Part shown: positions 1 to 64,000 of the stretch, piece after piece
Layout: every line of letters starts with the position of its first letter
Numbering within the stretch: position 1 is the first letter of the stretch
Source of the DNA: Fibrobacter sp. UWH6
GTDB taxonomy: Bacteria; Fibrobacterota; Fibrobacteria; Fibrobacterales; Fibrobacteraceae
DNA length: 64,000 nucleotides
Direction: 5' to 3'
Assembly (NCBI RefSeq): GCF_900142465.1
Contig: NZ_FRAX01000003.1
Coordinates: 248,001 to 312,000 of the forward strand
Made by a program: the position numbers and the translations under genes
Notes under the pieces: model-generated
What the model was told of the DNA's origin: nothing
The model's database searches: none
What the model saw: the letters and a program-made list of their open reading frames with translations, nothing else

Positions 1-175
1 AAAGAAGGCTGCCGAAGCTCAGGCAAAGGCTGAAGCTGAAGAACGCGCCAAGATGGAATCCGAATCCATGGGTTCTGCAAAGACCACCATCATGGAAAAT
101 CCCTGGGAATTCCTGATTGTCTCTGCAGCATTCGTTGCATCCGTCCTCGTCATCATCTTCACCGGCAAGGATTAA
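1..175 (+). CDS. C-terminal end of an unidentified membrane-anchored protein (5' truncated)
   Basis: An open frame runs in from the left edge (codons begin at base 2) and stops with TAA at 173-175. The visible 57 residues start with a Lys/Ala/Glu-rich stretch likely to be helical or coiled coil. A short linker follows, then about 18 hydrophobic residues near the C-terminus (LIVSAAFVASVLVIIF) and the charged end TGKD. This looks like a C-terminal membrane anchor. The family cannot be named from this fragment. Codon use matches the neighbouring genes. A strong hairpin terminator 56 bp downstream (231-263) fits the end of its transcript. Confidence 0.7.
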   Translation, partial: KKAAEAQAKAEAEERAKMESESMGSAKTTIMENPWEFLIVSAAFVASVLVIIFTGKD

Positions 176-230
176 TGACCGTTCGCATAAAACGTCTGGT
201 CTAGTACCTGCGTCAATGCACACTCTCATA

Positions 231-263
231 AGAAAAGACTCCGCTTATCACGGAGTCTTTTCT
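231..263 (+). terminator. Intrinsic terminator after the first gene
   Basis: A 13-bp perfect stem (231-243 with 251-263) has a 7-base loop CTTATCA. The right arm ends in a T-rich run. It lies downstream of the gene ending at 175 and inside the first repeat unit. Confidence 0.8.
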
Positions 264-317
264 TATTCACGGTACAAGACAAAGGAGGGCTACGCCCCCC
301 TTAAAATCTCCCCTGCT

Positions 318-345
318 AAAAACCTGTCCCCAAAGGCAGGTTTTT
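318..345. terminator. Second hairpin terminator in the same spacer
   Basis: A 9-bp perfect stem AAAAACCTG (318-326) pairs with CAGGTTTTT (337-345). The U-rich arm gives it terminator character in both directions. It may back up the terminator at 231-263. Confidence 0.6.
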
Positions 346-543
346 GCGTTTTTGACCGTTCGCATAAAAAGACTGGTCTAGTGCCTGCGTCTTGGCCCAA
401 TCTCGCTAGATGAGACAAAGGAGGGCCACGATCCGCTAGGGAGGTGTTTTTTTTTCGCCAATTCATTATGACGTTTATTTTATGAGCGTCAGGAAGCATT
501 AACGAAACCTCCTGCATGACAGCGGTTTTCTTTATGCGGAAAA

Positions 544-564
544 GGCCCGGTTTAACACCGGGCC
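544..564 (-). terminator. Hairpin terminator for the minus-strand lipoprotein gene
   Basis: An 8-bp GC-rich stem GGCCCGGT (544-551) pairs with ACCGGGCC (557-564) around a 5-base loop. On the minus strand a short T run follows. It lies 45 bp beyond the stop codon of the gene at 609-1715. Confidence 0.65.
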
Positions 565-608
565 CTTGTCCATAAGGTTTGCTTTACCTTTCCGCTTTCA
601 CCTATATA

Positions 609-1715
609 CTAGTAAGTGACGTAGCAAAGTACGTTCATGGAAGCGCTAACCGTGATCTTGGTTCCGGCGGCAGAACCGTCGGTACAAGCAGCAGGAGTAA
701 GGTTTGCAGAGTAGTCAATGGTGTATTCCTCGCCATCGATATTCAGAAGGATTCCATTTCCGCTACCACCGCAGACCAGGCCACAGTTAACAGCTTGAGG
801 CGGATACTGGGCAACGATGGTTTCGCCACCCGGGAAGGCCTTGGAAGAGTCTGCCATGGAGTGAGCCATAACCACATCAACCTGATTGGGGTCAACCACG
901 GTAACCGGGTCACAGCTATAGGTCTGCACGGTTTTGTCTTCGTTGGTGACGGACACAGAAACCTTAACAGACTTCTTATGCATTTCGCCAGTTGCGGTCA
1001 TAGAAGCCGAGGCACCAGATCCAGAAATAGCACCATCATCGGAACTCCAGCTATAGCCGGTAATCTTGGATTCGGATTCAGCAACCACATTCCAGCTCAT
1101 GGTTTCGCCAGCATTGACAGAAGCCTTTTCGGCGGAGCAGGATTTCACCACAATGGGCACGCCCTGAACCTGCAAGGAACCGCACTGCACTTCGCTACCA
1201 TCGACATTCAGGGTCGCAGTATAGATGCCGGATTCGGTATAGGTGATGTTCACGGAATTCATGCCGTTACCGGAAACAGTCTTATTCAGTTCCGGGAACT
1301 TCCAGACGAAGGGAGACATGATCGCATCGAAGACATCGCCGGATTCACGATAGAAGGACCAAGTGGCAATTTCACCTTTTTGAATAACGTCTGTAGAAGG
1401 AGAGCAGGATCCGTTCACGACGCCAGAGGGTTCGTTAAGCACTTCGTCAGAGCTTGCGGTTTCGGATTTCTTGGCGGAAGAGGACCTTGCCTGCTGTTGC
1501 GCAGCGGAAGAGGCCGGACCAACGTCAGAACCGGAATCAGGGGTAGCGTCGGAATTGGAACTGGTCACAACATCTACTCCGGCACTGGAGTAAACATTGG
1601 CTTCGTGAGAAGGTTCGTTAGCACTTGTAGCATCTTCGCCACATGCCGCCAAACCAAAGGCAAGACCGGCCGCCACTAAAGAAAAGTTTTTTGTAAGATT
1701 GCCAAACACAGTCAT
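609..1715 (-). CDS. Secreted lipoprotein with two PKD/Ig-like domains
   Basis: 368 residues from the ATG at 1715. This start places a short basic N-terminus, a hydrophobic stretch and the lipobox GLAAC near residues 14-25; the open frame continues upstream but would bury the signal peptide. A Ser/Ala/Asp-rich linker (about residues 25-100) leads to two beta-sandwich-like segments. Each has PKD/Ig hallmarks: a Cys-Ser start, a WSF or YSWSS core, and an alternating strand pattern ending in a Cys-containing strand. The C-terminus, CYVTY, is a final strand. No enzymatic motif is seen. It is transcribed away from the GH9 cellulase at 1846, so the two share an upstream region. A surface role near cellulose degradation is inference from position only. 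No clear ribosome binding site is visible. Confidence 0.75.
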   Translation of the reverse strand: MTVFGNLTKNFSLVAAGLAFGLAACGEDATSANEPSHEANVYSSAGVDVVTSSNSDATPDSGSDVGPASSAAQQQARSSSAKKSETASSDEVLNEPSGVVNGSCSPSTDVIQKGEIATWSFYRESGDVFDAIMSPFVWKFPELNKTVSGNGMNSVNITYTESGIYTATLNVDGSEVQCGSLQVQGVPIVVKSCSAEKASVNAGETMSWNVVAESESKITGYSWSSDDGAISGSGASASMTATGEMHKKSVKVSVSVTNEDKTVQTYSCDPVTVVDPNQVDVVMAHSMADSSKAFPGGETIVAQYPPQAVNCGLVCGGSGNGILLNIDGEEYTIDYSANLTPAACTDGSAAGTKITVSASMNVLCYVTY

Positions 1716-1845
1716 GCATGTAAATATAGATAAAAAACACGTTTTTTCACCTTTTAGTCTTTGTAATTTTTTTTCGGTGAAACAAGTCACGAAAAAAAGG
1801 CTATCTTGTTCCCGTGTTGATGGGATTTTTTCTAAAGGAGGCTTT
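1716..1845. promoter_or_regulatory. Divergent promoter region, lipoprotein and GH9 cellulase
   Basis: A 130-bp AT-rich gap lies between divergent starts. On the plus strand a strong ribosome binding site, AAAGGAGG (1834-1841), lies 4 bases before the ATG at 1846 and settles that start. A possible -10 element TATCTT is at 1802-1807. A tract of A/T runs fills the middle. No -24/-12 sigma54 pattern was found here. Confidence 0.6.
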
Positions 1846-4800
1846 ATGCCGTTTTTTGTTGTACCCGTATTGTTGCTAGCGACAGCGTTGTTCGCTGTAG
1901 AACAGGAGCAACCGACCCCGTACGATCTGATTCGACCTATTTGGCCGATGACGTGGGATACCGCCGCTACTGATGAAGGCGGTACCGTACAGAGTTTTAG
2001 TAAGTACGTGCCCAACGCAAAGAAGCACAATACTGTGCCCGCAGTCGGTTCCATGCCTCAGGACTTCGTTCCCAACGGACTGATTCCTGACTCCCTGAAC
2101 CAGGCATTCCGCGACGCGCAAAACCTCCGCATCGGTCGTATCCGTATTAACCAGGCAGGCTACCTGCCCGACGATCCGGAAATGCAGTTCTACTACGTTT
2201 CTGACGGAAACTGTACCGAAACCTATTCCGTCGTTGACCTGGATGGTAACGAAGTGGCCAAGGGTGGTACCTTCATGTCGTCTGGTCTGACAACGACCTC
2301 TTCCTGGAACATTAAGGCTGGTACCGACGCCGCAACAGCCAACCAGGGCCGCTATACATCCTCTGCCGACGCTCCCGAAGGCAAGGTCTGTATCGGTAAC
2401 CTGACCCAGCTTGCCGGTGGCCTCGCCCAGGACACCCGCTACCGCGTGAAGGTCCTCAAGCAGTACTCATCAACATTCATCATCAGCCCCCGCGTTTACT
2501 CCATGGTTCGCGACGCCTTGCTGAAGTTCTACGGCGTCAACCGAAGCGGTAACTCTGAATCCTGGTTCCACAAGCCCAGCCATACCAAGGATGGTGGTGG
2601 CCCCGTGGTCAACAACATTACCGCTGGTGCAGCAGCAACCCCCATCTCCCCCAAGGAAGGCGACCTCCAAGGTGGCTGGTACGACTGCGGTGACCATCTT
2701 AAGGAATCTTACACCCAGGCTTATGCATTCATGGTTCTTGCCATTACCGCCGCCGGCAACCCGGATCGCGACGATGACAACTACGCCTACAACCACGCCG
2801 AAACAGTCAACACCGACGGTATTCCCGACATTCTCCGCGAAGCCAAGCATGGTGCAGACTACTTCCTGAGAGCTTACCGCGTAGCTGGCGGCATTGTAGA
2901 CAATATGCCTGTTTCTGTGGGTAACTTCGGCGCTGACCACGGCTGGTGGGGCAGACCGGAAAACCAGGACGCCCTTCCCGCAACCTTGAAGGGTAGAGGA
3001 GGTCCTCATGAACGTGACGTCCGTCTGGGTGAACTGGGCGCCAACGTTTCTAGTGAAATTGCAGCAGGTCTCGCTATTCTCGGTAAGGAATACGCCTTCT
3101 ACGACAAGGCTTTCGCCGACTCCTGTAAGATGGCAGCCGTAGCTATCTATGAATTCGCAAGAGCTCTCGCTCTGGACCAGCCGACCTACGGCAATGGTTT
3201 GAAGTTCAACAACAACAAGGAAAAGGGCGAATGGGGCACTCCCGCCTATAGCGGAAGCAACTCCTACATCGACGATATCAGTATCGCAGCAGTAGCCCTG
3301 CATTATGGAACCTACCCCGATTCCGGTATGAAGTACCTTAACGATGCCGTAGAAGACAAGACCATCGGTACCGATCAGGAACCTGGCGTAGGCTTCTTCC
3401 GCGGTGGCTGGATGGCAGCCAAGCGTGACGGTATGCGTAAGAGCAGTAACACCGACTGGGCAAACGTTCAGACCTACGCCCTGTACGGTTTCTACAAGCT
3501 CCTCCTCAAGAACGACAGTATTTCTACCCATTACGGAATCACTCACGACGAACGTCTCTGGTATGCAGAAAACGTCGCCTTCATGTTGGCTAACAACGTA
3601 GCAGCCCGTTCCGGCACAGGCTCCACCTCTATTCCTATTCCGAACCCCAGCGATGGAACCAAGAACGTTTCTGCAAGCGACCTCTGGTACCAGATGCAGA
3701 CTCAGATGGCCTGGATTTACAACCGCTACCAGGCAGGCAACATCTTTGACGTGTTCGCATACGCAGACGTAACCAAGGACCTGGAAGGAGTTAGACTTCC
3801 CCAGAAGGGCGTTCAGAACTGGAATTCCGAAAAGATGAAGCAGCTCGGTATCAACCAGCTGAACTACCTCTTCGGTGTGAACCCCTGGGATATTTCCTTT
3901 ATGATCGGCGTGGGCGACAAGAGCGACAACCACCCCCATCATCGTGCAGCAAACCCCGAAGGCAAGAACATGCCGGGTGCTGGTTATACCTATAAGCCCC
4001 CTGTAGGCGCCTTGTTCGGCGGTGTTCCTCCCGAAGGCGACAACGAATGGGATCCGTCTACCCTGAGCTGGGAAGACTACTACAAGTCTGAAACCTGTAT
4101 CGACGCAACCGCAATGTTCCTTGCCGCAGCCTCTGCCGCCATCAAGGAAGAAGATCGCAACCGCGCACCTTCCGAAATCAATGTGGAAATTCGTTACGTC
4201 GGCTATAACAGCGCAATCATCAAGGTTGGCCAGGATGTCCGCGGCCCCGCAATGATTCTGTACAGCACCAACGAAACTGGTCCTTTCAATACTCCGGTCA
4301 AGGACACCATCAACAGTGTCACTCACGAATTCAACCTGACTGAACTCCAGAACGGAACCACTTACTACTTCAAGGTCATTTCCATTAACGCACGTAGTGA
4401 AGCCTACACCACCAAGTGGCTTGTAGACAGCACCAGCACCCCCTTCTCCTTCACGACGCTCGTAAGCCCTCCGGGCGATGCCGATATCCAGAACGTCAAG
4501 ATCTGTAACCTGACTGCAGATACCGCCGAAGTCATGTGGTACACTCCTAACGGTCAGTACGAATCCAAGGTATACTGGGATACCGAAGTCAAACCCTACG
4601 ACCAGATGATCTGCCCGGGTGCAGCAGCCCAAAGTTGCGACATCGTCGGCAACGCTGACGTTTCCGGCATCCCCACCAGTTTCCATTACGTCAAGTTCGG
4701 CGACCTGGAAGAACAGACTACCTATTATTACTGCGTCGAAAGTAACGGTTCCATCCGCTGCAACGACGACAAGGGTCAGCCCCTCAAGTTCACCACCCCC

Positions 4801-7800
4801 GTTACCCGCTACAACTTTGATGTCAGCGTCTATCAGTATGAATTCGGTGGAATGGACTTCCTGAACCTGAACCTTATCAATAATGAAGACCGTCAATTCG
4901 ACAATATCGAACTGCGTCTCTACGTGACTGCAAAGCCCGAAGAAATCGAAGCTGTTCCTGGCGTGAACAACCAGCCGGGTACTTGCCCGCTGCTGATCGA
5001 CTCCGATATCTGCCAGGCTTACGATGAAGCAGGCTTCAACAGACCTTGCGTAAATGCCGCAGGCGAAAACGTTGACGACTCTCTCCGCTATTACTTGCGT
5101 CATGCCGTTCCTGTCAAGCTGGAAGACACCTACAACCCGGCAACGGGAGAATACGACTGGTACATTCCTATCCCGCTGGGCGGAACTCTCATCAAGTCCT
5201 CTTCTCGTATGCGTGTTGACGTAGGCTTCTCTTCTGGTATCTATCAGAACAACATGTGCGAAACACTGCGTACTCCTGGCAAGAAGCGCTTCCTCGTCCC
5301 CAATACCAAGGACTGGACCTGGATGGCCCACTCTCGTGAAGTTGACGGTGCCGACTACGCAGGTGTTCCTTCCTGGGAAAAGGACCAGGGCGATATTGAA
5401 CAGGCTCCTGTGAACCCCTACATTGCAGTTTACCGCAAGGGCGAATTCATTTCTGGTTTTAGCCCCTCTTACGACGAAATGATTAACAAGCGCGCCAACT
5501 ACGAAATCACGATGAGTTTTGACGCCCCCTTCAACGTATCTAACGGTTCCTACATCCAGATTGACTCTACCACCAGCACCATGCATGTCAAGGGTCAGGC
5601 ATTCATCACCGAAAGCGGTTACGTGAATTCCATCTGGGTAAACGGTGTCGCGCTGACCAACGAACAGCTGGCCAAGGCAGCCATTTACGACAATTCTACC
5701 GGTCGTTATGCCCTGGATATTCCGGTCAAGCTGACCATCGGTACCAACAAGGTTGACATTACCGTATTTGCAGGCCCGGATCCGTCATGTTCCTACTGCG
5801 TAGAAAACGGTGGTTGCGCCTTTATCAACCGTTCCTACTACATCCAGTTCAGCAAGGGTGACCGCACTCAGAGTTCTCTGTTGCTCATTGCCCAGGATGG
5901 AAATTCCGTCTCTAGTCCGGCTCCGATCGATGGTTCCAACAAGTTCCATATCGAACTCCGCGACAAGGACAACCGCAACAATTCAACGGTAACCGTTTCT
6001 GTGCATAATTCCCGCACAAAGGATTCCGCAATTGTAACCCTGAAGAGAACTGACGAAAATCTCGGTTACTTCAGCAGCGATATGCTCAACGCCTCTGCTA
6101 GCGAAGGAGGCCTCCCCCACATTCCGTTCTACGGCGGCGACACCATCATGGTGAAATACGTCGACGCAGAAGATGAAGATGACCGCGATTCTGCCTGGTT
6201 CTACGCTGAAGCCACCAAGCCGACCCCGAAGGAAGCAGTCGTGCAGAACAATGTCTGTACTTTGACTGGCGATGCCCTGACAAGTGCAACATTGACCGTA
6301 AGCTTCGACAACGCCTCCTTTGACGGCACCGACATCATCATGGATAGTATGATTGTGGTTATGGAATCTGAAGGCTCCTCCGAAGGCGATAGATTCACCC
6401 TAGTTCCCACAGCAACGGTTACAGGCAAGGAAATATCATTCTCCGTCGCAGACTCCCTGGTTGGTGCTAACCCCGTCGGCAAGGTGATTGTCTACATGCG
6501 AGAAAAGGGCACTGCAAGTTCTGCAGAAGTCGCTCTCACCGATCGCGTAAAGCCCAAGTTGACCAGCGTCTCTATCCTCGAAAACGAAGATCATGTGAAT
6601 GCTCAGGATACCCTGAAGCTGGTATTCTCTGAACCGGTCAATATTGTTGATACCAAGAGCTGGCCTCTCTCCGTATACGAAAACCAGACTGCCGTGGATT
6701 TGAGTTCCATCAAGGTTGTCTCGGCAAAGACGGATGACAACGGCAAGAGCTGGCAGTACGTTATCGAAGGAAACGAAAACTTCGCAGTCAAGGCAGGTAA
6801 GCAGGCTGAAGTTCCCCAGGCCTTCAACATTACAGACCTGTTTGGCAATAAGCTCGCAACTTGCGCCCCCGTGACCATCATCGAAGCCGTTCGCCCCGTT
6901 CCCGTTCAGTACGCAAAGATTACTGACGTTACTGGCGATGGACAGCCCGATGAGATCTACGTGGAATTCGTAAGGGCTCTCCGCGACAAGGACATCCCGG
7001 ACACCATCGATGTATACTGGGGTAACCCGGCAGTATACCAGGCATTCACTATGCCTGTTAACGGCTGGACCATGGAGAAAATCGAAGCAGGAACCGTTAC
7101 GATCTACGACACAAAGCTGGACTCCGCAAACGGTACCTGGATCAAGGGTAGCATTCAGAAGACCTGTGTTGAATTCAAGGATATCATTGTTGTAGAAACA
7201 GATACTACCTGGAACTACACTTATCCTGCCAATGATTCTACGCTCGCGCCCACCGACAGTACCGTATTGAAGGTCGATACCACTTCTACAATGACAAAGC
7301 AGACCTGCTCTACCTACGAAACCAAGCAGGATTCCACTTTCGTCCCGAAGATCGACACCCTGGGAACCAAGGATTCTATTCTCTACCACTCCATCATCCG
7401 TGTGGCTGTTGAGAAGGGCATCTACAAGAATATGACCTACGGTTCCAACAAGGATCCCAAGACCAACGAATACAAGGGTACCGTGCGTCCCCGTCTCGGC
7501 CCCATTGAAAGCCAGATTTCCGACAATACTGCAGACCTCCATGATAACTGCGCCCCGATTCTCCTTTCTGCTCAGTGGCGAGGCTTCGACATCGGTGACG
7601 AGGAAAGAGGTTCTCAGGATGAAGTCAATCTGACCTTCTCTGAACCGATTGACACCGTATATCAGCCCCGCGTGGTGGAAAGAAGCCGCGAAGGTGCCGC
7701 AGGCGTATTCTACAGCCCCATGAATACTCCGACCCTCGCAATGATTCTTTCTTCTGGATCTTCCTCGATCCGTCTGAGTTACATGCATAAGGAAGCAGCA

Positions 7801-8508
7801 GCCATCTGGATTGGCGACTCCCTCCGCATGGTTTCTGACATAAGCCTCGGCACTCTCAGAGATATGGCAGGAAACTTCCCGGGACAGGAAACTCCCTGGG
7901 TCCCCGTCACCGGATCTGTATCCAACGTGAAGTTCACAATTGTCTCTACCGAACCGGTTACCAAGTCCAGAAACAATTATGATGTTTACTACGGCGGCAC
8001 ACCTTTTGCAAAGGGCGAAAACTTCCGTCTGACCGCAAAGAACAAGGCTGGCGAGACCATCATCCTGGCTGCAGGCGACAACGTACTCAACAAGGTAGGT
8101 TCCGCTCCGATTCCTAACTACAAGAGCGCAGGCCCTGTATTCGAAATCGAAGTCGCACTGCCCTTCGGCAACACCCGTGAATACGGTTTGGGCTTTGACC
8201 TGAGCATCTTTACAAACATCGGTGCCTATGTCATTAACACCCATTATGCCGATTCCACCAAGTACCTCAAGGATTTCATCTCTGCAGGTAGCACAATCAC
8301 CTTCTATCTGGAATGGTGCGCTCCTGAAGATTACCCCATGAGTGCCGACGGAAAGAAGATTGGTACTGGTCCTTACATCGCCAAGTTCAAGACCCATGCC
8401 TCTAGCACGGTCTTCCCGGAAGTTAAGGAAGCTGGCGACACCAGAGAAGACATCAGCGGTTCTGACACCTTCACCAAGACCTTCGGGTTTAGGCGAATCA
8501 AGCAGTAA
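1846..8508 (+). CDS. Very large secreted GH9 cellulase with Fn3-like and repeated Ig-like modules
   Basis: 2220 residues, starting at 1846 behind a strong ribosome binding site and a clear signal peptide (MPFFVVPVLLLATALFA). An Ig-like CelD_N domain (about 95-235, RINQAGYLPDD) precedes a GH9 catalytic domain (about 240-775). Visible GH9 signatures are GGWYDCGDH at 276-284 (D280 and D283 the expected catalytic aspartates, with Cys where the family usually has Ala), HPHHR at 696-700, and the acid region SETCID with E749. Two fibronectin-III-like domains follow (about 785-980). Then comes a beta-rich segment resembling a carbohydrate-binding module, and several Ig-like repeats with DVTGDGQPD-type acidic turns that may bind calcium. 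The C-terminal module ends GIGFRR-like (FGFRRIKQ) and is shared with the next gene. Expected role: secreted endo- or processive glucanase. GH9 assignment is firm; the accessory modules are unproven. Confidence 0.93.
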   Translation: MPFFVVPVLLLATALFAVEQEQPTPYDLIRPIWPMTWDTAATDEGGTVQSFSKYVPNAKKHNTVPAVGSMPQDFVPNGLIPDSLNQAFRDAQNLRIGRIRINQAGYLPDDPEMQFYYVSDGNCTETYSVVDLDGNEVAKGGTFMSSGLTTTSSWNIKAGTDAATANQGRYTSSADAPEGKVCIGNLTQLAGGLAQDTRYRVKVLKQYSSTFIISPRVYSMVRDALLKFYGVNRSGNSESWFHKPSHTKDGGGPVVNNITAGAAATPISPKEGDLQGGWYDCGDHLKESYTQAYAFMVLAITAAGNPDRDDDNYAYNHAETVNTDGIPDILREAKHGADYFLRAYRVAGGIVDNMPVSVGNFGADHGWWGRPENQDALPATLKGRGGPHERDVRLGELGANVSSEIAAGLAILGKEYAFYDKAFADSCKMAAVAIYEFARALALDQPTYGNGLKFNNNKEKGEWGTPAYSGSNSYIDDISIAAVALHYGTYPDSGMKYLNDAVEDKTIGTDQEPGVGFFRGGWMAAKRDGMRKSSNTDWANVQTYALYGFYKLLLKNDSISTHYGITHDERLWYAENVAFMLANNVAARSGTGSTSIPIPNPSDGTKNVSASDLWYQMQTQMAWIYNRYQAGNIFDVFAYADVTKDLEGVRLPQKGVQNWNSEKMKQLGINQLNYLFGVNPWDISFMIGVGDKSDNHPHHRAANPEGKNMPGAGYTYKPPVGALFGGVPPEGDNEWDPSTLSWEDYYKSETCIDATAMFLAAASAAIKEEDRNRAPSEINVEIRYVGYNSAIIKVGQDVRGPAMILYSTNETGPFNTPVKDTINSVTHEFNLTELQNGTTYYFKVISINARSEAYTTKWLVDSTSTPFSFTTLVSPPGDADIQNVKICNLTADTAEVMWYTPNGQYESKVYWDTEVKPYDQMICPGAAAQSCDIVGNADVSGIPTSFHYVKFGDLEEQTTYYYCVESNGSIRCNDDKGQPLKFTTPVTRYNFDVSVYQYEFGGMDFLNLNLINNEDRQFDNIELRLYVTAKPEEIEAVPGVNNQPGTCPLLIDSDICQAYDEAGFNRPCVNAAGENVDDSLRYYLRHAVPVKLEDTYNPATGEYDWYIPIPLGGTLIKSSSRMRVDVGFSSGIYQNNMCETLRTPGKKRFLVPNTKDWTWMAHSREVDGADYAGVPSWEKDQGDIEQAPVNPYIAVYRKGEFISGFSPSYDEMINKRANYEITMSFDAPFNVSNGSYIQIDSTTSTMHVKGQAFITESGYVNSIWVNGVALTNEQLAKAAIYDNSTGRYALDIPVKLTIGTNKVDITVFAGPDPSCSYCVENGGCAFINRSYYIQFSKGDRTQSSLLLIAQDGNSVSSPAPIDGSNKFHIELRDKDNRNNSTVTVSVHNSRTKDSAIVTLKRTDENLGYFSSDMLNASASEGGLPHIPFYGGDTIMVKYVDAEDEDDRDSAWFYAEATKPTPKEAVVQNNVCTLTGDALTSATLTVSFDNASFDGTDIIMDSMIVVMESEGSSEGDRFTLVPTATVTGKEISFSVADSLVGANPVGKVIVYMREKGTASSAEVALTDRVKPKLTSVSILENEDHVNAQDTLKLVFSEPVNIVDTKSWPLSVYENQTAVDLSSIKVVSAKTDDNGKSWQYVIEGNENFAVKAGKQAEVPQAFNITDLFGNKLATCAPVTIIEAVRPVPVQYAKITDVTGDGQPDEIYVEFVRALRDKDIPDTIDVYWGNPAVYQAFTMPVNGWTMEKIEAGTVTIYDTKLDSANGTWIKGSIQKTCVEFKDIIVVETDTTWNYTYPANDSTLAPTDSTVLKVDTTSTMTKQTCSTYETKQDSTFVPKIDTLGTKDSILYHSIIRVAVEKGIYKNMTYGSNKDPKTNEYKGTVRPRLGPIESQISDNTADLHDNCAPILLSAQWRGFDIGDEERGSQDEVNLTFSEPIDTVYQPRVVERSREGAAGVFYSPMNTPTLAMILSSGSSSIRLSYMHKEAAAIWIGDSLRMVSDISLGTLRDMAGNFPGQETPWVPVTGSVSNVKFTIVSTEPVTKSRNNYDVYYGGTPFAKGENFRLTAKNKAGETIILAAGDNVLNKVGSAPIPNYKSAGPVFEIEVALPFGNTREYGLGFDLSIFTNIGAYVINTHYADSTKYLKDFISAGSTITFYLEWCAPEDYPMSADGKKIGTGPYIAKFKTHASSTVFPEVKEAGDTREDISGSDTFTKTFGFRRIKQ

Positions 8509-8540
8509 GATGCAGGTGTTATAAAACTTATGATAGCGAG

Positions 8541-8568
8541 AGAATGTGGTCCAGAAAGACCACATTCT
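8541..8568 (+). terminator. Hairpin between the two GH9 genes
   Basis: An 11-bp perfect stem AGAATGTGGTC (8541-8551) pairs with GACCACATTCT (8558-8568) around loop CAGAAA, followed by TTTTGTGTT. It can end the first cellulase transcript or lower readthrough into the second. Confidence 0.75.
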
Positions 8569-8602
8569 TTTGTGTTATTTGAAACGGGTAGGAGTTTTTT
8601 TT

Positions 8603-11600
8603 ATGAGTAAAAGTTTCAAGAAACTAGTTGGAATTTTATTGTTTTTAGGCATGGCGGCATCCAGTGTAATTGCAGCCGACCTTCCAAACCTTGACAGGAC
8701 CGACAAGGTCCATGACCGTCGCTACCAGGACTCAGTCAACGTTTACGGCCGACGTTCTATTCGTCTGAACCAAAGTGGTTTTAGACCGCAGGATTACAAA
8801 TACGCCTATGTGGCCGACCCAAAGGCCACCAAGTTCTCTGTCGTTGACGCCAAGACGGGGGCAGAATCCTTTAGCGGATCATTAAGCCTAATCCGTTCTA
8901 ACGCCATCAAGCCAAACATTTGGATTAACGGAGCTTTTAATTCTCTTGAAAGCGTTTATGAATTCGGCGATACGACGGAAACAACCAATACAGAAAGTCT
9001 CTATAGGGCAGACTTCACCAAGTTATCCCCTACCACACCTGGCGAATACTTTGTCGTGGTGGGAAATGATACTTCAGCGACCTTCCATATCCATCCGTCT
9101 ATATACAACGCCATTCTTGAAAACTCTCTGAAGTTCTTCGGCATTCAACGTTGCGGAAATACGAAATCCCATTTCCATGGAGCATGCCATCTGCAGGACG
9201 GTTCCAGAGTAGGCCATGACTTGACAGGTGGCTGGCACGATTGCGGTGACCATTTCAAGGTTGCAGAAACCGTAGGCTATGCCTCATACGTTTTATCCAT
9301 GGTCTACCTCACCTACCAGGACAAGGCCGAAGACCGTTACGGGAACTCCTATGCCGACACGGTGTTTACCGATGGCATTCCCGACGTTCTGTACGAGGCC
9401 AAAGTCGGAACCGATTACATCATGAAGCTCTATAACGCTTCTGTGGAAGATGGTCTCATTGAAAAAGGCGATATGTATCATACCGTGGGCATGAGTGACT
9501 TTGACCATGCCTTCTGGGATTTGCCCGAACGTCAGGACAAACAGTCTCAGGCAAAAGGTGGTCCTGATCGACTGGTTCTCAAGGACATCGGAACGAACGT
9601 TGCCGGCGTTTATGCAGCGGCCCTGGCCAACGTTGCCGCAGGCTATAAAGTCTACGACCCCGATTATTCGGATTCCCTCCTAGAAGCAGCCAAGACAATC
9701 TATTCCAAGATTGTCAAGCCCACATTCATAAAATACGGAAGCGAAAAGGAAGGGGAATTTTCAGAAAAAGCCTGCGCTAGAAAAGGAAAGGCCACTTTCT
9801 ACAAGACCGATCCTACCGATCCAATCCAGTTTAATGGTAAGGGTTACTACTCCGGCATGGGTCTCTGCGAAGACGATGCGGCAGCGGCCGCCACCTCTCT
9901 TTGGTACGCAACCGGAGACACGACCTATAAATATGACTTGTTCAACAACAAGGAACTGAATGTCAATAGCCATGCCGTATATGACCTAGCCTTCTTTGAA
10001 GCTGGTTATCTGGGAACAGGTCCGGGTTTCAACAATTCCTGGGCAACAGACTATCAGAATCTTTTTGCCTATGTCCTGTTCTCGATCCAGAAATTGATTC
10101 TTAACGATCCGCAAGTTACAGCCAAGTACAACATTTCTGAAACGGAACGAGATGCACTCACAAAGCGAGTCATGGCCGCTTTCCGCAAGCAGATCCAAAC
10201 AAACACTAGCGGAGATTCCACCGCAGTTACCTATCCGGGATCCGCAGGAGAACCCAGAGAAAGCGAGACTAAGGTTCAAGTAACACCGCCCTACAACCTG
10301 GTATGGCCAGGCTTTGACTGGGGTGTTGTCCGTTACAATATGGGTTCGGCCGTCGCTGTGTTCCTTCTTTACGAACTGATGCAGGATGAACGCTACCTGA
10401 GAGTTTCTCTTGACAACATGTATTATGCATTAGGTGCAAACCCCTGGGATATTTCTCTGCTACTGGGCGCTGGCGACAAGAACCCGCAGCACCCCCATAA
10501 CCGAGCCGCCAACCCCGATGGATATAATGCAGGCGCAATGCCCTACAAGTACAAGTGCCCCATCGGCGCCCTCATGGGAGGACGTGAACCCACAAAGACA
10601 TTGATTGAAGACTGGAGCAAATTCACCTCTACAGAAACTTGCATTGACTTCTCTGCACAGCTTCTCTTCCCGGCTCAGAGTTTGGCACAAACCTTGCCCA
10701 TCGATGCAGAAGGTCCGCTGTTCAGCAACATTGCAGGCACTCCGATTTCTGACACAGAAGCCATTATTAGCTGGGACGCAAACGAAGTCGCCCTGGTAAC
10801 CGTATTCTACAACACCTCCCCCGATCTTTCTACCGCCAAGTCCGTGCAGCAATCAAAGGCAACCAAGGGCGGCGCCATTACCTTGGAAGGTCTGACCTTG
10901 GGTGAAACCTACTACTTCTTCCTGGAAGGTATGGACACCAAGCGCAATATGACCACCGATGACAATCATGGACAGTGGTACCAGTTTACCATGACCAAGG
11001 CCGCCACAACGATCAGCGGCGTAACCATCTGCCAGGTCGACAATAGGAGCGCAAAGATTTACTGGTGGTCTTCTGACCGCATGAATGGCGTTGTCAATTA
11101 CGGCACCTCCATGAGCGCCCTGAACGAAGCTCAAAATGCAGAAGGCGGAGCTGTTCTGTTCCACGAAGCAAAACTTACCGATTTACAGCCGGGCACGACA
11201 TACTACTTTACCGTTTCTTCAGGCATCACCACCGATAACAACGGCGGCACAGGTTACAGTTTCACAACGGATTCCTACGCCACCTACGCCGACCTGGAAA
11301 TATATATCAAGCCCAGTTCCTACCAGGCAGAATGCACCAACTGGCAAGACTGCCATGAATTCTTCATTTCTATATCCAACAACGATTCCATCAGCTTCCA
11401 TGATTTTGAAGTCAGACTCTATCTGGGTAAATCGTCAAACTTCCAGGTAATCACCTGGACTCCCCTTACCCAGAACTGGAATGGCAATGGAACCATGAAA
11501 TCGATCAAGGAGATTTCTTTCGGAAACCCCACTCCTACAAATGGCGAGTACTACCTGCCCATTACCATCAAGGATACCTTGAGCGTTTCGGGCCAGATGA

Positions 11601-14506
11601 TTTTCCAGGTCAAGTTTATGGATGGCGGAGCCACCTTCAAGGACTTTGATGGCGGCTGGTCCCTCATTCCCCATACAGCAAGCAGCGACCCGGCCTATTT
11701 CGCAGGCGTAGACCTTACACAGGCTCCCTACTTCACCGCCCAGGAAACTGAAGCGGTGGAAACCGATGCCAACGGCAACAAGGTTATTTCCTACGTGGAA
11801 GACCCCTACATCGTTGTTTACTATCACGGCAAGCATATCTACGGCTATGGCCCCGACTACACTCCGGAAAATGGTCCCCAGGTCAACCGCACCGTAGCCC
11901 TGAATTTCACCTCGCCCTTTATCAGCCCCCATTATTCTGTTGAAACAGTTGACTCCGCAATCTCCTATGTGGGATCCAGCACCGTAAGCCCCACAGGCTT
12001 CCTGGATGACCTGGAAATGAATGGAGTCTCCCAGGACTTCGTATACGACGCCTCTCCGCGTACCGACTCCTTCATCTTCAAGAAGGATTCCATTCTAGGT
12101 TACGGTAACAACTACGTAGAATGGGTCAGCTGGCACAACCATGGCGCCAATAAGAGTTCCCAGAATCAGTATGACTGCGCCTGCGCCATCTATAGGACCA
12201 ACGTAGAAGTCGACACCATTACAACCCCGCCGGAACAGCGCTATCTTGTTTTTGACAAGAAGCAGTATGTTACCTACAAGGGCGAAAATGGAGCCCACAA
12301 GGCCGAAGTTCACGTATCCCTGCTAGACAGTACAATGGCCCTTATGGATACGGTTAGCATTACGCTGGAACTGACTACAGACAACAATACGGTTCAGTTC
12401 TATGCCACCTATGATGCCACAATCTCTATTACCAGCATCACCCTGATTAATGGAGAAGCCACATTCTATGTCGCCTCCAGCATTGCAGACACGACCATAA
12501 TGTATGCCCGCAGCAGTGGCGGCTCCAAGATTGAGTACCAGCCAGCCTCTGCGGAACTATTCATTCAGGATCTGCCGCCCTGGCCCATTATCGAAGTGGC
12601 CAAGATGGTAGACACCGATTGCGACAACAAGCCAGACGCATTGAACATCACCCTGTCAAAGGCTTACGACGACAGTGCCTCCTTCATCGAGGTCAGATAC
12701 CTTTATAAGTCCGATACCCTTACAACAACCAATATCGTCAGCCAATCCGGAAAGGACATTGTCCTCGCTCTCAATATCAGCGACACCACAACGAACACGA
12801 ATCCCTCCGGATACATAGCCCTCCTCTCTAACTATAAGGGAGAAATCAAGAACGAGGAAGCTCAATACCTAGACGGTATCGCACCCACTTTGCTGTCAAT
12901 CTCCGTTCTGGAACGTATGGACACCGCGAAAACAGATAAGGTGTACATGAAGTTCAGCGAACCGATTTCGGCCCCCGGCGAAATCTGGCCCATCCAGCTT
13001 TTCGCAACGGATAAGTCGACTAAGGCAGAGGCCCCCACCGTCTTGTTCTCTCAGCTTTACAACGACTCCTTGAACGTTTGGGAATTCGAAATTGCCTTCA
13101 ACGCTGATGGCAGTTCCGCCGTAACAGAAGGCATGTTCGGCCAGCTGTTGACCACCAGTTCCATTACCGACAAGAGCGGCAACAAGGTATCTGAAGTCTG
13201 CGGGCAGCCCATCCTCCCCATAACTCTGAAGTTACTGCCAATCCCGCTGCAGTATGCAGTGATTTCCGACGCAGACGAAGACGGCTCTGCAGAACATATC
13301 GACCTGCAATACTCCCGAGCCATGGACAGAAAACACATTCCTGACCAGATATCCATTATCTTCGGCAAGGCAAAGCCGGAAACTCTGTGGGTTGCAGGCA
13401 CCTCCCTGACCTTCACTCCGGACAGTCTCTACGCAAGCCTGAATCTCCCTATTCCCTTCAGCTACGGTAACACAAGCGGTCCTTATGATGGAGGAACCAT
13501 CGGGATGAACAATGCAGGTAAGGTTGCACAGCACCTCGGTTCAGACGCATCCTACGAATCAAACGAAATTCTCGCAAAGGATTCTGTCGGTCCCGTGTTC
13601 GTGTCCGCACACCTCACAAGGACAGACAAGTTTGACCTGCTGGACATCGAAATTAGTGAACCGGTAAATATCCACGACATAAATCAAATTTTCTACCGCC
13701 AGAAAAATGGCGACGCGGATTCGGCAATCTATCAAAACACGATTCAGTCTTGCGCGCTACTCGGCGGAAATTCTCATATACAGGGAATCTACCTGCAGAA
13801 TGACAAGATTACCATTAACGACGGAAGTCTGCTCCGTATGCAGCCCAAGGAATTCAGCGCCCTGGTGGACCAGAACGGAAACACCCCCTCGCTGAACAAC
13901 CCCTGGATTCCTATTTCTGGTTCTGGTAATCCGACCATCAAGTTTGACATTCACCTCCGCGAACAGGTGACAAGACCCCTTGCTACCGACTTGAGCCTTC
14001 CCGGAAAGTCCGGTATAAGATTCTATGCACTTGACGTAAATACAAAAAAATTAGACCTTATAGAGAACGGTCAAATCGTTCAAACAGGAATCAGTCCCGA
14101 TCTTCTCCGTGGAGCCATCTGGGAAATCGAGATGGAAGTCCCCCGTGGAGCCTCCACTTCGGAATCTGCAGCATGGGACGCACTCACATTCAAACTTAAC
14201 ATGCCTATCTACTCCAACCTGGGCAGCTATGTTAACCGTTCCCTGGTTCGGTACGTCTTGACTTCCGACAAGCATCTGTCAACTGCCGGCAAGATAAAAC
14301 TCTACCTGGAATGGCCCAATATGGCAGTAACAGGCCTTCAGTCTGAAAATGGACGCTCTGTGGGAACAGGTGCCTACATATTCAAGGCTCAGATAGACTA
14401 CATTTTCACACCGAACCTGTCTAAGGATAGTAAGACAATCAGCAGATTCAATTACAAGGATTCCTACGACAAAACCGAAAAGTTTGGTGTAAAACGAGCA
14501 AAATAA
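8603..14506 (+). CDS. Second very large secreted GH9 cellulase
   Basis: 1967 residues from the ATG at 8603. An upstream GGGTAGGAG and a signal peptide ending SSVIAAD support this start over an earlier in-frame ATG at 8546, which lies inside the terminator hairpin. The order of modules parallels the previous gene. CelD_N (RLNQSGFRPQDYK) is followed by GH9 with GGWHDCGDH at 209-217 (D213, D216), HPHNR at 630-634 and E678 in STETCID. Fn3-like domains (about 700-890), a beta-rich CBM-like segment and Ig-like repeats with acidic DADEDG and DTDCDN turns follow. The C-terminal module ends FGVKRAK. Sequence divergence from the first GH9 is large, so this is an old duplication rather than a recent one. 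Its stop codon is 1 base from the next ATG, which suggests coupling to the kinase gene. Confidence 0.93.
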   Translation: MSKSFKKLVGILLFLGMAASSVIAADLPNLDRTDKVHDRRYQDSVNVYGRRSIRLNQSGFRPQDYKYAYVADPKATKFSVVDAKTGAESFSGSLSLIRSNAIKPNIWINGAFNSLESVYEFGDTTETTNTESLYRADFTKLSPTTPGEYFVVVGNDTSATFHIHPSIYNAILENSLKFFGIQRCGNTKSHFHGACHLQDGSRVGHDLTGGWHDCGDHFKVAETVGYASYVLSMVYLTYQDKAEDRYGNSYADTVFTDGIPDVLYEAKVGTDYIMKLYNASVEDGLIEKGDMYHTVGMSDFDHAFWDLPERQDKQSQAKGGPDRLVLKDIGTNVAGVYAAALANVAAGYKVYDPDYSDSLLEAAKTIYSKIVKPTFIKYGSEKEGEFSEKACARKGKATFYKTDPTDPIQFNGKGYYSGMGLCEDDAAAAATSLWYATGDTTYKYDLFNNKELNVNSHAVYDLAFFEAGYLGTGPGFNNSWATDYQNLFAYVLFSIQKLILNDPQVTAKYNISETERDALTKRVMAAFRKQIQTNTSGDSTAVTYPGSAGEPRESETKVQVTPPYNLVWPGFDWGVVRYNMGSAVAVFLLYELMQDERYLRVSLDNMYYALGANPWDISLLLGAGDKNPQHPHNRAANPDGYNAGAMPYKYKCPIGALMGGREPTKTLIEDWSKFTSTETCIDFSAQLLFPAQSLAQTLPIDAEGPLFSNIAGTPISDTEAIISWDANEVALVTVFYNTSPDLSTAKSVQQSKATKGGAITLEGLTLGETYYFFLEGMDTKRNMTTDDNHGQWYQFTMTKAATTISGVTICQVDNRSAKIYWWSSDRMNGVVNYGTSMSALNEAQNAEGGAVLFHEAKLTDLQPGTTYYFTVSSGITTDNNGGTGYSFTTDSYATYADLEIYIKPSSYQAECTNWQDCHEFFISISNNDSISFHDFEVRLYLGKSSNFQVITWTPLTQNWNGNGTMKSIKEISFGNPTPTNGEYYLPITIKDTLSVSGQMIFQVKFMDGGATFKDFDGGWSLIPHTASSDPAYFAGVDLTQAPYFTAQETEAVETDANGNKVISYVEDPYIVVYYHGKHIYGYGPDYTPENGPQVNRTVALNFTSPFISPHYSVETVDSAISYVGSSTVSPTGFLDDLEMNGVSQDFVYDASPRTDSFIFKKDSILGYGNNYVEWVSWHNHGANKSSQNQYDCACAIYRTNVEVDTITTPPEQRYLVFDKKQYVTYKGENGAHKAEVHVSLLDSTMALMDTVSITLELTTDNNTVQFYATYDATISITSITLINGEATFYVASSIADTTIMYARSSGGSKIEYQPASAELFIQDLPPWPIIEVAKMVDTDCDNKPDALNITLSKAYDDSASFIEVRYLYKSDTLTTTNIVSQSGKDIVLALNISDTTTNTNPSGYIALLSNYKGEIKNEEAQYLDGIAPTLLSISVLERMDTAKTDKVYMKFSEPISAPGEIWPIQLFATDKSTKAEAPTVLFSQLYNDSLNVWEFEIAFNADGSSAVTEGMFGQLLTTSSITDKSGNKVSEVCGQPILPITLKLLPIPLQYAVISDADEDGSAEHIDLQYSRAMDRKHIPDQISIIFGKAKPETLWVAGTSLTFTPDSLYASLNLPIPFSYGNTSGPYDGGTIGMNNAGKVAQHLGSDASYESNEILAKDSVGPVFVSAHLTRTDKFDLLDIEISEPVNIHDINQIFYRQKNGDADSAIYQNTIQSCALLGGNSHIQGIYLQNDKITINDGSLLRMQPKEFSALVDQNGNTPSLNNPWIPISGSGNPTIKFDIHLREQVTRPLATDLSLPGKSGIRFYALDVNTKKLDLIENGQIVQTGISPDLLRGAIWEIEMEVPRGASTSESAAWDALTFKLNMPIYSNLGSYVNRSLVRYVLTSDKHLSTAGKIKLYLEWPNMAVTGLQSENGRSVGTGAYIFKAQIDYIFTPNLSKDSKTISRFNYKDSYDKTEKFGVKRAK

Positions 14507-14507
14507 A

Positions 14508-16877
14508 ATGTCCGAGATTATCTACTCAGATTCCCCATACTTGTTAATTCTATCGGCAATAGCACTTGTGCTATCCTGCTATTTTCCGACAATGCTCGGA
14601 AACAAGATGACGGTTCAGCTGATACCGAAGCCGCTCCGTCGTCTGATCTTGATTAACATCGTCTGGAACCTGTGTAGTATCATCGGCATTCTCTTTTTTA
14701 GCGGAATCATGGAACCCGGTTCATCGGCTCATATCGGGCGCCAGATTGTATTCGGGATCCAGGCTCTCGCCTGGATTAGAGTCGGTAATGAATGCTACCA
14801 TATTGGAGAACAGGTATCGTTCAAGAAGCACGAAAAATTCCGCACCCTATCCAACACCATCGGAACTATTATCATCCTAGCATTAACTCTATTGCTAGCG
14901 ATTGCTCCCGAAGCTTTGACCAGTTTGACTTTTTGGGAAATCCAGCCGTTTAAGGAACGTCCAATTTTCATTGCATTCGTTCTTATATACATGGTCTTCC
15001 TGTTGCCCAGCTACATAGCCGTCATTTATCAACTGGGACGAAACGGACTCAGCTCCATCAACGTCGTGGCGGCCAAGACCAGTTCTTACATGGGTGTGTC
15101 CTTCGCTATCATTGCGGCTCTGGCCTTCTGTTTCGACATCATCATTCCCTTGCTGAAGGGAGTCTATACCGGCCCCGAAAAATTCATACCGGGCACAACG
15201 CAGCTCATGATCTGGAACCAGTTCATGGCGGTATTCCTCACTCTTCTTTGCGGTCAATACTACACCTCGGTATCTTATAAAAATAAAAGTTCCTACTGGT
15301 TAGTTAACAAGCTGATCAGCAAGATGGAAGAAGGCATCATCTATTTCGATGACAACGGACAAATCGAGCATGCCAACCAGGGCGCCGCTAAGTTGTTAGG
15401 AATTTCCACGACCAACATGAAAGGTCGTTCCATCAAGAGTATCTTCCCGCCCAGTCTGGAATTCTTCAAGGAAACGGTCTACAACGACATTCGCATTACC
15501 ATCAACGGCGAGACGCACTCTTTCAAGATTCATTTCTTCAAGAACAGTCAGACCTTGACCACCGTGCTGAACATCGCCTTTTTTGTAGACCAGTCAAAGA
15601 CCTTGCTCCTACAGCAAAATTTGAAGACGTTGAACGACCAGTATGTGGAATACACTCACGACCTCGTCCGTTACCAGGACCGTCTAAATAGAGAAGCCAG
15701 CATCAAGGCCGAAAAGGAAAACGTCCTGAACACCTTGATTAACGCGCTCCCCTTTAGAGTGTGGTACAAGAACGAACTGGGTGTCTACCAGAAACAGAAT
15801 CAGCTGGATCTAGAAAAGAACGGTGCCCGCGAAGGCGCCAGCGATGACGCTCAGGACATTACCAGTTTTGAACGGGATGCAAGAGAACTGGGCGAAGTCC
15901 GCGTACACCCCTCCATCGAAGATAAGGACGGCAAGGAGATTACCCAGGACGAAGCCAACGCGCTGGCCAAGAATGGGGAATCCTACGGATTCTTCGACAA
16001 CATGTACATTCCTATTATCCAGGGCAAGGCCCCCTACAAGACCCTGTGTATCAAGGTGGACATGACGGAACAGCGCAGACTGGAACAGGAACGTAACATG
16101 CTCCGCGAACAGAAGTTCATCCATTCCCGCCTCGAAGAATTGGGTACTATGTGCGGTGCATTCGCCCATGACTACAACAACATTCTCGGTTCCCAGATTG
16201 GGTTCTGCCAACTTGCCCAGGAAATGCTTCCCGAAGGACACCAAGCCAGCATGTTCATCGCCGAAGCCCTGAAGGCCGCCCAGCGAGGCAAGACATCCCT
16301 AGAAGAACTGTTGAACGCCATCCGCGGAAACGCCAGCGCTGCAACGCCGGCCATGGTGTTCTCTCCCTACATGATTATCGAAGATGTGGTTAAGAAGGTT
16401 TCGCTGACTCTTCCGCCCAACATTACGCTGAACAGCCGAGAACTGGACCACAGCCTAAAAATCAAGGGCATCGTCGCCTCTTTGGACCGCATCATAAGCA
16501 ACATGGCCAACAACGCTATTTTCGCCATGAAGAAGACCGGAGGCACCCTGACATTCACCCTCCACCAGGCAATTCTGGAAAAGGAACTGATTACCCCCTA
16601 TGCGCCCCCCGTACCGGCAGGACAATACGCCCAGATGGACATTTCGGATACCGGCAGCGGCATGGATTCGGGAACCCTGGAACGCATATTCGCCCCCTTC
16701 TTTACCACCAAGGCACCGGGCGAAGGCCTGGGATTGGGCCTTTCTTCGGCCCTAAGACTGCTAAAAGAGGGAAATGCGTACTTCACTGTGCATACAACCT
16801 TAGGTAAGGGCACAACTTTTAATCTATATTGGCCTTTGTATATAGAAAGTGAAACTGAAACGAAGAAGGAGGACTAA
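14508..16877 (+). CDS. Membrane PAS histidine kinase of the NtrB type
   Basis: 789 residues. About seven hydrophobic segments span residues 10-255. A PAS-like domain (about 265-370) precedes a second PAS-like or linker segment (about 400-520). The dimerisation/phosphoacceptor motif is FAHDYNNIL with H554. The ATPase domain has the N box at 665-670 (NMANNA), the DTGSGM loop, and GEGLGLGLS. HDYNNIL and the N box are characteristic of NtrB-like kinases, which partner sigma54 activators. It sits 1 base after a GH9 gene and its last codons contain the ribosome binding site of the next gene, a receiver protein. The signal is unknown; a role in sensing cellulose breakdown or nutrient state is inference from position. 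Confidence 0.9.
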   Translation: MSEIIYSDSPYLLILSAIALVLSCYFPTMLGNKMTVQLIPKPLRRLILINIVWNLCSIIGILFFSGIMEPGSSAHIGRQIVFGIQALAWIRVGNECYHIGEQVSFKKHEKFRTLSNTIGTIIILALTLLLAIAPEALTSLTFWEIQPFKERPIFIAFVLIYMVFLLPSYIAVIYQLGRNGLSSINVVAAKTSSYMGVSFAIIAALAFCFDIIIPLLKGVYTGPEKFIPGTTQLMIWNQFMAVFLTLLCGQYYTSVSYKNKSSYWLVNKLISKMEEGIIYFDDNGQIEHANQGAAKLLGISTTNMKGRSIKSIFPPSLEFFKETVYNDIRITINGETHSFKIHFFKNSQTLTTVLNIAFFVDQSKTLLLQQNLKTLNDQYVEYTHDLVRYQDRLNREASIKAEKENVLNTLINALPFRVWYKNELGVYQKQNQLDLEKNGAREGASDDAQDITSFERDARELGEVRVHPSIEDKDGKEITQDEANALAKNGESYGFFDNMYIPIIQGKAPYKTLCIKVDMTEQRRLEQERNMLREQKFIHSRLEELGTMCGAFAHDYNNILGSQIGFCQLAQEMLPEGHQASMFIAEALKAAQRGKTSLEELLNAIRGNASAATPAMVFSPYMIIEDVVKKVSLTLPPNITLNSRELDHSLKIKGIVASLDRIISNMANNAIFAMKKTGGTLTFTLHQAILEKELITPYAPPVPAGQYAQMDISDTGSGMDSGTLERIFAPFFTTKAPGEGLGLGLSSALRLLKEGNAYFTVHTTLGKGTTFNLYWPLYIESETETKKED

Positions 16878-16878
16878 T

Positions 16879-17253
16879 ATGTCCACTATTTTGGTTATCG
16901 ATGACGACGAACAGTTCAACCTGATGTTGAAATCCGCTCTTGAAATCAAGGGCTATTCCGTCGAAACAGCCTCTAACGGTAAGGACGCCAAGGCCCTTTA
17001 CCAGAACAAGACTTATGACGTGATCATCACCGACATCATCATGCCGGATGTTGACGGTTACGAAGTCATCCTGGACCTCCGTCGCCTGAACATGAGCGAC
17101 CGTACCATCGCCGTTAGCGGTGGTGGCAGAACTGCAGCCGACGACTATCTGATTACCGCACAGCACTTCGATGTTGCCGCTACCTTCAACAAGCCGGTGG
17201 ACCTGCAGGCTCTCCGCGCCAAGGTAGAAGAAATCATCAAGGCTCACGCCTAA
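16879..17253 (+). CDS. Stand-alone receiver-domain response regulator
   Basis: 124 residues, a single CheY-like receiver domain. The start at 16879 is fixed by the strong AAGGAGG at 16866-16872, inside the end of the kinase gene. Visible receiver residues are the acidic cluster VIDDDE, the phosphoacceptor Asp in VIITDIIMPDVDGYE, and the conserved Lys in FNKPVDL. No output domain is present, so it may relay phosphate or act by protein contact. It lies between a histidine kinase and a sigma54 activator whose own receiver lacks the phosphoacceptor. It is therefore the likely direct substrate of the kinase, though this is inference. Confidence 0.92.
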   Translation: MSTILVIDDDEQFNLMLKSALEIKGYSVETASNGKDAKALYQNKTYDVIITDIIMPDVDGYEVILDLRRLNMSDRTIAVSGGGRTAADDYLITAQHFDVAATFNKPVDLQALRAKVEEIIKAHA

Positions 17254-17277
17254 TCGGTTGTTTAGGTTCAGTAGTCC

Positions 17278-18804
17278 ATGAACATCCTGATCGCTGACTT
17301 TGATCAGAAATTTATCAGCGACATCCAGCGTTCCTGGTCTGTAGCAGGCACCAACCTGCGTACTTGCAGTACCGAGAGCGAACTCATGCCTATTGCAAAA
17401 GAAGGTTCGATAGACCTTGCGTTTATCGAGGTTCCTTTCTTGATGCAAGACAATATGGATATGGTGAGCTACCTCAAGGAACGCCACCCGGGAATTGAAA
17501 TTTTTGTACTGTGCGATGACCGCAACTGGCAGGGAGCAGCCAGCGCCATCACCCGCGGAGCCAACAGTTTCTTAAAGAAACCCGTAACGCTTTCGCTACT
17601 GGAAAGCACCGCACAGAAAATCCAGGCTCAGCTTCAGAACAAGTCCAACAACCAGCTCATGGAGTCTCAGGTGCTGGACAGCCTTTTGGGAAACACTCCC
17701 GAAATGCGAAAGATTCTGAAGACGGTCTACAAGATCGCCCCTACCAACAGCACAGTCCTCATCACCGGCGAATCCGGTTCCGGCAAGGAATTCCTGGCCA
17801 ACGTGGTACACCGCTACAGCAAGCGAGCCAACGAGCCCTTCGTAGCCGTAAACTGCGGAGCCATTCCCGAGAACCTTGTGGAAAGTGAATTGTTCGGTAG
17901 CAAGAAGGGAGCCTACACCGGCTCTACCACCGACAAGAAGGGCTTGTTCGAATCCGCCAACGGAGGCACGCTCTTCCTTGATGAAGTGGGCGAACTTTCT
18001 CCTGCGACCCAAGTCAAGTTGCTGCGATTCTTGCAGAGTCATGAAATTCGCAGGGTAGGCGAAACCGAAGCCCGCTACCTGGACGTTCGCATTATCGCCG
18101 CCACCAACAGGAACCTGCAAGACCGCATGGTCAGCGGAAATTTCCGCGAAGACCTGTACTACCGACTGAACACGTTCCATCTGCAATTGCCGCCCCTTCG
18201 CGAACGAAAGGCTGCGCTTCCCAACCTGATTAAATACTTTATTCTAAAGAACAAGGAAAGTCAGGGCAAGGATATCGTAGATGTGGAACCGGCGGCCTTG
18301 TATGCCCTGACCAAATACCCCTACCCCGGCAACATCCGTGAACTGGAAAATATTCTGGAACACGCCATCGTGCTATCCGAGGGGGGCATCATCCGTTTCG
18401 AAGACCTCCCCGAAAACGTCCAGAACGTTTCCCGAGAAGCTACCGTCGCTATTCCCCATATCAAGCGGGAAGCAGACAGCGAGACTGAAGAATCTGCTGA
18501 GCAGAATGCCGCCACGGAATCTATCGATTACGGAACGGTGGTTTTCAACGCCCCGATCAGCCCCATTGCCATCGCCCACGAAAGCAGCCCCGCAACGCCG
18601 ACTGTCGCCGCCCCCGCAGCAGCACCCGTCGAAGAAAACGACGACCTGATTACCCTCGAGGAAATGGAACGTCGATATATCCTTCGTGCCCTCAGCGTCT
18701 GCAAGAACAACAAGACCCTGGTCTGCAGCAAACTAGGCATCAGCCGCGCCACCCTATGGCGCAAGCTTAAAGACCTCAAGATTGAAATGAACGGGGAAGA
18801 TTAG
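17278..18804 (+). CDS. Sigma54-dependent activator with a degenerate receiver
   Basis: 508 residues in NtrC-like order. A receiver-like domain (1-120) has the Asp pair ADFD and the late Lys in LKKPV. At the phosphoacceptor position it reads FIEVPF, with Glu in place of Asp. The AAA+ domain (about 135-375) has Walker A GESGSGKE (164-171) and the sigma54-contact loop GAYTGS (211-216; the consensus is GAFTGA). Walker B LFLDE and the arginine-bearing FREDLYYRL follow. After a Pro/Ala-rich linker, a Fis-type HTH (about 465-508) ends the protein. Glu may mimic the phosphorylated state or the domain may be regulated by the adjacent stand-alone receiver. Its targets are unknown; one good sigma54 promoter in the window lies upstream of the porin gene (58705-58720). 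Confidence 0.92.
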   Translation: MNILIADFDQKFISDIQRSWSVAGTNLRTCSTESELMPIAKEGSIDLAFIEVPFLMQDNMDMVSYLKERHPGIEIFVLCDDRNWQGAASAITRGANSFLKKPVTLSLLESTAQKIQAQLQNKSNNQLMESQVLDSLLGNTPEMRKILKTVYKIAPTNSTVLITGESGSGKEFLANVVHRYSKRANEPFVAVNCGAIPENLVESELFGSKKGAYTGSTTDKKGLFESANGGTLFLDEVGELSPATQVKLLRFLQSHEIRRVGETEARYLDVRIIAATNRNLQDRMVSGNFREDLYYRLNTFHLQLPPLRERKAALPNLIKYFILKNKESQGKDIVDVEPAALYALTKYPYPGNIRELENILEHAIVLSEGGIIRFEDLPENVQNVSREATVAIPHIKREADSETEESAEQNAATESIDYGTVVFNAPISPIAIAHESSPATPTVAAPAAAPVEENDDLITLEEMERRYILRALSVCKNNKTLVCSKLGISRATLWRKLKDLKIEMNGED

Positions 18805-19754
18805 ACTTCAACGAGAGTTGCCACCAGGCAGCTATCCTTGGTGTTACCGCTTCCATTAAAATCAATGTCCTGGGAACGTTTCCAGGCGGTCTGTGCGTTT
18901 CCATGTACAGAAGCCACCGCATCCCGGACATCGCGGGCAAAGGCGTTCAAATTGAATTCGCTGTAGTTGGAACTGACCATGAAAAAGCCACCCTTGTTCA
19001 GGATGGTCGCACAGTCTGCAACCAGCGGCATCAAGTGTTCCCTGACGTTAAAGTTCGCACCCTTGAATCGGGCAAAGCTGGGCGGATCCAGAACGATGCC
19101 GTCGAACTTGAGGCCTTTCTTCTGAGCCCAGTGAACGTACTCGATTGCGTTACCACGGAAGAATTCTCCCGGGCGCAAATCCAGTCCATTCAGCTTAAAG
19201 TTCTCGCGGCCCTTGTCCAGAATCTTTCCGCTAATGTCGGCATTGGTAGCGATTTCAGCACCGCCGAGGCGTGCATGAACAGAGAAAGAACAGGTATAGC
19301 TGAACAGGTTCAAAAAACGCCTGCCAGCACAGCGTTTACCTATTTCCAAGCGCACAGAACGCATATCCAGGAAGAGTCCCGGATTCACCGTATCCAGCAG
19401 GTCGATGTTGAATTGGGCAGGTCCTTCGTGAACAATTCCCACGGAATCAGCAGGAGAACCAACTAGGACCTCCATAGGGGCGTTTTCAAGGGACTTTCCA
19501 GCCCGAGAAAGGCGTTCCTTAACCACAAGGCATACGGGATTAAAAACGTCTGCTATGGCCGTGGCAACGGTCTTTTTCTGACTCAACAGTTCAGGTCCAA
19601 AAAACTGAATCTGAAAACGGTCGCCAAACTTATCCAGAGTCAAGCCGGGAAAGCCATCTGCTGCCCCATTGACAACACGATAGGCATCCGTCACATCAAA
19701 GAGAGGCGAACGTTTTTCGTGGGCTTGCAGCAGAAGATTCTTGAAGTCGGCCAT
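18801..19754 (-). CDS. Class I SAM-dependent rRNA methyltransferase, RlmI-like
   Basis: 317 residues. The N-terminal part has the FPGLTLDKFGDRFQIQFFG signature of the RlmI/YccW-like family. The linker has VNPGLFLDMRSVR. The SAM-binding core is RFLNLFSYTCSFSVHA, and the catalytic motif is LDPPSFAR. The family methylates cytosine in 23S rRNA; exact position cannot be told from sequence. It is somewhat shorter than E. coli RlmI because most of the N-terminal PUA domain is lacking. Its stop codon overlaps the stop of the convergent sigma54 activator gene (18801-18804). It lies downstream of nrdR, separated by a terminator. Confidence 0.85.
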   Translation of the reverse strand: MADFKNLLLQAHEKRSPLFDVTDAYRVVNGAADGFPGLTLDKFGDRFQIQFFGPELLSQKKTVATAIADVFNPVCLVVKERLSRAGKSLENAPMEVLVGSPADSVGIVHEGPAQFNIDLLDTVNPGLFLDMRSVRLEIGKRCAGRRFLNLFSYTCSFSVHARLGGAEIATNADISGKILDKGRENFKLNGLDLRPGEFFRGNAIEYVHWAQKKGLKFDGIVLDPPSFARFKGANFNVREHLMPLVADCATILNKGGFFMVSSNYSEFNLNAFARDVRDAVASVHGNAQTAWKRSQDIDFNGSGNTKDSCLVATLVEV

Positions 19755-19766
19755 AGAACAAATAAA

Positions 19767-19788
19767 AAGGAGCCCACAGGGTCTCCTT
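19767..19788 (-). terminator. Terminator of nrdR
   Basis: On the minus strand AAGGAG-A-CCC pairs with GGG-CTCCTT around a 3-base loop (one bulge), followed by TTTTTATT. It begins at the nrdR stop codon. Confidence 0.75.
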
Positions 19789-20230
19789 ACTTATCCATAG
19801 TTTTGATCTGATTGACGAATTCGTCAACTTCCTTGAATTCGCGATAGATGGACGCAAATCGCACATAGGCGACCGCATCCAGTTTCTTCAGTTCCTGCAT
19901 GACCAGGTTACCGATCTGATCGTAAGTCACTTCGAAATTTTCGGTAACGGTCAAGGCGTTTTCAACGTTGATCGCCAGCTGTTCCATATCAGAAACGGAG
20001 ACAGGACGTTTCTTGCAGGAGTTGATGACTCCGCGAAGAAGTTTTTCGCGCTGGAACGGTTCATGTTCCCCGTTGCGTTTGATAACAGTCAAGGGCTGAA
20101 GTTCCACGTACTCACGAGTGGAGAAGCGGCGACCGCATTCCACGCACTCGCGACGGCGCCTGATGTAGGAACCGATAGCGCGGCTATCAACGACCTTGTC
20201 GTTATCTTTTTTGCAAAACGGGCAAATCAT
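19787..20230 (-). CDS. nrdR: NrdR, ribonucleotide reductase regulator
   Basis: 147 residues, normal length. The N-terminal zinc ribbon has CPFC and CVEC pairs with an Arg-rich segment (SYIRRRRECVECGRRF). The ATP-cone follows from about residue 48 (LTVIKRNGEHEPFQREKLLRGV). NrdR senses ATP/dATP and represses ribonucleotide reductase genes by binding NrdR boxes. No reductase gene or obvious NrdR box is seen nearby. It is followed immediately by a terminator and preceded by a 147-bp spacer with three small hairpins downstream of tkt. Confidence 0.95.
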   Translation of the reverse strand: MICPFCKKDNDKVVDSRAIGSYIRRRRECVECGRRFSTREYVELQPLTVIKRNGEHEPFQREKLLRGVINSCKKRPVSVSDMEQLAINVENALTVTENFEVTYDQIGNLVMQELKKLDAVAYVRFASIYREFKEVDEFVNQIKTMDK

Positions 20231-20377
20231 ATTGGTATTGAGGTATGAGGTCGGGCCTATGGCCCTAGAGGAGTGAGGTTCCGAAGATAAAACAGAGATT
20301 TCACACTTGCTTTACCCCAAAGCCTTGCGCAGCAAGGCGAGCTCACACCTCGAAGGCGCAAAGCGCCGCCCTCACAG
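20231..20377 (-). other. tkt-nrdR spacer with three short hairpins
   Basis: Three compact GC-rich hairpins lie in the 147 bp: GGGCC-N3-GGCCC near 20255-20270, CCTTGC-N3-GCAAGG near 20322-20337, and GGCGC-N3-GCGCC near 20356-20370. GAGGTATGAGG-like and CTCACACCTC-like direct and inverted words accompany them. None has a good T run, so they may be mRNA processing or attenuation structures, or remnants of short repeats. Confidence 0.5.
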
Positions 20378-22447
20378 CTAGTTATTCTTCTTGAATTCCT
20401 CTACGTTAGCCTTGTATTCAGCCAGGTATTCCTTGGCTGCGGCAACAACGGCTTCCGGAGTGTAACCGAATTCCTTTTCCAGGACGCCAGCCGGAGCGGA
20501 AGCACCGAAGCGTTCCAGACCGGAAACCTTACCAAAGCCACCTACAACCTGAGCGAACAGCAGCGGGAGACCGCTGGACTTGGCAAACACCGGAGTCCAC
20601 GGAGTGATGACGGAGTCGCGGTATTCCTTGCTCTGGCTCATGAAGAGGGCCGGGCTAATCATAGAAACAACGCGAACCTTGAGGCCTTCGGCACGGAGCA
20701 CTTCAGCAGCGTCGTGAGTCAGGAGCACATCGGAACCGTTAGAGACGAAGGTGAGGTCCGGACGGGCGGAGCCGCAGTTATCACTAACAACGTAAGCACC
20801 CTTGCGGCACTTGGCAGCTTCAACCTTGCGATCGCCGGGGAGAGTCTTCACGTTCTGGCGGGTCAGGATGATGGTAGTGGGGCTATCGTTGTTTTCGAAA
20901 GCCATTTCCCAGGCAGCCACAGTTTCAAAAGCGTCAGCCGGACGGAGGACCAGCATTTCAGACTTACCGTTAGCCTTCTTGAGGCCTTCCAGAAGACGAA
21001 TCTGAGTTTCGTGTTCGATGGGCTGATGAGTGGGACCGTCTTCGCCAACGCGGAAGCTGTCGTGGGTGTACATAAACTTAACAGGCAGACCCATGAGAGC
21101 AGCCATACGGAGCACCGGCTTCATGAAGTCGCTGAACACGAAGAAGGTGGCGCAAATCGGGTAGAGACCGCCGTGGAGAGCGATACCGCAGCAGATAGCA
21201 CCCATGGTCAATTCTGCAACGCCAACCTGGACGAAGCCGCCCTTGAAGTCGTTAGCGCGGAAGATACCGGTCTTGTTCAGGAAGGCCTGAGTGTTATCGG
21301 AGTTAGAAAGGTCAGCAGAAGAGCAGATGCAGTTCTTCACATTTTCAGCCAGGTGGCCGAGGATGGTACCGGAGGTAACGCGAGTTGCAACGCCTTCCTT
21401 CAGTTCCAGACCGGAGAGGTCGATCTTCGGAGCCTTGCCGGAGAGCCATTCCTTGAGGGTTGCAGCCTTTTCGGGATTTGCAGCGTCCCAGGCAGCCTTG
21501 GCCTTCTTCCAGGCTTCAACTTCCTTGCGGAGTTCGGCCTTGCGGGCTTCGAATGCTTCTGCAACTTCGGGGAAAATTTTGAACGGATCAGCCGGATCGC
21601 CACCCAGATTCTTGACGGTAGCGTCGGTAGAAGCACCAGCGGCATTCAGCGGCTGGCCGTGAGTGGAAACAGCACCTTCGAAGGACTTACCGTCTTCAGC
21701 AATGGCACCCTTGGCCATGGTGGTGTGACCAATCACGATAGTGGGCTTTTCAGTTTCTGCCCATGCTTCCTTGAAAGCCTTACGGAGAGATGCAATGTCG
21801 GAACCATCAGCCACGTCGATAACGCGGAAGCCCCATGCTTCGTACTGCTTCTTGAAGTCGTGGCTCATCACGTCTTCGCAACGGCAGGACAGCTGGACCT
21901 GGTTTGCATCGTAGAAGAAAATCAAGTTAGAGAGTTTGAGGTGACCAGCAACGCGGCCCACGCCGTAGGCGATTTCTTCTTCAAGACCGCCGTCGGAAAC
22001 CAGGCAGACCACCTTGTGGTTCAGGATGTCGCCGAAACGTTCCACCATGAAGCGTTCTGCAATGGCGTTACCCAGGGCAACTGCATGACCGATGCCCAGA
22101 GGACCACTGGAGTTTTCGATGCCAAGAGCCACTTCAACTTCCGGATGACCGGGAGTACGGCTGTTCAGCTGGCGGAAGTTCTTCAGGTCTTCCATATTGA
22201 GCTTACCCTGGAGGGCAAGTTCGGAATAGAGAAGTGCAGACATATGGCCCGGATCCATGAAGAAACGGTCACGAGCTTCCCAATTGGGGTTTTCAGGATC
22301 GAAGCGGAGGAATTCTGCGAAAAGCAGGCTGATAGCATCAGCTGCACCCATGGCTCCACCCGGATGACCGGACTTAGCCTTCTGCACCATGGCAGCGGAA
22401 AGAATTCGAACGTTGTCAGCCGCTTTAGTAACGATCGCGTCTTGCAC
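20378..22447 (-). CDS. tkt: Transketolase
   Basis: 689 residues, near the usual length. It starts with GTG at 22447, preceded by AGAGAGG. The N-terminal half has KSGHPGGAMGAAD and DPGHMSALLYS, and the thiamine diphosphate motif region around VCLVSDGGLEEEIAYG. The middle domain has MYTHDSFRVGEDGPTHQPIEH. The C-terminal domain is complete. It moves two-carbon units between sugar phosphates in the non-oxidative pentose phosphate pathway. It appears monocistronic or weakly linked to nrdR downstream. Confidence 0.95.
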   Translation of the reverse strand: MQDAIVTKAADNVRILSAAMVQKAKSGHPGGAMGAADAISLLFAEFLRFDPENPNWEARDRFFMDPGHMSALLYSELALQGKLNMEDLKNFRQLNSRTPGHPEVEVALGIENSSGPLGIGHAVALGNAIAERFMVERFGDILNHKVVCLVSDGGLEEEIAYGVGRVAGHLKLSNLIFFYDANQVQLSCRCEDVMSHDFKKQYEAWGFRVIDVADGSDIASLRKAFKEAWAETEKPTIVIGHTTMAKGAIAEDGKSFEGAVSTHGQPLNAAGASTDATVKNLGGDPADPFKIFPEVAEAFEARKAELRKEVEAWKKAKAAWDAANPEKAATLKEWLSGKAPKIDLSGLELKEGVATRVTSGTILGHLAENVKNCICSSADLSNSDNTQAFLNKTGIFRANDFKGGFVQVGVAELTMGAICCGIALHGGLYPICATFFVFSDFMKPVLRMAALMGLPVKFMYTHDSFRVGEDGPTHQPIEHETQIRLLEGLKKANGKSEMLVLRPADAFETVAAWEMAFENNDSPTTIILTRQNVKTLPGDRKVEAAKCRKGAYVVSDNCGSARPDLTFVSNGSDVLLTHDAAEVLRAEGLKVRVVSMISPALFMSQSKEYRDSVITPWTPVFAKSSGLPLLFAQVVGGFGKVSGLERFGASAPAGVLEKEFGYTPEAVVAAAKEYLAEYKANVEEFKKNN

Positions 22448-22672
22448 TTTTTTACCTCTCTCTATATAATAGGCGATGAGCCGCCCTTAAAATTTGAGCC
22501 AAATTTAGTTTTTTACATAAAATTCTCAAGGCCACATATCCCACTACGTGAACGAAAACGGGAATTTCAGCCCCAAGCAGTACACAGACGTTCACTAAAC
22601 GAAACAAAAAACCTCATTTCTATAAAAATTTGAGTGTTTCTCTGCCATCTTATTTTTTTTATGTTCATTATC

Positions 22673-24637
22673 ATGAAAACGTCTCGTTGTCCTATCTGGG
22701 TCTTTGTATGGTCACTCATCCTGGCGACCAGTGTCTGGAGCATACCCGCCCCCGAAAAGAACTACGAGGTAAGACAACCCGACGGAACCACCCTAACCGT
22801 AACCAAGAAGGGGGACGAAAGATTCCATTACGTCGAATCCGTTGACGGCTACCCCATGACCCGCGACAGCAAGGGCGTACTCCGTTACGTAGGCGATGAC
22901 GGCAAACCCTCTTCCAGAAAGCCGCACAAAAAATCAGACGCCCTCAGCAAACTCCGCGAACAAATCAGCAACCCTATCAATCCGGACGCCCCGGCAAAAA
23001 TGGATAGCGCCAATACGGAGCAATCCACCCCGTCGCCCCTCCGTATGCCCGCCGTAAATCCCAACCTGAAATCCGGAGAAAAAAACGTCCTAGTCGTCCT
23101 CGTCCAATTCCAGGATGTGAAATTCTCATCCGAGAATCCCCAGGCCGTTTTCGATAGTCTACTCAACCAGGAAGGATACAAGCTAGGCGGAAATCAGGGC
23201 AGCGCCAGAGATTACTATGTAGACAATTCCCTTGGCATATTCAAGCCCCACTTTGACGTGGTCGGTCCATTCACTGTCAGCAACACAGTAGCCAATTACG
23301 GAGAACTATCCCGCAACGGAACCATGGGGGCGCAAAACGCCTTGAAGGAAGCGCTGGACTCTCTTAAAAAACAGAATTTTGATTTTAGCAAGTACGACAA
23401 CGACAACAACCGTTACCTAGACTTCGTCCACATGATCTTTGCCGGCTTCGGCGCCCACGATTCCAAACAGGATTCATCCATTTGGCCCCATAAATGGATA
23501 TTCAGAAGTCCCTACAGGGTTTCGACATCCCTGAGAAAGACCTACTACGTAGAACCCTATGCCTGCAGCGCCGAACTGGATGGAGCAACGAACCTGCAAG
23601 ATTCCACGACAAAAATAACATCGGGTGTCGGGCAGTTCCTTCATGAATTCAGCCATCTGTTAGGTCTTATGGACCTGTATTCAAACAACGATACCATTTT
23701 CACTCCTTCCACCTGGGACCTTATGGACGCCGGAGCCTACGACCGTCTAACGACTAAAGAAGCGGCAGGAACGGTTCCGCCAAATTTATCTGCATTTGAG
23801 AGACTTTCACTGGGCTGGATTTCTACTACGGAATTGAATATAAAAGGATCCGTCAAACTGAGTGGCCTCCAGAACAACGTCGCCCTGCAAGTGACCAGCC
23901 CCAAAAATCCCGACGAATTTTTCTTGATGGAATACCGCAGTTCCTCGGGATGGGACAAAGCCTTGCCTACCCACGGCATGCTCATATGGCATATCGACTA
24001 TAACAAGAATGCCTGGGATTCCGCCGCCGTAAATACGGGCGTTCACCTGCACGTAGACATCGAAGAAGCCAGCGGAAACGGAAGCTATCAGAACCGAACA
24101 AGAACGCCATTCCCCGGAAGTGCGCGAGTCAGAAGTTTTAACAAATTCATCACCTGGGGCAACACAGACCTGGGGGTATCCATTAGCAATATTTCCGAAT
24201 CTCGCAACTATTCCTACATCACGTTCAATGTGGATATGGACGCCGACTCAGGAAGCATCGACCTGATGGAAGGTACTGCAGAGGACCTGATGGAAGTACC
24301 CTCGGACAGCGTTCCCGTGGATGAAGAAATCATCGATCTCCAGGTATCTTCCAGCAGCAAAGCGGAAGTGGAACCGGAGCCTGAATCCAGTTCCGCCCCC
24401 TGGATTGAAATCGCCGAAGAGGACGTTGCCGGAAACAGGCTTTCGCAGACAAATTTTGAAAGCACGCAAGTCAAGACCTTGCAGGTTTTCTCTATGAACG
24501 GTCAGCTTTTATTCCAGGAAGAATTCACCGGCAGCATGCCCACAGAAAAGCTTCGCCATTATAGGCAACCATTGATGCTATCGGTAAGCCGCAACGGCAA
24601 AAAAATCGGGCACAGTTTATTTATATTTAGGGAATGA
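22673..24637 (+). CDS. Secreted M6-family metalloprotease
   Basis: 654 residues from the ATG at 22673, chosen because it gives a compact signal peptide ending SVWS; in-frame ATGs at 22634 and 22661 are possible. A propeptide-like region (YEVRQPDGTTLTV, YVESVDGYPM) leads to the catalytic domain. The zinc motif is HEFSHLLGLMD with H324, E325 and H328, as in InhA/M6 peptidases. An acidic, Ser-rich linker (about 520-600) precedes a C-terminal segment FSMNGQLLF...NGKKIGHSLFIF. That segment resembles secretion or sorting tails (type IX style) but is not proof of one. The stop overlaps the next start as ATGA, so translation with the membrane glycosyltransferase gene is probably coupled. No ribosome binding site is obvious. 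Confidence 0.85.
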   Translation: MKTSRCPIWVFVWSLILATSVWSIPAPEKNYEVRQPDGTTLTVTKKGDERFHYVESVDGYPMTRDSKGVLRYVGDDGKPSSRKPHKKSDALSKLREQISNPINPDAPAKMDSANTEQSTPSPLRMPAVNPNLKSGEKNVLVVLVQFQDVKFSSENPQAVFDSLLNQEGYKLGGNQGSARDYYVDNSLGIFKPHFDVVGPFTVSNTVANYGELSRNGTMGAQNALKEALDSLKKQNFDFSKYDNDNNRYLDFVHMIFAGFGAHDSKQDSSIWPHKWIFRSPYRVSTSLRKTYYVEPYACSAELDGATNLQDSTTKITSGVGQFLHEFSHLLGLMDLYSNNDTIFTPSTWDLMDAGAYDRLTTKEAAGTVPPNLSAFERLSLGWISTTELNIKGSVKLSGLQNNVALQVTSPKNPDEFFLMEYRSSSGWDKALPTHGMLIWHIDYNKNAWDSAAVNTGVHLHVDIEEASGNGSYQNRTRTPFPGSARVRSFNKFITWGNTDLGVSISNISESRNYSYITFNVDMDADSGSIDLMEGTAEDLMEVPSDSVPVDEEIIDLQVSSSSKAEVEPEPESSSAPWIEIAEEDVAGNRLSQTNFESTQVKTLQVFSMNGQLLFQEEFTGSMPTEKLRHYRQPLMLSVSRNGKKIGHSLFIFRE

Positions 24638-27240
24638 ATTCTCTAAAGAAACTTTTGAAAAATCTGGCTCATGGTGGAACCATTGTCGGTCTTATCGTAG
24701 CCATCATAATTCCCTTTCTCATTTACCTCGGACCTAATGTAGGCCACAAGTCCACCATACAGATGCTGGATCTTAAATTGCCTATGCCCCTATTCCTCGT
24801 GCAGCTCGCCGCAGGGATCGCCCTGCTTGTCATGCTTCACAAGGATTTACGCGATTGGCTCAAGTCCATCCTTCCGGCGAAACCTTACTGCATCGCCATC
24901 CTGGTCTTTACAGCAGCCATTACCATTTTTGCCGGCACCCAGATTGAGGCCCGCCATCGAGTCCAAAGCGATGAAAGCATTTTCCTTTCTGTTGCACAGA
25001 ACATGTTCTACAACCAGGAATCAGGAACTTGCAACCAGGGGTACTTCGAAAACGGTTCCCTGAACTGCATCGCCAAATCCAACAGCTTCAAGACCAAGGG
25101 TCTGGCATTCCTCTACCTCATCGGCATGCCGTTCCTCGGCACTGATCTTCATTGGATATTCAACATGGAATTGGCCATGCTTCCTCTGGCCATCCTGCTC
25201 ATGTTCCTGGCCGTGGTCGCCTGGACAAGGCAACCGCTCCTAGCCTTCTTCGCCTCCCTGTTAATGGCGCTACAACCCACCGTACTTTTCCAGTTCCGCG
25301 CCATGTCCGTGGAACCCCTCTACATTTTCCTTTCGGCCCTGGCACTCCTGGTTTTCAAATGGACCTATGACCGTAACACAATCAAGCATTGGGCCATACT
25401 GGCACTGGTTCTGGCCTTCTTCGCCCAGACCCGTCAAGAAACAGTATTCTGCTTTGCGCCCTTCATCCTGTTTGCATTACCCAAACTGTTGGATTCCAAA
25501 AGCGCCAAGTGCCCCACCTTCTTCGTTATCCTTTCCGTATTCTCTACCCCCGTTTTGCTGACCATCAGCTACTTCCAGGGTTTCGGTTTCCAGGGGGGCG
25601 AATTCAGCGCCCACGGCCACTTCCTTGAAGACCTGGTCAAGAACTGGCAAGAGATGACCTTACCCCTCAAGGAAAACGGCGAACTGACCAACCCCTTCCT
25701 GACTTACTTCAACTATCTGTTTGCCGTTGGCGGAATCTACCTGCTATGCAGAGCCGTCTGGGATTCCGTTAAGGGATCCGGAGAAAGCCGCTACTTCTAT
25801 CTGAAAATGCTGGCGTTCCTGCTCCTCTATCATATCCAGACCTACATGATTCTTGAAAACGTCTCCGGGGATTTCGGCATCCAGATCAACCAGCGCTACA
25901 GCCTAGTCATGATTCCCAGTATGGCTTTCGTGGCAGCACTGCCCATAGCCCACTTGATCCAGGCATTGGCCAACAGCCTAAGTGACAAGAAGCCTTCGCC
26001 GGTCACTCTGATCGCCATTATGATACTGGTCGCCCTCGGCTTTACCGGGTGGACGTTCCACTACAAGGCAGACTTCAACAACAACATCATGTATAACCGC
26101 AATCACCTGACCGTAGAAGAACATTCCATCCTAGAATGGCTGGGAGAACTTCCCAAGAAACCGAGGATGTTTATCTATGGCAGACCTTGGCACTTTGTCG
26201 GTTACGGAATTTCTTCCATTCATTATGACAGGGCCAGAAATCTGTCCTCCGAAGATATGCAGAACTTGATAGATCGCTACCAGGGAGAAGTCTATTATAT
26301 CCGTGGACTGGATTGTTGGGATAGCAAGACCTACCACAAGAAAGCAGTGGAACACCGCATCCCCACCACTTGCGACGTATTCGAGCGCGAAATGGAAATG
26401 GACGGAATCAAGAACATCCTTATTACGAACAACTACTGGGTTCAAATCGCCAAGTTTAACGGTCGCAAGAACTACAATACTCAAAAGATTATTGACGTCC
26501 AGGAACCCAAGCTAACCGAAGCACAGCCCGCAGAAAAAAACTTGAACGAGGTTGATGAAAACACAGACGTAAATAAAGTCGTCACCGACACCTTGAGCAT
26601 TTCCTACTCCCTAAAGGAATCTAGCGAAGCCATCGCAAACTGGGAACTGATCATTACTCTGAACAACAAGATTATGATCCGCAAGCCTTACCAATTTGGT
26701 GAGTTCCAGCAGGTCACCTCGACGGAGGCCTTGCAGCCCGGTTTCAACCAGTTCCGCTTTATAGTTAATGACACAAGTAAGCAGAAAAAACTGGCAGACA
26801 AGGTGATTAACTATATGAACAAGGAAGGTGGCGCCATTCCGCTAACCGAATTGAATTATGAAAGTCATCAGCAAGGCTGGGGCAATCTTCACTTCAACAC
26901 AAGCATCGAAGGGAAGAAGATGACCGTTGACGGGCAAAATTACGACAGCGGACTGGGAACCCATTCCCCCTCCCAGACGACTTACGATGTCGGCGGCAAG
27001 TACTCCCTATTCCGCACCACAGTGGGTCTGGATGACGAATCCCTCTGCAGTGACGGCGTTTTTGTAGAAATTGAAGGTGACGGAAAGGTGTTGAATTCTA
27101 CACCGGTCTTCACAAATGGTACCGCACACACCTTAACAGTTCGTATTGAAGGTGTCCAAAAGCTAACTTTGAAGTCGACCCCCAAGGGCAGCAAGGACTG
27201 CACTCACGTAGACTTCGTAAATGCAGTTCTTATTCCCTAG
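24634..27240 (+). CDS. GT39-like membrane glycosyltransferase with C-terminal NPCBM domain
   Basis: 868 residues. About ten to twelve hydrophobic segments fill residues 15-480. The first external loop has the acidic SDESIF motif expected for a GT-C enzyme using a lipid-linked sugar donor. A soluble region (about 480-730) follows. The last 130 residues match the NPCBM/NEW2 type, with MTVDGQNYDSGLGTHSPS and a late FVNAVLIP strand. NPCBM modules usually sit on secreted glycosidases and bind carbohydrate. Fused here, the module probably faces the periplasm and may engage the glycan acceptor. The ATGA overlap with the protease gene and the GT2 gene 20 bp downstream suggest a protein or surface glycan glycosylation operon. 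Confidence 0.8.
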   Translation: MNSLKKLLKNLAHGGTIVGLIVAIIIPFLIYLGPNVGHKSTIQMLDLKLPMPLFLVQLAAGIALLVMLHKDLRDWLKSILPAKPYCIAILVFTAAITIFAGTQIEARHRVQSDESIFLSVAQNMFYNQESGTCNQGYFENGSLNCIAKSNSFKTKGLAFLYLIGMPFLGTDLHWIFNMELAMLPLAILLMFLAVVAWTRQPLLAFFASLLMALQPTVLFQFRAMSVEPLYIFLSALALLVFKWTYDRNTIKHWAILALVLAFFAQTRQETVFCFAPFILFALPKLLDSKSAKCPTFFVILSVFSTPVLLTISYFQGFGFQGGEFSAHGHFLEDLVKNWQEMTLPLKENGELTNPFLTYFNYLFAVGGIYLLCRAVWDSVKGSGESRYFYLKMLAFLLLYHIQTYMILENVSGDFGIQINQRYSLVMIPSMAFVAALPIAHLIQALANSLSDKKPSPVTLIAIMILVALGFTGWTFHYKADFNNNIMYNRNHLTVEEHSILEWLGELPKKPRMFIYGRPWHFVGYGISSIHYDRARNLSSEDMQNLIDRYQGEVYYIRGLDCWDSKTYHKKAVEHRIPTTCDVFEREMEMDGIKNILITNNYWVQIAKFNGRKNYNTQKIIDVQEPKLTEAQPAEKNLNEVDENTDVNKVVTDTLSISYSLKESSEAIANWELIITLNNKIMIRKPYQFGEFQQVTSTEALQPGFNQFRFIVNDTSKQKKLADKVINYMNKEGGAIPLTELNYESHQQGWGNLHFNTSIEGKKMTVDGQNYDSGLGTHSPSQTTYDVGGKYSLFRTTVGLDDESLCSDGVFVEIEGDGKVLNSTPVFTNGTAHTLTVRIEGVQKLTLKSTPKGSKDCTHVDFVNAVLIP

Positions 27241-27260
27241 TTTAAATCGGTTAGGTTAAA

Positions 27261-28172
27261 ATGCTTTTATCTGTTATTATTCCCGTCTTTAACGAAGAAG
27301 AAATCGTTGCCAAGACATACGAAGTTCTTGAAGAAGAACTGAAAAACGTGGAACATGAATTAATTTTCGTGAACGACGGATCCAAGGACCGCACTCGCGA
27401 AATTGTAGAAGGTTTACTTCCCAGCAACCCCAACAACAAGATCGTGAACTTCAGCCGCAACTTCGGTCACCAGGCAGCCTTTAGCGCAGGCCTGGACAAG
27501 GCTTCTGGCGATGCAGTCGTCATTATTGACGGTGACCTGCAGGACCCGCCCAGCCTGATTCACGAAATGCTGGAAAAGTGGCGTGAAGGTTATCAAGTTG
27601 TCTACGCCCAGCGCAACAAGCGTGCCGGCGAAACCATTTTCAAGAAGTTTACCGCATTTGCATTTTATCGCCTTATCGGCAAGTTGACCAGCATCGAGAT
27701 TCCGCCCGACACAGGCGACTTCCGTCTTATGGACCGTTGCGTGGTGGACCAGCTGAAGAACCTGCCGGAACGTAGCCGATTCCTCCGCGGTCTCGTGTGC
27801 TGGGTAGGCTTCAAGAAAATCGGAGTCAAGTACGATCGAGCCGAACGTACTGCAGGCACCTCCAAGTATCCCCTAAAGAAGATGCTCCGACTGGCGTTCG
27901 ACGGCATTACTGGATTCAGTTCCGCCCCCTTGAAGCTCAGTTTCTACGCAGGCATGTTTGCCACAATCGTGGGACTCGGTCTGTTCGTCTGGTCCATTAT
28001 CGAAAAGATTTTCTACCCCACCACCACGGTTCCCGGCTGGGCATCTCTCATGACGGCCATCGTGTTCTTTGGCGGTGTACAGTTGATTTCCATTGGAATC
28101 ATGGGCGAATACATCGGACGAATCTATGACGAAGTCAAGCAGCGTCCCCTGTACATCGAAGACAAGAAATAG
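27261..28172 (+). CDS. GT2 glycosyltransferase, polyprenyl-phosphate sugar synthase type
   Basis: 303 residues. The GT-A fold begins at once (LLSVIIPVFNEEEIV). It has VNDGSKDRT, the metal-binding IDGDLQDPP, the acceptor-loop motif PDTGDFRLMDR, and two C-terminal membrane helices (about 230-285). It ends GEYIGRIYDEVKQRPLY. This is the DPM1/GtrB-like family, which transfers a sugar from a nucleotide donor to polyprenyl phosphate. It would make the lipid-linked donor used by the upstream GT39-like protein, 20 bp away. The sugar is not known. Confidence 0.92.
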   Translation: MLLSVIIPVFNEEEIVAKTYEVLEEELKNVEHELIFVNDGSKDRTREIVEGLLPSNPNNKIVNFSRNFGHQAAFSAGLDKASGDAVVIIDGDLQDPPSLIHEMLEKWREGYQVVYAQRNKRAGETIFKKFTAFAFYRLIGKLTSIEIPPDTGDFRLMDRCVVDQLKNLPERSRFLRGLVCWVGFKKIGVKYDRAERTAGTSKYPLKKMLRLAFDGITGFSSAPLKLSFYAGMFATIVGLGLFVWSIIEKIFYPTTTVPGWASLMTAIVFFGGVQLISIGIMGEYIGRIYDEVKQRPLYIEDKK

Positions 28173-28291
28173 TAGACAGCCACGATTGATGAGTGGCGAG
28201 CATTGAGATTTAAACAAGGCGGCGAAGCCGCGTTAAACAGAGCAGAAAGCAACGCAGTTGCGAGCTCGAAACTGAAAACTGAAAGCAGAAT

Positions 28292-28852
28292 ATGAACAAC
28301 AAATTATTCGTTATGAGTGCCGCTAGTGGCGCAGGCAAGACCACCCTCAAGGACCTGGTCATCAAGGACTTTCCGGACATCAAGTATTCCATCTCTGCAA
28401 CCACCCGCCAGCCCCGTGCCGGTGAAGTCGATGGCGTTCATTACTTTTTCAAGACCAAGGAAGAATTTGAAGAACTGATCAAGAATGACGGTCTGATTGA
28501 ATGGAATGAAGTTCATGGAAACTACTATGGAACTCCCAAGAGTTTCGTTGAACAGACTCTGGCCGAAGGCAATCGAGTCCTGTTTGACCTTGATGTTTTC
28601 GGCAAGGTGAATTTTGACAAAGTCTATCCCACCGCAACAGGCATCCTGATTCTCCCGCCCAGCGACGAAGAATTGGAACGTCGCCTCCGCGGTCGTGGCA
28701 CCGACTCCGAAGAAGTCATCCAGCTCCGCCTTGCAAACGCCAAGAAGGAAGTTGAATTTGCTAAAACTCAGGGCAAGTACGAACACATCATCGTCAACGA
28801 CGACCTGCAAAAAGCCGCCGACGAACTCCGCGCCATCCTGAAAAAGAAATAA
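28292..28852 (+). CDS. gmk: Guanylate kinase
   Basis: 186 residues. The P-loop SAASGAGKTT is followed by the GMP-binding segment SISATTRQPRAGEVDGVHYFF and EWNEVHGNYYGTP. The lid has RLRGRGTDSEEVIQLRL. Length and order match the family. It phosphorylates GMP to GDP. It lies 119 bp after the GT2 gene; that gap holds only short inverted words (GGCGGCGAAGCCGC-like, GCAACGCAGTTGC-like). A strong terminator follows at 28873. Confidence 0.95.
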   Translation: MNNKLFVMSAASGAGKTTLKDLVIKDFPDIKYSISATTRQPRAGEVDGVHYFFKTKEEFEELIKNDGLIEWNEVHGNYYGTPKSFVEQTLAEGNRVLFDLDVFGKVNFDKVYPTATGILILPPSDEELERRLRGRGTDSEEVIQLRLANAKKEVEFAKTQGKYEHIIVNDDLQKAADELRAILKKK

Positions 28853-28872
28853 AAATTCGTTGAAATAAAACA

Positions 28873-28900
28873 GTCAATCCCGAACCCTCTCGGGATTGAC
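28873..28900. terminator. Bidirectional terminator after gmk
   Basis: An 11-bp perfect stem GTCAATCCCGA (28873-28883) pairs with TCGGGATTGAC (28890-28900) around a 6-base loop. A-rich flanks lie on both sides. A second hairpin, CAGAATGTGC with GCACATTCTG (28935-28957), lies just beyond and faces sua5. Confidence 0.8.
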
Positions 28901-28979
28901 AAACAAAAAAATCGTTGAAGCGAAACTCAACGACCAGAATGTGCAACGCACATTCTGAGCAGGGGGTCCAGGAGGGCAG

Positions 28980-29951
28980 TTAGCCCCCATGCATCTTTAT
29001 AGAAGCTCTCTTTAGGCGATCGTTCAAGGCCATCCCCACCCCAACATTGGGAATCGGGTCCACCAAGATCAAATCGTATTCCGGCAAATCCAGATCATGC
29101 ATGTAGGCATACAGTTTGGCGGTCGCTTCCAACATATCTCCCTTTTCGGAAAGATTAAGGGTAGCGGGAATCGGCCCGACGGTATCACCAAATGCAATAC
29201 GCACAGTATGTTCCGGAAGTTTGAATCCGGCAGGAACCTCGCCGTAATAAAGAGGCACCTGAGGGCGGTAATGGGTATCGCACTGGCCAGGAGCGGCCAT
29301 GGGTTGACCCGGCTTGGATGTAGATTCCTTGATAGCCACCTTGCCCAAGACCTTCTCCACCATTTCGGGAGTTATGGCACCGGGGCGAAGAACCGTAGGA
29401 ATTTCCGTCACCACGGATATGATGGAACTTTCAACGCCCACGTCGCAGGCGCCACCATCAACAATACCCGCCAACCCACGATCAGCCAGCTGGTCTGCCA
29501 CATGCTGGGCGGTTGTGGGGCTCACGTGCTTAAACAGGTTTGCGCTAGGGGCCGCCAAAGGCACACCAGCCTTGCGGATAATTTCCTGGGCAATGGGATG
29601 AGCCGGGAAGCGTACAGCTACAGAAGGAAGGCCGCTAGTACACAGGTCAGGGATGCAATCCTTCTTGGGAAGGATCAAGGTCATGGGACCAGGCCAATAA
29701 GCTTCAGCCAGCTTGTAGGCCGCCTCGGGAATATCCTTGGCAATATCCTTCAACTGTTCCACATCGCAAATATGAACAATCAGGGGATCAAAGGTCGGAC
29801 GTTCCTTAATGGCAAAAATCTGTGCCAGAGCCTTAGGCTCGTATGCATTGCCGGCCAAGCCGTAAACCGTTTCGGTAGGAATAGCCACCACCTGCCCGTC
29901 TGCCAAAAGTCGGGCGGCTTCATCCACTGATGTCCAAGGGGGAAATTTCAT
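28980..29951 (-). CDS. Threonylcarbamoyl-AMP synthase, Sua5 type
   Basis: 323 residues. The YrdC domain comes first, with IPTETVYGLAGNA, KERPTFDPLIVH and SANLFKHVSPTTA. A linker (HYRPQVPLYYG) leads to the C-terminal Sua5 domain, with GVGMALNDRLKRAS at the end. The long form is Sua5/TsaC2. It condenses threonine, bicarbonate and ATP for t6A tRNA modification. No partner Tsa genes are in the window. The start at 29951 has no clear ribosome binding site. Confidence 0.93.
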   Translation of the reverse strand: MKFPPWTSVDEAARLLADGQVVAIPTETVYGLAGNAYEPKALAQIFAIKERPTFDPLIVHICDVEQLKDIAKDIPEAAYKLAEAYWPGPMTLILPKKDCIPDLCTSGLPSVAVRFPAHPIAQEIIRKAGVPLAAPSANLFKHVSPTTAQHVADQLADRGLAGIVDGGACDVGVESSIISVVTEIPTVLRPGAITPEMVEKVLGKVAIKESTSKPGQPMAAPGQCDTHYRPQVPLYYGEVPAGFKLPEHTVRIAFGDTVGPIPATLNLSEKGDMLEATAKLYAYMHDLDLPEYDLILVDPIPNVGVGMALNDRLKRASIKMHGG

Positions 29952-29995
29952 GATGGCCCAAATTTAGAAATTTGACACCGATTCTGCTAGATGCA

Positions 29996-30024
29996 AAAAA
30001 AGGATGGCCCAAAGGACCATCCTT
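29996..30024. terminator. Terminator of the DUF349 gene
   Basis: AAGGATGGCCC (30000-30010) pairs with GGACCATCCTT (30014-30024) with one mismatch around loop AAA. A six-base A run at 29996-30001 gives the U tract on the minus strand. It ends the transcript of the gene at 30055-32955. Confidence 0.75.
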
Positions 30025-30054
30025 AAATTTTTGCATTTATCCTTAGGTTTCCGC

Positions 30055-32955
30055 TTATTCTGCGGTTTCGGCAGCGGGAGCCTCTGCAGCAGCAGCAGCA
30101 GCTTCTTCAGCCTTGGGTTCATCCTTGCGGCCAAAAGCGAACACCTTGTCGCAGGCGGAGTTAAAGCGGTTCCAAGTCTTCTCGGAATGTTCACGGGGAA
30201 CGGCACCCACTTCCTTCCAGAGGCGACGGAGGTGCTTCACCTTGTTCATGGAAGCGCCCACGGTAGCTTCGCTCAGGTCGGTCAGCAGGTCTTCGGCCTG
30301 TTCGCAGAGCAGCAACTTCTTCTGAAGGTTGTTCTGGCGAGCCTGTTCCTGAATGTCCAGCTGGTCACGACGGCGGGTGAAGAAGTCATCGCAGATTTCG
30401 CGGAAGCGCTTGTACATAGTCATGTCTTCGGCTCCGCAAGAACCGGCTTCACGCCATTCCTTCTGGATTTCGCGGACAGCATCGGCCAACTGGTTGGAAC
30501 CGGCGCTTTCTGCAAATTCAGAAACCTTGTTGATCATTTCCTGCTTCTTGGCCTTGATTTCGGCAAGGGCGGCAGCCAGGGTTTCATCGGCTTCTGCCAG
30601 GCGGGCAAGAATCTTATTGTAAACGGTATTGAAGCGATCGCTGATAGCTTCTACGGCTTCCTTGGGAACCATACCCAAAGACTTCCATTCTGCTTCGGCG
30701 GCCTTCAATTCTTCCAGGGAAGTCTGTTCGCTAGTACCTTCCAGCTTTTCGCAAAGGGCGGTCTTGGCCTCCAGATTCTTCTGCTTGGAAGCATCCATTT
30801 CTTCGAAGTGAGCACGCTTCTTTTCAAAGAAGGCATCGCAGGCGGTACGGAAGCGAGTCCAGATTTCGTCAGACTTGCTCTTGGGTACGGGGCCAGTAGC
30901 CTTCCATGCATCCTGCAGCTGTTTTAACTTGTTAGAAGTTGCATTCCAGTCGCTGGATTCCTGAATGGCTTCTGCTTCCAGGCAGAGGGCAACTTTCTTT
31001 TCGTAGTTAGCTTCGCGGGATTCATCTTCAGCCTTCAGGTTTTCCTTATGCTGAGCATAGAAAGCGTTGGTAGCGGCCTTGAAACGTTCGGTAAGGGCAG
31101 CCACGTTTTCCTTGGGAACCATGCCGATGTTCTTCCAGGATTCCTGGAGTTCCTGAACGGACTTGAACTTGTCCTTCCAGAAAATTTCAGCATTGGCAAC
31201 CAGTTCTTCGATCTTCTGGCAAATGGCTTCCTTGTCGGCCAGGTTCTTAACGCGTTCTGCATTCATCTCTTCGATAAAGGCAGTGCAGTTTTCCTTGACC
31301 TTTTCATAGTAACCCTGGAAGCGATCGCGGTAGTCCTGAAGCTTTGCTGCAGATACGGGGCCGATTTCCTTCCAGCGGTTGCTGAATTCGCGGAGCTTGC
31401 TAAGAACGTTCTGGCTAGCTTCTTCCTTGGTCAGTGCTTCCATTTCGGTCAGCAGTTCATCGCGAGCCTGTTCGTTACGCCAGTTTTCCCACTGCTGCAT
31501 TTCCTGGAAACGGCTGGTTGCAGCCTTATATTCCTGCCACAGGTCGTGGTACTTGAACTTCTGTTCGCCAACGATTTCCTTCCACTGGTTGTAGCATTCA
31601 CGAACCTTCTTGTTCAGTTCGCGGAAGTCTTCATTTTCGTCGAAGGACTTGACCTTTTCGATAATGGCCTTCAGCTTGACGGAGTTTTCTTCAACCATCT
31701 TCTGAGCGGATTCAGTGAAGGAAGAAATCTTTTCGGAAAGCTTATTGCGGAGAGCATTGTAGGACTGAAGGATCGGATCTTCACCTTCAAGCAGGGGCAG
31801 CTTTTCCCATTCGCGGACAATGCCGTGAAGGTGCTTACCGGTAGTTTCATTTACGTCGGTGTCAGCCAGAGCCTGCAGACGTTCCAGCAGTTCCGGACGG
31901 GCGGATTCGTCAGCAGCGTCTACAGCAGGAGCATCCACCACCACAGGCTTGCGGACTTCCTGAACCTTGAAGTAGGCGTTGTTAAAGCGCTTGATCAAGG
32001 CGGCATCCATCATGGACTTGCCTTCGGCCCAATCGTTCAAGATAGCGTCAACGCGTTCTGCGTTATCGGCCAACTTGTTTTCGGAAACCAGCTGTTCCAG
32101 TTCTTCGAGGCTAGCAGAAAGAGCGGCAATCTTGGCGGCCTTTTCGGCGGCAGCCTTTTCAGCGGCAATCTTTTCGGCATTGGCTTCATCGCAGAACTTA
32201 TTAAAGCTTGCATAAACTTCATCCAGGGCAGCCTGCTTGTCACCCATGCCCAAGGCGCGGGCTTCGGCCATCAGTTCTTCAAACTGAGACTTCACAGCCA
32301 GAGGATCCTTCTGGGCAGCCAGGTGATGTGCCTGACCCAGCAGAGCCTCCTGCTTACCTGCCAACAGAGCAGCAGCCTTCTTGCCACCATCTTCGGCTTC
32401 CTTCTTGGCGCGAATCTTATCGGCCACCATCTTACGGACGGAAGTATGCTTGGAGCTCTTGGCGATGTCAGCCATAAAGGATTCAGAAGTCACCTTTTCG
32501 GCAGCGGCCATGGCAACGGATTCCTTGGCATCGCGGGTAGCCACAATGGTAAGAACGCTAGCCTTGGTGCAAGACTTCACCAGTTCTTCGCGAATGGCAT
32601 CGCAAGTAGCGGCAGCCTTCAGCAAGTCATCGGCGAAGTGAGTATCCTTAATTTCAGAAAGCAGTGCAATATCTTCACTCGTTGCAGAATCCAGGGACTT
32701 CAGCTTCTTGACGATTTCTTCCAGATAGCGGTTCTTTGCCAGGGACTTTACACTTTCGTCGGCATCATTCTGAGAGATGCGCTTGAGAGTATCCAGGCTA
32801 GCCACCTTCTTGACGGCAGCTGTACGAACACGAACATCCACGTCGCTGGCAAGACCTTCAATAATGTCCTGATCGTCGACTTCGTCTACTGCCTTGAGGC
32901 GGATAGCGGGGTCAGACTTTTTCCAGTTCGGTTTTACAAAATCAAATAAGCTCAT
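30055..32955 (-). CDS. DUF349 multi-repeat protein with N-terminal HEAT-like repeats
   Basis: 966 residues from the ATG at 32955, preceded at proper spacing by GGAGA. The first 260 residues are HEAT-like helical repeats (DVRVRTAAVKKVASLDTL). From about residue 330 onward the protein consists of repeated helical units, each with a W-K-x-[IL/V]-G-x-V/M-P core (SWKNIGMVPKE, EWKSLGMVPKE, AWKATGPVPKS, LWKEVGAVPRE). These are DUF349 units; about eight are visible. A short Ala/Glu-rich tail ends it. The protein is cytoplasmic with no signal peptide and should form long helical bundles. Function of DUF349 is not established. It stands alone between priA (divergent) and sua5. Confidence 0.85.
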   Translation of the reverse strand: MSLFDFVKPNWKKSDPAIRLKAVDEVDDQDIIEGLASDVDVRVRTAAVKKVASLDTLKRISQNDADESVKSLAKNRYLEEIVKKLKSLDSATSEDIALLSEIKDTHFADDLLKAAATCDAIREELVKSCTKASVLTIVATRDAKESVAMAAAEKVTSESFMADIAKSSKHTSVRKMVADKIRAKKEAEDGGKKAAALLAGKQEALLGQAHHLAAQKDPLAVKSQFEELMAEARALGMGDKQAALDEVYASFNKFCDEANAEKIAAEKAAAEKAAKIAALSASLEELEQLVSENKLADNAERVDAILNDWAEGKSMMDAALIKRFNNAYFKVQEVRKPVVVDAPAVDAADESARPELLERLQALADTDVNETTGKHLHGIVREWEKLPLLEGEDPILQSYNALRNKLSEKISSFTESAQKMVEENSVKLKAIIEKVKSFDENEDFRELNKKVRECYNQWKEIVGEQKFKYHDLWQEYKAATSRFQEMQQWENWRNEQARDELLTEMEALTKEEASQNVLSKLREFSNRWKEIGPVSAAKLQDYRDRFQGYYEKVKENCTAFIEEMNAERVKNLADKEAICQKIEELVANAEIFWKDKFKSVQELQESWKNIGMVPKENVAALTERFKAATNAFYAQHKENLKAEDESREANYEKKVALCLEAEAIQESSDWNATSNKLKQLQDAWKATGPVPKSKSDEIWTRFRTACDAFFEKKRAHFEEMDASKQKNLEAKTALCEKLEGTSEQTSLEELKAAEAEWKSLGMVPKEAVEAISDRFNTVYNKILARLAEADETLAAALAEIKAKKQEMINKVSEFAESAGSNQLADAVREIQKEWREAGSCGAEDMTMYKRFREICDDFFTRRRDQLDIQEQARQNNLQKKLLLCEQAEDLLTDLSEATVGASMNKVKHLRRLWKEVGAVPREHSEKTWNRFNSACDKVFAFGRKDEPKAEEAAAAAAEAPAAETAE

Positions 32956-33083
32956 AAATTTCTCCAATAGGTAGACAAGCCCTTGGGGGCTCGTGTATAG
33001 CATAATCTAACTAAAAAAAGTTTTGTCAATAAAAAAATGGCAGAAATTAGGTGCTTTTTACACTATTAACTATCTTTGTTGCC

Positions 33084-35171
33084 GTGGCAAGACGAATTCC
33101 CAAACTAAACGCACCCGAAGAAGTTCATAACAAGCTCAAACCCGAGCTGCTGACCGACTTCTGCGAAGTGTACATCCCCATGGCTCCCGATGTCTATACA
33201 TACGGAGTCCCTGTTGGCGTCACCCTGAAACGCGGTGATGTTGTATGGGTTCAGTTCGCCACACGCAAGAAGCCTGCCCTGGCCGTAGTTTCCAAGGTAC
33301 ACCAGCAGCGGCCCTCATTCCAGGTGCGCCCCGCCTACCCTCACCAATCCGGATTCTCCTTTAACGAACGATACATGGAAAATCTGGAATGGGTCGCCAG
33401 GTATTATATAAGCACGCCAATGAAATCGCTATTTGTTTTTTGGCCTGCCGATTTTGAAAAGTTCCTGGACGCCCTGGCCGCATCGAAAAATTCAGACTTG
33501 CCGGCAGACACCCCTAGTGCAACCGTAAAGCCATCCGCAGAATCTACCGCCCAGCCGCCGCTGACGTTAGAACAAAATAACGCACTGCAGTCCCTAGTCG
33601 CCGATCTTAACGGCACAGGTTTCCGCGGCACCCTCCTTCACGGCGTTACCGGTTCCGGCAAGACCCGCATTTATCAGGAGTTAGCCCGAGTCGCCCTGAG
33701 CCAGGGCAAAAAAGTTTTAATCCTGGTTCCCGAAATCGGTTTGACACCGCAGACTTCCAAACGGTTTGAAGACTTTCTGCAAGTTCCCATCGTGGTTCTG
33801 CACTCCGCCCTGTCCGCCCCCAAAAAGCGAGAAGGCTATCTGTCCATTATGCGCGGTGATGCAAAAGTAGTCCTTGGTACCCGCAGCGCCATTCTGGCTC
33901 CCTTCGACTTTGACCTTGTCATCTTAGACGAAGAACACGATTCTTCTTTCAAGCAGCAGGACCCTGCCCCACGATATCACACCCGTGAACTAGCATTCCA
34001 CTTGGCATTCAAGCATGGAGCCCTTGTGGTTTTAGGCAGCGCAACTCCTTGCCTTGAAACCTACACAAACGCACAAACCGGAAAGCTAAAGCTGTTGACG
34101 CTAAAGGAACGCGCCACCCAGGCACCCATGCCTCACATCGACATCGTAGACATGGGCAAGAACCGCCAGCAGAAAGGCATCATGCTCTCCCCCGCCCTCC
34201 GCGAAGCCCTGACCGAAAACGTGGCCGCCGGAGACCAGGCCATCATCCTGATGAACCGCCGCGGTTATTCAAAGGTTCGAGTCTGCACGGAATGTGGAGA
34301 AACCCTTTACTGCAAGAACTGCCACATTCCTCTGGTATATCATAAGCAGTACCGTTCTCTCATGTGCCATTACTGCGCCACCCTCTACCCCGTAAACACC
34401 CCCTGCGGCAGCTGCGGAGCAGACACCTACGAATTCGTGGGCGGAGCCATCGAAATGCTGGAAGAAGAAATCAACGGCTGGGTTCCCGGAGCCAAAGTCA
34501 TCCGCATGGACCGCGACACCACCCAGAACGTAGGTGCCACCGAAAAAATTCTGGACCAGTTCCGCAGCGGTGAATTCAACATTTTGCTTGGCACCCAGAT
34601 GGTTGCCAAGGGCCACGACTTCCCCGGAGTTCGCTTGGTAGGAATCGTCGGAGCCGACAGCGGCACAGGCATCCCCGATTTTAGAACAACCGAACGTCTT
34701 TACCAATTATTGAGTCAGACGGCAGGTCGAGCCGGCCGAGCCTCCCGCAAATCCGACGACCCGCAAAGCGACCAAGGCCGAGTCTTCATTCAGACTTTAA
34801 AGCCCTCCGAGCCGGTGATGCAATTTGCCATTCACCATGACTTCGAAGGTTTCGCCTCCATGGAAACTGACGACCGACAAGCCGCCTGCTACCCGCCCTT
34901 CTGCAAGCTGGTAGAAATCAGCTGCGGCAGCAAGGACCCAGACCTTTTACGCCATACGGTGGAACGTCTAGAAAACATCCTCCGCGCCGACAAGAGCTTT
35001 ATGGTATTAGGCCCCGTAGACGCCTTCGTCCCCATTGTGCAAAACGTACACTGGACCAGACTCTACATCAAGACACAGGATCTGGCCCCCGTGCGGAGAA
35101 TTCTTTCGCCCATCGTCAACTCCCCCAAACCCTGGGTTATGGGAGTAGATATAAAGGTGGAAATTCAATAG
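33084..35171 (+). CDS. priA: PriA, primosomal helicase
   Basis: About 695 residues. The DNA-binding domain starts near FCEVYIPMAPDVYTYGVPVG. The helicase motifs are GVTGSGKT, ILDEEHDSSFKQ, GSATPCLE and QTAGRAGRA. Between them lies the eight-cysteine zinc region (CTECGETLYCKNC, CHYCA, CGSCG). PriA restarts stalled replication forks. The start is uncertain: GTG at 33084 gives MARRIPKL, while an upstream GTG at 33051 would add a hydrophobic stretch unlike PriA. A TATCTTTG word at 33071-33078, only 5-7 bases before GTG, would make the mRNA nearly leaderless if it is the -10 box. Confidence 0.93.
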   Translation: MARRIPKLNAPEEVHNKLKPELLTDFCEVYIPMAPDVYTYGVPVGVTLKRGDVVWVQFATRKKPALAVVSKVHQQRPSFQVRPAYPHQSGFSFNERYMENLEWVARYYISTPMKSLFVFWPADFEKFLDALAASKNSDLPADTPSATVKPSAESTAQPPLTLEQNNALQSLVADLNGTGFRGTLLHGVTGSGKTRIYQELARVALSQGKKVLILVPEIGLTPQTSKRFEDFLQVPIVVLHSALSAPKKREGYLSIMRGDAKVVLGTRSAILAPFDFDLVILDEEHDSSFKQQDPAPRYHTRELAFHLAFKHGALVVLGSATPCLETYTNAQTGKLKLLTLKERATQAPMPHIDIVDMGKNRQQKGIMLSPALREALTENVAAGDQAIILMNRRGYSKVRVCTECGETLYCKNCHIPLVYHKQYRSLMCHYCATLYPVNTPCGSCGADTYEFVGGAIEMLEEEINGWVPGAKVIRMDRDTTQNVGATEKILDQFRSGEFNILLGTQMVAKGHDFPGVRLVGIVGADSGTGIPDFRTTERLYQLLSQTAGRAGRASRKSDDPQSDQGRVFIQTLKPSEPVMQFAIHHDFEGFASMETDDRQAACYPPFCKLVEISCGSKDPDLLRHTVERLENILRADKSFMVLGPVDAFVPIVQNVHWTRLYIKTQDLAPVRRILSPIVNSPKPWVMGVDIKVEIQ

Positions 35172-35190
35172 GAAACGCATACAAAAAAAA

Positions 35191-35219
35191 ACGGATGTTC
35201 CTTATAGGAGCATCCGTTC
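35191..35219. terminator. Bidirectional terminator between priA and the PEGA gene
   Basis: A 12-bp stem (35191-35202 with 35208-35219, one G-U pair) has the loop TTATA. A 9-base A run precedes it on the plus strand, so it is best suited to the minus-strand gene that stops at 35240, and it also faces the priA end. Confidence 0.8.
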
Positions 35220-35239
35220 TTCATTAGAAACGTTTTGAC

Positions 35240-37366
35240 TTAGAACACAAAGGTAATCACACCAGCCAAAAGACCTGCACCGGCAACGCCATAGAAAACG
35301 TTACGGAGCGTCTGATGATGGTCGATATCATCTACAGCCTTTTTCTGAGCAGCCTGTTTTTCTTCGTAATTGCTGAACACAGAAGTGTTATAATCGTTAG
35401 CAACATCATTAGCCTTTGAGTTCTCATAGATGCCCACACCTACACCACCGGCAATAAGAACTGCGGCAGCAATTCGGGTCCATGCGCGCCAAGTCCAGGA
35501 CTCGCCAGACTGCTGCTGAGTCGAAGGCATATCGCTACCGTAGGCATATTCTGCAGTAAGGCCGCGGGTTTTCAATTCACCAGCAAGAATAGAATCGGAC
35601 TTGGCTTTCCAATTGACAAATTCAGGTTCATTGGCAAATTCATTCACAGAGAAAGAACCGTCCACGTCAAAGGGAACTCCGCCACGGCTCAAGTAAAGAT
35701 TGGACATTGCGATATAGCGGTCGCCAGCCTGAGTCTTCAACGGGAAATTCAGATATTCCACTTCGGTCTTGAAAGGAGCGGAACGATCAAAGGTTGCAGC
35801 CTTGTCAATCGGCATTTTCATCACACCGCTAAACAAGAACGGAGTTGCGACGTCCAAGGAATCCACCACGGACACGCTGAAGGTTTCAGCTTCAGAATCA
35901 TAAGAACCAATGGTCACCTGAGCCTTGGGAGCTTCGGCACGAATAGTCTCCGCCTGAACAGCAACCATGTAGTCGTTCAAGACTTCAATGGCGCGAAGCA
36001 GACGTTCACGATACTTGTCACAACGGGAAATCAGTTCACTATACTGACGGTTTCCTTCTTCTTGCCACTGATCCCTACGGCGAGCGAATTCTTCGGATGA
36101 TTCGTTGGGCTGCTGGGGAGACAACTTGGGGTAAGTGGCCATAAACTTGTTGATCATCTGAGTACGTTCACCATCAGTCTGTCTGATACGATTTTCGATG
36201 ATAACCACACGAGCCTTATACTCTTCAGACTTTGTGGAATTCTTGAGCAGAAGTTCAGAAAGTTTGATTTCACCTTCTCTAGAGAAAATGCTCTGTTCTT
36301 CAAGAACAACATCAAGTTTCAACTTGGTATTGGCCTTCAATTCAACTTCTACAACTCTTGTTTCGTAAGAGGGATAAGAAACGGTCACCGTCAACTTGCC
36401 AGGAACAACGCTTTCGAACTTAGCGGGAGCTTCCAAGGACTCACCCGTAGTAGAGAGAACCACTTGAGCATTTTCGGGGAAGGTACGCACTTCTACATCG
36501 GAGTACATACCAGACTGAATTTTTCTGATTTTATCAGCCGCTTCTTCAAGTTCAGCGATACGCTTTACTGCAACGCGGGAACGTGCTTCAGAAAGTGACT
36601 TAACTTCCTTGTCGTAGACAGCTCTGCGTTTTTCAAAATCAGCCATCTTTTCAAATTCGCCCTTGGGAGCCAGAGGGGGCAATTGAGCCTTGACATCGGA
36701 TTCAATCTGCTGTACGAAAATGTGAGCGGCGGTAACGCTGTCCATAATCAGCTGCAGTCGGTTGGAATAAATGTTAAAGTCGTCGGTATCCTTGGCGGTC
36801 AACTTATCCAGATCCAAAGCAGAACCAGCAGGAGCCACATTAGCCACAGGGGTAGGACTCTGCGGAGCCGGTTCTGATGCTACGGGAGCAACCGACGGTA
36901 CGAAAGTAGCAGGTTGTTCGGCAGCCGGAGCGGAGGCCGGAGCAGGAGCGGGCTGTGCCACAGGAGCGGGTGCCGGGGCAGGAGCCGGAGCGGGCTGGGC
37001 CACAGGGGCGGGTGCCGGGGTAGGAGCCGGAGCGGGCTGTGCCACAGGAGCGGGTGCAGGAGCTGGGGCCGGAGCGGGCTGTGCCACAGGAGCGGGTGCC
37101 GGGGCAGGGGCCGGAGCGGGCTGGGCCACAGGAGCGGGTGCAGGAGCTGGGGCCGGAGCGGGCTGTGCCACAGGAGCGGGTGCCGGGGCAGGAGCCGGAG
37201 CGGGCTGGGCCACAGGGGCGGGTGCCGGAGCAGGCTTAGGAGCAGGTTTTGCCGCGGGAGCAGGTTCATCCCAACCAGCGTCGTCCCAACCTACAGAATC
37301 CCAATCATCAGCCAAAACAACCGAACTGCAAAGCACTAGCGCTCCAAAAAGAACTTTTAAATTCAT
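35240..37366 (-). CDS. Secreted PEGA-domain protein with Pro/Ala repeats and a two-helix tail
   Basis: 708 residues. A signal peptide (MNLKVLFGALVLCSSVVLA) is followed by an acidic Trp-rich patch (DDWDSVGWDDAGW). Residues about 41-151 are a PAPAPAPAPAPVAQ repeat, likely a stiff rod across the periplasm or peptidoglycan. A charged helical region (about 195-290) leads to a PEGA domain (VEVRTFPENAQVVLST to KLDVVLEEQ). A second helical region has QWQEEGNRQYSEL. The last 90 residues contain two hydrophobic helices flanking a charged loop and end TFVF. This tail resembles those of the proteins at 50429 and 62775. An envelope structural role is likely; no enzyme motif is seen. Confidence 0.8.
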   Translation of the reverse strand: MNLKVLFGALVLCSSVVLADDWDSVGWDDAGWDEPAPAAKPAPKPAPAPAPVAQPAPAPAPAPAPVAQPAPAPAPAPAPVAQPAPAPAPAPAPVAQPAPAPAPAPAPVAQPAPAPTPAPAPVAQPAPAPAPAPAPVAQPAPAPASAPAAEQPATFVPSVAPVASEPAPQSPTPVANVAPAGSALDLDKLTAKDTDDFNIYSNRLQLIMDSVTAAHIFVQQIESDVKAQLPPLAPKGEFEKMADFEKRRAVYDKEVKSLSEARSRVAVKRIAELEEAADKIRKIQSGMYSDVEVRTFPENAQVVLSTTGESLEAPAKFESVVPGKLTVTVSYPSYETRVVEVELKANTKLKLDVVLEEQSIFSREGEIKLSELLLKNSTKSEEYKARVVIIENRIRQTDGERTQMINKFMATYPKLSPQQPNESSEEFARRRDQWQEEGNRQYSELISRCDKYRERLLRAIEVLNDYMVAVQAETIRAEAPKAQVTIGSYDSEAETFSVSVVDSLDVATPFLFSGVMKMPIDKAATFDRSAPFKTEVEYLNFPLKTQAGDRYIAMSNLYLSRGGVPFDVDGSFSVNEFANEPEFVNWKAKSDSILAGELKTRGLTAEYAYGSDMPSTQQQSGESWTWRAWTRIAAAVLIAGGVGVGIYENSKANDVANDYNTSVFSNYEEKQAAQKKAVDDIDHHQTLRNVFYGVAGAGLLAGVITFVF
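36914..37246 (-). repeat. 42-bp in-frame tandem repeat coding Pro/Ala
   Basis: About seven full units of 42 bp, each coding PAPAPAPAPAPVAQ, with one Thr variant and a decayed last unit (PAPAPASAPAAEQ). The DNA copies are nearly identical, including the codon-level words GGCTGTGCCACAGG or GGCTGGGCCACAGG. This indicates recent slippage or recombination, so copy number probably varies between strains. Confidence 0.92.
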
Positions 37367-37485
37367 ATCGCGTCCCTCAAAATCTTATGTAATAGAAAAG
37401 ATACATTCTATATGATTTATATGCAACAACTCACCACTCAAAAATCAACCCTAAAGGGTATGTAGGAAAGCAAGCATAGGGGAAA

Positions 37486-38205
37486 TTAGATGCCAAACTT
37501 CTCAAAATTTTCGTAGGTATAATCTCGGGTAAAGGCATTAAAATGCCACCATTCACTTCCTAGAGGAACCCATCCCGCCTTTTTCATAATAGAACGAAGT
37601 TTATTGCGATTGTCTATCTGCTGTTGAGTCAAACGACCACTTTGCAAAGCTTCAGACTCCCCTACAGAACCCGCACAGCGTTCAAAGGAATCAAAATCAG
37701 TCCCCATATCCAGCAAGTTTCCTTCTGCATCCGTAAGACTCAAATCCAGAGCAAGTCCGAAATTATGAAGTCCCCCTTTCACCGGAGAAGAAACGTAATG
37801 GGAATATGGAGTTCCTCGCACGGTATTCCTCAGGGCAGCCTGAGCGTAAACAGGTCGAGCGGCATCAAAGATGACCAGCTTGGCTCCCGGGAATTCCTGT
37901 TCCATGACATGGATGGTTTTCTTCAGTTTCTCGTAGGCTTCTTTGCGGACAAAAGCCCGCTGCACGCCGCAATACAAGTCATGTCCCGTTACGTTATCAA
38001 AAGTCGCATAGCGTAAATTCATGCGCAAGCCTTTCATACGGGTAATTTCCACAAGGCTGGAATCCTGTTCGGCAAAGGCAATCCACTGCTTTACTGCGGA
38101 ACAGAATCGCAAAGGTTTTTCGGGCTTAGGCGGAACAAAGGCGACATCCGTAGGATTCGCCAATGCCATACCACAAAGGGCCAAAATTACAAGAAGGCGG
38201 AACAA
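37486..38205 (-). CDS. VanX/DdpX-like D-alanyl-D-alanine dipeptidase
   Basis: 239 residues, from a TTG start at 38205. The start is supported by the signal peptide it opens (MFRLLVILALCGMALA). The M15D family signatures are MNLRYATFDNVTGHDLY, the zinc motif HNFGLALDLSL (His and Asp ligands), and EWWHFN (catalytic Glu and third His). The family cleaves D-Ala-D-Ala in the periplasm for peptidoglycan recycling or, in VanX, for vancomycin resistance. No vanH, vanA or ddp transporter genes are nearby, so recycling is more likely. It starts 6 bases after the TonB-receptor-like gene stops and has no ribosome binding site, which suggests translational coupling. Confidence 0.9.
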   Translation of the reverse strand: MFRLLVILALCGMALANPTDVAFVPPKPEKPLRFCSAVKQWIAFAEQDSSLVEITRMKGLRMNLRYATFDNVTGHDLYCGVQRAFVRKEAYEKLKKTIHVMEQEFPGAKLVIFDAARPVYAQAALRNTVRGTPYSHYVSSPVKGGLHNFGLALDLSLTDAEGNLLDMGTDFDSFERCAGSVGESEALQSGRLTQQQIDNRNKLRSIMKKAGWVPLGSEWWHFNAFTRDYTYENFEKFGI

Positions 38206-38211
38206 GCTAAA

Positions 38212-40557
38212 CTAGAACTGAACTTCTACACCAAACTGAGGGTACAATCCCAAGCCCTTAGCCATAAAGGGAACCAGATCATAACCGTCAGCAGAATTCT
38301 TCTTGCGGTCATCACGAGTTACATAAGAACGTTCGCGGTAGTTGTCGGAACCCAGGAATTCAACATCCAGATTTGCAAAGATGTTATCCAGTTCCAGATA
38401 GAACCTGGCCGTACGGAAGAAACTCTTCTTGGGAATCAAATCCAAATTGACGCGAAGGTCTGTGCGGAAGAAATCCGTAAACTGGTGATAATCTTTCAGT
38501 TCTCGAGTGCCAATGGAATTGGCTGTAGCCGGGGTAATCGAATAGTAATACAGCGGACGATGCAAGGCTGCATGATGAGTCAAAATTACAGACACGATAG
38601 AGTCCTTGCGGGGATAGTAGCGGAAGTGAGAAAGAATATCAAGACGGGAATTGGCTTCCCAGGGCAAGCTCCTACCGCCATCCAGTTCATATTCACCGTA
38701 GACAGAGCTGATGTTTGTCGCCATGGAGAAATGGTGAGAAGTCTTTAATTCTGCAGAACCCGAAGCACCGGCTACCCAGGCGAAATCCACCGGAGTCACA
38801 TCATTATAACGGGCATAGGCCTTAGGCAAGGGCAGCAGCGGATCCGCATAATAACGACCAAAACCAGAAGCCTGGGCAATGAAGTACTTGGAATTATAAC
38901 CAAGGCCCAGCTTAGCGGAAACACCCGATTCCAGACGTCCCGTCAGTTCGCCATCATCAAAGTAAGGTTTCCAGTCGCTGCGGTAGGCGGCATTACCAAA
39001 AAGGCGCCAGAAAGCAGTATCGGTCTTAGAAAGATTCTGCTGATAATCGAAAGAGGCCGTAGGAGCGGCTTCATGTTCACCCGCATCGGCAACAGCACCC
39101 AAAGAAAGAATCTTCTGAGAGTAGTCGCTCTTCCAGTTCAGACGACCCGCTCCAGAAAGCACTCCCGTCTGATGATCCTTGGATTGAACACCACCAAATT
39201 CAGGATACTTATGTTCAAGAACATGATGTTCATACAGAAGAGCTCCGCTTAACTTTGATCCATAGATATCACCTTTGAATTTCTTATCCAGGCCACCGCT
39301 AAGAGTTGTGTGGGTCTGTTCGTAGCTGTCGATGAAAGCCTTTGCCATATCCTGGTCGGTACTGCCCGGGCTACGGAAACCAATCGTATCGCGCAAGGTG
39401 TCGCCCACATGTTCGCGAACCATACCTGCGTGGAAGCTGGTACCAAAACGGGATTCATATTCGGCGCCAATGACCAAGTAAGACTGCACACCTTCAATGA
39501 TATCGATAAAGGCCACAGAATCAATGCGTCTAGAAGTATCCTGGTGTACGCTATATTCGTCGGAACTATACAAGGTTCGCAGAGCCCAGGTATTTCCTTC
39601 GGAATCCGAGCCGTTAAACTGGGCATAAACATCCATGGCGCTCAGGTCATAGGGGTTCGATTCAGCCACCTTGCAATCCTTGCAATCATCGGTATTCTTA
39701 CGGAACTCAGAGAAGAACTTTTCTCCCATGTTCTTCAACATGTCTGCGTCCAGCATTCGGAATGCAAAACGGAAACTATCCCAGAAGAGCCACGGAGCAT
39801 CCACCACAACTTCTCTCATGGTAATGCCAGCAGTTCCTCTCAAGCCCCAATCGCCCTTGGTCTGTTCGGGAATGTATTGCACAGAAGTTGCCAGGCCCTG
39901 ACCGATGGGACCTTCGCCATAGTTGTCATGAATTTCGATACCGCTCAAGGTATGAGGGTTAATCACAGAAAGGTTACCCGGGAATCCCACATCCAGATGA
40001 CGCATGTTGGGAATGCGGAGACGACCTAGATGGTAAGCCACATCACCGGCACGGGAACCATCATAGTAAAGAGCACTACTAAAATCCTTCTGGCCAGAAA
40101 TACCAGGCATCTGACTCAAATGTTCCGTAAGGTCGAAACGCATACCGGCAGCATCTTCAAGCTTATCCAGATTAATCTTGCGTTCAACTTCCCACTGAAC
40201 TTTTTCGGCGCTACCGCCAACAATGGTACTTGCACCCAGGCTACGAACGTTGGTACTCAAGGTAACCACCATATCGAACAGGTCGGCAAAATCCTGAAGT
40301 TCCACCACAACGCTATCAAAGCCATCTTTCTTAAAGACGAGGGATGCATTACTGGAGCTTACGGTATACTCAAATCGGCCATCTGAATTCGTTTCACCCA
40401 CGGACTTACCCGACACATAGGTAATAGTCACATCCTTAATGGGCAAGTCATTTTCGGCTTCAAGAACCACACCCGAAATTAGGGTCGGCGTAGCACCGAA
40501 TGCTACGACAGCAAAAAATACCACAGACAGAAAAACGATAAGGCGTCGAATACTCAT
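38212..40557 (-). CDS. TonB-dependent receptor-like outer-membrane protein
   Basis: 781 residues. A signal peptide (ending VVAFGA) is followed by a carboxypeptidase-regulatory-like domain (residues about 25-105, ISGVVLEAENDLPIKDVTI). A plug-like domain comes next (about 125-250, with LSQMPGISG, YYDGSRAGDVAYHLG and SGIEIHDNYGEGPIG). A beta-barrel ends in an aromatic strand, FGVEVQF. This is the order of SusC/TonB-type receptors, but the usual TonB box could not be identified, and the length is shorter than SusC. Substrate is unknown. Pairing with a D-Ala-D-Ala dipeptidase hints at peptide or peptidoglycan-fragment traffic, as inference. Confidence 0.85.
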   Translation of the reverse strand: MSIRRLIVFLSVVFFAVVAFGATPTLISGVVLEAENDLPIKDVTITYVSGKSVGETNSDGRFEYTVSSSNASLVFKKDGFDSVVVELQDFADLFDMVVTLSTNVRSLGASTIVGGSAEKVQWEVERKINLDKLEDAAGMRFDLTEHLSQMPGISGQKDFSSALYYDGSRAGDVAYHLGRLRIPNMRHLDVGFPGNLSVINPHTLSGIEIHDNYGEGPIGQGLATSVQYIPEQTKGDWGLRGTAGITMREVVVDAPWLFWDSFRFAFRMLDADMLKNMGEKFFSEFRKNTDDCKDCKVAESNPYDLSAMDVYAQFNGSDSEGNTWALRTLYSSDEYSVHQDTSRRIDSVAFIDIIEGVQSYLVIGAEYESRFGTSFHAGMVREHVGDTLRDTIGFRSPGSTDQDMAKAFIDSYEQTHTTLSGGLDKKFKGDIYGSKLSGALLYEHHVLEHKYPEFGGVQSKDHQTGVLSGAGRLNWKSDYSQKILSLGAVADAGEHEAAPTASFDYQQNLSKTDTAFWRLFGNAAYRSDWKPYFDDGELTGRLESGVSAKLGLGYNSKYFIAQASGFGRYYADPLLPLPKAYARYNDVTPVDFAWVAGASGSAELKTSHHFSMATNISSVYGEYELDGGRSLPWEANSRLDILSHFRYYPRKDSIVSVILTHHAALHRPLYYYSITPATANSIGTRELKDYHQFTDFFRTDLRVNLDLIPKKSFFRTARFYLELDNIFANLDVEFLGSDNYRERSYVTRDDRKKNSADGYDLVPFMAKGLGLYPQFGVEVQF

Positions 40558-40593
40558 ACTAGTTAAATTAGAAATTTTATATTTCGGTATACC

Positions 40594-41352
40594 ATGCTCA
40601 AGATTTATTTAGTACAGATGGAAGCGGTTTTAAACGATAAAACCGCAAACTTCAGGAAAGTCCGTCAACTATTAGACGAATGCAATCCCAGGGACGGCCT
40701 TATCATTCTCCCTGAAATGTTCGCCACAGGGTACATTCCCGAAGAGCCTGCCAAATATGCAGAAGACTTCGGCCATGCAGATGCAGGACTCACCGCCAAC
40801 TTCTTGAGCACACTGGCCGACGAAACTGGATGTGCAGTCCTTGGCGCTGGAATTTCTACAGTTCCCAATAAAGGTCAGAACGCCCCCCTGATGCAAAACC
40901 ATTCCAGCCTTTATCTGCCCGGTCGCAAAGAGGAAGCCGCCTGCTATAACAAGCGAAAGCCCTTCTTCCCCGAAGTGGATTTCATCCCTGGCGATTCCGT
41001 TAGCTTATTCAAAATAAACCAGTGGAATGTCGCCGCCGCCATCTGCTACGACCTGCGTTTTCCGGAACTGTTCCGCGACGCCGTAAAAGCCGGGGCAAGA
41101 CTCATTACCATTCAGGCAGCCTGGCCCGTCATTCGCAAGGAACACTGGATCACCCTGCTGAAAGCCCGCGCCATCGAAAATCAGGTTTATGTAGCCGCCG
41201 CAAACCAATACGGAAATTCCATGATTATCTCCCCCACCGGCGAGGTTATCGCCCAGGGAGAAATGGGAGAAAAAGTGATCCAGGGGACCATTTTATCGGC
41301 TCCGCAAGAGGAATACCGCAAGGCATTTCCCGTCCTGAAAGGAATAGTCTAA
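40594..41352 (+). CDS. Nitrilase-superfamily omega-amidase-like hydrolase
   Basis: 252 residues. The catalytic triad is visible: E41 in LPEMF, K120 in YNKRKPF, and C151 in AICYDLRFPELFR. Length and order match the Nit2/YafV type that hydrolyses omega-amides such as alpha-ketoglutaramate. Substrate is not certain. It diverges from the TonB-receptor-like gene across a 36-bp gap containing TATATTTC, a possible -10 element. Confidence 0.9.
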   Translation: MLKIYLVQMEAVLNDKTANFRKVRQLLDECNPRDGLIILPEMFATGYIPEEPAKYAEDFGHADAGLTANFLSTLADETGCAVLGAGISTVPNKGQNAPLMQNHSSLYLPGRKEEAACYNKRKPFFPEVDFIPGDSVSLFKINQWNVAAAICYDLRFPELFRDAVKAGARLITIQAAWPVIRKEHWITLLKARAIENQVYVAAANQYGNSMIISPTGEVIAQGEMGEKVIQGTILSAPQEEYRKAFPVLKGIV

Positions 41353-41546
41353 ATTGGAATGATTTAAATCACAATATCAAAACAACGTCATTTTCGGCAA
41401 CTCATTGAGTATCAACAACTTACAGAATCTTTTGAAAAATTTTTCTTTGAAAATGTGATGTAGATGACAGCCAAATGTCAAAAATTAATTGTATCTTTCT
41501 TCATGTAAAACGGATATCAACGTCAAAAAAGAGAGAGAGGTGCATC

Positions 41547-41678
41547 ATGTCAAACGAAAATAAGTTGCAGTATGTCAAGGCGTTGATTAAAGCAGGAGTT
41601 ACCCGCGAACTGGTCCTCAAGATTACCTCGATTTCTGGCTACCAGTATTCTCAAATTCGCCGCGAACTCGCCGCCTAA
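41547..41678 (+). CDS. Small unknown protein, 43 residues
   Basis: The ATG at 41547 follows a purine-rich site (GAGAGAGAGG, 41531-41540). It codes a basic, helical protein with LIKAGVTRELVLKITSISGYQYSQIRREL, which looks like a small helix-turn-helix. A candidate -10 TATCTT at 41492-41497 lies upstream. The 190-bp region before it holds no other gene. It could be a small DNA-binding regulator, but the family is not recognised. Confidence 0.65.
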   Translation: MSNENKLQYVKALIKAGVTRELVLKITSISGYQYSQIRRELAA

Positions 41679-41705
41679 AAAGCCAAGGCAATTTAGCTTC
41701 AAAAA

Positions 41706-42071
41706 ATGAAAATAATCCTTGTTATACCCGCGCAGCCTGCCACCCTAAATCAGGAACGGCAGGCTGTGCTTTTATCATGCTTTCGCGACGGATCCCTGCT
41801 TTTAGAAGGCAAGGACGGAAAGAAACCAGCCCAGTTCTATATGTCTATCAAGGACAATTTTCCCTGGAGCGAATTTCTGAAGAAGATGATGGTGGCCTGG
41901 CAGTTGAGCGACTACTCAGGCGTTCCCAACGAGTTTAAGCCACTGAAGAGAATTCCTCAGTTTGTTTTAGACGAAATATTGAACGAGACTCAGGAAAATC
42001 AGCTGAAAGTTCTTGCCGCCCTAAGGCAGCAAGGTTACTTCGGGACGCTCCCGCAACGCAAGGACAAGTAG
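41706..42071 (+). CDS. Unknown protein, 121 residues
   Basis: The gene starts 27 bases after the small gene at 41547 and reads as a coherent soluble protein. It has a short beta start (MKIILVIPAQP), a middle section with FYMSIKDNFPWSEFLKKMMVAW, and a helical C-terminus. No domain is recognised. Its first codons contain an inverted repeat (AGCCTGCC near 41735 with GGCAGGCT near 41758), followed by a short T run. This could be an attenuator, or a sign that the true start is later, so the N-terminus is uncertain. Confidence 0.6.
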   Translation: MKIILVIPAQPATLNQERQAVLLSCFRDGSLLLEGKDGKKPAQFYMSIKDNFPWSEFLKKMMVAWQLSDYSGVPNEFKPLKRIPQFVLDEILNETQENQLKVLAALRQQGYFGTLPQRKDK

Positions 42072-42106
42072 GGAGTCCCTGAGACCCGAGGCACAGAGAC
42101 CCTGAG

Positions 42107-42127
42107 ACCCTGAAATAAATTCAGGGT
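42107..42127. terminator. Hairpin between convergent genes, inside a repetitive spacer
   Basis: ACCCTGAA (42107-42114) pairs perfectly with TTCAGGGT (42120-42127) around ATAAA. The spacer 42072-42151 repeats the words CTGAGACCC and GGGTGACGTT. It resembles the short dispersed repeats (CCTGAA...TTCAGGGTGAC type) found in many bacterial genomes. Confidence 0.6.
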
Positions 42128-42151
42128 GACGTTCTGGGTGACGTTTGGATT

Positions 42152-43195
42152 CTAAAGGATCAGCATGCCGTCGCCGTAGCTGAACAGCTTCAGGCGATTT
42201 TCTACAGCCATCTTGTAGGCGGCCAGAGTGTTTTCGCGGCCATAGAAAGCAGACACCAGCAAGATTAGGGAACTCTTGGGCCAATGGAAATTGGTAAGCA
42301 AGCCGTCTACGATCTTGTAGCGATAACCCGGATAGAAGAACGCGTGAGTGACACCGCTCTGGGCACGGACAACGCCGTTGTCGTCGGCGATGGTTTCTAC
42401 CACGCGGGTACTTGTGGTACCCACGGTAACAACGCGGCCACCGGCGGCTTTTGCCTCGTTAATGATGCGAGCATTTTCTTCTGTAAGTTCGTAGTGTTCA
42501 CCGTGCATCTTGTGCTGAGTGAAATCCTCTACAGAAATATTCTGGAAGGTACCGGGTCCCACATGCAGTGTAACTTCGGCGACCTTGACGCCCTTGTCCT
42601 TTAGAGCCTGCAGCATCTCTTCGCTAAAATGGAGGCTTGCCGTAGGAGCGGCAACGGCACCGGAATACTTGGCAAAAATAGTCTGGTAAGCCTTCTTGTC
42701 TTCTTCGTCATCGGGGCGGTTAATGTAGGGCGGCAGGGGCACGTGTCCCTGGGCATTCATCACCGCTTCCAGTTCAACGGGCGTTACGGCAAAGCGCAGA
42801 ACACGGGAACCGTCTTCGTTGATAGATTCTACAGTGGTCTTAACGCCAGCGATTATCAATTCGCGGCCCACCTTAAAAGCCTTACCCGGGCGAACCTGAG
42901 CCTCGTAACGGGCAGAACCATCTTCGGCAGGAATCATGGCCTGCACCAGCAAGGTTTCTACTTCGCCGTCATGCATGGTCTTTCCATAAAGGCGGGCAGG
43001 AATCACCTTGGTGTTGTTCACCACCAGGCAGTCACCGGCCCTGAAAAGATCTACGATATCGGCAGCCTTCATGATATGACGTTCACCACCGTCCTTAGGG
43101 CAATGCAAAATGCGAGTCTTGCCCTTGCCCGCCGTGCGGCTGGCAATCAGTTCGGGAGGAAATTCAAAACTGTAGTCAGAAAGATTATGTTCCAT
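42152..43195 (-). CDS. queA: QueA, tRNA ribosyltransferase-isomerase
   Basis: 347 residues, typical length. Family signatures are LSDYSFEFPPELIA at the start, VVNNTKVIPARLYG, the central GAVAAPTASLHFS, LHVGPGTFQ, and TNFHWPKSSLILLVSAFYG. It transfers ribosyl from SAM to preQ1-tRNA in queuosine synthesis. It is the last gene of a minus-strand run with the WYL regulator 2 bases upstream. Confidence 0.96.
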   Translation of the reverse strand: MEHNLSDYSFEFPPELIASRTAGKGKTRILHCPKDGGERHIMKAADIVDLFRAGDCLVVNNTKVIPARLYGKTMHDGEVETLLVQAMIPAEDGSARYEAQVRPGKAFKVGRELIIAGVKTTVESINEDGSRVLRFAVTPVELEAVMNAQGHVPLPPYINRPDDEEDKKAYQTIFAKYSGAVAAPTASLHFSEEMLQALKDKGVKVAEVTLHVGPGTFQNISVEDFTQHKMHGEHYELTEENARIINEAKAAGGRVVTVGTTSTRVVETIADDNGVVRAQSGVTHAFFYPGYRYKIVDGLLTNFHWPKSSLILLVSAFYGRENTLAAYKMAVENRLKLFSYGDGMLIL

Positions 43196-43197
43196 GG

Positions 43198-44178
43198 TTA
43201 CGCATCCATTTCGGCCAAAGCCTTCAGCAAACTTTCACGAACCTTATTCTTGAGGGATTCCGGCTTAAGAATAGAGATTTCCGTAGAAACACCCATGAGC
43301 CAAGTAACAAAATCAGGGGTGATGCGGAGTTTTACATCCACAACCATATTGCCGTTCTTATCGAGACGGCGGGTTGCTTCCGGGAAGAAGTGGGAACGTT
43401 CAAACTGAGTCTGAAGCCACTTGGTCTTGACCAACAGGGAAACATCTTCAGGAGTGATTTTAGAATCGGTATACTTGGCGAAAGCATACTTATAATGGAT
43501 CTTCGCATCGAAGGGTAGCTTAGGTGCGGGAACATTCGTAATCGTCACGTTGGAAATTTTTTCGAACATGAAGTTCTTGAACACCTGAGTTTCTTCATAA
43601 GTTTCATCTGCGGCTATCAGATACAGGGTATCCATACGCATAATGACCTTGATAGGATTCACTATCTTCGTCTCTGGTTTTTCAGAAGAGGCGGAGTGAG
43701 TGTAATTTATGCGGATCATGGAACCATCGTGAATGGCTTTCAGCACCTTGTTCACCATGGAATCCTGCAATTTATTATCGCAGAAAGGACCGTAATCCAG
43801 AATGTAGTCCGGGTCCGTAGAAATGGCATCGGGTTTGAAGTCTTCGGGATCGGTGGTCTGCATGGAATCAATCACCTTTTCCAGCAGTTTGATAGTCTTC
43901 AAGTCGGCCGCGTTAGCGACAGAAAGGCTCTTCTTGACCTTTTCAAGTTGACGAACCACTTCCTGGTTGAAGTTCATCTCCTTGTCAGTTTGAATAACAT
44001 AATAAGTTTCGCCATTTTCCTTAAACTTACGGAGTCCGCAGTTTTCCTTGGCAACGACATCCAGATGACGGAATACCGTACGAGGGCCGCAATTCAACAA
44101 AGAGGCAAGCTGTTTTACAGTGACCTTACTTTTTAGGAAGCCCTTGATATTATTGATTTTTTCGTAACCACTTGCCAT
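43198..44178 (-). CDS. WYL-domain transcriptional regulator
   Basis: 326 residues. An HTH occupies residues 1-60 (TVKQLASLLNCGPRTVFRHLDVV). A linker leads to the WYL domain (about 145-225, MIRINYTHSASSEKPETKIVNPIKVIMRMDTLYLIAADE) and a WCX-like C-terminal extension. WYL proteins bind nucleotides or single-stranded nucleic acid in stress and defence regulation. No defence gene is adjacent. It ends 2 bases before queA and begins 13 bases after the BON protein stops, so the three form an operon. Confidence 0.85.
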   Translation of the reverse strand: MASGYEKINNIKGFLKSKVTVKQLASLLNCGPRTVFRHLDVVAKENCGLRKFKENGETYYVIQTDKEMNFNQEVVRQLEKVKKSLSVANAADLKTIKLLEKVIDSMQTTDPEDFKPDAISTDPDYILDYGPFCDNKLQDSMVNKVLKAIHDGSMIRINYTHSASSEKPETKIVNPIKVIMRMDTLYLIAADETYEETQVFKNFMFEKISNVTITNVPAPKLPFDAKIHYKYAFAKYTDSKITPEDVSLLVKTKWLQTQFERSHFFPEATRRLDKNGNMVVDVKLRITPDFVTWLMGVSTEISILKPESLKNKVRESLLKALAEMDA

Positions 44179-44191
44179 AGGATTTCTCCAG

Positions 44192-45436
44192 TTACAGAAG
44201 TTTTAAACGGTTTTCAATGGAAGCGGTCTTTGCCTTCTTTACCACAGACAGGAACGCAGCCTGTTTTTGAATAACAGAACGCACATGACCTTCCAGCAGG
44301 AATTTTTTGTTCACGCAGGAAACCTTTACCACAGCCCCCTGCATAATGGAATGCAAGGCCAGATCCGTTTCCAGTTCCTTGCACAGCATTTCATTTTCAA
44401 CTTGATCGGCAGGAATCACGGAAATGGCACAATGAAGCGCCAACACACCAGAAATTTCAGCCACCTTATTTTCCAGATCCCTGGAGTAATATTTTTCGTT
44501 GCAATAGGCGGAAACTTCTACATGGCCGAATAGGACCTTTACATCATAATTGAACAGGTGGACATTGGGTGATTCCAGCAAGGCGATAACCGCACGTTCA
44601 ATTTGAGTATCCGTGATGTAGGAGTCCGTCTGGATTCGGGTAAAGTCAACACAACCACGCACCTTAGGGAGGCCGTTAATGCAAGCCTTCATGGCACGTT
44701 TAATGGAAAGGTTGCGGACCATTCCCTTAAGGTAAACCACACCCTGCCCCACTTCAATGGAAACCTTGGAAGCATCCTGCGGGAACACCTGTTTTACCTT
44801 GCCCAACACCGCCTGGGTAAGTTTATCGTTAGGCGCATTCTGAGCCTGCAACGGCAAGGTAATGAACAACAGGGTTTTGTCTTTTAACAAAACAGCCAGC
44901 TTGTCTTTTTCGCCATCGTTCACCATGCCCACGGCAACGCCGAACTGGTCGCGAATGGTATGGTAGACCTGATCTCCAAGAAGCGTGTGGGCACTTTGTG
45001 CCGGCAGCAACCGGTAACCATCCGTAGACTCTTCTTTCTGGATTGTCACCTTGGGGCATTCTACCTTTTTTTCGGGACCGCTACCATAATCCAGAACCAT
45101 GATATCTTTTTCGGGGCCCTGGAAGACACTTTTTACAAGACCAGGCTTAAGACTCTTCTTGAAGTAGAGCCAGTTACCCGGAGCCACACGGTTATGCCCG
45201 AAAATCTTGGCGTAGTCGGAATTGATGTGTTCCTTTCGGCAGAAACAAAATTCGTTAGAAAAGGCAACAAAAAGGGCCGTGCAGCGGGTACAGCAGCACA
45301 GCACCGGAATATGAGGGTCCAAGCCCCCATAAGTGGTATAGTTTTCCTGGGCAAAAATATCGTGGTCCGTTACCTTCTGGCAACGGCAACAGAATAGCCT
45401 CTGACTGTACAACCTATGAGGAAACTGAACACGCAT
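44192..45436 (-). CDS. Zinc-ribbon protein with BON domains
   Basis: 414 residues and no signal peptide. The first 70 residues are Cys-rich in pairs (FCCRCQKVTDHD, VLCCCTRCTALF, FCFCRKEH), consistent with a treble-clef or zinc ribbon. The middle section has a NWLYFKKSLKPGLVKSVF beta-strand domain. From about residue 210, two or three BON-like domains are seen (VEVGQGVVYLKGMVRNLSIKRAMKACINGLPKVRGCVDF, and a C-terminal copy around CVNKKFLLEGHV). BON domains bind lipid or proteins in periplasmic proteins; a cytoplasmic protein with zinc and BON is unusual. Function unknown. Confidence 0.75.
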   Translation of the reverse strand: MRVQFPHRLYSQRLFCCRCQKVTDHDIFAQENYTTYGGLDPHIPVLCCCTRCTALFVAFSNEFCFCRKEHINSDYAKIFGHNRVAPGNWLYFKKSLKPGLVKSVFQGPEKDIMVLDYGSGPEKKVECPKVTIQKEESTDGYRLLPAQSAHTLLGDQVYHTIRDQFGVAVGMVNDGEKDKLAVLLKDKTLLFITLPLQAQNAPNDKLTQAVLGKVKQVFPQDASKVSIEVGQGVVYLKGMVRNLSIKRAMKACINGLPKVRGCVDFTRIQTDSYITDTQIERAVIALLESPNVHLFNYDVKVLFGHVEVSAYCNEKYYSRDLENKVAEISGVLALHCAISVIPADQVENEMLCKELETDLALHSIMQGAVVKVSCVNKKFLLEGHVRSVIQKQAAFLSVVKKAKTASIENRLKLL

Positions 45437-45442
45437 TGATTG

Positions 45443-45508
45443 AGTGGTTAGTGGTCAGTGGTTAGTGGTTAGTGGTTACTGTTTACTAACCACTGTTTAC
45501 TAAACACT
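45443..45508. repeat. AGTGGTT tandem repeat with inverted partner
   Basis: The gap between gltX and the BON gene carries several copies of AGTGGTTAGTGGT (45443-45477). An inverted set, TAACCACT and CTAAACACT, follows at 45487-45508. AGTGGTTAGT can pair with ACTAACCACT. The repeat lies downstream of the BON gene start and upstream of nothing obvious on the plus strand. It is too short and irregular to be CRISPR. Confidence 0.7.
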
Positions 45509-45513
45509 ATTTG

Positions 45514-46986
45514 TTACCCCATGAGCGGGAGGGCTACGTCGATACGGCGGAGGGTTTCTTCCTTACCCAGGAGTTCGAAGAGTTCCCACAGGCCAGGACC
45601 AGCGGTAACGCCAGAAACTGCCAAGCGGGGAGCGCCCACCAGTTCGCCCACCTTGTGGCCGATGCGTTCTGCCAGAGCATAGAATTCCTTTTCGATGACC
45701 GGGGTCTTGAAATCTTCGATGGAAGCCAGCATGTCGCGGACCTGCTGGCAGAGAGCCTTGGAGCCGACCCCAAAGTGCTTCTTGGCACCCTTTTCGTCGT
45801 AAGTTTCCGGAGCCTTGAAGAAGTAGGTGGACATGTCAGCCAGATCCTGCACGAAGTGTGCGCGGGGCTTCAGGTTCTTCACAATTTCCAGGAGACGTGC
45901 TTCAGGTTCGGCGCTCAGGTCGAAGCCCTTGGCAGCCAGACCTTCCTTCATAATGCCGAGGAGCATGGCGTCGTCGCACATATGAATGTGCTGGCCGTTC
46001 ATCCACTGCAGCTTCTTTTCATCGAAGGAAGCAGGCTTGGGGTTGATGCGTTCCAGGGTGAAGCAGTCAATCATTTCCTTGATGGTCATGACTTCACGGT
46101 CGTCACCCGGATTCCAGCCCAGGAGAGCCAGGTAGTTGACCAGAGTTTCGGGCAGGTAGCCCAGGTCGCGGAAGTCGCCCACGGAGGCAGCACCCTTACG
46201 CTTGGAAAGCTTACCGCCATTCTTGTCGAGAATCACCGGCAGGTGGCACCATACAGGAGGTTCCCAACCGAAGGCCTTGTACAGCAATTCGTGCTTGGGA
46301 GTAGAAGAAATCCATTCGTCACCGCGGAGCACGTGGGAAGTACCCATCAGGTGGTCATCGCAAACACTTGCGAAATGATAAGTGGGGTAACCGTCGCGCT
46401 TGATGAGAACCAGGTCGTCCAGCAGTTCATTCTGGTAAGAGATGTGGCCGCGGATCATGTCGTCGAATTCGGTGACGCCAGTTTCGGGAACCTTGAAGCG
46501 GATCACAGCCTTTTCGCCAGCGGCGATGCGGGCTTCAGCTTCTTCGCGAGGAATGTTACGGCAGTGGCGGTCATAACCGGTCACGGAGACGCCGGCCTTT
46601 TCCTGTTCGGCACGAACTTCCTGGAGGCGTTCTTCGGTGCAGAAGCAGTAGTAGGCATCGCCGGAGTCCAGCAACTTCTTGATCTGTTCGTTATAGATGT
46701 GCAAGCGTTCGCTCTGGAAGTAAGGACCGCAATCCTTTTCGCAACCCGGACCTTCGTCCCACTGGAGGCCAAGCCACTTCAGGTCGCGCATCAAGTCGTG
46801 CAGTGCAGTTTCGTTATAACGCTTACGGTCGGTATCTTCGATACGGAGGTAGAACACGCCGCCCATGGCCTTTGCAAAGAAGTAGTTGTAGATAGCAGTA
46901 CGGGCACCGCCAACGTGGAGGTAACCGGTGGGGCTGGGGGCAAAACGTACACGGACGGGACGCTTGTTATTGCAGCAATCGCACAT
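45514..46986 (-). CDS. gltX: Glutamyl-tRNA synthetase
   Basis: 490 residues from the ATG at 46986, which follows AAGGAA; the frame continues upstream but without signature. An unusual Cys cluster (MCDCCNNKRPVRVRF) precedes the class I motifs FAPSPTGYLHVGGAR (HIGH region) and GGKLSKRKGAAS (KMSKS region). The anticodon-binding C-terminus is complete. It charges tRNA-Glu, and in bacteria without GlnRS also tRNA-Gln. Confidence 0.95.
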   Translation of the reverse strand: MCDCCNNKRPVRVRFAPSPTGYLHVGGARTAIYNYFFAKAMGGVFYLRIEDTDRKRYNETALHDLMRDLKWLGLQWDEGPGCEKDCGPYFQSERLHIYNEQIKKLLDSGDAYYCFCTEERLQEVRAEQEKAGVSVTGYDRHCRNIPREEAEARIAAGEKAVIRFKVPETGVTEFDDMIRGHISYQNELLDDLVLIKRDGYPTYHFASVCDDHLMGTSHVLRGDEWISSTPKHELLYKAFGWEPPVWCHLPVILDKNGGKLSKRKGAASVGDFRDLGYLPETLVNYLALLGWNPGDDREVMTIKEMIDCFTLERINPKPASFDEKKLQWMNGQHIHMCDDAMLLGIMKEGLAAKGFDLSAEPEARLLEIVKNLKPRAHFVQDLADMSTYFFKAPETYDEKGAKKHFGVGSKALCQQVRDMLASIEDFKTPVIEKEFYALAERIGHKVGELVGAPRLAVSGVTAGPGLWELFELLGKEETLRRIDVALPLMG

Positions 46987-47296
46987 ATTGTATTCCTTTT
47001 TTAGGGCAGCCGCGCAAGAGATCTTGTCACAGCTCCATAGTTTAAAATTTTCTATGTCAAAATTTAGCAATTTCAAAAAAACAAGATTTCCTCGCAGTCT
47101 CCCACGAGGCTAACAAAGCACCTACATAAAATGTAAAACCAATCCACGAGCAGACAATTTTAGCGAATATTTTTCCCAATTCCATCACGTTTCCCATTGA
47201 GCATCAACAAATTGACTCATATGTTTCTACATTTCACCTGCAATTTATTCATAGCGAATTTGTCTTTTGGCAAATCCGCGTAGCCAAAGGATCGAT
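46987..47296. other. Divergent gap, gltX and Na+/alanine symporter
   Basis: 310 bp, AT-rich, between divergent starts. The ribosome binding sites AAGGAA (minus) and AAAGG (plus, 47286-47290) are visible. A weak plus-strand promoter may lie around 47205-47250. No RNA gene, riboswitch or open frame could be supported. Confidence 0.5.
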
Positions 47297-48739
47297 ATGG
47301 AAGCTTTAACCGCTTTTCTTGATACCATCGATGGCTATGTTTGGGGAATTCCCCTCATTGTCGTCATCTTGTTTGTAGGCCTCCTCCTCACGGTCCGTCT
47401 GGGCTGCCTGCAGGTGGTAAACCTCCCCAACGCTCTGCGTTACATGCTCCACAACGAAAAGGGCGGCCAGGGCGAAGTCTCTAGCTTCGGCGCACTTTGC
47501 ACCGCACTTGCCGCAACCATCGGTACAGGTAACATCGTGGGTGTGGCAACCGCTATCGGCACCGGTGGCCCGGGCGCACTCTTCTGGATGGAGGTAGCAG
47601 CCTTCTTCGGCATGGCCACCAAGTACGCCGAAGGCGTTCTGGCCGTGAAGTACCGCAAGATGGACAAGGACGGCAAGGTTCTTGGCGGTCCTTTCTACTA
47701 TATCGAAACAGGCATCAAGGAACGTTTCGGCTGGAATATGAAGTGGCTGGCAGTGCTCTTCGCCATCTTCGGTGTCTGTGCAGGCGTCATGGGCATCGGC
47801 ACCATCACCCAGGTGAACGGCATTACCAGCGCCATGGCTCGACTCACTCCTAACGCAGCTGAATTCGTGAACATCGGCGGAAACTCCGTCAGCATCACCA
47901 CCGCCATCGCAGGCGTTCTGGTCACCGCATTCTCCGCCTTCGTGATTATCGGCGGTCTGAAGCGCATTGCCAAGGTTTCTACCTATATCGTTCCTGTCAT
48001 GGCAATCCTCTACATTCTCGCTTGCATGCTCTTGCTCATGATGAACTTCGCTGCTATTCCCGAAGCGGTCCAGACCATCGTCCGCGCAGCCTTCAACCCC
48101 AGCGCCGTGACCGGCGGTGTGGTAGGCACCATCTTTATCGCCATGCAGAAGGGTATCGCCCGCGGTATCTTCAGTAACGAAGCTGGTCTCGGTTCCGCAC
48201 CTATCGCAGCGGCCGCCGCAAAGACCAACGAACCGGTCCGTCAGGGCCTGGTCTGCATGACCGGTACTTTCTTCGACACCATCATCATTTGTACCATGAC
48301 CGGCCTTGCCATTGTGGTTTCTGGCGCTTGGGATCCGAAGCTTGGCCTGGAAGGCGTGAACATCACCATGGAAGCCTTCTCCCGCGGTCTCGCATTCTTC
48401 CCCGGTGGCGCAACCATCGCTCCTTACTTCCTGGCAATCGCTCTGGTGTTCTTCGCATTCACCACCATTCTGGGTTGGGCCTACTATTCTGAAAAGTGCC
48501 TGCAGTACCTGATCGGCGGCAAGAAGAAAAAGGCAATCCTCGCCTACCGCTGGATTTATGTTGCTGCAATCTTCGTCGGTCCCTACCTGACCGTAAGCGC
48601 CGTTTGGACTTGCGCTGACATTTTCAACGGCCTCATGGCATTCCCCAACTTGATTGCCTTGATTCTGCTGAGCGGCATCGTAGCTCTCGAAACCAGGGAC
48701 TTCCTGGATCGCTTGCACGACGGCAAGGTGGGCGAATAA
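47297..48739 (+). CDS. Sodium:alanine symporter (AGCS family)
   Basis: 480 residues from the ATG at 47297, placed after AAAGG. About eleven membrane segments are seen. AGCS signatures include SSFGALCTALAATIGTGNIVGVATAI, GPGALFWMEVAAFFGMATKYAE, and GIARGIFSNEAGLGSAPIAAAAAKT. It imports alanine or glycine with sodium. It appears monocistronic with a strong terminator after it. Confidence 0.94.
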   Translation: MEALTAFLDTIDGYVWGIPLIVVILFVGLLLTVRLGCLQVVNLPNALRYMLHNEKGGQGEVSSFGALCTALAATIGTGNIVGVATAIGTGGPGALFWMEVAAFFGMATKYAEGVLAVKYRKMDKDGKVLGGPFYYIETGIKERFGWNMKWLAVLFAIFGVCAGVMGIGTITQVNGITSAMARLTPNAAEFVNIGGNSVSITTAIAGVLVTAFSAFVIIGGLKRIAKVSTYIVPVMAILYILACMLLLMMNFAAIPEAVQTIVRAAFNPSAVTGGVVGTIFIAMQKGIARGIFSNEAGLGSAPIAAAAAKTNEPVRQGLVCMTGTFFDTIIICTMTGLAIVVSGAWDPKLGLEGVNITMEAFSRGLAFFPGGATIAPYFLAIALVFFAFTTILGWAYYSEKCLQYLIGGKKKKAILAYRWIYVAAIFVGPYLTVSAVWTCADIFNGLMAFPNLIALILLSGIVALETRDFLDRLHDGKVGE

Positions 48740-48787
48740 AAATCAATGATTCAATAGCGCAGAAACCAAGCGCTAGAATTAAAAAGA

Positions 48788-48818
48788 ACAGATGGCGACG
48801 AACCATCTGTTTTTTTTT
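48788..48818 (+). terminator. Terminator after the AGCS gene
   Basis: ACAGATGG (48788-48795) pairs with CCATCTGT (48803-48810), followed by eight T's. A strong intrinsic terminator in plus orientation. Confidence 0.85.
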
Positions 48819-48826
48819 ACTGTCAG

Positions 48827-49087
48827 TTAATCCTCGTAGTGTCCCTTACAGGAAATCACGTCGACGACGTCTCCATTAACTCGGTACACCAAGCGATTCA
48901 CATCATCGATTCGACGACTCCAGAAACCGGATAGTTTACCTTTCAAAGGCTCCGGTTTGCCGATTCCATCTTCGGCACTTCGTTCAACATCCTTAAGGAG
49001 TTGATTGATTCGTTTCAGGGTTTTCTTGTCTTGGGACTGCCAGTAGAGATAATCTTCCCAGGCTTTATCAAACCAGTTCTTCTTCAT
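48827..49087 (-). CDS. yoeB: YoeB/Txe-family toxin
   Basis: 86 residues. It aligns without gaps to the YoeB family over most of its length (YLYWQ, GKPEPLKGKLSGFWSRRI, NRLVY, GHYED). The expected catalytic residues are present at the E. coli numbering: E46, R65, H83 and Y84. It is a ribosome-dependent mRNA endonuclease. The start at 49087 gives the conserved MKKNW beginning; the ATG at 49090 adds one residue. It overlaps the end of the antitoxin gene by about 20 bases, so the two are coupled. Confidence 0.93.
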   Translation of the reverse strand: MKKNWFDKAWEDYLYWQSQDKKTLKRINQLLKDVERSAEDGIGKPEPLKGKLSGFWSRRIDDVNRLVYRVNGDVVDVISCKGHYED

Positions 49088-49352
49088 CATCCCCCCCAAC
49101 TTCAATCAGTTCATGAACAACCCCCTTCCCAGCCTTAATGGCCGCAGCGCCTTCTTCCAAGAACTTCATATTGCTTTCGCTATAGAAGGGATCCGGAAGG
49201 GAAATTTCGAAAGGGATGCGATTCTCCCTGAGAACCGCCTTGACGAACAAGTTGAGGGCAGAGGACGTAGACAGCCCCACCTTTTCGCAGAACTTGTCGA
49301 AACGTTCCTTGTCCTTGGTTTCGATTCTTGCGGAAATTGTAGAAAGGGCCAT
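49068..49352 (-). CDS. RelB/DinJ-family antitoxin
   Basis: 94 residues from the ATG at 49352 with GGAGG at proper spacing; a longer frame lacks signature. The N-terminus is a ribbon-helix-helix (MALSTISARIETKDKERFDKFCEKVGLSTSSALNLFVKAVLRE) typical of RelB/DinJ. The acidic C-terminus (GGDDEEELV) would wrap the toxin. The partner is YoeB-type rather than the RelE/YafQ partner common for this antitoxin family. Autoregulation by the complex at its own promoter is expected. The 269-bp gap upstream to ispD holds nothing else recognisable. Confidence 0.9.
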   Translation of the reverse strand: MALSTISARIETKDKERFDKFCEKVGLSTSSALNLFVKAVLRENRIPFEISLPDPFYSESNMKFLEEGAAAIKAGKGVVHELIEVGGDDEEELV

Positions 49353-49621
49353 AATTAAACCTCCATTTTCCGACAATGTAATACATTCGCTTGCATTTTG
49401 CAAGCCATCACAACATTTTACTGATATTTCAGCCATCCTTTTCCTTTTTCACGTTATGATTTCGCAAATCAAGCCTTGTTATGGCCTGAAGCAAGAAAGT
49501 GTTCCTGCTATTTTCTATACACGTTTTTAAAGGGAAAAATGTTTCACATTCTTGCGTAAAATGATTGTAAAAAAACTAATTTGAAGCGCACAATTACCAA
49601 TCTCCTTTCATAGGCGGTCAC

Positions 49622-50341
49622 ATGGACAAGAAATTTGCAGTGGTTCTCCCGGCCGGTGGCCTGGGCAAGCGCATGGGCGGAAACATTCCCAAGCAGCTGA
49701 TGCTTTTGGGCGGCAAGCCTGTTTACCGTTATTGCCTTGAGACGTTCCTGCAGATGGACGAAATTGCCGAAGTGGTGATGGCTGTACCTGTCGACTGGAA
49801 AAGCCATTTTGAAGATGAACTTTTCGGGGCAACATCAGGCAAGAATAGCGCAGGCCTCACTCCAGAAATGCGAGCCAAGTTGAAGATTGTTGTAGGCGGC
49901 GCAGAACGTTGGCAGTCCGTAGAAAATGGAGTCAACGCCCTGACCAGTTCTGCGGAATACGTTCTCGTTCACGACGTCGCCCGCCCCTTTATTAGCAAGG
50001 AAATCATTCTTGACGTTTGCAACACCTTGGTGACCAAGGGGGCATGCCTTGTGGCAAAGCCTGCCGTAGACACCATCAAGATCGCAGCAGACGGCCGCGT
50101 TGAAAAGACCATCGACCGCAATACCGTCTGGATGGCACAGACCCCCCAGGCAGCCCGCATCGACGTTCTTAAGTCGCTGTACAAGCGTATCGCTGCAGAG
50201 CCGTTGAACTTTATTCCTACAGACGAAGCCAGCATTTTGGAATTCTTCGGAGAAACCGTCTACATCGTCAAAGGCGCGGCCGCCAACGACAAACTGACTA
50301 TGCCCGAAGACTTCGAAATCTTCGCCGCAAAGCTGAAGTAA
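49622..50341 (+). CDS. ispD: IspD, MEP cytidylyltransferase
   Basis: 239 residues. It has the nucleotide-binding PAGGLGKRMGGNIPKQ, VHDVARPF, and AQTPQAARIDVLK motifs in order. It forms CDP-methylerythritol in the MEP isoprenoid pathway. A short insertion at about residues 70-80 (TSGKNSAGLTPEM) is the only unusual feature. It appears monocistronic. Confidence 0.95.
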   Translation: MDKKFAVVLPAGGLGKRMGGNIPKQLMLLGGKPVYRYCLETFLQMDEIAEVVMAVPVDWKSHFEDELFGATSGKNSAGLTPEMRAKLKIVVGGAERWQSVENGVNALTSSAEYVLVHDVARPFISKEIILDVCNTLVTKGACLVAKPAVDTIKIAADGRVEKTIDRNTVWMAQTPQAARIDVLKSLYKRIAAEPLNFIPTDEASILEFFGETVYIVKGAAANDKLTMPEDFEIFAAKLK

Positions 50342-50428
50342 CAAACAGGATTCTCATATTATTTTATTACATTGGTAATTCAGTATATTGGAGTTTTGGG
50401 AAACTCAACCTTGTTGGTGAATTAGGAT

Positions 50429-51811
50429 ATGAACATTTTAAGAGTCGTGGCATTTATCGGCGCGTTGGCAGCATTTTCCATTGCCAGCCAAACCGTATCC
50501 ATTTTTGTGAAAGACCCTGCAGAATTAGAGAATCTTCAGCAGAACTTGGAAAACATCAAGACCGAATTAGGCGAAAGCAATCCTCAAATTGACGAGCTGT
50601 TGACCCGAGCATCCAAGATTGCAGAAATGAACAACCGCTGTTCCATGATTTCCATCAACGACGTGCTGGACGAGGAATGCGGACATTTCTATTCCGTGGA
50701 CCTGCCCGAATTCGAAGCCCAGTACATGGAACTGACAGGTGAATTAAGCTTGAACGCCGTTAAGGTTGGAAACACCCTGGCAGAGCGCACCGAACAGATT
50801 CAGGTCTGCGCAAACACCCTGGGCGGAATTCTCGTTTCCAAGGAAAAGATGTTACGCATGGATGGCGAAATCGCATTGGAACCTTTGAATCTAGAAGGGG
50901 CCTTTGACGCGACCTATGATTTCAACCTATACTTTGATGCAGAGCGCATGAAGGTGCAGCAAAACCTGCTGGAACGCTGGGTGGAAAAGTGCAGCGAAGT
51001 CGTAGTCCGTCAAGCACACGATGAATTCGCACCCCTATTCGTCGATCGAATCAAAGTAATAAATGACTCTCTAGAAAAGAACAAAGCCAATATGAAGATC
51101 GTGCTGGAACCTGAATACCTGGATTTTTATCTGGATATGAACAGACCGGTTGCGGGTTCCTACTTTCTAAACGGAGCGCAGATCTTTAATGTTGAATCCC
51201 TACCCTCCGGCAGAAACTTCTCGCACATCATCGTCAGTGCAGTAGACAAGAAAGTGAACCTGCCCCTGGGAACCGACGGCAAAATGCAGAACTTTAGAGG
51301 CCGTGTGGAATTCACAGCCGCCTACCAGGAAAAGGACCTGATGGGCCGCTGGATTTGGGGAAGCCAGAAGGACATTCGACGCGCCAAGGCGAAGGGAGAT
51401 ATTTCCTCTGAAATTGTTATGGGTGATTCCACAAAACCTGCACCAGTCGTCAAGAAGTTGGCTTCCATTGACACAACTGCACTCATCACTTCTGTAGCAG
51501 ATTCCGCAGTCCAGGAAACACCGAAGGATGTTGCCGCCAACGATGCCGCCAAGGACGCTTCCGCACAGGACAAGGGAAGCAAGAAATCCTGGATTCCGCC
51601 CGCTATCGCAGGGGCTGTCATGATTGGCGGTGGTGTAATGGCCGCAGTCTTCAACAGCAAGGCCAAGAAGGAAAGCGAAAAGAAAACGCTTACCCGTAAA
51701 GAATACGACGACCGTTGTGATAAGATTGAAAACGCACAGACGTTGCGCGCCGTTGGTTTTGGTATAGCCGCCGTGGGCCTTGTAGGCATAGGCGTCACAC
51801 TGCTTTTCTAA
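50429..51811 (+). CDS. Unknown secreted protein with two-helix C-terminal tail (copy 1)
   Basis: 460 residues. A signal peptide (ending FSIASQ) is followed by a helical region with NLQQNLENIKTELGESNPQIDELLTRASKI. Then there are paired cysteines (NRCSMISIND, DEECGHFYSVD) and a beta-rich domain (EPLNLEGAFDATYDFNLYFD, FRGRVEFTAAYQEKDLMGRWIWG). A Lys/Ala/Asp linker and two hydrophobic helices end in TLLF. No family is recognised. The gene at 62775 is a close paralogue along its visible length, and the C-terminal tail also matches the PEGA protein at 35240. An envelope-anchored role is likely. The lipoprotein gene starts 12 bp after it, so they form an operon. Confidence 0.78.
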   Translation: MNILRVVAFIGALAAFSIASQTVSIFVKDPAELENLQQNLENIKTELGESNPQIDELLTRASKIAEMNNRCSMISINDVLDEECGHFYSVDLPEFEAQYMELTGELSLNAVKVGNTLAERTEQIQVCANTLGGILVSKEKMLRMDGEIALEPLNLEGAFDATYDFNLYFDAERMKVQQNLLERWVEKCSEVVVRQAHDEFAPLFVDRIKVINDSLEKNKANMKIVLEPEYLDFYLDMNRPVAGSYFLNGAQIFNVESLPSGRNFSHIIVSAVDKKVNLPLGTDGKMQNFRGRVEFTAAYQEKDLMGRWIWGSQKDIRRAKAKGDISSEIVMGDSTKPAPVVKKLASIDTTALITSVADSAVQETPKDVAANDAAKDASAQDKGSKKSWIPPAIAGAVMIGGGVMAAVFNSKAKKESEKKTLTRKEYDDRCDKIENAQTLRAVGFGIAAVGLVGIGVTLLF

Positions 51812-51823
51812 GGAGAGGATGAT

Positions 51824-53125
51824 ATGAAATTGAATAATCTGAGCAATCCCTCCCGTGTCATCCTGAGCAACCTCGCCCGCGTCATTCTGAGCAAAGCGAA
51901 GAATCCAGTCCTTGCCGCCTCCCTCGTCGCATTTGCAGCCTGTTCCGACTACCTGGAAGACTTCCAGGACAAGTATGACGACGGCAATGCCTTCGCCGAA
52001 ATAACCAGCGACAGCGACAATGGTGACGACGACGGCAGCAGCGACAGCAAACTCAGTTCTTCCAACGGTGGCGACAGCGACGTCGAATCTTCCGACAGCA
52101 CGGACAGTTCCAGTTCCGCTGCCGACCCAGGCAGTTCTTCTTCTGTTGCAGAATCCAGCAGCAGTGCTTTCAAGCCTTGCACCGGCACCGTGATTTATGA
52201 CGCGGAAGAAGATTCGGTGTATAATAGATTTGGTCGAAAATTTATTACGTTTGTCCAAGAGTATGGCTCAGATTGGAGCAAAACAAGTCCAGACGGAGTA
52301 ACAGCATATCTTCCTCAGGAGGGCTTATTAATAATGCCTTTGGTAGAATCCCCAGATACCATGAATATTGAACCTTGGGGTGGATTCTGTGTTGAATACA
52401 CTGGTTCAGGAGTTCTACATGCTAACGTCGTCGATGGGAGTAGCGCTAATAAACCTATTTTGCTTTACAAAGAGATGCCTAATACAAATGGCGAAAAAAG
52501 TTCATTCACATGGTCATGGAATGAAAATGTAGGTTTGATGGAGAAACAAGAAGACAATGGCAGCTCAGAAGGATTTTCAATAGAAAAGGTAGAATCAATC
52601 AATTTTATCAGCTATTTGGGTAATAGTTCTATAACCATTCATAAAATCACAACATTGAAGCCCAATGTTTCTATTGACGAATACTTAAAATGCGACGGCT
52701 CGACTATTACACCACAACATATCGAATACTGGTCGTCCTTAGGTTCTTTTCAGGAAAGAACATATCTAAAACCCGGTAGTGAATACAATATTACTTTATT
52801 AGGAAACAACACTGTTCTTGTGAATCATCCAGACGATCAGGTAAGGTTGGCCCAAGCCAAAGGTTTCTGTATAGAATATTCTTCAGACAAAAATTTCTTG
52901 TTATCATTTCACCGCTACGAGACGAACGGCACACTTACAAATGATAGTGCAAATGTCTCCATTTACAAAGGGGAGAAAAAGATTTCTTACATACTATGGC
53001 AGGATTTAGAAAGAAGATTTGGTAGTTTTTCTTCAACTAATATACATTTACTAACATTCAGTGCTAAACAAACCGAAAACGACACAACAAATATATTAAT
53101 CAGTCGAATGACTCTAATCAATTAA
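51824..53125 (+). CDS. Mosaic lipoprotein with two related GFCxEY domains
   Basis: 433 residues. The N-terminus starts with two copies of a short repeat-derived peptide (RVILSNLARVILSKAKNP), then a lipobox near VAFAAC. A Ser/Asp-rich linker (about 45-115) follows. The C-terminal two thirds contain two related beta-sandwich units, marked by GGFCVEYTGSGVLHANV and KGFCIEYSSDKNFLLSF. From about base 52195 the DNA becomes clearly more AT-rich with different codon choice (more TTA, AAT and ATA), while the first part matches neighbouring genes. This suggests a transferred or replaced C-terminal module. It is cotranscribed with the gene at 50429. Function is unknown; sugar binding is possible. Confidence 0.75.
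   Translation: MKLNNLSNPSRVILSNLARVILSKAKNPVLAASLVAFAACSDYLEDFQDKYDDGNAFAEITSDSDNGDDDGSSDSKLSSSNGGDSDVESSDSTDSSSSAADPGSSSSVAESSSSAFKPCTGTVIYDAEEDSVYNRFGRKFITFVQEYGSDWSKTSPDGVTAYLPQEGLLIMPLVESPDTMNIEPWGGFCVEYTGSGVLHANVVDGSSANKPILLYKEMPNTNGEKSSFTWSWNENVGLMEKQEDNGSSEGFSIEKVESINFISYLGNSSITIHKITTLKPNVSIDEYLKCDGSTITPQHIEYWSSLGSFQERTYLKPGSEYNITLLGNNTVLVNHPDDQVRLAQAKGFCIEYSSDKNFLLSFHRYETNGTLTNDSANVSIYKGEKKISYILWQDLERRFGSFSSTNIHLLTFSAKQTENDTTNILISRMTLIN
51852..51909 (+). repeat. Two short-repeat copies in the lipoprotein signal region
   Basis: CGTGTCATCCTGAGCAA and CGCGTCATTCTGAGCAAA lie in tandem, the second continuing GCGAAGAATCCAG. They code RVILSNLA and RVILSKAKNP before the hydrophobic core of the signal peptide. 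Confidence 0.85.
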
Positions 53126-53155
53126 AAAAACAAGACAAGTCAGTATATAAAAAAG

Positions 53156-53190
53156 GGACTGATGAAGAAATCATCAGTCCTAATTTTTTT
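53156..53190 (+). terminator. Terminator of the lipoprotein operon
   Basis: GGACTGATGA (53156-53165) pairs with TCATCAGTCC (53171-53180) around AGAAA, followed by TAATTTTTTT. Confidence 0.85.
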
Positions 53191-53276
53191 CGATTCACAC
53201 TCATTTCCATCTTCGAGCGTTAATTCCAGTACCGATCAGCATTAAGAAAATGATGGGAATGTATTTACAAAACAGT

Positions 53277-53290
53277 TAGCTTTAACTAAC
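53277..53290. promoter_or_regulatory. TTAG-N6-CTAA box upstream of HD-GYP gene
   Basis: TTAGCTTTAACTAA, arms extended by G and C to GTTAG and CTAAC. It ends 25 bases before the start at 53316 and just before the ribosome binding site GGAAGGAGGG. It has the same arms and spacing as the boxes at 57387, 58815 and 62562-62609. Confidence 0.6.
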
Positions 53291-53315
53291 TTTAAGTCAT
53301 CGGAAGGAGGGTCAC

Positions 53316-53921
53316 ATGTCAGCCTTATCTCAATACCATGACTTAATCTTGTGCGTCGTTTCCGCCCTGGAAGCAAGAGATTCCTACACCAGTTTCCATT
53401 CCTCCCGCGTAGCGGAAATGGTGGAAGCCCTTTGCAGGTTTTTAGGCATCACCGGCGATCAGGAAGAACTATTCCATATTTCGGCACACTTGCATGACGT
53501 TGGGAAAATTGGCATACGCGACGACGTTCTTTTAAAAGCAGGACGATTGAATGATGAAGAATGGGAAATCATGAAATCCCATTCTTTGCAAGGTTACGAA
53601 ATTTTACGGAAGGCAAAGCTATTTGAGAACGTAGCTATCATTGTACGCGGACACCACGAACGCTGGGACGGTAAAGGTTATCCCGATGGACTGTCCGGCG
53701 CAAACATTCCCCTGGGTTCAAGAATTATCGCAATCGCCGATTCCATCGACGCCATGATTTCGGACCGTCCCTACAGAAAGGGCATGGATGTGTCCATCTG
53801 CAGAAGCGAAATAGAAAAGAACGCCGGAATCATGTACGATCCCGACGTGGTTAAAGTCGCTTTGGAAAATTGGGATGATTTAATTAAATCGGGCACTGCC
53901 GTCTGCGCCATGCAGAGTTAA
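53316..53921 (+). CDS. HD-GYP domain phosphodiesterase
   Basis: 201 residues. The HD motif is HLHDVGKIGI and the GYP motif is HHERWDGKGYPDGLSG. Supporting residues include DSIDAMISDRPYRKG. The domain occupies the whole protein; no receiver or sensor domain is attached. HD-GYP proteins hydrolyse cyclic di-GMP. Its strong ribosome binding site (GGAAGGAGGG) follows a TTAG-N6-CTAA box. The stop overlaps the stop of the convergent ATPase gene (53918-53921). Confidence 0.9.
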   Translation: MSALSQYHDLILCVVSALEARDSYTSFHSSRVAEMVEALCRFLGITGDQEELFHISAHLHDVGKIGIRDDVLLKAGRLNDEEWEIMKSHSLQGYEILRKAKLFENVAIIVRGHHERWDGKGYPDGLSGANIPLGSRIIAIADSIDAMISDRPYRKGMDVSICRSEIEKNAGIMYDPDVVKVALENWDDLIKSGTAVCAMQS

Positions 53922-56020
53922 GTTCCAATTTTAGTCATACTTTTGGCACAAATAGCCATGGTAGAAGCATTGTGCAAAAATGCCGACGTGGTGGGAGAAA
54001 GGAATCCGAAGAATCCACCCGCAAGCAAACCCGTATTAAAGGCGACGATGAACTTATAGTTGGATTGGATTCGATCCATCAGCTTTTGGCTCAGAACGCG
54101 AAGCTCAGCCAAGTCTTCCAGATTTTCCCCTCGGAGAGTAACGTCCGCAGTTTCCCGGGCAAAGTCGGAAGCATCGCTCATGGCAACAGAAACGTTTGCC
54201 GCAGCCAAAGCGGGAGCATCGTTAATGCCATCCCCCACCATAATGACGCGTTTGCCTTCTGCTTTCATCCGTTCCACGTAATTGTGTTTGTCTTCGGGCA
54301 AAACTTGTGCGTAGAACGTGTCTATTCCCAGGATTTCAGCGGTACGTTCCGCAGCCTTCTGGCTGTCGCCGGTGATCATGACCACATTCTTGATGCCCGT
54401 TTCTCGCAGGCGTTTGATAGCGACGGCAGCCTCTTCTCGCGGAGGGTCGCTAATGCACAAGACACCAGCCAACTTGCCGCCAATACCCAAGTAGATGACG
54501 GATGCGGCACCGCCCACTTCTTCGATGGTCGCCTGCTGTTGTTCCGTCACGAGAACCTTTTCGTCTTCAATAACAAAATGCCTGCTACCGATGACAGCCC
54601 TCTCACCTCTAAGGGTTGTGGCAATACCATGAGCCACAATGTACTTTACATCCGCATGCTCTTCGGCATGATCGATGCCACGTTCCGCGGCACCATTTAC
54701 AATAGCGCGGGCCATGCTGTGAGGGAAATGTTCCTCGATGCAGGCAGCTATCTTTAAAATTTCTTCTTCGGAACGACCACCAAAGGCAATAATCTTCTGA
54801 AGCTTCGGTTCTGCCTTGGTCAAAGTTCCCGTCTTATCGAAAACGACAGTATCAGCCAAGGCAAATTCCTCAAGATACTTGCCACCCTTTACCGTCATAT
54901 TTCTATCGGCGGCCTCACGCAAGGCTGAAATTACGGAGATAGGCGTAGAAAGTTTAATGGCGCAGGAATAATCCACCATCAAGATGGAAACGGCCTTGGT
55001 AATGTTCCGGGTAAACAGAAGAGTCAAGCCAAATCCCAGGAAACTGAAGGGGACGATGCTGTCAGCCAAATGCTCTGCGCGGCTCTGAATGCCAGCCTTC
55101 AAATCTTCGCTATGGTCAATGAGCTCGATGATTTTCTGAATCTTGGTGTTGTCATTCACCGCACGGACTTCCACGACGATGGAACCTTCGTCTAGGAGGG
55201 TGCCCGCAAATACTGTCTTTCCCGCATTCTTCAACACAGCCTTTGATTCGCCCGTCATGGTGGATTCGTTCACTAAAGCTTCGCCTTCTACAACTGTTCC
55301 ATCCACAGGAATCATGGCACCATCGCGGATTCTCACCAAGTCACCCGGCACCACGTCCTTCAAGTCAACTAAGGTGTCCACGCCATTTTTAACCACCCAG
55401 ACTTTGTCCACTTTTACAGCAAGGCTGCCCGTAAGCGCTGTGCGGGTGCGAGCCTTGGTGTAATCTTCCAATAAGCCAGAAACCCCTAGCAGGAACATAA
55501 CCGTACCTGCGGACTCATAATTTTTCTGGAGCATGGAGGCTCCAATGGCGGCACCATCCAGAACTTCGACGGTCAACTTACCTTCTGCAAGAGTGAATAA
55601 TCCCTTAGCCACATATTTGAGGCCGCGGAAAACCGTTATGGCCGTTCGAATCGGCAAAGGAACAAACCAGCGCATCAGATAGCGGCGAGCTATCATTTTG
55701 CACAGGCTGTTCTGGAAATTGTCATCCAGGGATTGCAACTGGTAATCCGTATCCGGATCCACTTCGGGCAATTCCCTCGGTTTTAAGGCAGTTACAAAAT
55801 CCAGAATCATCTGGCGATTTTCAGCAGTTATTTCTGCAGATTCATCGCTGCCATAGTTCAGCAAAAGGCTTCCATTGGCACTATGGATTACCGCAGACTT
55901 TACGCAAGGAATCCCCACGCAAGCCTTATGGATACGGCCTTCAAACTTAGGTTCAAAGGCGTAAGGACCACAGCGAAAACGGATACGCCCCGGCCGATCG
56001 TATGCGATTCTGAATTTCAT
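53918..56020 (-). CDS. P1B-type metal ATPase lacking the CPC motif
   Basis: 700 residues from the ATG at 56020, preceded by AGGTAAG. The N-terminus is HMA-like in outline but lacks CxxC. P-type motifs are present: TGES, DKTGTLT with D395, and GDGINDAPALAAANVSVAM. In the metal-site helix the usual CPC is replaced by YSCAIKLSTP (Y351, S352, C353, K356). P1B ATPases with SPC or other variants often export Mn, Fe, Co or Zn; the YSC variant and Lys suggest a distinct selectivity, but the metal cannot be named. It follows DUF6110 by 35 bp and is predicted to be coexpressed. Its stop overlaps the stop of the HD-GYP gene. Confidence 0.9.
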   Translation of the reverse strand: MKFRIAYDRPGRIRFRCGPYAFEPKFEGRIHKACVGIPCVKSAVIHSANGSLLLNYGSDESAEITAENRQMILDFVTALKPRELPEVDPDTDYQLQSLDDNFQNSLCKMIARRYLMRWFVPLPIRTAITVFRGLKYVAKGLFTLAEGKLTVEVLDGAAIGASMLQKNYESAGTVMFLLGVSGLLEDYTKARTRTALTGSLAVKVDKVWVVKNGVDTLVDLKDVVPGDLVRIRDGAMIPVDGTVVEGEALVNESTMTGESKAVLKNAGKTVFAGTLLDEGSIVVEVRAVNDNTKIQKIIELIDHSEDLKAGIQSRAEHLADSIVPFSFLGFGLTLLFTRNITKAVSILMVDYSCAIKLSTPISVISALREAADRNMTVKGGKYLEEFALADTVVFDKTGTLTKAEPKLQKIIAFGGRSEEEILKIAACIEEHFPHSMARAIVNGAAERGIDHAEEHADVKYIVAHGIATTLRGERAVIGSRHFVIEDEKVLVTEQQQATIEEVGGAASVIYLGIGGKLAGVLCISDPPREEAAVAIKRLRETGIKNVVMITGDSQKAAERTAEILGIDTFYAQVLPEDKHNYVERMKAEGKRVIMVGDGINDAPALAAANVSVAMSDASDFARETADVTLRGENLEDLAELRVLSQKLMDRIQSNYKFIVAFNTGLLAGGFFGFLSPTTSAFLHNASTMAICAKSMTKIGT

Positions 56021-56055
56021 AAACTTACCTACACAAGATGACTTGACAAGAAAAA

Positions 56056-56283
56056 TTACTTGTCCAAGCCTGCTTCGGACTTGGCGTCGTTGCAAATGTC
56101 GTTAGCTTCGTCTTTCATATCCTGGAAGGCAGCCTTGGCATCGGCAGAGAACTTCATGCCGTGAGCAAGGCCAGTTACAGCAAGTTCACGAGTTTTCTTT
56201 GCCTTGAGCACTTTCTTGGTAATAGCGGAGCCAACAGCACCAGCAACCACCAACCAGAACTTTTCATTTTTGAAGATAGACAT
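56056..56283 (-). CDS. DUF6110-like small protein
   Basis: 75 residues. It starts MSIFKNEKFWLVVAGAVGSAITKKVLKAKKTREL, with a hydrophobic, glycine-containing N-terminal half, then a basic KAKK patch and an acidic helical C-terminus. This matches small proteins often found next to P-type ATPases (DUF6110). Its role is not established; a membrane-associated partner of the ATPase is plausible. It lies 35 bp upstream of the ATPase and follows three 18-bp tandem repeats. Confidence 0.75.
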   Translation of the reverse strand: MSIFKNEKFWLVVAGAVGSAITKKVLKAKKTRELAVTGLAHGMKFSADAKAAFQDMKDEANDICNDAKSEAGLDK

Positions 56284-56311
56284 AGGTTACTCCTTGTTAA
56301 TTTTTAACTAA

Positions 56312-56365
56312 GTTAGACACTCTAATTTTGTTAGCCAATTTAACTTTGTTAGACCAGCTAACTTT
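56312..56365. promoter_or_regulatory. Three 18-bp tandem repeats upstream of DUF6110-ATPase
   Basis: Three successive units each begin GTTAG: GTTAGACACTCTAATTTT (56312-56329), GTTAGCCAATTTAACTTT (56330-56347) and GTTAGACCAGCTAACTTT (56348-56365). Each contains TTAG-N5-[CT]TAA. They fill the gap between flavodoxin and DUF6110 and are a likely regulator-binding array related to, but one base shorter in spacing than, the TTAG-N6-CTAA boxes. Confidence 0.75.
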
Positions 56366-56369
56366 TATT

Positions 56370-56798
56370 TTAAGCCAAAGCTAAAGCCTTGCCCTGTTCC
56401 TGACACTTAGCCTTTGCGTCGTCATCGGGAGCATTTTCAACAGCCAAGGGTTCATCCACAAGGTTCAAGCCCGCGGCAACTGCATCCTCTTTCCAGGGAG
56501 TCATATATTCGCCGCCGCCCCAGCCGTATGAACCGAAAAGAGCCACCTTCTTGCCAGCAAGAGCAGGTTTCATCTTTTCATAAAGAGGCTGAAATTCGCT
56601 GTCTTCCAATTCTTCGGCACCCATGGCAGGGCAACCTAGAGCAAACTTTTCAAACACCGCTGCAGAATCTGCAGAAAACTCGGTGGTATGAAAAATTGAA
56701 ACGTCTCCGCCGACAGCTTGTGCGCCAGCAGCAATTTCCTTCGCCATCATTTCGGTATTTCCGGTTCCGGACCAATAAATAACTGCAATTTTACTCAT
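56370..56798 (-). CDS. Flavodoxin
   Basis: 142 residues. FMN phosphate-loop YWSGTGNTEMMA at the start, then the isoalloxazine-loop region ALGCPAMGAEELED, and FGSYGWGGGEYMTPW. Short-chain flavodoxin size. It replaces ferredoxin under iron limitation in many bacteria. It lies 25 bp downstream of the DUF3793 gene and likely shares its TTAG-N6-CTAA-controlled promoter. Confidence 0.92.
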   Translation of the reverse strand: MSKIAVIYWSGTGNTEMMAKEIAAGAQAVGGDVSIFHTTEFSADSAAVFEKFALGCPAMGAEELEDSEFQPLYEKMKPALAGKKVALFGSYGWGGGEYMTPWKEDAVAAGLNLVDEPLAVENAPDDDAKAKCQEQGKALALA

Positions 56799-56823
56799 TT
56801 TATTTTTCCTTTTTTTTAGTAAA

Positions 56824-57384
56824 TCAACTTGCGACAGTCAAGCGTTCCAAGGAAGCACCCTGTTCAAATCGAGTCCAAAGAATCTCCTTGCATTTTTTAA
56901 AGACCTCAAAAATATGCATGGAATTTTGAACGTCGTTATAAACCTTCCAACAGCCTATTTGCTTGTAATTTCTGCCTCCGTTGGCGATAAAATCCCGCAC
57001 ATCATCCAAGGGATATCCCAGAAAAACCCCTACTTCATGGGGAAAACAAACAGATTTCATCATGCGCTTTCGAAACGATTTTAGCAAGGAATCCACATCG
57101 AATTTCGCATACCCGAATCTTTTCAGGAAATTCTGGATTTCACAAGAACAGGTAAGAGATCTAAGCGCACAATCCCTATAGACATAGATGTAATAACAGC
57201 CTCTTTTCTCTGCAACAACCTTGACAAAAACGCCTTTAGGATTCAAAACCTTATTCCAGCGGGAAAGAAGATTGCATAACAGAAGGCCGTCGGCAATTTC
57301 AAGGCAGAATAAATTCCCCACCTTTACGCCAGCTAGTGTAGGCGCACATTGCCGAACGAGACATGAATCAAACATTCTAGCCAT
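56824..57384 (-). CDS. DUF3793 family protein
   Basis: 186 residues. It has the DUF3793 signatures CAPTLAGVKVGNLF near the start and FPHEVGVFLGYPLDDVRDFI and GCWKVYNDV near the end, with many cysteines. The family is often found beside flavodoxin and Feo genes; its biochemical function is unknown. The operator box at 57387-57400 ends 2 bases before the ATG at 57384, leaving no room for a ribosome binding site. Start at the second ATG (57375) is possible, or the mRNA is leaderless. Confidence 0.85.
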   Translation of the reverse strand: MARMFDSCLVRQCAPTLAGVKVGNLFCLEIADGLLLCNLLSRWNKVLNPKGVFVKVVAEKRGCYYIYVYRDCALRSLTCSCEIQNFLKRFGYAKFDVDSLLKSFRKRMMKSVCFPHEVGVFLGYPLDDVRDFIANGGRNYKQIGCWKVYNDVQNSMHIFEVFKKCKEILWTRFEQGASLERLTVAS

Positions 57385-57386
57385 AA

Positions 57387-57400
57387 TTAGATTAGTCTAA
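57387..57400. promoter_or_regulatory. TTAG-N6-CTAA box upstream of DUF3793
   Basis: TTAGATTAGTCTAA. With flanks it matches the box upstream of the porin gene at 16 of 17 positions (ATTAGAYTAGTCTAACT). It directly precedes the start codon, so binding would block transcription start. Confidence 0.7.
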
Positions 57401-57423
57401 CTTTAATTTTTTGCCAAATATAT

Positions 57424-57495
57424 CCCGCCCGCGGCATTTACCGGGGCGGGAAACCCTCCAGCTCAATGAGGTAACATAACTTTGAGCTGGCGGAG
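57424..57495. terminator. Two GC-rich hairpins after the porin gene
   Basis: CCCGCCC-CGG pairs with CCG-GGGCGGG (57424-57450, one bulge). CCTCC-AGCTCAA pairs with TTGAGCT-GGC-GGAGG (57455-57495). T runs are weak, so they may terminate poorly, or protect mRNA ends. They lie between the porin stop (57512) and the DUF3793 promoter. Confidence 0.55.
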
Positions 57496-57511
57496 GTTTT
57501 ATGGCATTTTC

Positions 57512-58651
57512 TTAAAAGGCGAAGACGGTTTCCACACCAAGCTGCAAGCTAATGTCGTCATTGTCGCCGTAGTCATCACCCAGGGGCTTATTCAGCATAC
57601 CGAAGCCGGTAATTTCAAGACCTTCTACAGGGGCAAAGTAAAGACGGAGGCCTGCAGCAAAGGAACCCAAATCCTCATCGCTATCCAAGGTGTTGCTGTG
57701 GTATTCCAGCGGGATTCCCAAGGTAAGAGCGCCCACCAAATTCAGGCTGGGTTCCACATAGGCAAAGAAGTATTCCGGGATTTCTTCACCGTGATCGATG
57801 GGAGCATCTTCGTCAAAGAGAGCGTAGAATGCGGTTGCCTTGATGTTAAAGCCACCCACTTCAAAAGAGGGTTCCACCAGGAAGGCATGAGTTGCACCCG
57901 GTTCATCTTCACCAAGGGCATCCACATGGAGACCATACACGGCGTGGAATCCGAAGCCGCCAAATTTCAGGTTGGCATCCACACCAGCGTGGAGTTCATT
58001 GTGTTTCGGTTCCTGATAGGACTTGTAATCCACATAGGGGCGCAAAGTGTGTTCACCTAAGCCCAATTCATAAGCCAAGTGAGCGTCATAGGCGACGCCT
58101 ACGCACGTTTCCTCACCATCTTCTTCAGCGCAAACTTGATTATCGTTGTCACCGCGACCAAAGCCGAGGCCAAAAACAAAACCATTAAAGTCAACTTCAA
58201 CTCCTCGAATATCGTGTTCAGCCATACCAGCGGCATTGTCGGCAGGATCGTCGTAGCCGTAGTAGTTCAGGAAAGCTCCCTCAGAAAAAGTCAAGTCACC
58301 GGCCTTGACCACAAAATTTTCGCTCTTGGTGTACTGAACGAATGCGCCATTGTAAATAGCGGCAGGATCAGTAGATTCGCCATCCGCTTCTAACTGCACC
58401 TCTGCAGACCACTGGTCATTAAACTTCACACCCACATTAAAATCAAAAGTAGAGGCATAGTTATGGGACTTTGGACCATCGCTAAAAAGATCGCCGGTGT
58501 AGGCATCGAATTCCACTTCACCAGAGAAAGAGACTTCAGGGCCCTTAGATCCCTCGACTTCGCTCGGGATGACAGTCGATCGCTCTTCGGCGTGGGCGGA
58601 AACTGCGGCGAGGGAAACAGCCATAAGGCCAAATGCTAAACGAGATTTCAT
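57512..58651 (-). CDS. Outer-membrane porin-like beta-barrel
   Basis: 379 residues. A signal peptide (MKSRLAFGLMAVSLAAVSAHA) is followed at once by the repeat-derived VIPSEVEGS, then by regular amphipathic strands rich in acidic loops (DNDNQVCAEEDGEE, DEDAPIDHGEEIPE). The last residue is Phe (VETVFAF), typical for outer-membrane barrels. The acidic loops could favour cations. Translation is set by AAGGAG before the ATG. A near-consensus sigma54 promoter (58705-58720) and a TTAG-N6-CTAA palindrome (58815-58828) lie upstream, unlike the other genes. An uptake channel for metal or small solutes is inferred. Confidence 0.8.
   Translation of the reverse strand: MKSRLAFGLMAVSLAAVSAHAEERSTVIPSEVEGSKGPEVSFSGEVEFDAYTGDLFSDGPKSHNYASTFDFNVGVKFNDQWSAEVQLEADGESTDPAAIYNGAFVQYTKSENFVVKAGDLTFSEGAFLNYYGYDDPADNAAGMAEHDIRGVEVDFNGFVFGLGFGRGDNDNQVCAEEDGEETCVGVAYDAHLAYELGLGEHTLRPYVDYKSYQEPKHNELHAGVDANLKFGGFGFHAVYGLHVDALGEDEPGATHAFLVEPSFEVGGFNIKATAFYALFDEDAPIDHGEEIPEYFFAYVEPSLNLVGALTLGIPLEYHSNTLDSDEDLGSFAAGLRLYFAPVEGLEITGFGMLNKPLGDDYGDNDDISLQLGVETVFAF
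58548..58573 (-). repeat. Short dispersed repeat at the start of the mature porin
   Basis: On the coding strand GTCATCCCGAGCGAAGTC continues with GAGGGATC and codes VIPSEVEGS directly after the signal-peptide region. Confidence 0.8.
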
Positions 58652-58704
58652 TATTACTCCTTAGGGTAGATGTGTGTGATTTAAAAATCTTCTTGCCAAA
58701 TTTT

Positions 58705-58720
58705 TGCAAATATCGTGCCA
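58705..58720 (-). promoter_or_regulatory. Sigma54 (-24/-12) promoter of the porin gene
   Basis: On the minus strand TGGCACGATATTTGCA fits YTGGCACGRNNNTTGCW at every position except the first Y. The expected start near 58694 leaves a leader of about 43 bases before the ATG at 58651 with a good ribosome binding site. The window's own sigma54 activator (17278) is a possible driver. Confidence 0.8.
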
Positions 58721-58814
58721 TTGAAAAACACCTTGTTTTAGGCGATTTTCCTTACATAGCATGAAAAAAGAGAAAACTTGTTTACGAAAGATTGTCGTGT
58801 TTAAAATTAAAATA

Positions 58815-58828
58815 TTAGACTAGTCTAA
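58815..58828. promoter_or_regulatory. Perfect TTAG-N6-CTAA palindrome upstream of the porin
   Basis: TTAGACTAGTCTAA is fully palindromic. It lies about 127 bp upstream of the expected sigma54 start, where enhancer sites for sigma54 activators usually lie, yet its sequence matches the boxes at DUF3793 and dtxR. Confidence 0.7.
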
Positions 58829-58846
58829 CTCAAGGTTTGTAAATTA

Positions 58847-58878
58847 GGGCCGTTGGAGGAGACACGTTCCAACGGCCC
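58847..58878 (-). terminator. Hairpin after feoB
   Basis: GGGCCGTTGGA (58847-58857) pairs perfectly with TCCAACGGCCC (58868-58878). T run is weak on the minus strand. It lies 45 bp past the feoB stop. Confidence 0.65.
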
Positions 58879-58922
58879 CGATTTACGTTTTTGATTTAAT
58901 AGCGATTCTCGATTCTTTTTCG

Positions 58923-61793
58923 CTAGTCTTCAAAACGCTTCTGCTTGTTTGCCTTGATACCGAAGAGCTTCAGGAAGATTCCAGTACCGATCAGAACAAT
59001 GACTGCGGTAACGATCCAGTGGGTTTGTCCGCCAACAGGTATCTGGTAGAGCAGCACTGCAATGGCCCAGGCAAGAAGCGTTTGAACCGTAGCCATAAGG
59101 ATTCCAAGACCCAGACCGATTTCACGAACCACAACGCCCATGGCAGCAAGGCAAGGTACATAGAGCAGGATAAATACCAGGAAGGCAAACACCTGCCAGT
59201 TGAATCCATCGTGACCACCGTTGTGGAAGTAGGAGCGGAGGTTTGCATAGATGTCGGCGGTTTCGCTCAGGTCGCCTTCTTCAAGAGCCCCCATGGCATC
59301 TTCATCCAATTCGATACCGGCAGCGGCAAGCTTTGCAAATACAGCTTCGCGAGTCTTTTCGTCCTCCTCTTCTTCGCCAAAGGTTTCAATGGCAGCAAAT
59401 TCTTCGCAAGTGAGAGACTTAGATTCAAGAATCTTGTCCAAAGTTTCCTTCTTAAGTTCAGCAGCAGCCTGGCCTTCCAATTCCCCAGAGGTACCCAAGA
59501 TGTCGGTAAGAGATCCAACCACTTCGCTGAGGTTTGCAGGGATAGAAGAAACTGCTTCAATGAATGCAGCCTTGAGATCAGGAGCACCATCTTCCTCTTC
59601 TTCGGCGGGGCATTCATCGACACCGGCGATAAGAGGCTTTTCTTCTTCGGCGGGAGCTTCTGCAATCGCAGCGACTTCGGCGGGAGCTTCTGCAACTGCG
59701 GCGGTTTCGGCAGGTTCCGCACTGGATTCTTCGCTTGCGCTCAGAATGACGCTAGGAGAGTCGCTCGGAATGACAGCGGAGGATTCGCTCGGAATGACAC
59801 GGGATGCGGTTTCGCCTTCGCTCAGAATGACGTTGGAGTCAGCAGAAGCAGCAGTGCTGTCGGTAACAGCCACACTTTCTCCTTCTGGTGCCGGGGCGGT
59901 TTCAACAGCCGGGGCTTCCTCAGCGACAATTTCTGCGGCTTCAGAAGGTGCAGCGGGTTCAGCCTGAGGGCCTTCCACCGCTTCACTCTTCGGGGCCATG
60001 GCGTAGAGGGAGTTCATGGTACCGATAACGGCTTCCTTAGCCAACAATCCGGTAAAGAGGGAAACGGATGCGGGCCAGTTGTCTTCTTCAACGCCAAAGG
60101 GTTCAAATACAGGCGTAATGGTCTTACCCACAGAAGAAAGCAAACTGTTTTCGGAATCTGCGTTACCGGCGGTAAACTTGCCATCCACATAGCCAAAGGC
60201 ATTGAGGAAGCCAAGAACGGCCACAGCGATAGTAATCACCTTACCGGCGCGAAGCACGTAGTCCTTCAGCTTGAGCCAGGAATGAATCAGCAAGGACTTG
60301 ATCTTCGGCAAATGATAGTTAGGAAGTTCCATCACGAAATTGCTGGACTGACCCATGAACAAGGATTTCTTCAGGAACAGACCGTAAATGATGGCGAACA
60401 CAATACCCACCAGGTAAAGCAGGAACACGATGGTTCCAGCCTGCTTTCCGAAGAAGGCTGCAGCGAACAGAGCGTACACCGGCAAGCGGGCGCCACAGCT
60501 CATGAAAGGCACAAGGAATATGGTGAGGAAGCGCTCACGCTTACTTTCAAGAACGCGGGAACCCATAATGCCGGGAACGCCACAGCCAAAGCCCACCATC
60601 ATAGGGACAAATGCACGACCGGGGAGCCCAAGGAATCGCATAAAGCGATCCGCCACGAAGGCGGCACGAGCCATGTAGCCAGAGTCTTCCAGGAAGGTCA
60701 GGCACAGGAACATGAAGAAGATTACCGGAATGAAGGTAGACACGGTCTGGATACCGGCGCCAACACCATTGGCAAGAACTGCAGAAACCCAGGCGGGCGC
60801 ACCAATCACATCGCTAAGCAAATAGCCCAGGCCATCCACAAAAATGGCACCGAAAGAAATATCAAAGAAATCAATAAAGGCGCTACCGATGGTCACGGCC
60901 ACCCAGAACACCAGGTACATCACCAAAAGGAAGATGGGAAGAGAAAGCCAACGATTCAAAAGGATTGCATCCAACTTATCAGAATGCGTTTTCTTGGCGC
61001 GATCACCAACGATTACCGTACCGGCGATTTCGTGGGCCATGCTGTAGCGGGCATCGGCCATGACGAATTCAGATTCTTCGCCAAGCTTTGCAGTAACTTC
61101 ATCCCTGTTCAAGGCAACACCGGCAGCAGCAAACTTGTCTGCATAGCTGTTACTGTTACCCAGGTACATCAAGGAAACCCAACGGGGTTCTGCGTCTAGC
61201 AACTTTGCCACAGGAGCGACCAGAGATTCCAATTCCTTCACCACATTCTCCACCTTGTCACCATAGGTGAGACCGGCAGGGATGGCAATAGGGCTAGAGA
61301 TAACATGGGCCATCTGGCTAATGAAATTGGTAATGCTCTTTTCGTTCACCGCAGAAAGAGGAATGGCGGGAACCCCGAAACGCTTGGAGAGTGCTTCAAG
61401 ATCAATATGGAGACCGCGCTGTTCAGCGATATCCATCATGTTCACGGCGATGACCATAGGCTGCTGCATATCCACCAGCTGGGTGGTCAGGAACATGTTA
61501 CGTTCAATGTTCGTGGCATCGACGATGTTTACAATCAAATCGGCTTCGCGAGTGAGGAGGAAATCGACAGCGGCGCGTTCGTCCTCGGAGTTTGCGAAAA
61601 TGGCGTAAGTACCCGGAAGGTCCACCACACGGATGTGGCGAGCGCCCAGGTCGAAGAAGCCTTCCTTCTTTTCTACAGTGACGCCAGGCCAGTTGCCTAC
61701 GCTTTGGCGCGAGCCAGTCAAGGCATTAAATAAAGCAGTCTTACCGCAGTTCGGGTTACCTGCAATAGCGATTGTAAACGGTTTTGGTGACAT
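58923..61793 (-). CDS. feoB: FeoB, ferrous iron transporter with a large acidic insertion
   Basis: 956 residues; E. coli FeoB has 773. The G domain has G1 GNPNCGKT (12-19), G3 DLPGTY and G4 NMMD. The membrane part has the two gate motifs (SCGARLPVYALF and GLLAKEAVIGTMNSLYAM). After M599 there is an extra stretch (about 600-860), rich in Ala/Glu/Pro/Ser, that contains four short-repeat-derived peptides (VILSEG, RVIPSE, VIPSDS, VILSASEES). A charged helical part then leads to the last membrane helices. FeoB imports Fe2+ driven by its GTPase. It follows feoA by 37 bp in an operon with dtxR. The insertion should lie in a loop between membrane helices. Confidence 0.95.
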   Translation of the reverse strand: MSPKPFTIAIAGNPNCGKTALFNALTGSRQSVGNWPGVTVEKKEGFFDLGARHIRVVDLPGTYAIFANSEDERAAVDFLLTREADLIVNIVDATNIERNMFLTTQLVDMQQPMVIAVNMMDIAEQRGLHIDLEALSKRFGVPAIPLSAVNEKSITNFISQMAHVISSPIAIPAGLTYGDKVENVVKELESLVAPVAKLLDAEPRWVSLMYLGNSNSYADKFAAAGVALNRDEVTAKLGEESEFVMADARYSMAHEIAGTVIVGDRAKKTHSDKLDAILLNRWLSLPIFLLVMYLVFWVAVTIGSAFIDFFDISFGAIFVDGLGYLLSDVIGAPAWVSAVLANGVGAGIQTVSTFIPVIFFMFLCLTFLEDSGYMARAAFVADRFMRFLGLPGRAFVPMMVGFGCGVPGIMGSRVLESKRERFLTIFLVPFMSCGARLPVYALFAAAFFGKQAGTIVFLLYLVGIVFAIIYGLFLKKSLFMGQSSNFVMELPNYHLPKIKSLLIHSWLKLKDYVLRAGKVITIAVAVLGFLNAFGYVDGKFTAGNADSENSLLSSVGKTITPVFEPFGVEEDNWPASVSLFTGLLAKEAVIGTMNSLYAMAPKSEAVEGPQAEPAAPSEAAEIVAEEAPAVETAPAPEGESVAVTDSTAASADSNVILSEGETASRVIPSESSAVIPSDSPSVILSASEESSAEPAETAAVAEAPAEVAAIAEAPAEEEKPLIAGVDECPAEEEEDGAPDLKAAFIEAVSSIPANLSEVVGSLTDILGTSGELEGQAAAELKKETLDKILESKSLTCEEFAAIETFGEEEEDEKTREAVFAKLAAAGIELDEDAMGALEEGDLSETADIYANLRSYFHNGGHDGFNWQVFAFLVFILLYVPCLAAMGVVVREIGLGLGILMATVQTLLAWAIAVLLYQIPVGGQTHWIVTAVIVLIGTGIFLKLFGIKANKQKRFED
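59722..59831 (-). repeat. Four short-repeat copies inside feoB
   Basis: TCGCTCRGAATGAC-type words (first copy GCGCTCAGAATGAC) end at 59750, 59774, 59798 and 59831. On the coding strand they read GTCATTCTGAGC or GTCATTCCGAGC. They match the repeats at 51852-51909 and 58548-58573. Confidence 0.85.
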
Positions 61794-61830
61794 GATATTC
61801 TCTTTTCTTTAGAATCCCGCGGATCGGGTA

Positions 61831-62115
61831 TTAGATTCTCTTCAGGTTCAACACATTGCCTTCTTCCCTACGGAGGGAAAGGCGGTAGTTCAAGACACTC
61901 ACTTCAATGGGATCCCCCAGAGGAGCAATCTGCATCACTTCCAAAGTGACGCCGCGGACAAGGCCCATGGAAAGGAGCTTGGACTTATAACGGGCATCGC
62001 CTTCGTTGTAGCCAACAATTTCCACCTTGTCGCCTTTCTTAAGTTCAGAGAATTTCGGCTCGACGTTCCACTTCTTGGTTTTACCGTCGCAGCCACAGCC
62101 GCAATTACAGCTCAT
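61831..62115 (-). CDS. feoA: FeoA with a Cys-rich N-terminus
   Basis: 94 residues. The FeoA SH3-like fold spans about 20-94 (LKKGDKVEIVGYNEGD, LLSMGLVRGVTLEVMQIAPLGDPIEV, NYRLSLRREEGNVL). The first residues, MSCNCGCGCDG, hold four cysteines that could bind metal and are not part of a minimal FeoA. It overlaps the dtxR stop as ATGA, so translation is coupled. Confidence 0.93.
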   Translation of the reverse strand: MSCNCGCGCDGKTKKWNVEPKFSELKKGDKVEIVGYNEGDARYKSKLLSMGLVRGVTLEVMQIAPLGDPIEVSVLNYRLSLRREEGNVLNLKRI

Positions 62116-62546
62116 TTTTTGTTACCCTTTGCAACCTTCAACTTCTTTACAGTTGTGATTACAGTTTCCGAAGGCTTCATGAAGTCTTCAATTTTAGACA
62201 GAGTCTCTGCCGACAGGATATGTTCCATACAGCAAGCGTCCTTATCAGCAATAGCTTCAGAGACACCGAGACGAATTAAAAAACCTTTCAAAAGAATGTG
62301 ACGATTCAGCACATCGGCAGCAGCCTTGCGACCTGCATCCGTCAATTCAATACCGCTATAAGGTTCCTGGGTGACCAAGCCAAGCTTTTTCAATTCCAGG
62401 ATGGCCTTTGCCACAGAAGGCATTTTAACCTGCAGGGCAGCGGCGATGTCTTTTACGCGAGCGATGCCATGAGCCAGGCGCAGCATGTGCACCATTTCTA
62501 GATAATCCTCTAGGCTCTGGCTGAGCTTTACGTGTTCGTTTTCCAT
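62112..62546 (-). CDS. DtxR/MntR-family metal-dependent regulator
   Basis: 144 residues, the short form without an SH3-like domain, as in MntR. The winged HTH is at about 5-70 (IARVKDIAAALQVKMPSVAKAILELKKLGLV). The metal-binding dimerisation region has D14 in the LEDYLE helix (as in MntR), H83, and DKDACCMEH with C105, E108 and H109. Cys at 105 is DtxR/IdeR-like, where MntR has Glu, so the ligand set is mixed. It heads the operon dtxR-feoA-feoB. Three TTAG-N6-CTAA-type boxes lie directly upstream, so autoregulation and iron (or manganese) response are expected. The metal cannot be fixed from sequence. Confidence 0.92.
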   Translation of the reverse strand: MENEHVKLSQSLEDYLEMVHMLRLAHGIARVKDIAAALQVKMPSVAKAILELKKLGLVTQEPYSGIELTDAGRKAAADVLNRHILLKGFLIRLGVSEAIADKDACCMEHILSAETLSKIEDFMKPSETVITTVKKLKVAKGNKK

Positions 62547-62561
62547 TGTTACCTCTTTTTG

Positions 62562-62609
62562 TTAGCCAGAACTAAATTTAGTAAGCCTAGGCTAATTAGT
62601 CAAGGCTAA
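62562..62609. promoter_or_regulatory. Three adjacent TTAG-N6-CTAA boxes before dtxR-feoAB
   Basis: TTAGCCAGAACTAA (62562-62575), TAAGCCTAGGCTAA (62582-62595, one mismatch, inner 10 bp AGCCTAGGCT palindromic) and TTAGTCAAGGCTAA (62596-62609). They cover the region 16-63 bp upstream of the ATG at 62546, where the promoter must lie. Confidence 0.75.
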
Positions 62610-62698
62610 ATTTGATAAAAAAATTATCTTTAACTAACTTTTGTTAAAAATCAGACTTTTACACACCCTACGTCCCCCCAGTATCTAAAATGTGTTCG

Positions 62699-62715
62699 TA
62701 TTATTTTATTACATT
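62699..62715 (+). promoter_or_regulatory. 17-bp upstream word shared by the two paralogues
   Basis: TATTATTTTATTACATT occurs at 62699-62715 and at 50357-50373, respectively 76 and 72 bases before the start codons. Little else upstream is conserved. It is a likely shared promoter or regulator site. Confidence 0.55.
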
Positions 62716-62774
62716 CACACAAACAAGCAGACGGTTTTTAGTTAAAGCCGCCTGGGCTTGGCGGTTTCTAGGAT

Positions 62775-64000
62775 ATGAACTTTTTGAACATTGCAAAACT
62801 TATGGTCATACTGGCAGCAGCCTCTTTTGCTAGCCAGACCACATCCATTTTCGTTAAGGACCCGGCCGAACTGGAAAACCTCCAGCAGAACCTGGAAAAC
62901 CTTAAGACAGAGCTGGGCGAAAGCAACCCTCAAGTGGATGATTTGCTGAATCGAGCCAGTAAAATCGCAGAAATGAACAACCGTTGTTCCATGATTTCCA
63001 TCAACGACGTTCTGGACGACGAATGTAGTCACTTCTACTCGGTGGACCTTCCCGAATTCGAAGATATGTATATGGAAGTGACCGGCGAGGTGCGCCTGAA
63101 TTCCGTCAAAATGGGCAACACCCTGGCCGAGCGAACCGAGCAGATCCAGGTTTGCGCTTCTGCACTTGGCGGCATTCTCGTTCCCAGGGAGCGATTGCTA
63201 AAACTGGACGGCAAAGTGGACCTGGAACCCCTTGATCTTGCAGGGGCCTTTGACGCGACCTACGACTTCACCCTGTATTTTGACCCCAGCCGACTGAAGC
63301 AGCAGAAAACTCTAGTGGAACGCTGGATGGAAAAATGTGGCGACGTGGTGATTAGAAAGGCCGGCGATGAATTTGCCCCCTTGTTTGTCGATCGAGTCAA
63401 TGCCGTTAACGACTCCCTTGAAAAAAATAACGTCAACATCAAGATTATCCTGAATTCCGAAAAGCTAGACATTTACCAGGATTTAAGCAAACCCGTTTCT
63501 GGAGCCTATTTCTTGAGCGGAGCCCAACTGTTTGATGTGGCAGCCCTTCCCTCCGGCATGGATTACGCTCACTTCGTGGTAAACCTTCGCGACCAGAAGG
63601 TGGAGCAGCCTCTGGGTACTCAAGCGAAATTGCAGAATTTTAGGGGACGTGTGGAATTTACAGCTGCCTATCAAGAAAAAGATTTGATGGGACGCTGGAT
63701 ATGGGGAAATCAAAAAGAAATTAAACGAGCAAAGGTCAAGGGCCAGATTGCCGCCAATGTAGTCACTGGCGACACATCCAAGCCCGCCCCCGTGGTAAAG
63801 AAGTTGGCTTCTCTTGATACCACGGCATTGATTGTTTCTGTAGCGGACACTGCAGATGTCAACGAGCAAGAAGATGAAGCCGCCAAGAACGCCGCCAAGA
63901 ACGCCGCCAAAGACGCCGCACAGAACAACAGCGGTTCCAAGAAATCCTGGATTCCTACAGCCGTTGCAGGCGTGGTGATGATTGGAGGCGGAGTCATGGC
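62775..64000 (+). CDS. Unknown secreted protein with two-helix tail (copy 2, 3' truncated)
   Basis: 408 complete codons before the window ends. It aligns with the product of the gene at 50429 from the signal peptide (MNFLNIAKLMVILAAASFASQ) through NLQQNLENLKTELGESNPQVDDLL, the NRCSMISINDVLDDECSHFYSVD cysteine block, the FRGRVEFTAAYQEKDLMGRWIWG segment and the start of the C-terminal helices (SWIPTAVAGVVMIGGGVM). Variation is highest in the linker before the tail. The start codon lies in the same GGATATGAAC context as copy 1, and a 17-bp word upstream is identical in both. Function unknown. Confidence 0.8.
   Translation, partial: MNFLNIAKLMVILAAASFASQTTSIFVKDPAELENLQQNLENLKTELGESNPQVDDLLNRASKIAEMNNRCSMISINDVLDDECSHFYSVDLPEFEDMYMEVTGEVRLNSVKMGNTLAERTEQIQVCASALGGILVPRERLLKLDGKVDLEPLDLAGAFDATYDFTLYFDPSRLKQQKTLVERWMEKCGDVVIRKAGDEFAPLFVDRVNAVNDSLEKNNVNIKIILNSEKLDIYQDLSKPVSGAYFLSGAQLFDVAALPSGMDYAHFVVNLRDQKVEQPLGTQAKLQNFRGRVEFTAAYQEKDLMGRWIWGNQKEIKRAKVKGQIAANVVTGDTSKPAPVVKKLASLDTTALIVSVADTADVNEQEDEAAKNAAKNAAKDAAQNNSGSKKSWIPTAVAGVVMIGGGVM

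Follow-up and report, generated by a model that had tools for sequence, protein, structure and literature searches.

A probable DtxR-type, iron-sparing regulon built on TTAG-N6-CTAA boxes in Fibrobacter sp. UWH6

The window analysed here, a stretch of 64,000 nucleotides from Fibrobacter sp. UWH6, encodes on its reverse strand a DtxR/MntR-family regulator of 144 aa (62112-62546), feoA (94 aa, 61831-62115, recognised by a profile match) and feoB (956 aa, 58923-61793). On the same strand lie a gene for a porin-like outer-membrane protein of 379 aa with a signal peptide (57512-58651), an operon in which a DUF3793 protein (186 aa, 56824-57384) precedes a short-chain flavodoxin (142 aa, 56370-56798), and a gene for a DUF1490-like small protein (56056-56283) paired with a P1B-type ATPase (from about 56020 down to 53918). 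A stand-alone HD-GYP protein of 201 aa with HDVGK and HHERWDGKGYP motifs is encoded on the forward strand (53316-53921). Pfam and NCBIfam confirmed the gene calls of a first-pass annotation for HD-GYP, DUF3793, flavodoxin, FeoA, FeoB, the DtxR-type regulator and the P1B-type ATPase. The gene that it had called a porin stands as a putative outer-membrane protein; no match to it was found in Pfam or NCBIfam, and it is a porin only by inference. No RNA element was found in Rfam between this gene and DUF3793. The predicted fold of the DUF3793 protein is confident in a model from 21 sequences, which supersedes a poor one from 7, and a search of this fold against the PDB returned no significant match.

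Five exact matches to TTAG-N6-CTAA (14 bp, hereafter N6 boxes) occur in the window, all at the places claimed by the first-pass annotation except that its first coordinate (53277) was off by one. They lie before the HD-GYP gene (TTAGCTTTAACTAA, 53276-53289), 2 bases before the annotated DUF3793 start codon (TTAGATTAGTCTAA, 57387-57400), 164 bp before the porin-like gene, where the box is a perfect 14-bp palindrome (TTAGACTAGTCTAA, 58815-58828), and twice before dtxR (TTAGCCAGAACTAA, the proximal site, 62562-62575; TTAGTCAAGGCTAA, the best conserved of the dtxR sites, 62596-62609). A further, imperfect box with one mismatch (TAAGCCTAGGCTAA, 62582-62595) directly abuts the latter, so that the proposed group of three adjacent dtxR boxes, one of them imperfect, is indeed present. 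As also proposed, the boxes at 57387 and 58815 share 16 of 17 bases (ATTAGAYTAGTCTAACT).

In a shuffled 64-kb window 0.56 exact boxes are expected, against the five found. The intergenic DNA of the cluster (964 bp, 35% GC) contains all five, whereas 5000 dinucleotide shuffles averaged 0.049 and not one of them reached five; the excess thus persists against random intergenic DNA of matched composition. Among 256 four-letter words tried at 13 spacings in this DNA, TTAG with a spacing of 6 ranked first. A genome-wide scan, which had been suggested as a check, found 14 exact sites in the 3.92 Mb genome, five of them within 9.3 kb (Poisson P ~4e-11, with the rate taken from outside the cluster), and the nine sites elsewhere are mostly within ORFs. 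A tighter core, TTAGNYNNRNCTAA, is found at six genomic sites, namely in the five cluster boxes and, away from the cluster, before the riboflavin operon ribE-ribBA-ribH.

The boxes recur well beyond this genome. Within Fibrobacter they precede dtxR in all 30 dtxR loci examined, where the multi-site stretch of the promoter is conserved, DUF3793 in 12 of 12 loci, and the porin-like gene in nearly all loci examined. The ribE box is kept in seven of seven clade members, its core and offset varying among them. Genomes with a DtxR match carry 3-12 tighter-core boxes and those without one carry 0-1, while reversed-pattern controls did not differ between the two groups. Since the genomes lacking a DtxR match are MAGs of 77-82% completeness, missing contigs may explain part of this co-occurrence. 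Boxes before DUF3793 are also found in Clostridia, in Ruminococcus and in one spirochaete; the genomes of these distant phyla encode a short, Cys-type DtxR protein, the gene for which is itself preceded by a box in some cases. The first-pass annotation had missed both the riboflavin operon and this recurrence across phyla. In relatives, a box also lies in the region separating nuoB from a divergently oriented GGDEF-EAL gene, and a TonB-receptor/feoAB locus belongs to the box-associated gene content. We rejected nuoB and ApbE as members in the UWH6 genome and regard them as members only in relatives, because its own nuoB has no box and a search of the genome for an ApbE relative found none (an empty answer, and weak as such).

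The HD-GYP box is identical in all three genomes that have the gene (UWH6, G036 and G025), and the surrounding promoter block is conserved together with it. It is flanked by the hexamers TTTACA (53264-53269) and TAACTT (53287-53292), spaced by 17 bases. Since a scan with the sigma-70 consensus found no excess of promoters over shuffled sequence, promoter placement is taken solely from this HD-GYP conservation. The link of the HD-GYP gene to the regulon is real but narrow, being confined to three related genomes.

The promoter of the DUF1490-like/ATPase pair has no N6 box, in the window or in any relative examined, and carries instead a conserved array of the GTTAG-N5-CTAAC type, with three repeats 18 bp apart (56312-56362). 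The earlier suggestion that the ATPase is under the N6 boxes was therefore not borne out, and we rejected the gene as a regulon member via its own promoter. We judge the array to be a separate operator outside the N6 regulon; read-through into the ATPase gene from DUF3793-flavodoxin is possible. The N5 repeats were also rejected as a genome-wide regulon of their own, the other exact sites examined being in ORFs or before unrelated genes.

The proposed owner of the N6 boxes matches PF01325 (Fe_dep_repress, the N-terminal DNA-binding domain) and PF02742 (Fe_dep_repr_C, metal/dimer), both above cut-off, and is the only PF01325 protein in the genome. Pfam found no SH3-like third domain in its 144 aa. 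The ligands D14, E17, H83, C105, E108 and H109 are invariant in 31 sequences. The metal site is a hybrid of MntR-type and DtxR-type ligands: compared with Met10/Cys102 of DtxR/IdeR the Cys is kept and the Met is replaced by Asp, and the Glu99/Glu102 pair of the MntR manganese site is not found, a Cys taking the position of Glu99 in 31 of 31 sequences. The regulator is nearer to MntR than to IdeR: among solved proteins its nearest relatives are MntR, as are the NCBIfam models that fit it best. We classify it as a two-domain, MntR-like DtxR protein, with Fe(II) as its likely metal.

With boxes found at the promoters of feo, DUF3793-flavodoxin, the porin-like gene, HD-GYP and ribE, they are very probably operators of the 62112-62546 repressor in an iron-sparing regulon that the metal-loaded protein would shut off; binding, the sign of regulation, iron as co-repressor and the c-di-GMP effect are all inferred. 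With enough Fe(II) in the cytosol, dimers carrying the metal would occupy promoter sites of the form TTAG-N-Y-N2-R-N-CTAA and thereby silence not only their own operon, dtxR-feoAB, but also the porin-like gene, DUF3793-flavodoxin, HD-GYP and ribE-ribBA-ribH. A drop in iron would vacate the boxes and permit Fe2+ import, the supply of FMN together with a flavodoxin able to replace iron-sulphur ferredoxin and, in this clade, an altered c-di-GMP turnover. Given the conserved box before the feo, DUF3793-flavodoxin and riboflavin genes and, in three species, before HD-GYP, one iron-sensing repressor probably turns on all of these when iron is short. The first-pass claim that the DtxR-type protein controls every one of its listed genes fails for the ATPase; for feo, DUF3793-flavodoxin, the putative outer-membrane protein and HD-GYP it is supported by conservation, by co-occurrence, by the boxes in the promoter of dtxR itself and by the recurrence of the DUF3793 box in Firmicutes and a spirochaete. 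In Clostridioides difficile, iron limitation induces flavodoxin and riboflavin genes (PMC10913485), which we count in favour of an iron-sparing regulon.

Intergenic DNA with a GC content as low as that of the cluster might be expected to yield such palindromes by chance, but the shuffles, together with conservation of the boxes genus-wide and across phyla, exclude this origin for practical purposes. A narrower version, in which the remaining boxes are real and the one before HD-GYP is functionless, having arisen by chance or been inherited, has in its favour that the gene is known from only three related genomes and that the neighbouring promoter block is conserved as well; we consider it unlikely, since this box is an exact match, has a conserved promoter-like hexamer on either side and belongs to a set of just six tighter-core sites across 3.9 Mb.

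Of comparable, low probability is a manganese-sensing role (MntR) for this regulator, with FeoB importing Mn2+ and the regulon serving manganese homeostasis. The MntR proteins and models nearest to it and the MntR-type ligands D14 and E17 would agree with this, and PgMntR, whose metal site is of this kind, is a tight binder of Mn(II) and binds Fe(II) too (PMC4805248), which we count against iron as the metal. However, the Cys in place of Glu99 is that of the iron-sensing DtxR, and iron is also suggested by the flavodoxin and riboflavin genes and, in relatives, by nuoB and the TonB-receptor/feoAB locus. Ownership of the boxes by a Fur-family protein is far less probable still. Genes of this kind are under Fur in many bacteria and the genome encodes one Fur-family protein, but its gene adjoins rubrerythrin and has a PerR-type sequence (TTGTAATCATTACAA), with neither N5 nor N6 boxes at its promoter or neighbours, whereas the N6 boxes lie at dtxR promoters and dwindle where DtxR is not found. 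Fur/PerR was thus rejected as the owner.

The iron-responsive DtxR-type regulon favoured here is of a known type with an unusual gene content, and the literature searched named no iron regulon for Fibrobacter. It is testable in a major rumen cellulose degrader, predicts a dependence of flavin supply and, in some species, of c-di-GMP turnover on iron status, and would for the first time place the uncharacterised DUF3793 of several phyla in a physiological setting, namely that of metal starvation alongside flavodoxin. Tentatively, and at somewhat less than an even chance, a short Cys-type DtxR acting on TTAG-N6-CTAA could form a cross-phylum iron-sparing module, its targets in Fibrobacter, Clostridia, Ruminococcus and the spirochaete being DUF3793-flavodoxin and feoAB. 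DUF3793 would then be a new partner of flavodoxin in iron starvation, and Fibrobacter would in addition have recruited riboflavin synthesis and c-di-GMP enzymes to the module.

The DtxR/IdeR consensus TTAGGTTAGSCTAACCTAA, against which the first-pass annotation had set the boxes, is a 19-bp double-dimer operator. The boxes fit its 14-bp inner part and not the double site, being 14-bp palindromes with AT-rich flanks and without the outer CCTAA extension. The system thus shares with DtxR/IdeR of Actinobacteria the regulator family, iron-import targets and the inner TTAG-N6-CTAA (sites of C. diphtheriae DtxR are listed in PMC524172), and departs from it in the two-domain regulator without SH3-like domain and in its other target genes. 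MntR of B. subtilis and E. coli is the closest in sequence and alike in its two-domain size and aligned D, E, H, E and H ligands, whereas Fibrobacter has the Cys for Glu99, a DtxR-like box and an iron-type gene content. PgMntR of Porphyromonas gingivalis (PMC4805248) has a similar hybrid Asp/Cys/Glu/His site and a link to a FeoB-type transporter, but carries twin C-terminal FeoA domains where Fibrobacter has a separate feoA gene and a regulator devoid of this domain. The iron response of Clostridioides difficile likewise induces flavodoxin and riboflavin synthesis at low iron (PMC6311696, PMC10913485), under Fur rather than a DtxR-type protein. In Vibrio cholerae, as is proposed here, an iron regulator acts directly on c-di-GMP genes (PMC7641913), although there it is Fur, of another family and on other genes, and in Fibrobacter the gene concerned would be HD-GYP.

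The inverted repeat TTAG-N6-CTAA (N6 box), the proposed operator of the DtxR/MntR-family regulator encoded at window 62112-62546, has only five exact occurrences in the 64-kb window, at 53276, 57387, 58815, 62562 and 62596. These confirm the boxes of the first-pass annotation, whose imperfect third box ahead of dtxR was likewise recovered (TAAGCCTAGGCTAA, 62582-62595). These five boxes far exceed chance in the intergenic DNA (964 bp) of the cluster comprising HD-GYP, the DUF1490-like/P-type ATPase pair, DUF3793-flavodoxin, the porin-like gene and dtxR-feoAB: 5000 dinucleotide-preserving shuffles gave 0.049 on average and never reached five, and the word was unmatched there by other four-letter inverted words at spacings of 0 to 12. 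Across the 50 contigs of the genome (3.92 Mb) there are 14 N6 boxes, five of them within 9.3 kb (Poisson P ~ 4e-11); the nine outside the cluster lie in the majority within ORFs. A tighter core, TTAGNYNNRNCTAA, is common to all five cluster boxes and has six occurrences genome-wide, of which the sixth, and not the first five, is an independent result since the cluster boxes themselves were used to define the core. This site (GTTAGTTAAATCTAAC, C6:153907, on another contig) lies ~100 bp ahead of ribE, the gene preceding ribBA and ribH. A ribE box is present in all seven own-clade genomes (RibE identity of 97% or more), at offsets of -112 to -266 and with varying cores, and absent from 23/23 other Fibrobacter examined.

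Conservation extends across the genus. In each of the 30 dtxR loci read, among them that of our own genome and one locus from outside the family but within the order, dtxR is preceded by one or more exact N6 boxes, often two to five, and the promoter alignment of these loci reveals a strongly conserved stretch across three sites, with TTAGCCTTGACTAATTAG leading. The box upstream of the porin-like gene was found in nearly all species read, and that of DUF3793 in 12/12 Fibrobacter loci in one scan. Several Fibrobacter species encode two dtxR genes (L061/L062, L063, L064, L098, L059), mostly as two dtxR-feoAB loci that are often nearby. The HD-GYP orthologue is restricted to our genome and two others (G036 and G025). 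Its box shows no sequence difference among the three and is flanked by TTTACA and TAACTT or TAATTT with a spacing of 17 bases. Because these three are close relatives, HD-GYP conservation is the weakest link.

The regulator (144 aa) contains both DtxR-family domains and is the sole PF01325 protein of its genome. Its closest solved structures are MntR of E. coli and B. subtilis, and its ligand positions D14, E17, H83, C105, E108 and H109 are invariant in 31 sequences. In an alignment to B. subtilis MntR (consistent with the PDB alignment), Glu99 is replaced by Cys. A hybrid site of this kind also occurs in PgMntR of P. gingivalis, which binds Fe(II) as well as Mn(II), the Cys being important for Fe(II) (PMC4805248). 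Tighter-core boxes number 3-12 in genomes with a DtxR match versus 0-1 in five genomes without, although the co-occurrence may be due in part to an absent contig, as the latter are 77-82% complete; reversed-pattern controls did not differ between the two groups. The only Fur-family protein of the genome (L066 1408-2600, contig C28) adjoins a rubrerythrin-like gene and has TTGTAATCATTACAA upstream, which suggests a PerR-type regulator.

The P-type ATPase, which the first-pass annotation had included in the regulon, is not supported as a member: in the window and in relatives its own promoter carries a conserved array of GTTAG-N5-CTAAC-type repeats (56312, 56330 and 56348; span 56312-56362), exactly 18 bp apart, and never an N6 box. 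This array, with the arms of the N6 box and a spacing one base shorter, is apparently a separate operator. ATPase expression by read-through from DUF3793-flavodoxin is possible. The first gene of the operon encodes a small DUF1490-like protein (a weak match, below Pfam's cut-off); in Mycobacterium, DUF1490 proteins (PacL) partner with P-type metal exporters (PMC9374683). Other short repeats (TCGCTCAGAATGAC / TCGCTCGGAATGAC and similar) at window 59700-59840, 58560-58590 and near 51840 lie inside coding sequence and are translated as VILSE/VIPSE within FeoB's insertion and at the N-terminal end of the porin-like protein.

A scan with a DUF3793 alignment identified relatives in Clostridia, Ruminococcus, Terrisporobacter and a spirochaete. 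Of nine loci of this kind, seven have N6 boxes upstream of DUF3793 (15 sites in 4.05 kb versus 5 in 115 kb, three of these five preceding feoA or feoB), and flavodoxin follows in most. In 8/8 of the non-Fibrobacter genomes checked there is a gene for a short DtxR-family protein carrying the motif Cys-x-x-Glu-His, and in two of them (L208, L214) this gene has a box ahead of it. DUF3793 itself (window 56824-57384; L197-L205) has the invariant motifs P-H-E and G-C-W-K-V-Y-N and a confidently predicted model (pLDDT 89, pTM 0.87) to which no PDB structure gave a significant match; the literature library searched names it in one unrelated paper only. Its N6 box (57387-57400) stops two bases ahead of the annotated start codon (window 57385-57400), so that the transcript may be leaderless or the start may lie further in. 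Between DUF3793 and the porin-like gene, window 57401-57511 holds a conserved stretch (TGCCATA..AACCTC...GTTACCTCA...) and a GC-rich hairpin, without a match in Rfam; in some relatives it lies past the box, within the leader of DUF3793.

Relatives carry N6 boxes at further loci. In five Fibrobacter genomes (L165, L171, L179, L100, L096) nuoB and a divergent GGDEF-EAL gene have one between them, closer to nuoB, a possible second link of the regulator to c-di-GMP turnover; nuoB of our own genome has none. Boxes also precede an ApbE gene (L057, L059, L173), which in L057 and L059 adjoins NusG_II and Hpre_diP_synt_I genes, a set that we take to resemble flavin-based extracellular electron transfer loci. 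Others occur where a second feoAB is grouped with genes for an ABC transporter and a TonB-dependent receptor, at an MMPL/LolA/outer-membrane locus adjoining an AraC-type gene (two or three, 15-19 bp apart), and ahead of a phosphoglycerate-mutase-like gene, gapA and malic enzyme, with two genomes for each.

We conclude that the N6-box regulon is real, with predicted binding. Fe(II)-loaded DtxR would repress the box-bearing genes, where binding, sign and metal are what we infer, and loss of iron would raise Fe2+ import, flavodoxin and riboflavin (FMN) and, in our own clade, the HD-GYP enzyme as well. The regulon gains interest from its c-di-GMP branch and from the wider link to DUF3793; the narrow HD-GYP distribution and the predicted nature of the binding reduce it. 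No description of a DtxR regulon in Fibrobacter was found in the open-licence literature searched, and the N6-box regulon is apparently new for its phylum and of an already known kind. Flavodoxin and riboflavin are induced by iron limitation in C. difficile (PMC10913485), and c-di-GMP genes are under iron control through Fur in V. cholerae (PMC7641913).

Follow-up and report, generated by a model that had tools for sequence, protein, structure and literature searches.

Is the P1B ATPase encoded close to feoAB in Fibrobacter sp. UWH6 an exporter of metal, or does it fill a store inside the cell? The original prediction took the DUF3793, flavodoxin, DUF6110 and ATPase genes for a single cassette, in which import by Feo is paired with export of the same metal. 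On the minus strand of the window (the whole 64-kb stretch of DNA analysed) the genes follow in the order DtxR-family metal-dependent regulator (62112..62546; PF02742), feoA (61831..62115), feoB (58923..61793), porin-like outer-membrane protein (57512..58651), DUF3793 protein (56824..57384; 186 aa; PF12672, 1.2e-53), short-chain flavodoxin (56370..56798; 142 aa), small membrane protein (56056..56283; 75 aa) and P1B ATPase (53918..56020; 700 aa). An HD-domain gene occupies 53316-53921 on the plus strand. The porin-like class was assigned from sequence, and a Pfam search with this gene gave no match. The spacers are 25 bp between DUF3793 and flavodoxin, 86 bp between flavodoxin and the small gene, and 35 bp between the small gene and the ATPase. 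All four open reading frames were confirmed where they had been predicted, with feoB and feoA upstream. For the ATPase, its presence and its end at 53918 stood, but the start had to be moved: the long frame opens at TTG 56095, and homologues favour ATG 56020 (MKFRIAYDRPGR..., 700 aa) as the more likely start. No Rfam family was found in the 64-kb window, and promoter and terminator scans did no better than on shuffled sequence. The source genome comprises 3.92 Mb in 50 contigs.

P1B6 ATPases have been defined previously and carry an HN motif in the last metal-site transmembrane (TM) helix (PMC9374683). The window ATPase has DYSCAIKLSTP in TM4 (DYSCAIK at residues 350-356), LHNAST in the last TM helix and a DKTGT phosphorylation site. 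H683-N684 of LHNAST was invariant in 39 aligned homologues. Among 105 relatives, drawn from Fibrobacter, Clostridia, Actinomycetota, Spirochaetota, Deinococcus, Azospirillum, Vibrio, Arcobacter and Priestia, the TM4 motif reads DYSCAIK in 44, DFSCALK in 36 and DYSCALK in 18, with few variants. The lysine of C-x-x-K, earlier regarded as unusual for a metal channel, is kept in 103 of the 105 and replaced by glutamate in two; it is thus a hallmark of the P1B6 family. A sequencing variant or error behind the motif is excluded by the identical DYSCAIK in all Fibrobacter copies read and by this conservation. With D-[YF]-S-C-A-[IL]-K in TM4 and L-H-N in the last TM helix, the enzyme is by its signature a P1B6-type ATPase. 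It is a non-CPC metal ATPase, as proposed, and an odd CPC pump is ruled out by the same signature. The motif does lie in a TM helix, but the helix called TM6 in the prediction is named TM4 in the P1B literature. The AlphaFold model (pLDDT 79) has an N-terminal ferredoxin-like domain and a break of the TM4 helix at V349-D350; the modelled break directly precedes S352-C353, the position expected of a P-type ion site. Sequence matches in the PDB were CopA/ZntA-type and more distant P-type pumps, with no P1B6 structure evident among them.

The small protein had been labelled DUF6110. This label is right by relationship, because the Coprococcus orthologue at the same position matches DUF6110 (9e-39) and the window protein aligns with such orthologues; the protein itself misses the Pfam DUF6110 cut-off, and its sole Pfam match is a sub-threshold one to DUF1490/PacL (E=0.001). 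Its TM segment contains one lysine and GxxG. Comparable TM residues are needed by PacL proteins for assembling membrane clusters (PMC13043812). The C-terminus, NDICNDAKSEAGLDK, has no His/Asp cluster, so the metal-binding tail of PacL is missing. A plasmid search for relatives of the small protein gave no match. Outside Fibrobacter, 64 of the 67 loci with an intact 5' flank have a member of this family immediately ahead of the ATPase gene. The small protein is thus the corresponding PacL/DUF6110-like partner of the P1B6 ATPase.

Ferrosomes are intracellular iron-storage organelles. FezB was reportedly recognised as a P1B6 ATPase by Grant et al. in 2022. Pairs of DUF6110 protein and P1B6 ATPase would correspond to ferrosome FezA and FezB; the two genes are called fezA and fezB below. 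Feo genes occur at 21 of 71 non-Fibrobacter fezB loci, and a Fur-like regulator precedes fezA in 18. Together with feoAB in the window, this bears out the proposed tie of the ATPase to Feo, and its substrate is probably iron.

In Clostridioides difficile, ferrosomes need both FezA and FezB, and both are Fur-repressed (PMC12574912). The C. difficile fezAB genes are CD630_05910-05920 (PMC11651100), which, annotated as ATPase and hypothetical protein, are raised in a fur mutant and under low iron (PMC6311696). Like the window genes, they pair a small membrane protein with a P-type ATPase under iron-type regulation, which is a prediction in the window. They differ in that predicted control is DtxR-type in the window rather than Fur, and in the linkage of the window pair to feoAB and to DUF3793-flavodoxin. 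FezC, a DUF4405-like protein, goes unmentioned in these accounts of C. difficile fezAB (PMC11651100, PMC12574912, PMC6311696), and the window cluster likewise has no FezC neighbour; one DUF4405 protein is encoded on another contig. The ferrosome clusters described by Grant et al. in 2022 for Desulfovibrio magneticus and Rhodopseudomonas palustris (via PMC10979944 and PMC12016538) share with the window a FezB-type ferrous-iron ATPase, proposed to fill the organelle. The D. magneticus cluster includes FezC, a DUF4405-like cytochrome, and the R. palustris cluster has six fez genes, whereas in the window fezA and fezB stand together alone.

Regulation was approached through the spacers. The pattern TTAG-N(4-7)-CTAA was picked after inspecting the fezA and DUF3793 spacers, so the three sites there are non-independent and the other four are independent. 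Seven sites occur in the 64 kb against 2.4 expected, and none of 100 shuffles reached seven. All of them fall within 53.2-62.7 kb and in spacers, which add up to 850 bp in that interval: two before fezA (56313-56325 and 56349-56361), one before DUF3793 (TTAGACTAATCTAA on the minus strand, 57387..57400), one perfect palindrome before the porin-like gene (TTAGACTAGTCTAA, 58815..58828), two before dtxR-feoAB (62562-62575 and 62596-62609) and one before the HD-domain gene (53276..53289). A genome-wide scan found no near-perfect palindrome elsewhere. Twenty-three Fibrobacter loci contain 88 palindromes against 13 expected, counts that are non-independent because some of the loci are closely related; 86 are outside genes, with the same genes downstream, and they are often in tandem. 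These palindromes of the island, recurring in relatives, are new. The genome encodes one PF02742 regulator, that at 62112-62546, and one Fur-family protein. Most simply, the local DtxR protein would exert joint control over uptake by feoAB, over the porin-like gene and over both the flavodoxin pair and fezAB; it might be a sensor of Mn rather than Fe. The palindromes which fezAB has in common with feoAB and the local dtxR suggest its co-expression with iron uptake, and they predict that the genes for storage are induced along with those for uptake rather than by iron excess. In a second Fibrobacter fezB clade, fezA is mostly without palindromes, so the regulatory coupling is limited to part of the genus; there, a large gene usually precedes fezAB, and in the single locus scanned it encodes a TonB receptor.

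The locus is probably best described as an iron-starvation island, in which a ferrosome-type FezAB store is combined with FeoAB uptake, shared DtxR operators, flavodoxin and DUF3793. FezA, as a PacL-like membrane scaffold, would organise an intracellular membrane compartment. At the expense of ATP, FezB would transfer cytosolic ferrous iron into this compartment, giving rise to an iron store, and FeoAB would import the iron. The DtxR-family regulator may bind the TTAG..CTAA sites before dtxR-feoAB, the porin-like gene, DUF3793-flavodoxin and fezAB; such binding, presumably repressing, at common palindromes would lead to joint expression in iron shortage. The store would thus be prepared while iron is scarce, and returning iron would be imported and then stored. 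Flavodoxin may replace iron-containing ferredoxin in iron shortage, and DUF3793, its constant partner, may have some role in iron economy. The C. difficile flavodoxin FldX is of a comparable class, being raised in iron shortage and thought to substitute for ferredoxin (PMC6311696, PMC10913485), but it is transcribed alone; the window flavodoxin has DUF3793 as its partner and precedes fezAB.

How closely DUF3793 and flavodoxin belong to FezAB was assessed across genomes. In 45 of 50 loci, some of them in genomes that lack fezB, a short flavodoxin adjoins DUF3793 or lies close to it; DUF2325 often precedes DUF3793. DUF3793-flavodoxin is therefore a module of its own, as the pairing persists without fezB. 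The four genes are adjacent in the window as described, but they make up two modules, DUF3793-flavodoxin and fezA-fezB, which are apart in most genomes. The expected co-occurrence of the families was found: DUF3793 is present in 17 of 19 FezB-positive Fibrobacter genomes against 2 of the 18 FezB-negative ones (Fisher 1.7e-6, without correction for phylogeny), and in 13 of 14 FezB-positive Clostridia against 54 of 231 others (Fisher 2e-7, likewise uncorrected). The Clostridia were an even draw of 245 genomes, about a quarter of them with DUF3793; the FezB search scored at most 4 candidates per genome, and one extra match (321 bits, 35% identity) was left out of the FezB count. When both are present in Fibrobacter, fezB and DUF3793 are nearly always on one contig, within about 14 kb.

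These associations raise the possibility that DUF3793-flavodoxin is more than a co-regulated neighbour and acts as a functional part of the ferrosome, for example by reducing stored iron for release. Besides the Clostridia counts, the row fezA-fezB-DUF2325-DUF3793-flavodoxin, contiguous in Ruminococcus bromii, speaks for such a role, as do 9 of 71 non-Fibrobacter loci in which no more than 9 kb separate DUF3793 and fezB (about 0.3 expected by a rough estimate). Against it, the module is common in genomes lacking fezB and often lies at a distance from fez, the statistics ignore phylogeny, and two Fibrobacter genomes carry DUF3793 but no fezB, and two fezB but no DUF3793. We consider a functional part unlikely; it is compatible with the island described above and would extend it. 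The stronger form, that DUF3793-flavodoxin is an unrecognised redox component of storage in lineages without clustered FezC (e.g. reducing stored iron for exit), with DUF3793 as a new fold in a new iron-economy role, is a shade more doubtful still. The predicted fold of DUF3793 is confident (pLDDT 96, pTM 0.90). Neither a PDB profile search nor Foldseek turned up a relative of the protein; the best match (TM about 0.30, E 0.01) was dismissed as meaningless, and viral models yielded none either. Invariant or near-invariant residues include F114-P115-H116-E117, D128 and W146-K147-V148-Y149. DUF3793 gains a concrete iron-linked context along with its predicted fold.

Could the ATPase instead, in line with the export originally proposed, be a plasma-membrane exporter of Fe(II) (or Mn(II)) that shields the cell from overload due to Feo? 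Metal export is common among P1B ATPases, the gene is close to feoAB, and iron detoxification has also been described for ferrosomes (PMC12748827). An overload exporter, however, is expected under excess iron, and operators common with feoAB predict expression with uptake during shortage, the wrong condition, which a store fits; iron storage is thus favoured over export of excess. In addition, the pair of P1B6 ATPase and DUF6110 protein is of the ferrosome type that is Fur-repressed in C. difficile. Export from the cell is therefore unlikely, and the pairing of import with export probably does not apply.

Mycobacterial PacL-Ctp systems have the same gene order, a small TM gene directly before an HN-motif P1B ATPase, and DUF1490 (PacL) and DUF6110 are related families (PMC9374683, PMC13043812). 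A zinc- or cadmium-type efflux platform of this kind, with the small protein as chaperone, is nevertheless very improbable: the weak PacL match and the retained lysine and GxxG favour it, but CtpC of Mycobacterium tuberculosis has CPC in TM4, PacL1 has a C-terminal metal-binding tail and the substrates are Zn or Cd, whereas the window ATPase has DYSCAIK in place of CPC (CtpC) or APC (CtpG), the small protein is tailless and the surrounding genes are iron genes.

The FezAB store was then considered within the genus. fezB is present in 19 of 37 Fibrobacter genomes. P1B matches in other families of the phylum are about 35% identical, and those inspected are of the CPC type. In a quick tree without bootstrap, the 23 Fibrobacter FezB sequences group as a single clade (100), nested in a larger one (100) that also holds Ruminococcus bicirculans, R. 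bromii and their kin. This nesting points to a single transfer of fezB from a rumen Ruminococcus-like donor. Ferrosomes were found recently and have been shown in few species. Fibrobacter is a main degrader of cellulose in the rumen, and its fezAB would, if this reading is true, add a further phylum and a non-pathogenic host to their range.

No strong ferritin was found in the genus Fibrobacter, where most genomes have matches at E about 1e-5; in several other families of the phylum, ferritins are matched at 1e-19 to 1e-45. Two of the weak matches, opened from FezB-positive genomes, are rubrerythrins and were rejected as storage ferritins. FezB-negative Fibrobacter are likewise without strong matches, so the absence of ferritin supports storage only mildly. 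One FezB-negative genome of low completeness encodes a divergent ferritin-like protein.

The DtxR-family protein encoded at 62112-62546 (- strand) appears to carry a DtxR-like C-x-x-E-H site and, at the position of DtxR Met10, presumably an Asp as in MntR. Thus, Fe and Mn are both candidates for the sensed metal. At the other end of the island, an HD-domain (HD_5) gene (53316-53921, + strand) with an operator-like palindrome of its own is convergent with fezB, and the 3' ends of the two genes overlap by 4 bp. The same arrangement is seen in assembly G036 (locus L037).

DUF2325 (copies at L165:3662-3964, L066:10291-10617 and L035:3185-3517) possibly belongs to the iron set as well. Of 50 loci, about 12 have it upstream of DUF3793-flavodoxin; in Ruminococcus bromii it lies downstream of fezAB, and an Arcobacter plasmid carries it close to fezB.

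The TM4 Lys of FezB, conserved elsewhere, is replaced by Glu (DFSCAIE) in two Lachnospiraceae (L113, L127), whose FezA is likewise divergent. Two Fibrobacter assemblies, G001 (contigs C45 and C62) and G006 (C142 and C12), each have two fezB copies, one per Fibrobacter fezB clade (loci L040, L053, L038, L054), reflecting either real duplication or mixed assemblies. Outside the window's contig, the source genome holds a reading frame of 289 aa that includes a DUF4405 domain (G000:C9:22303-22476, L195), the family of the FezC-like cytochrome, and a second P1B ATPase is located about 12.5 kb from it.

FeoB (58923-61793) has a long acidic insert at about residues 640-700, which includes phrases such as VIPSESSAVIPSDSPSVILSASEESS. 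Similar phrases are observed in the N-terminal regions of the porin-like protein (57512-58651) and of a lipoprotein-like ORF (51824-53125). The three segments appear to be in-frame translations of a dispersed repeat.
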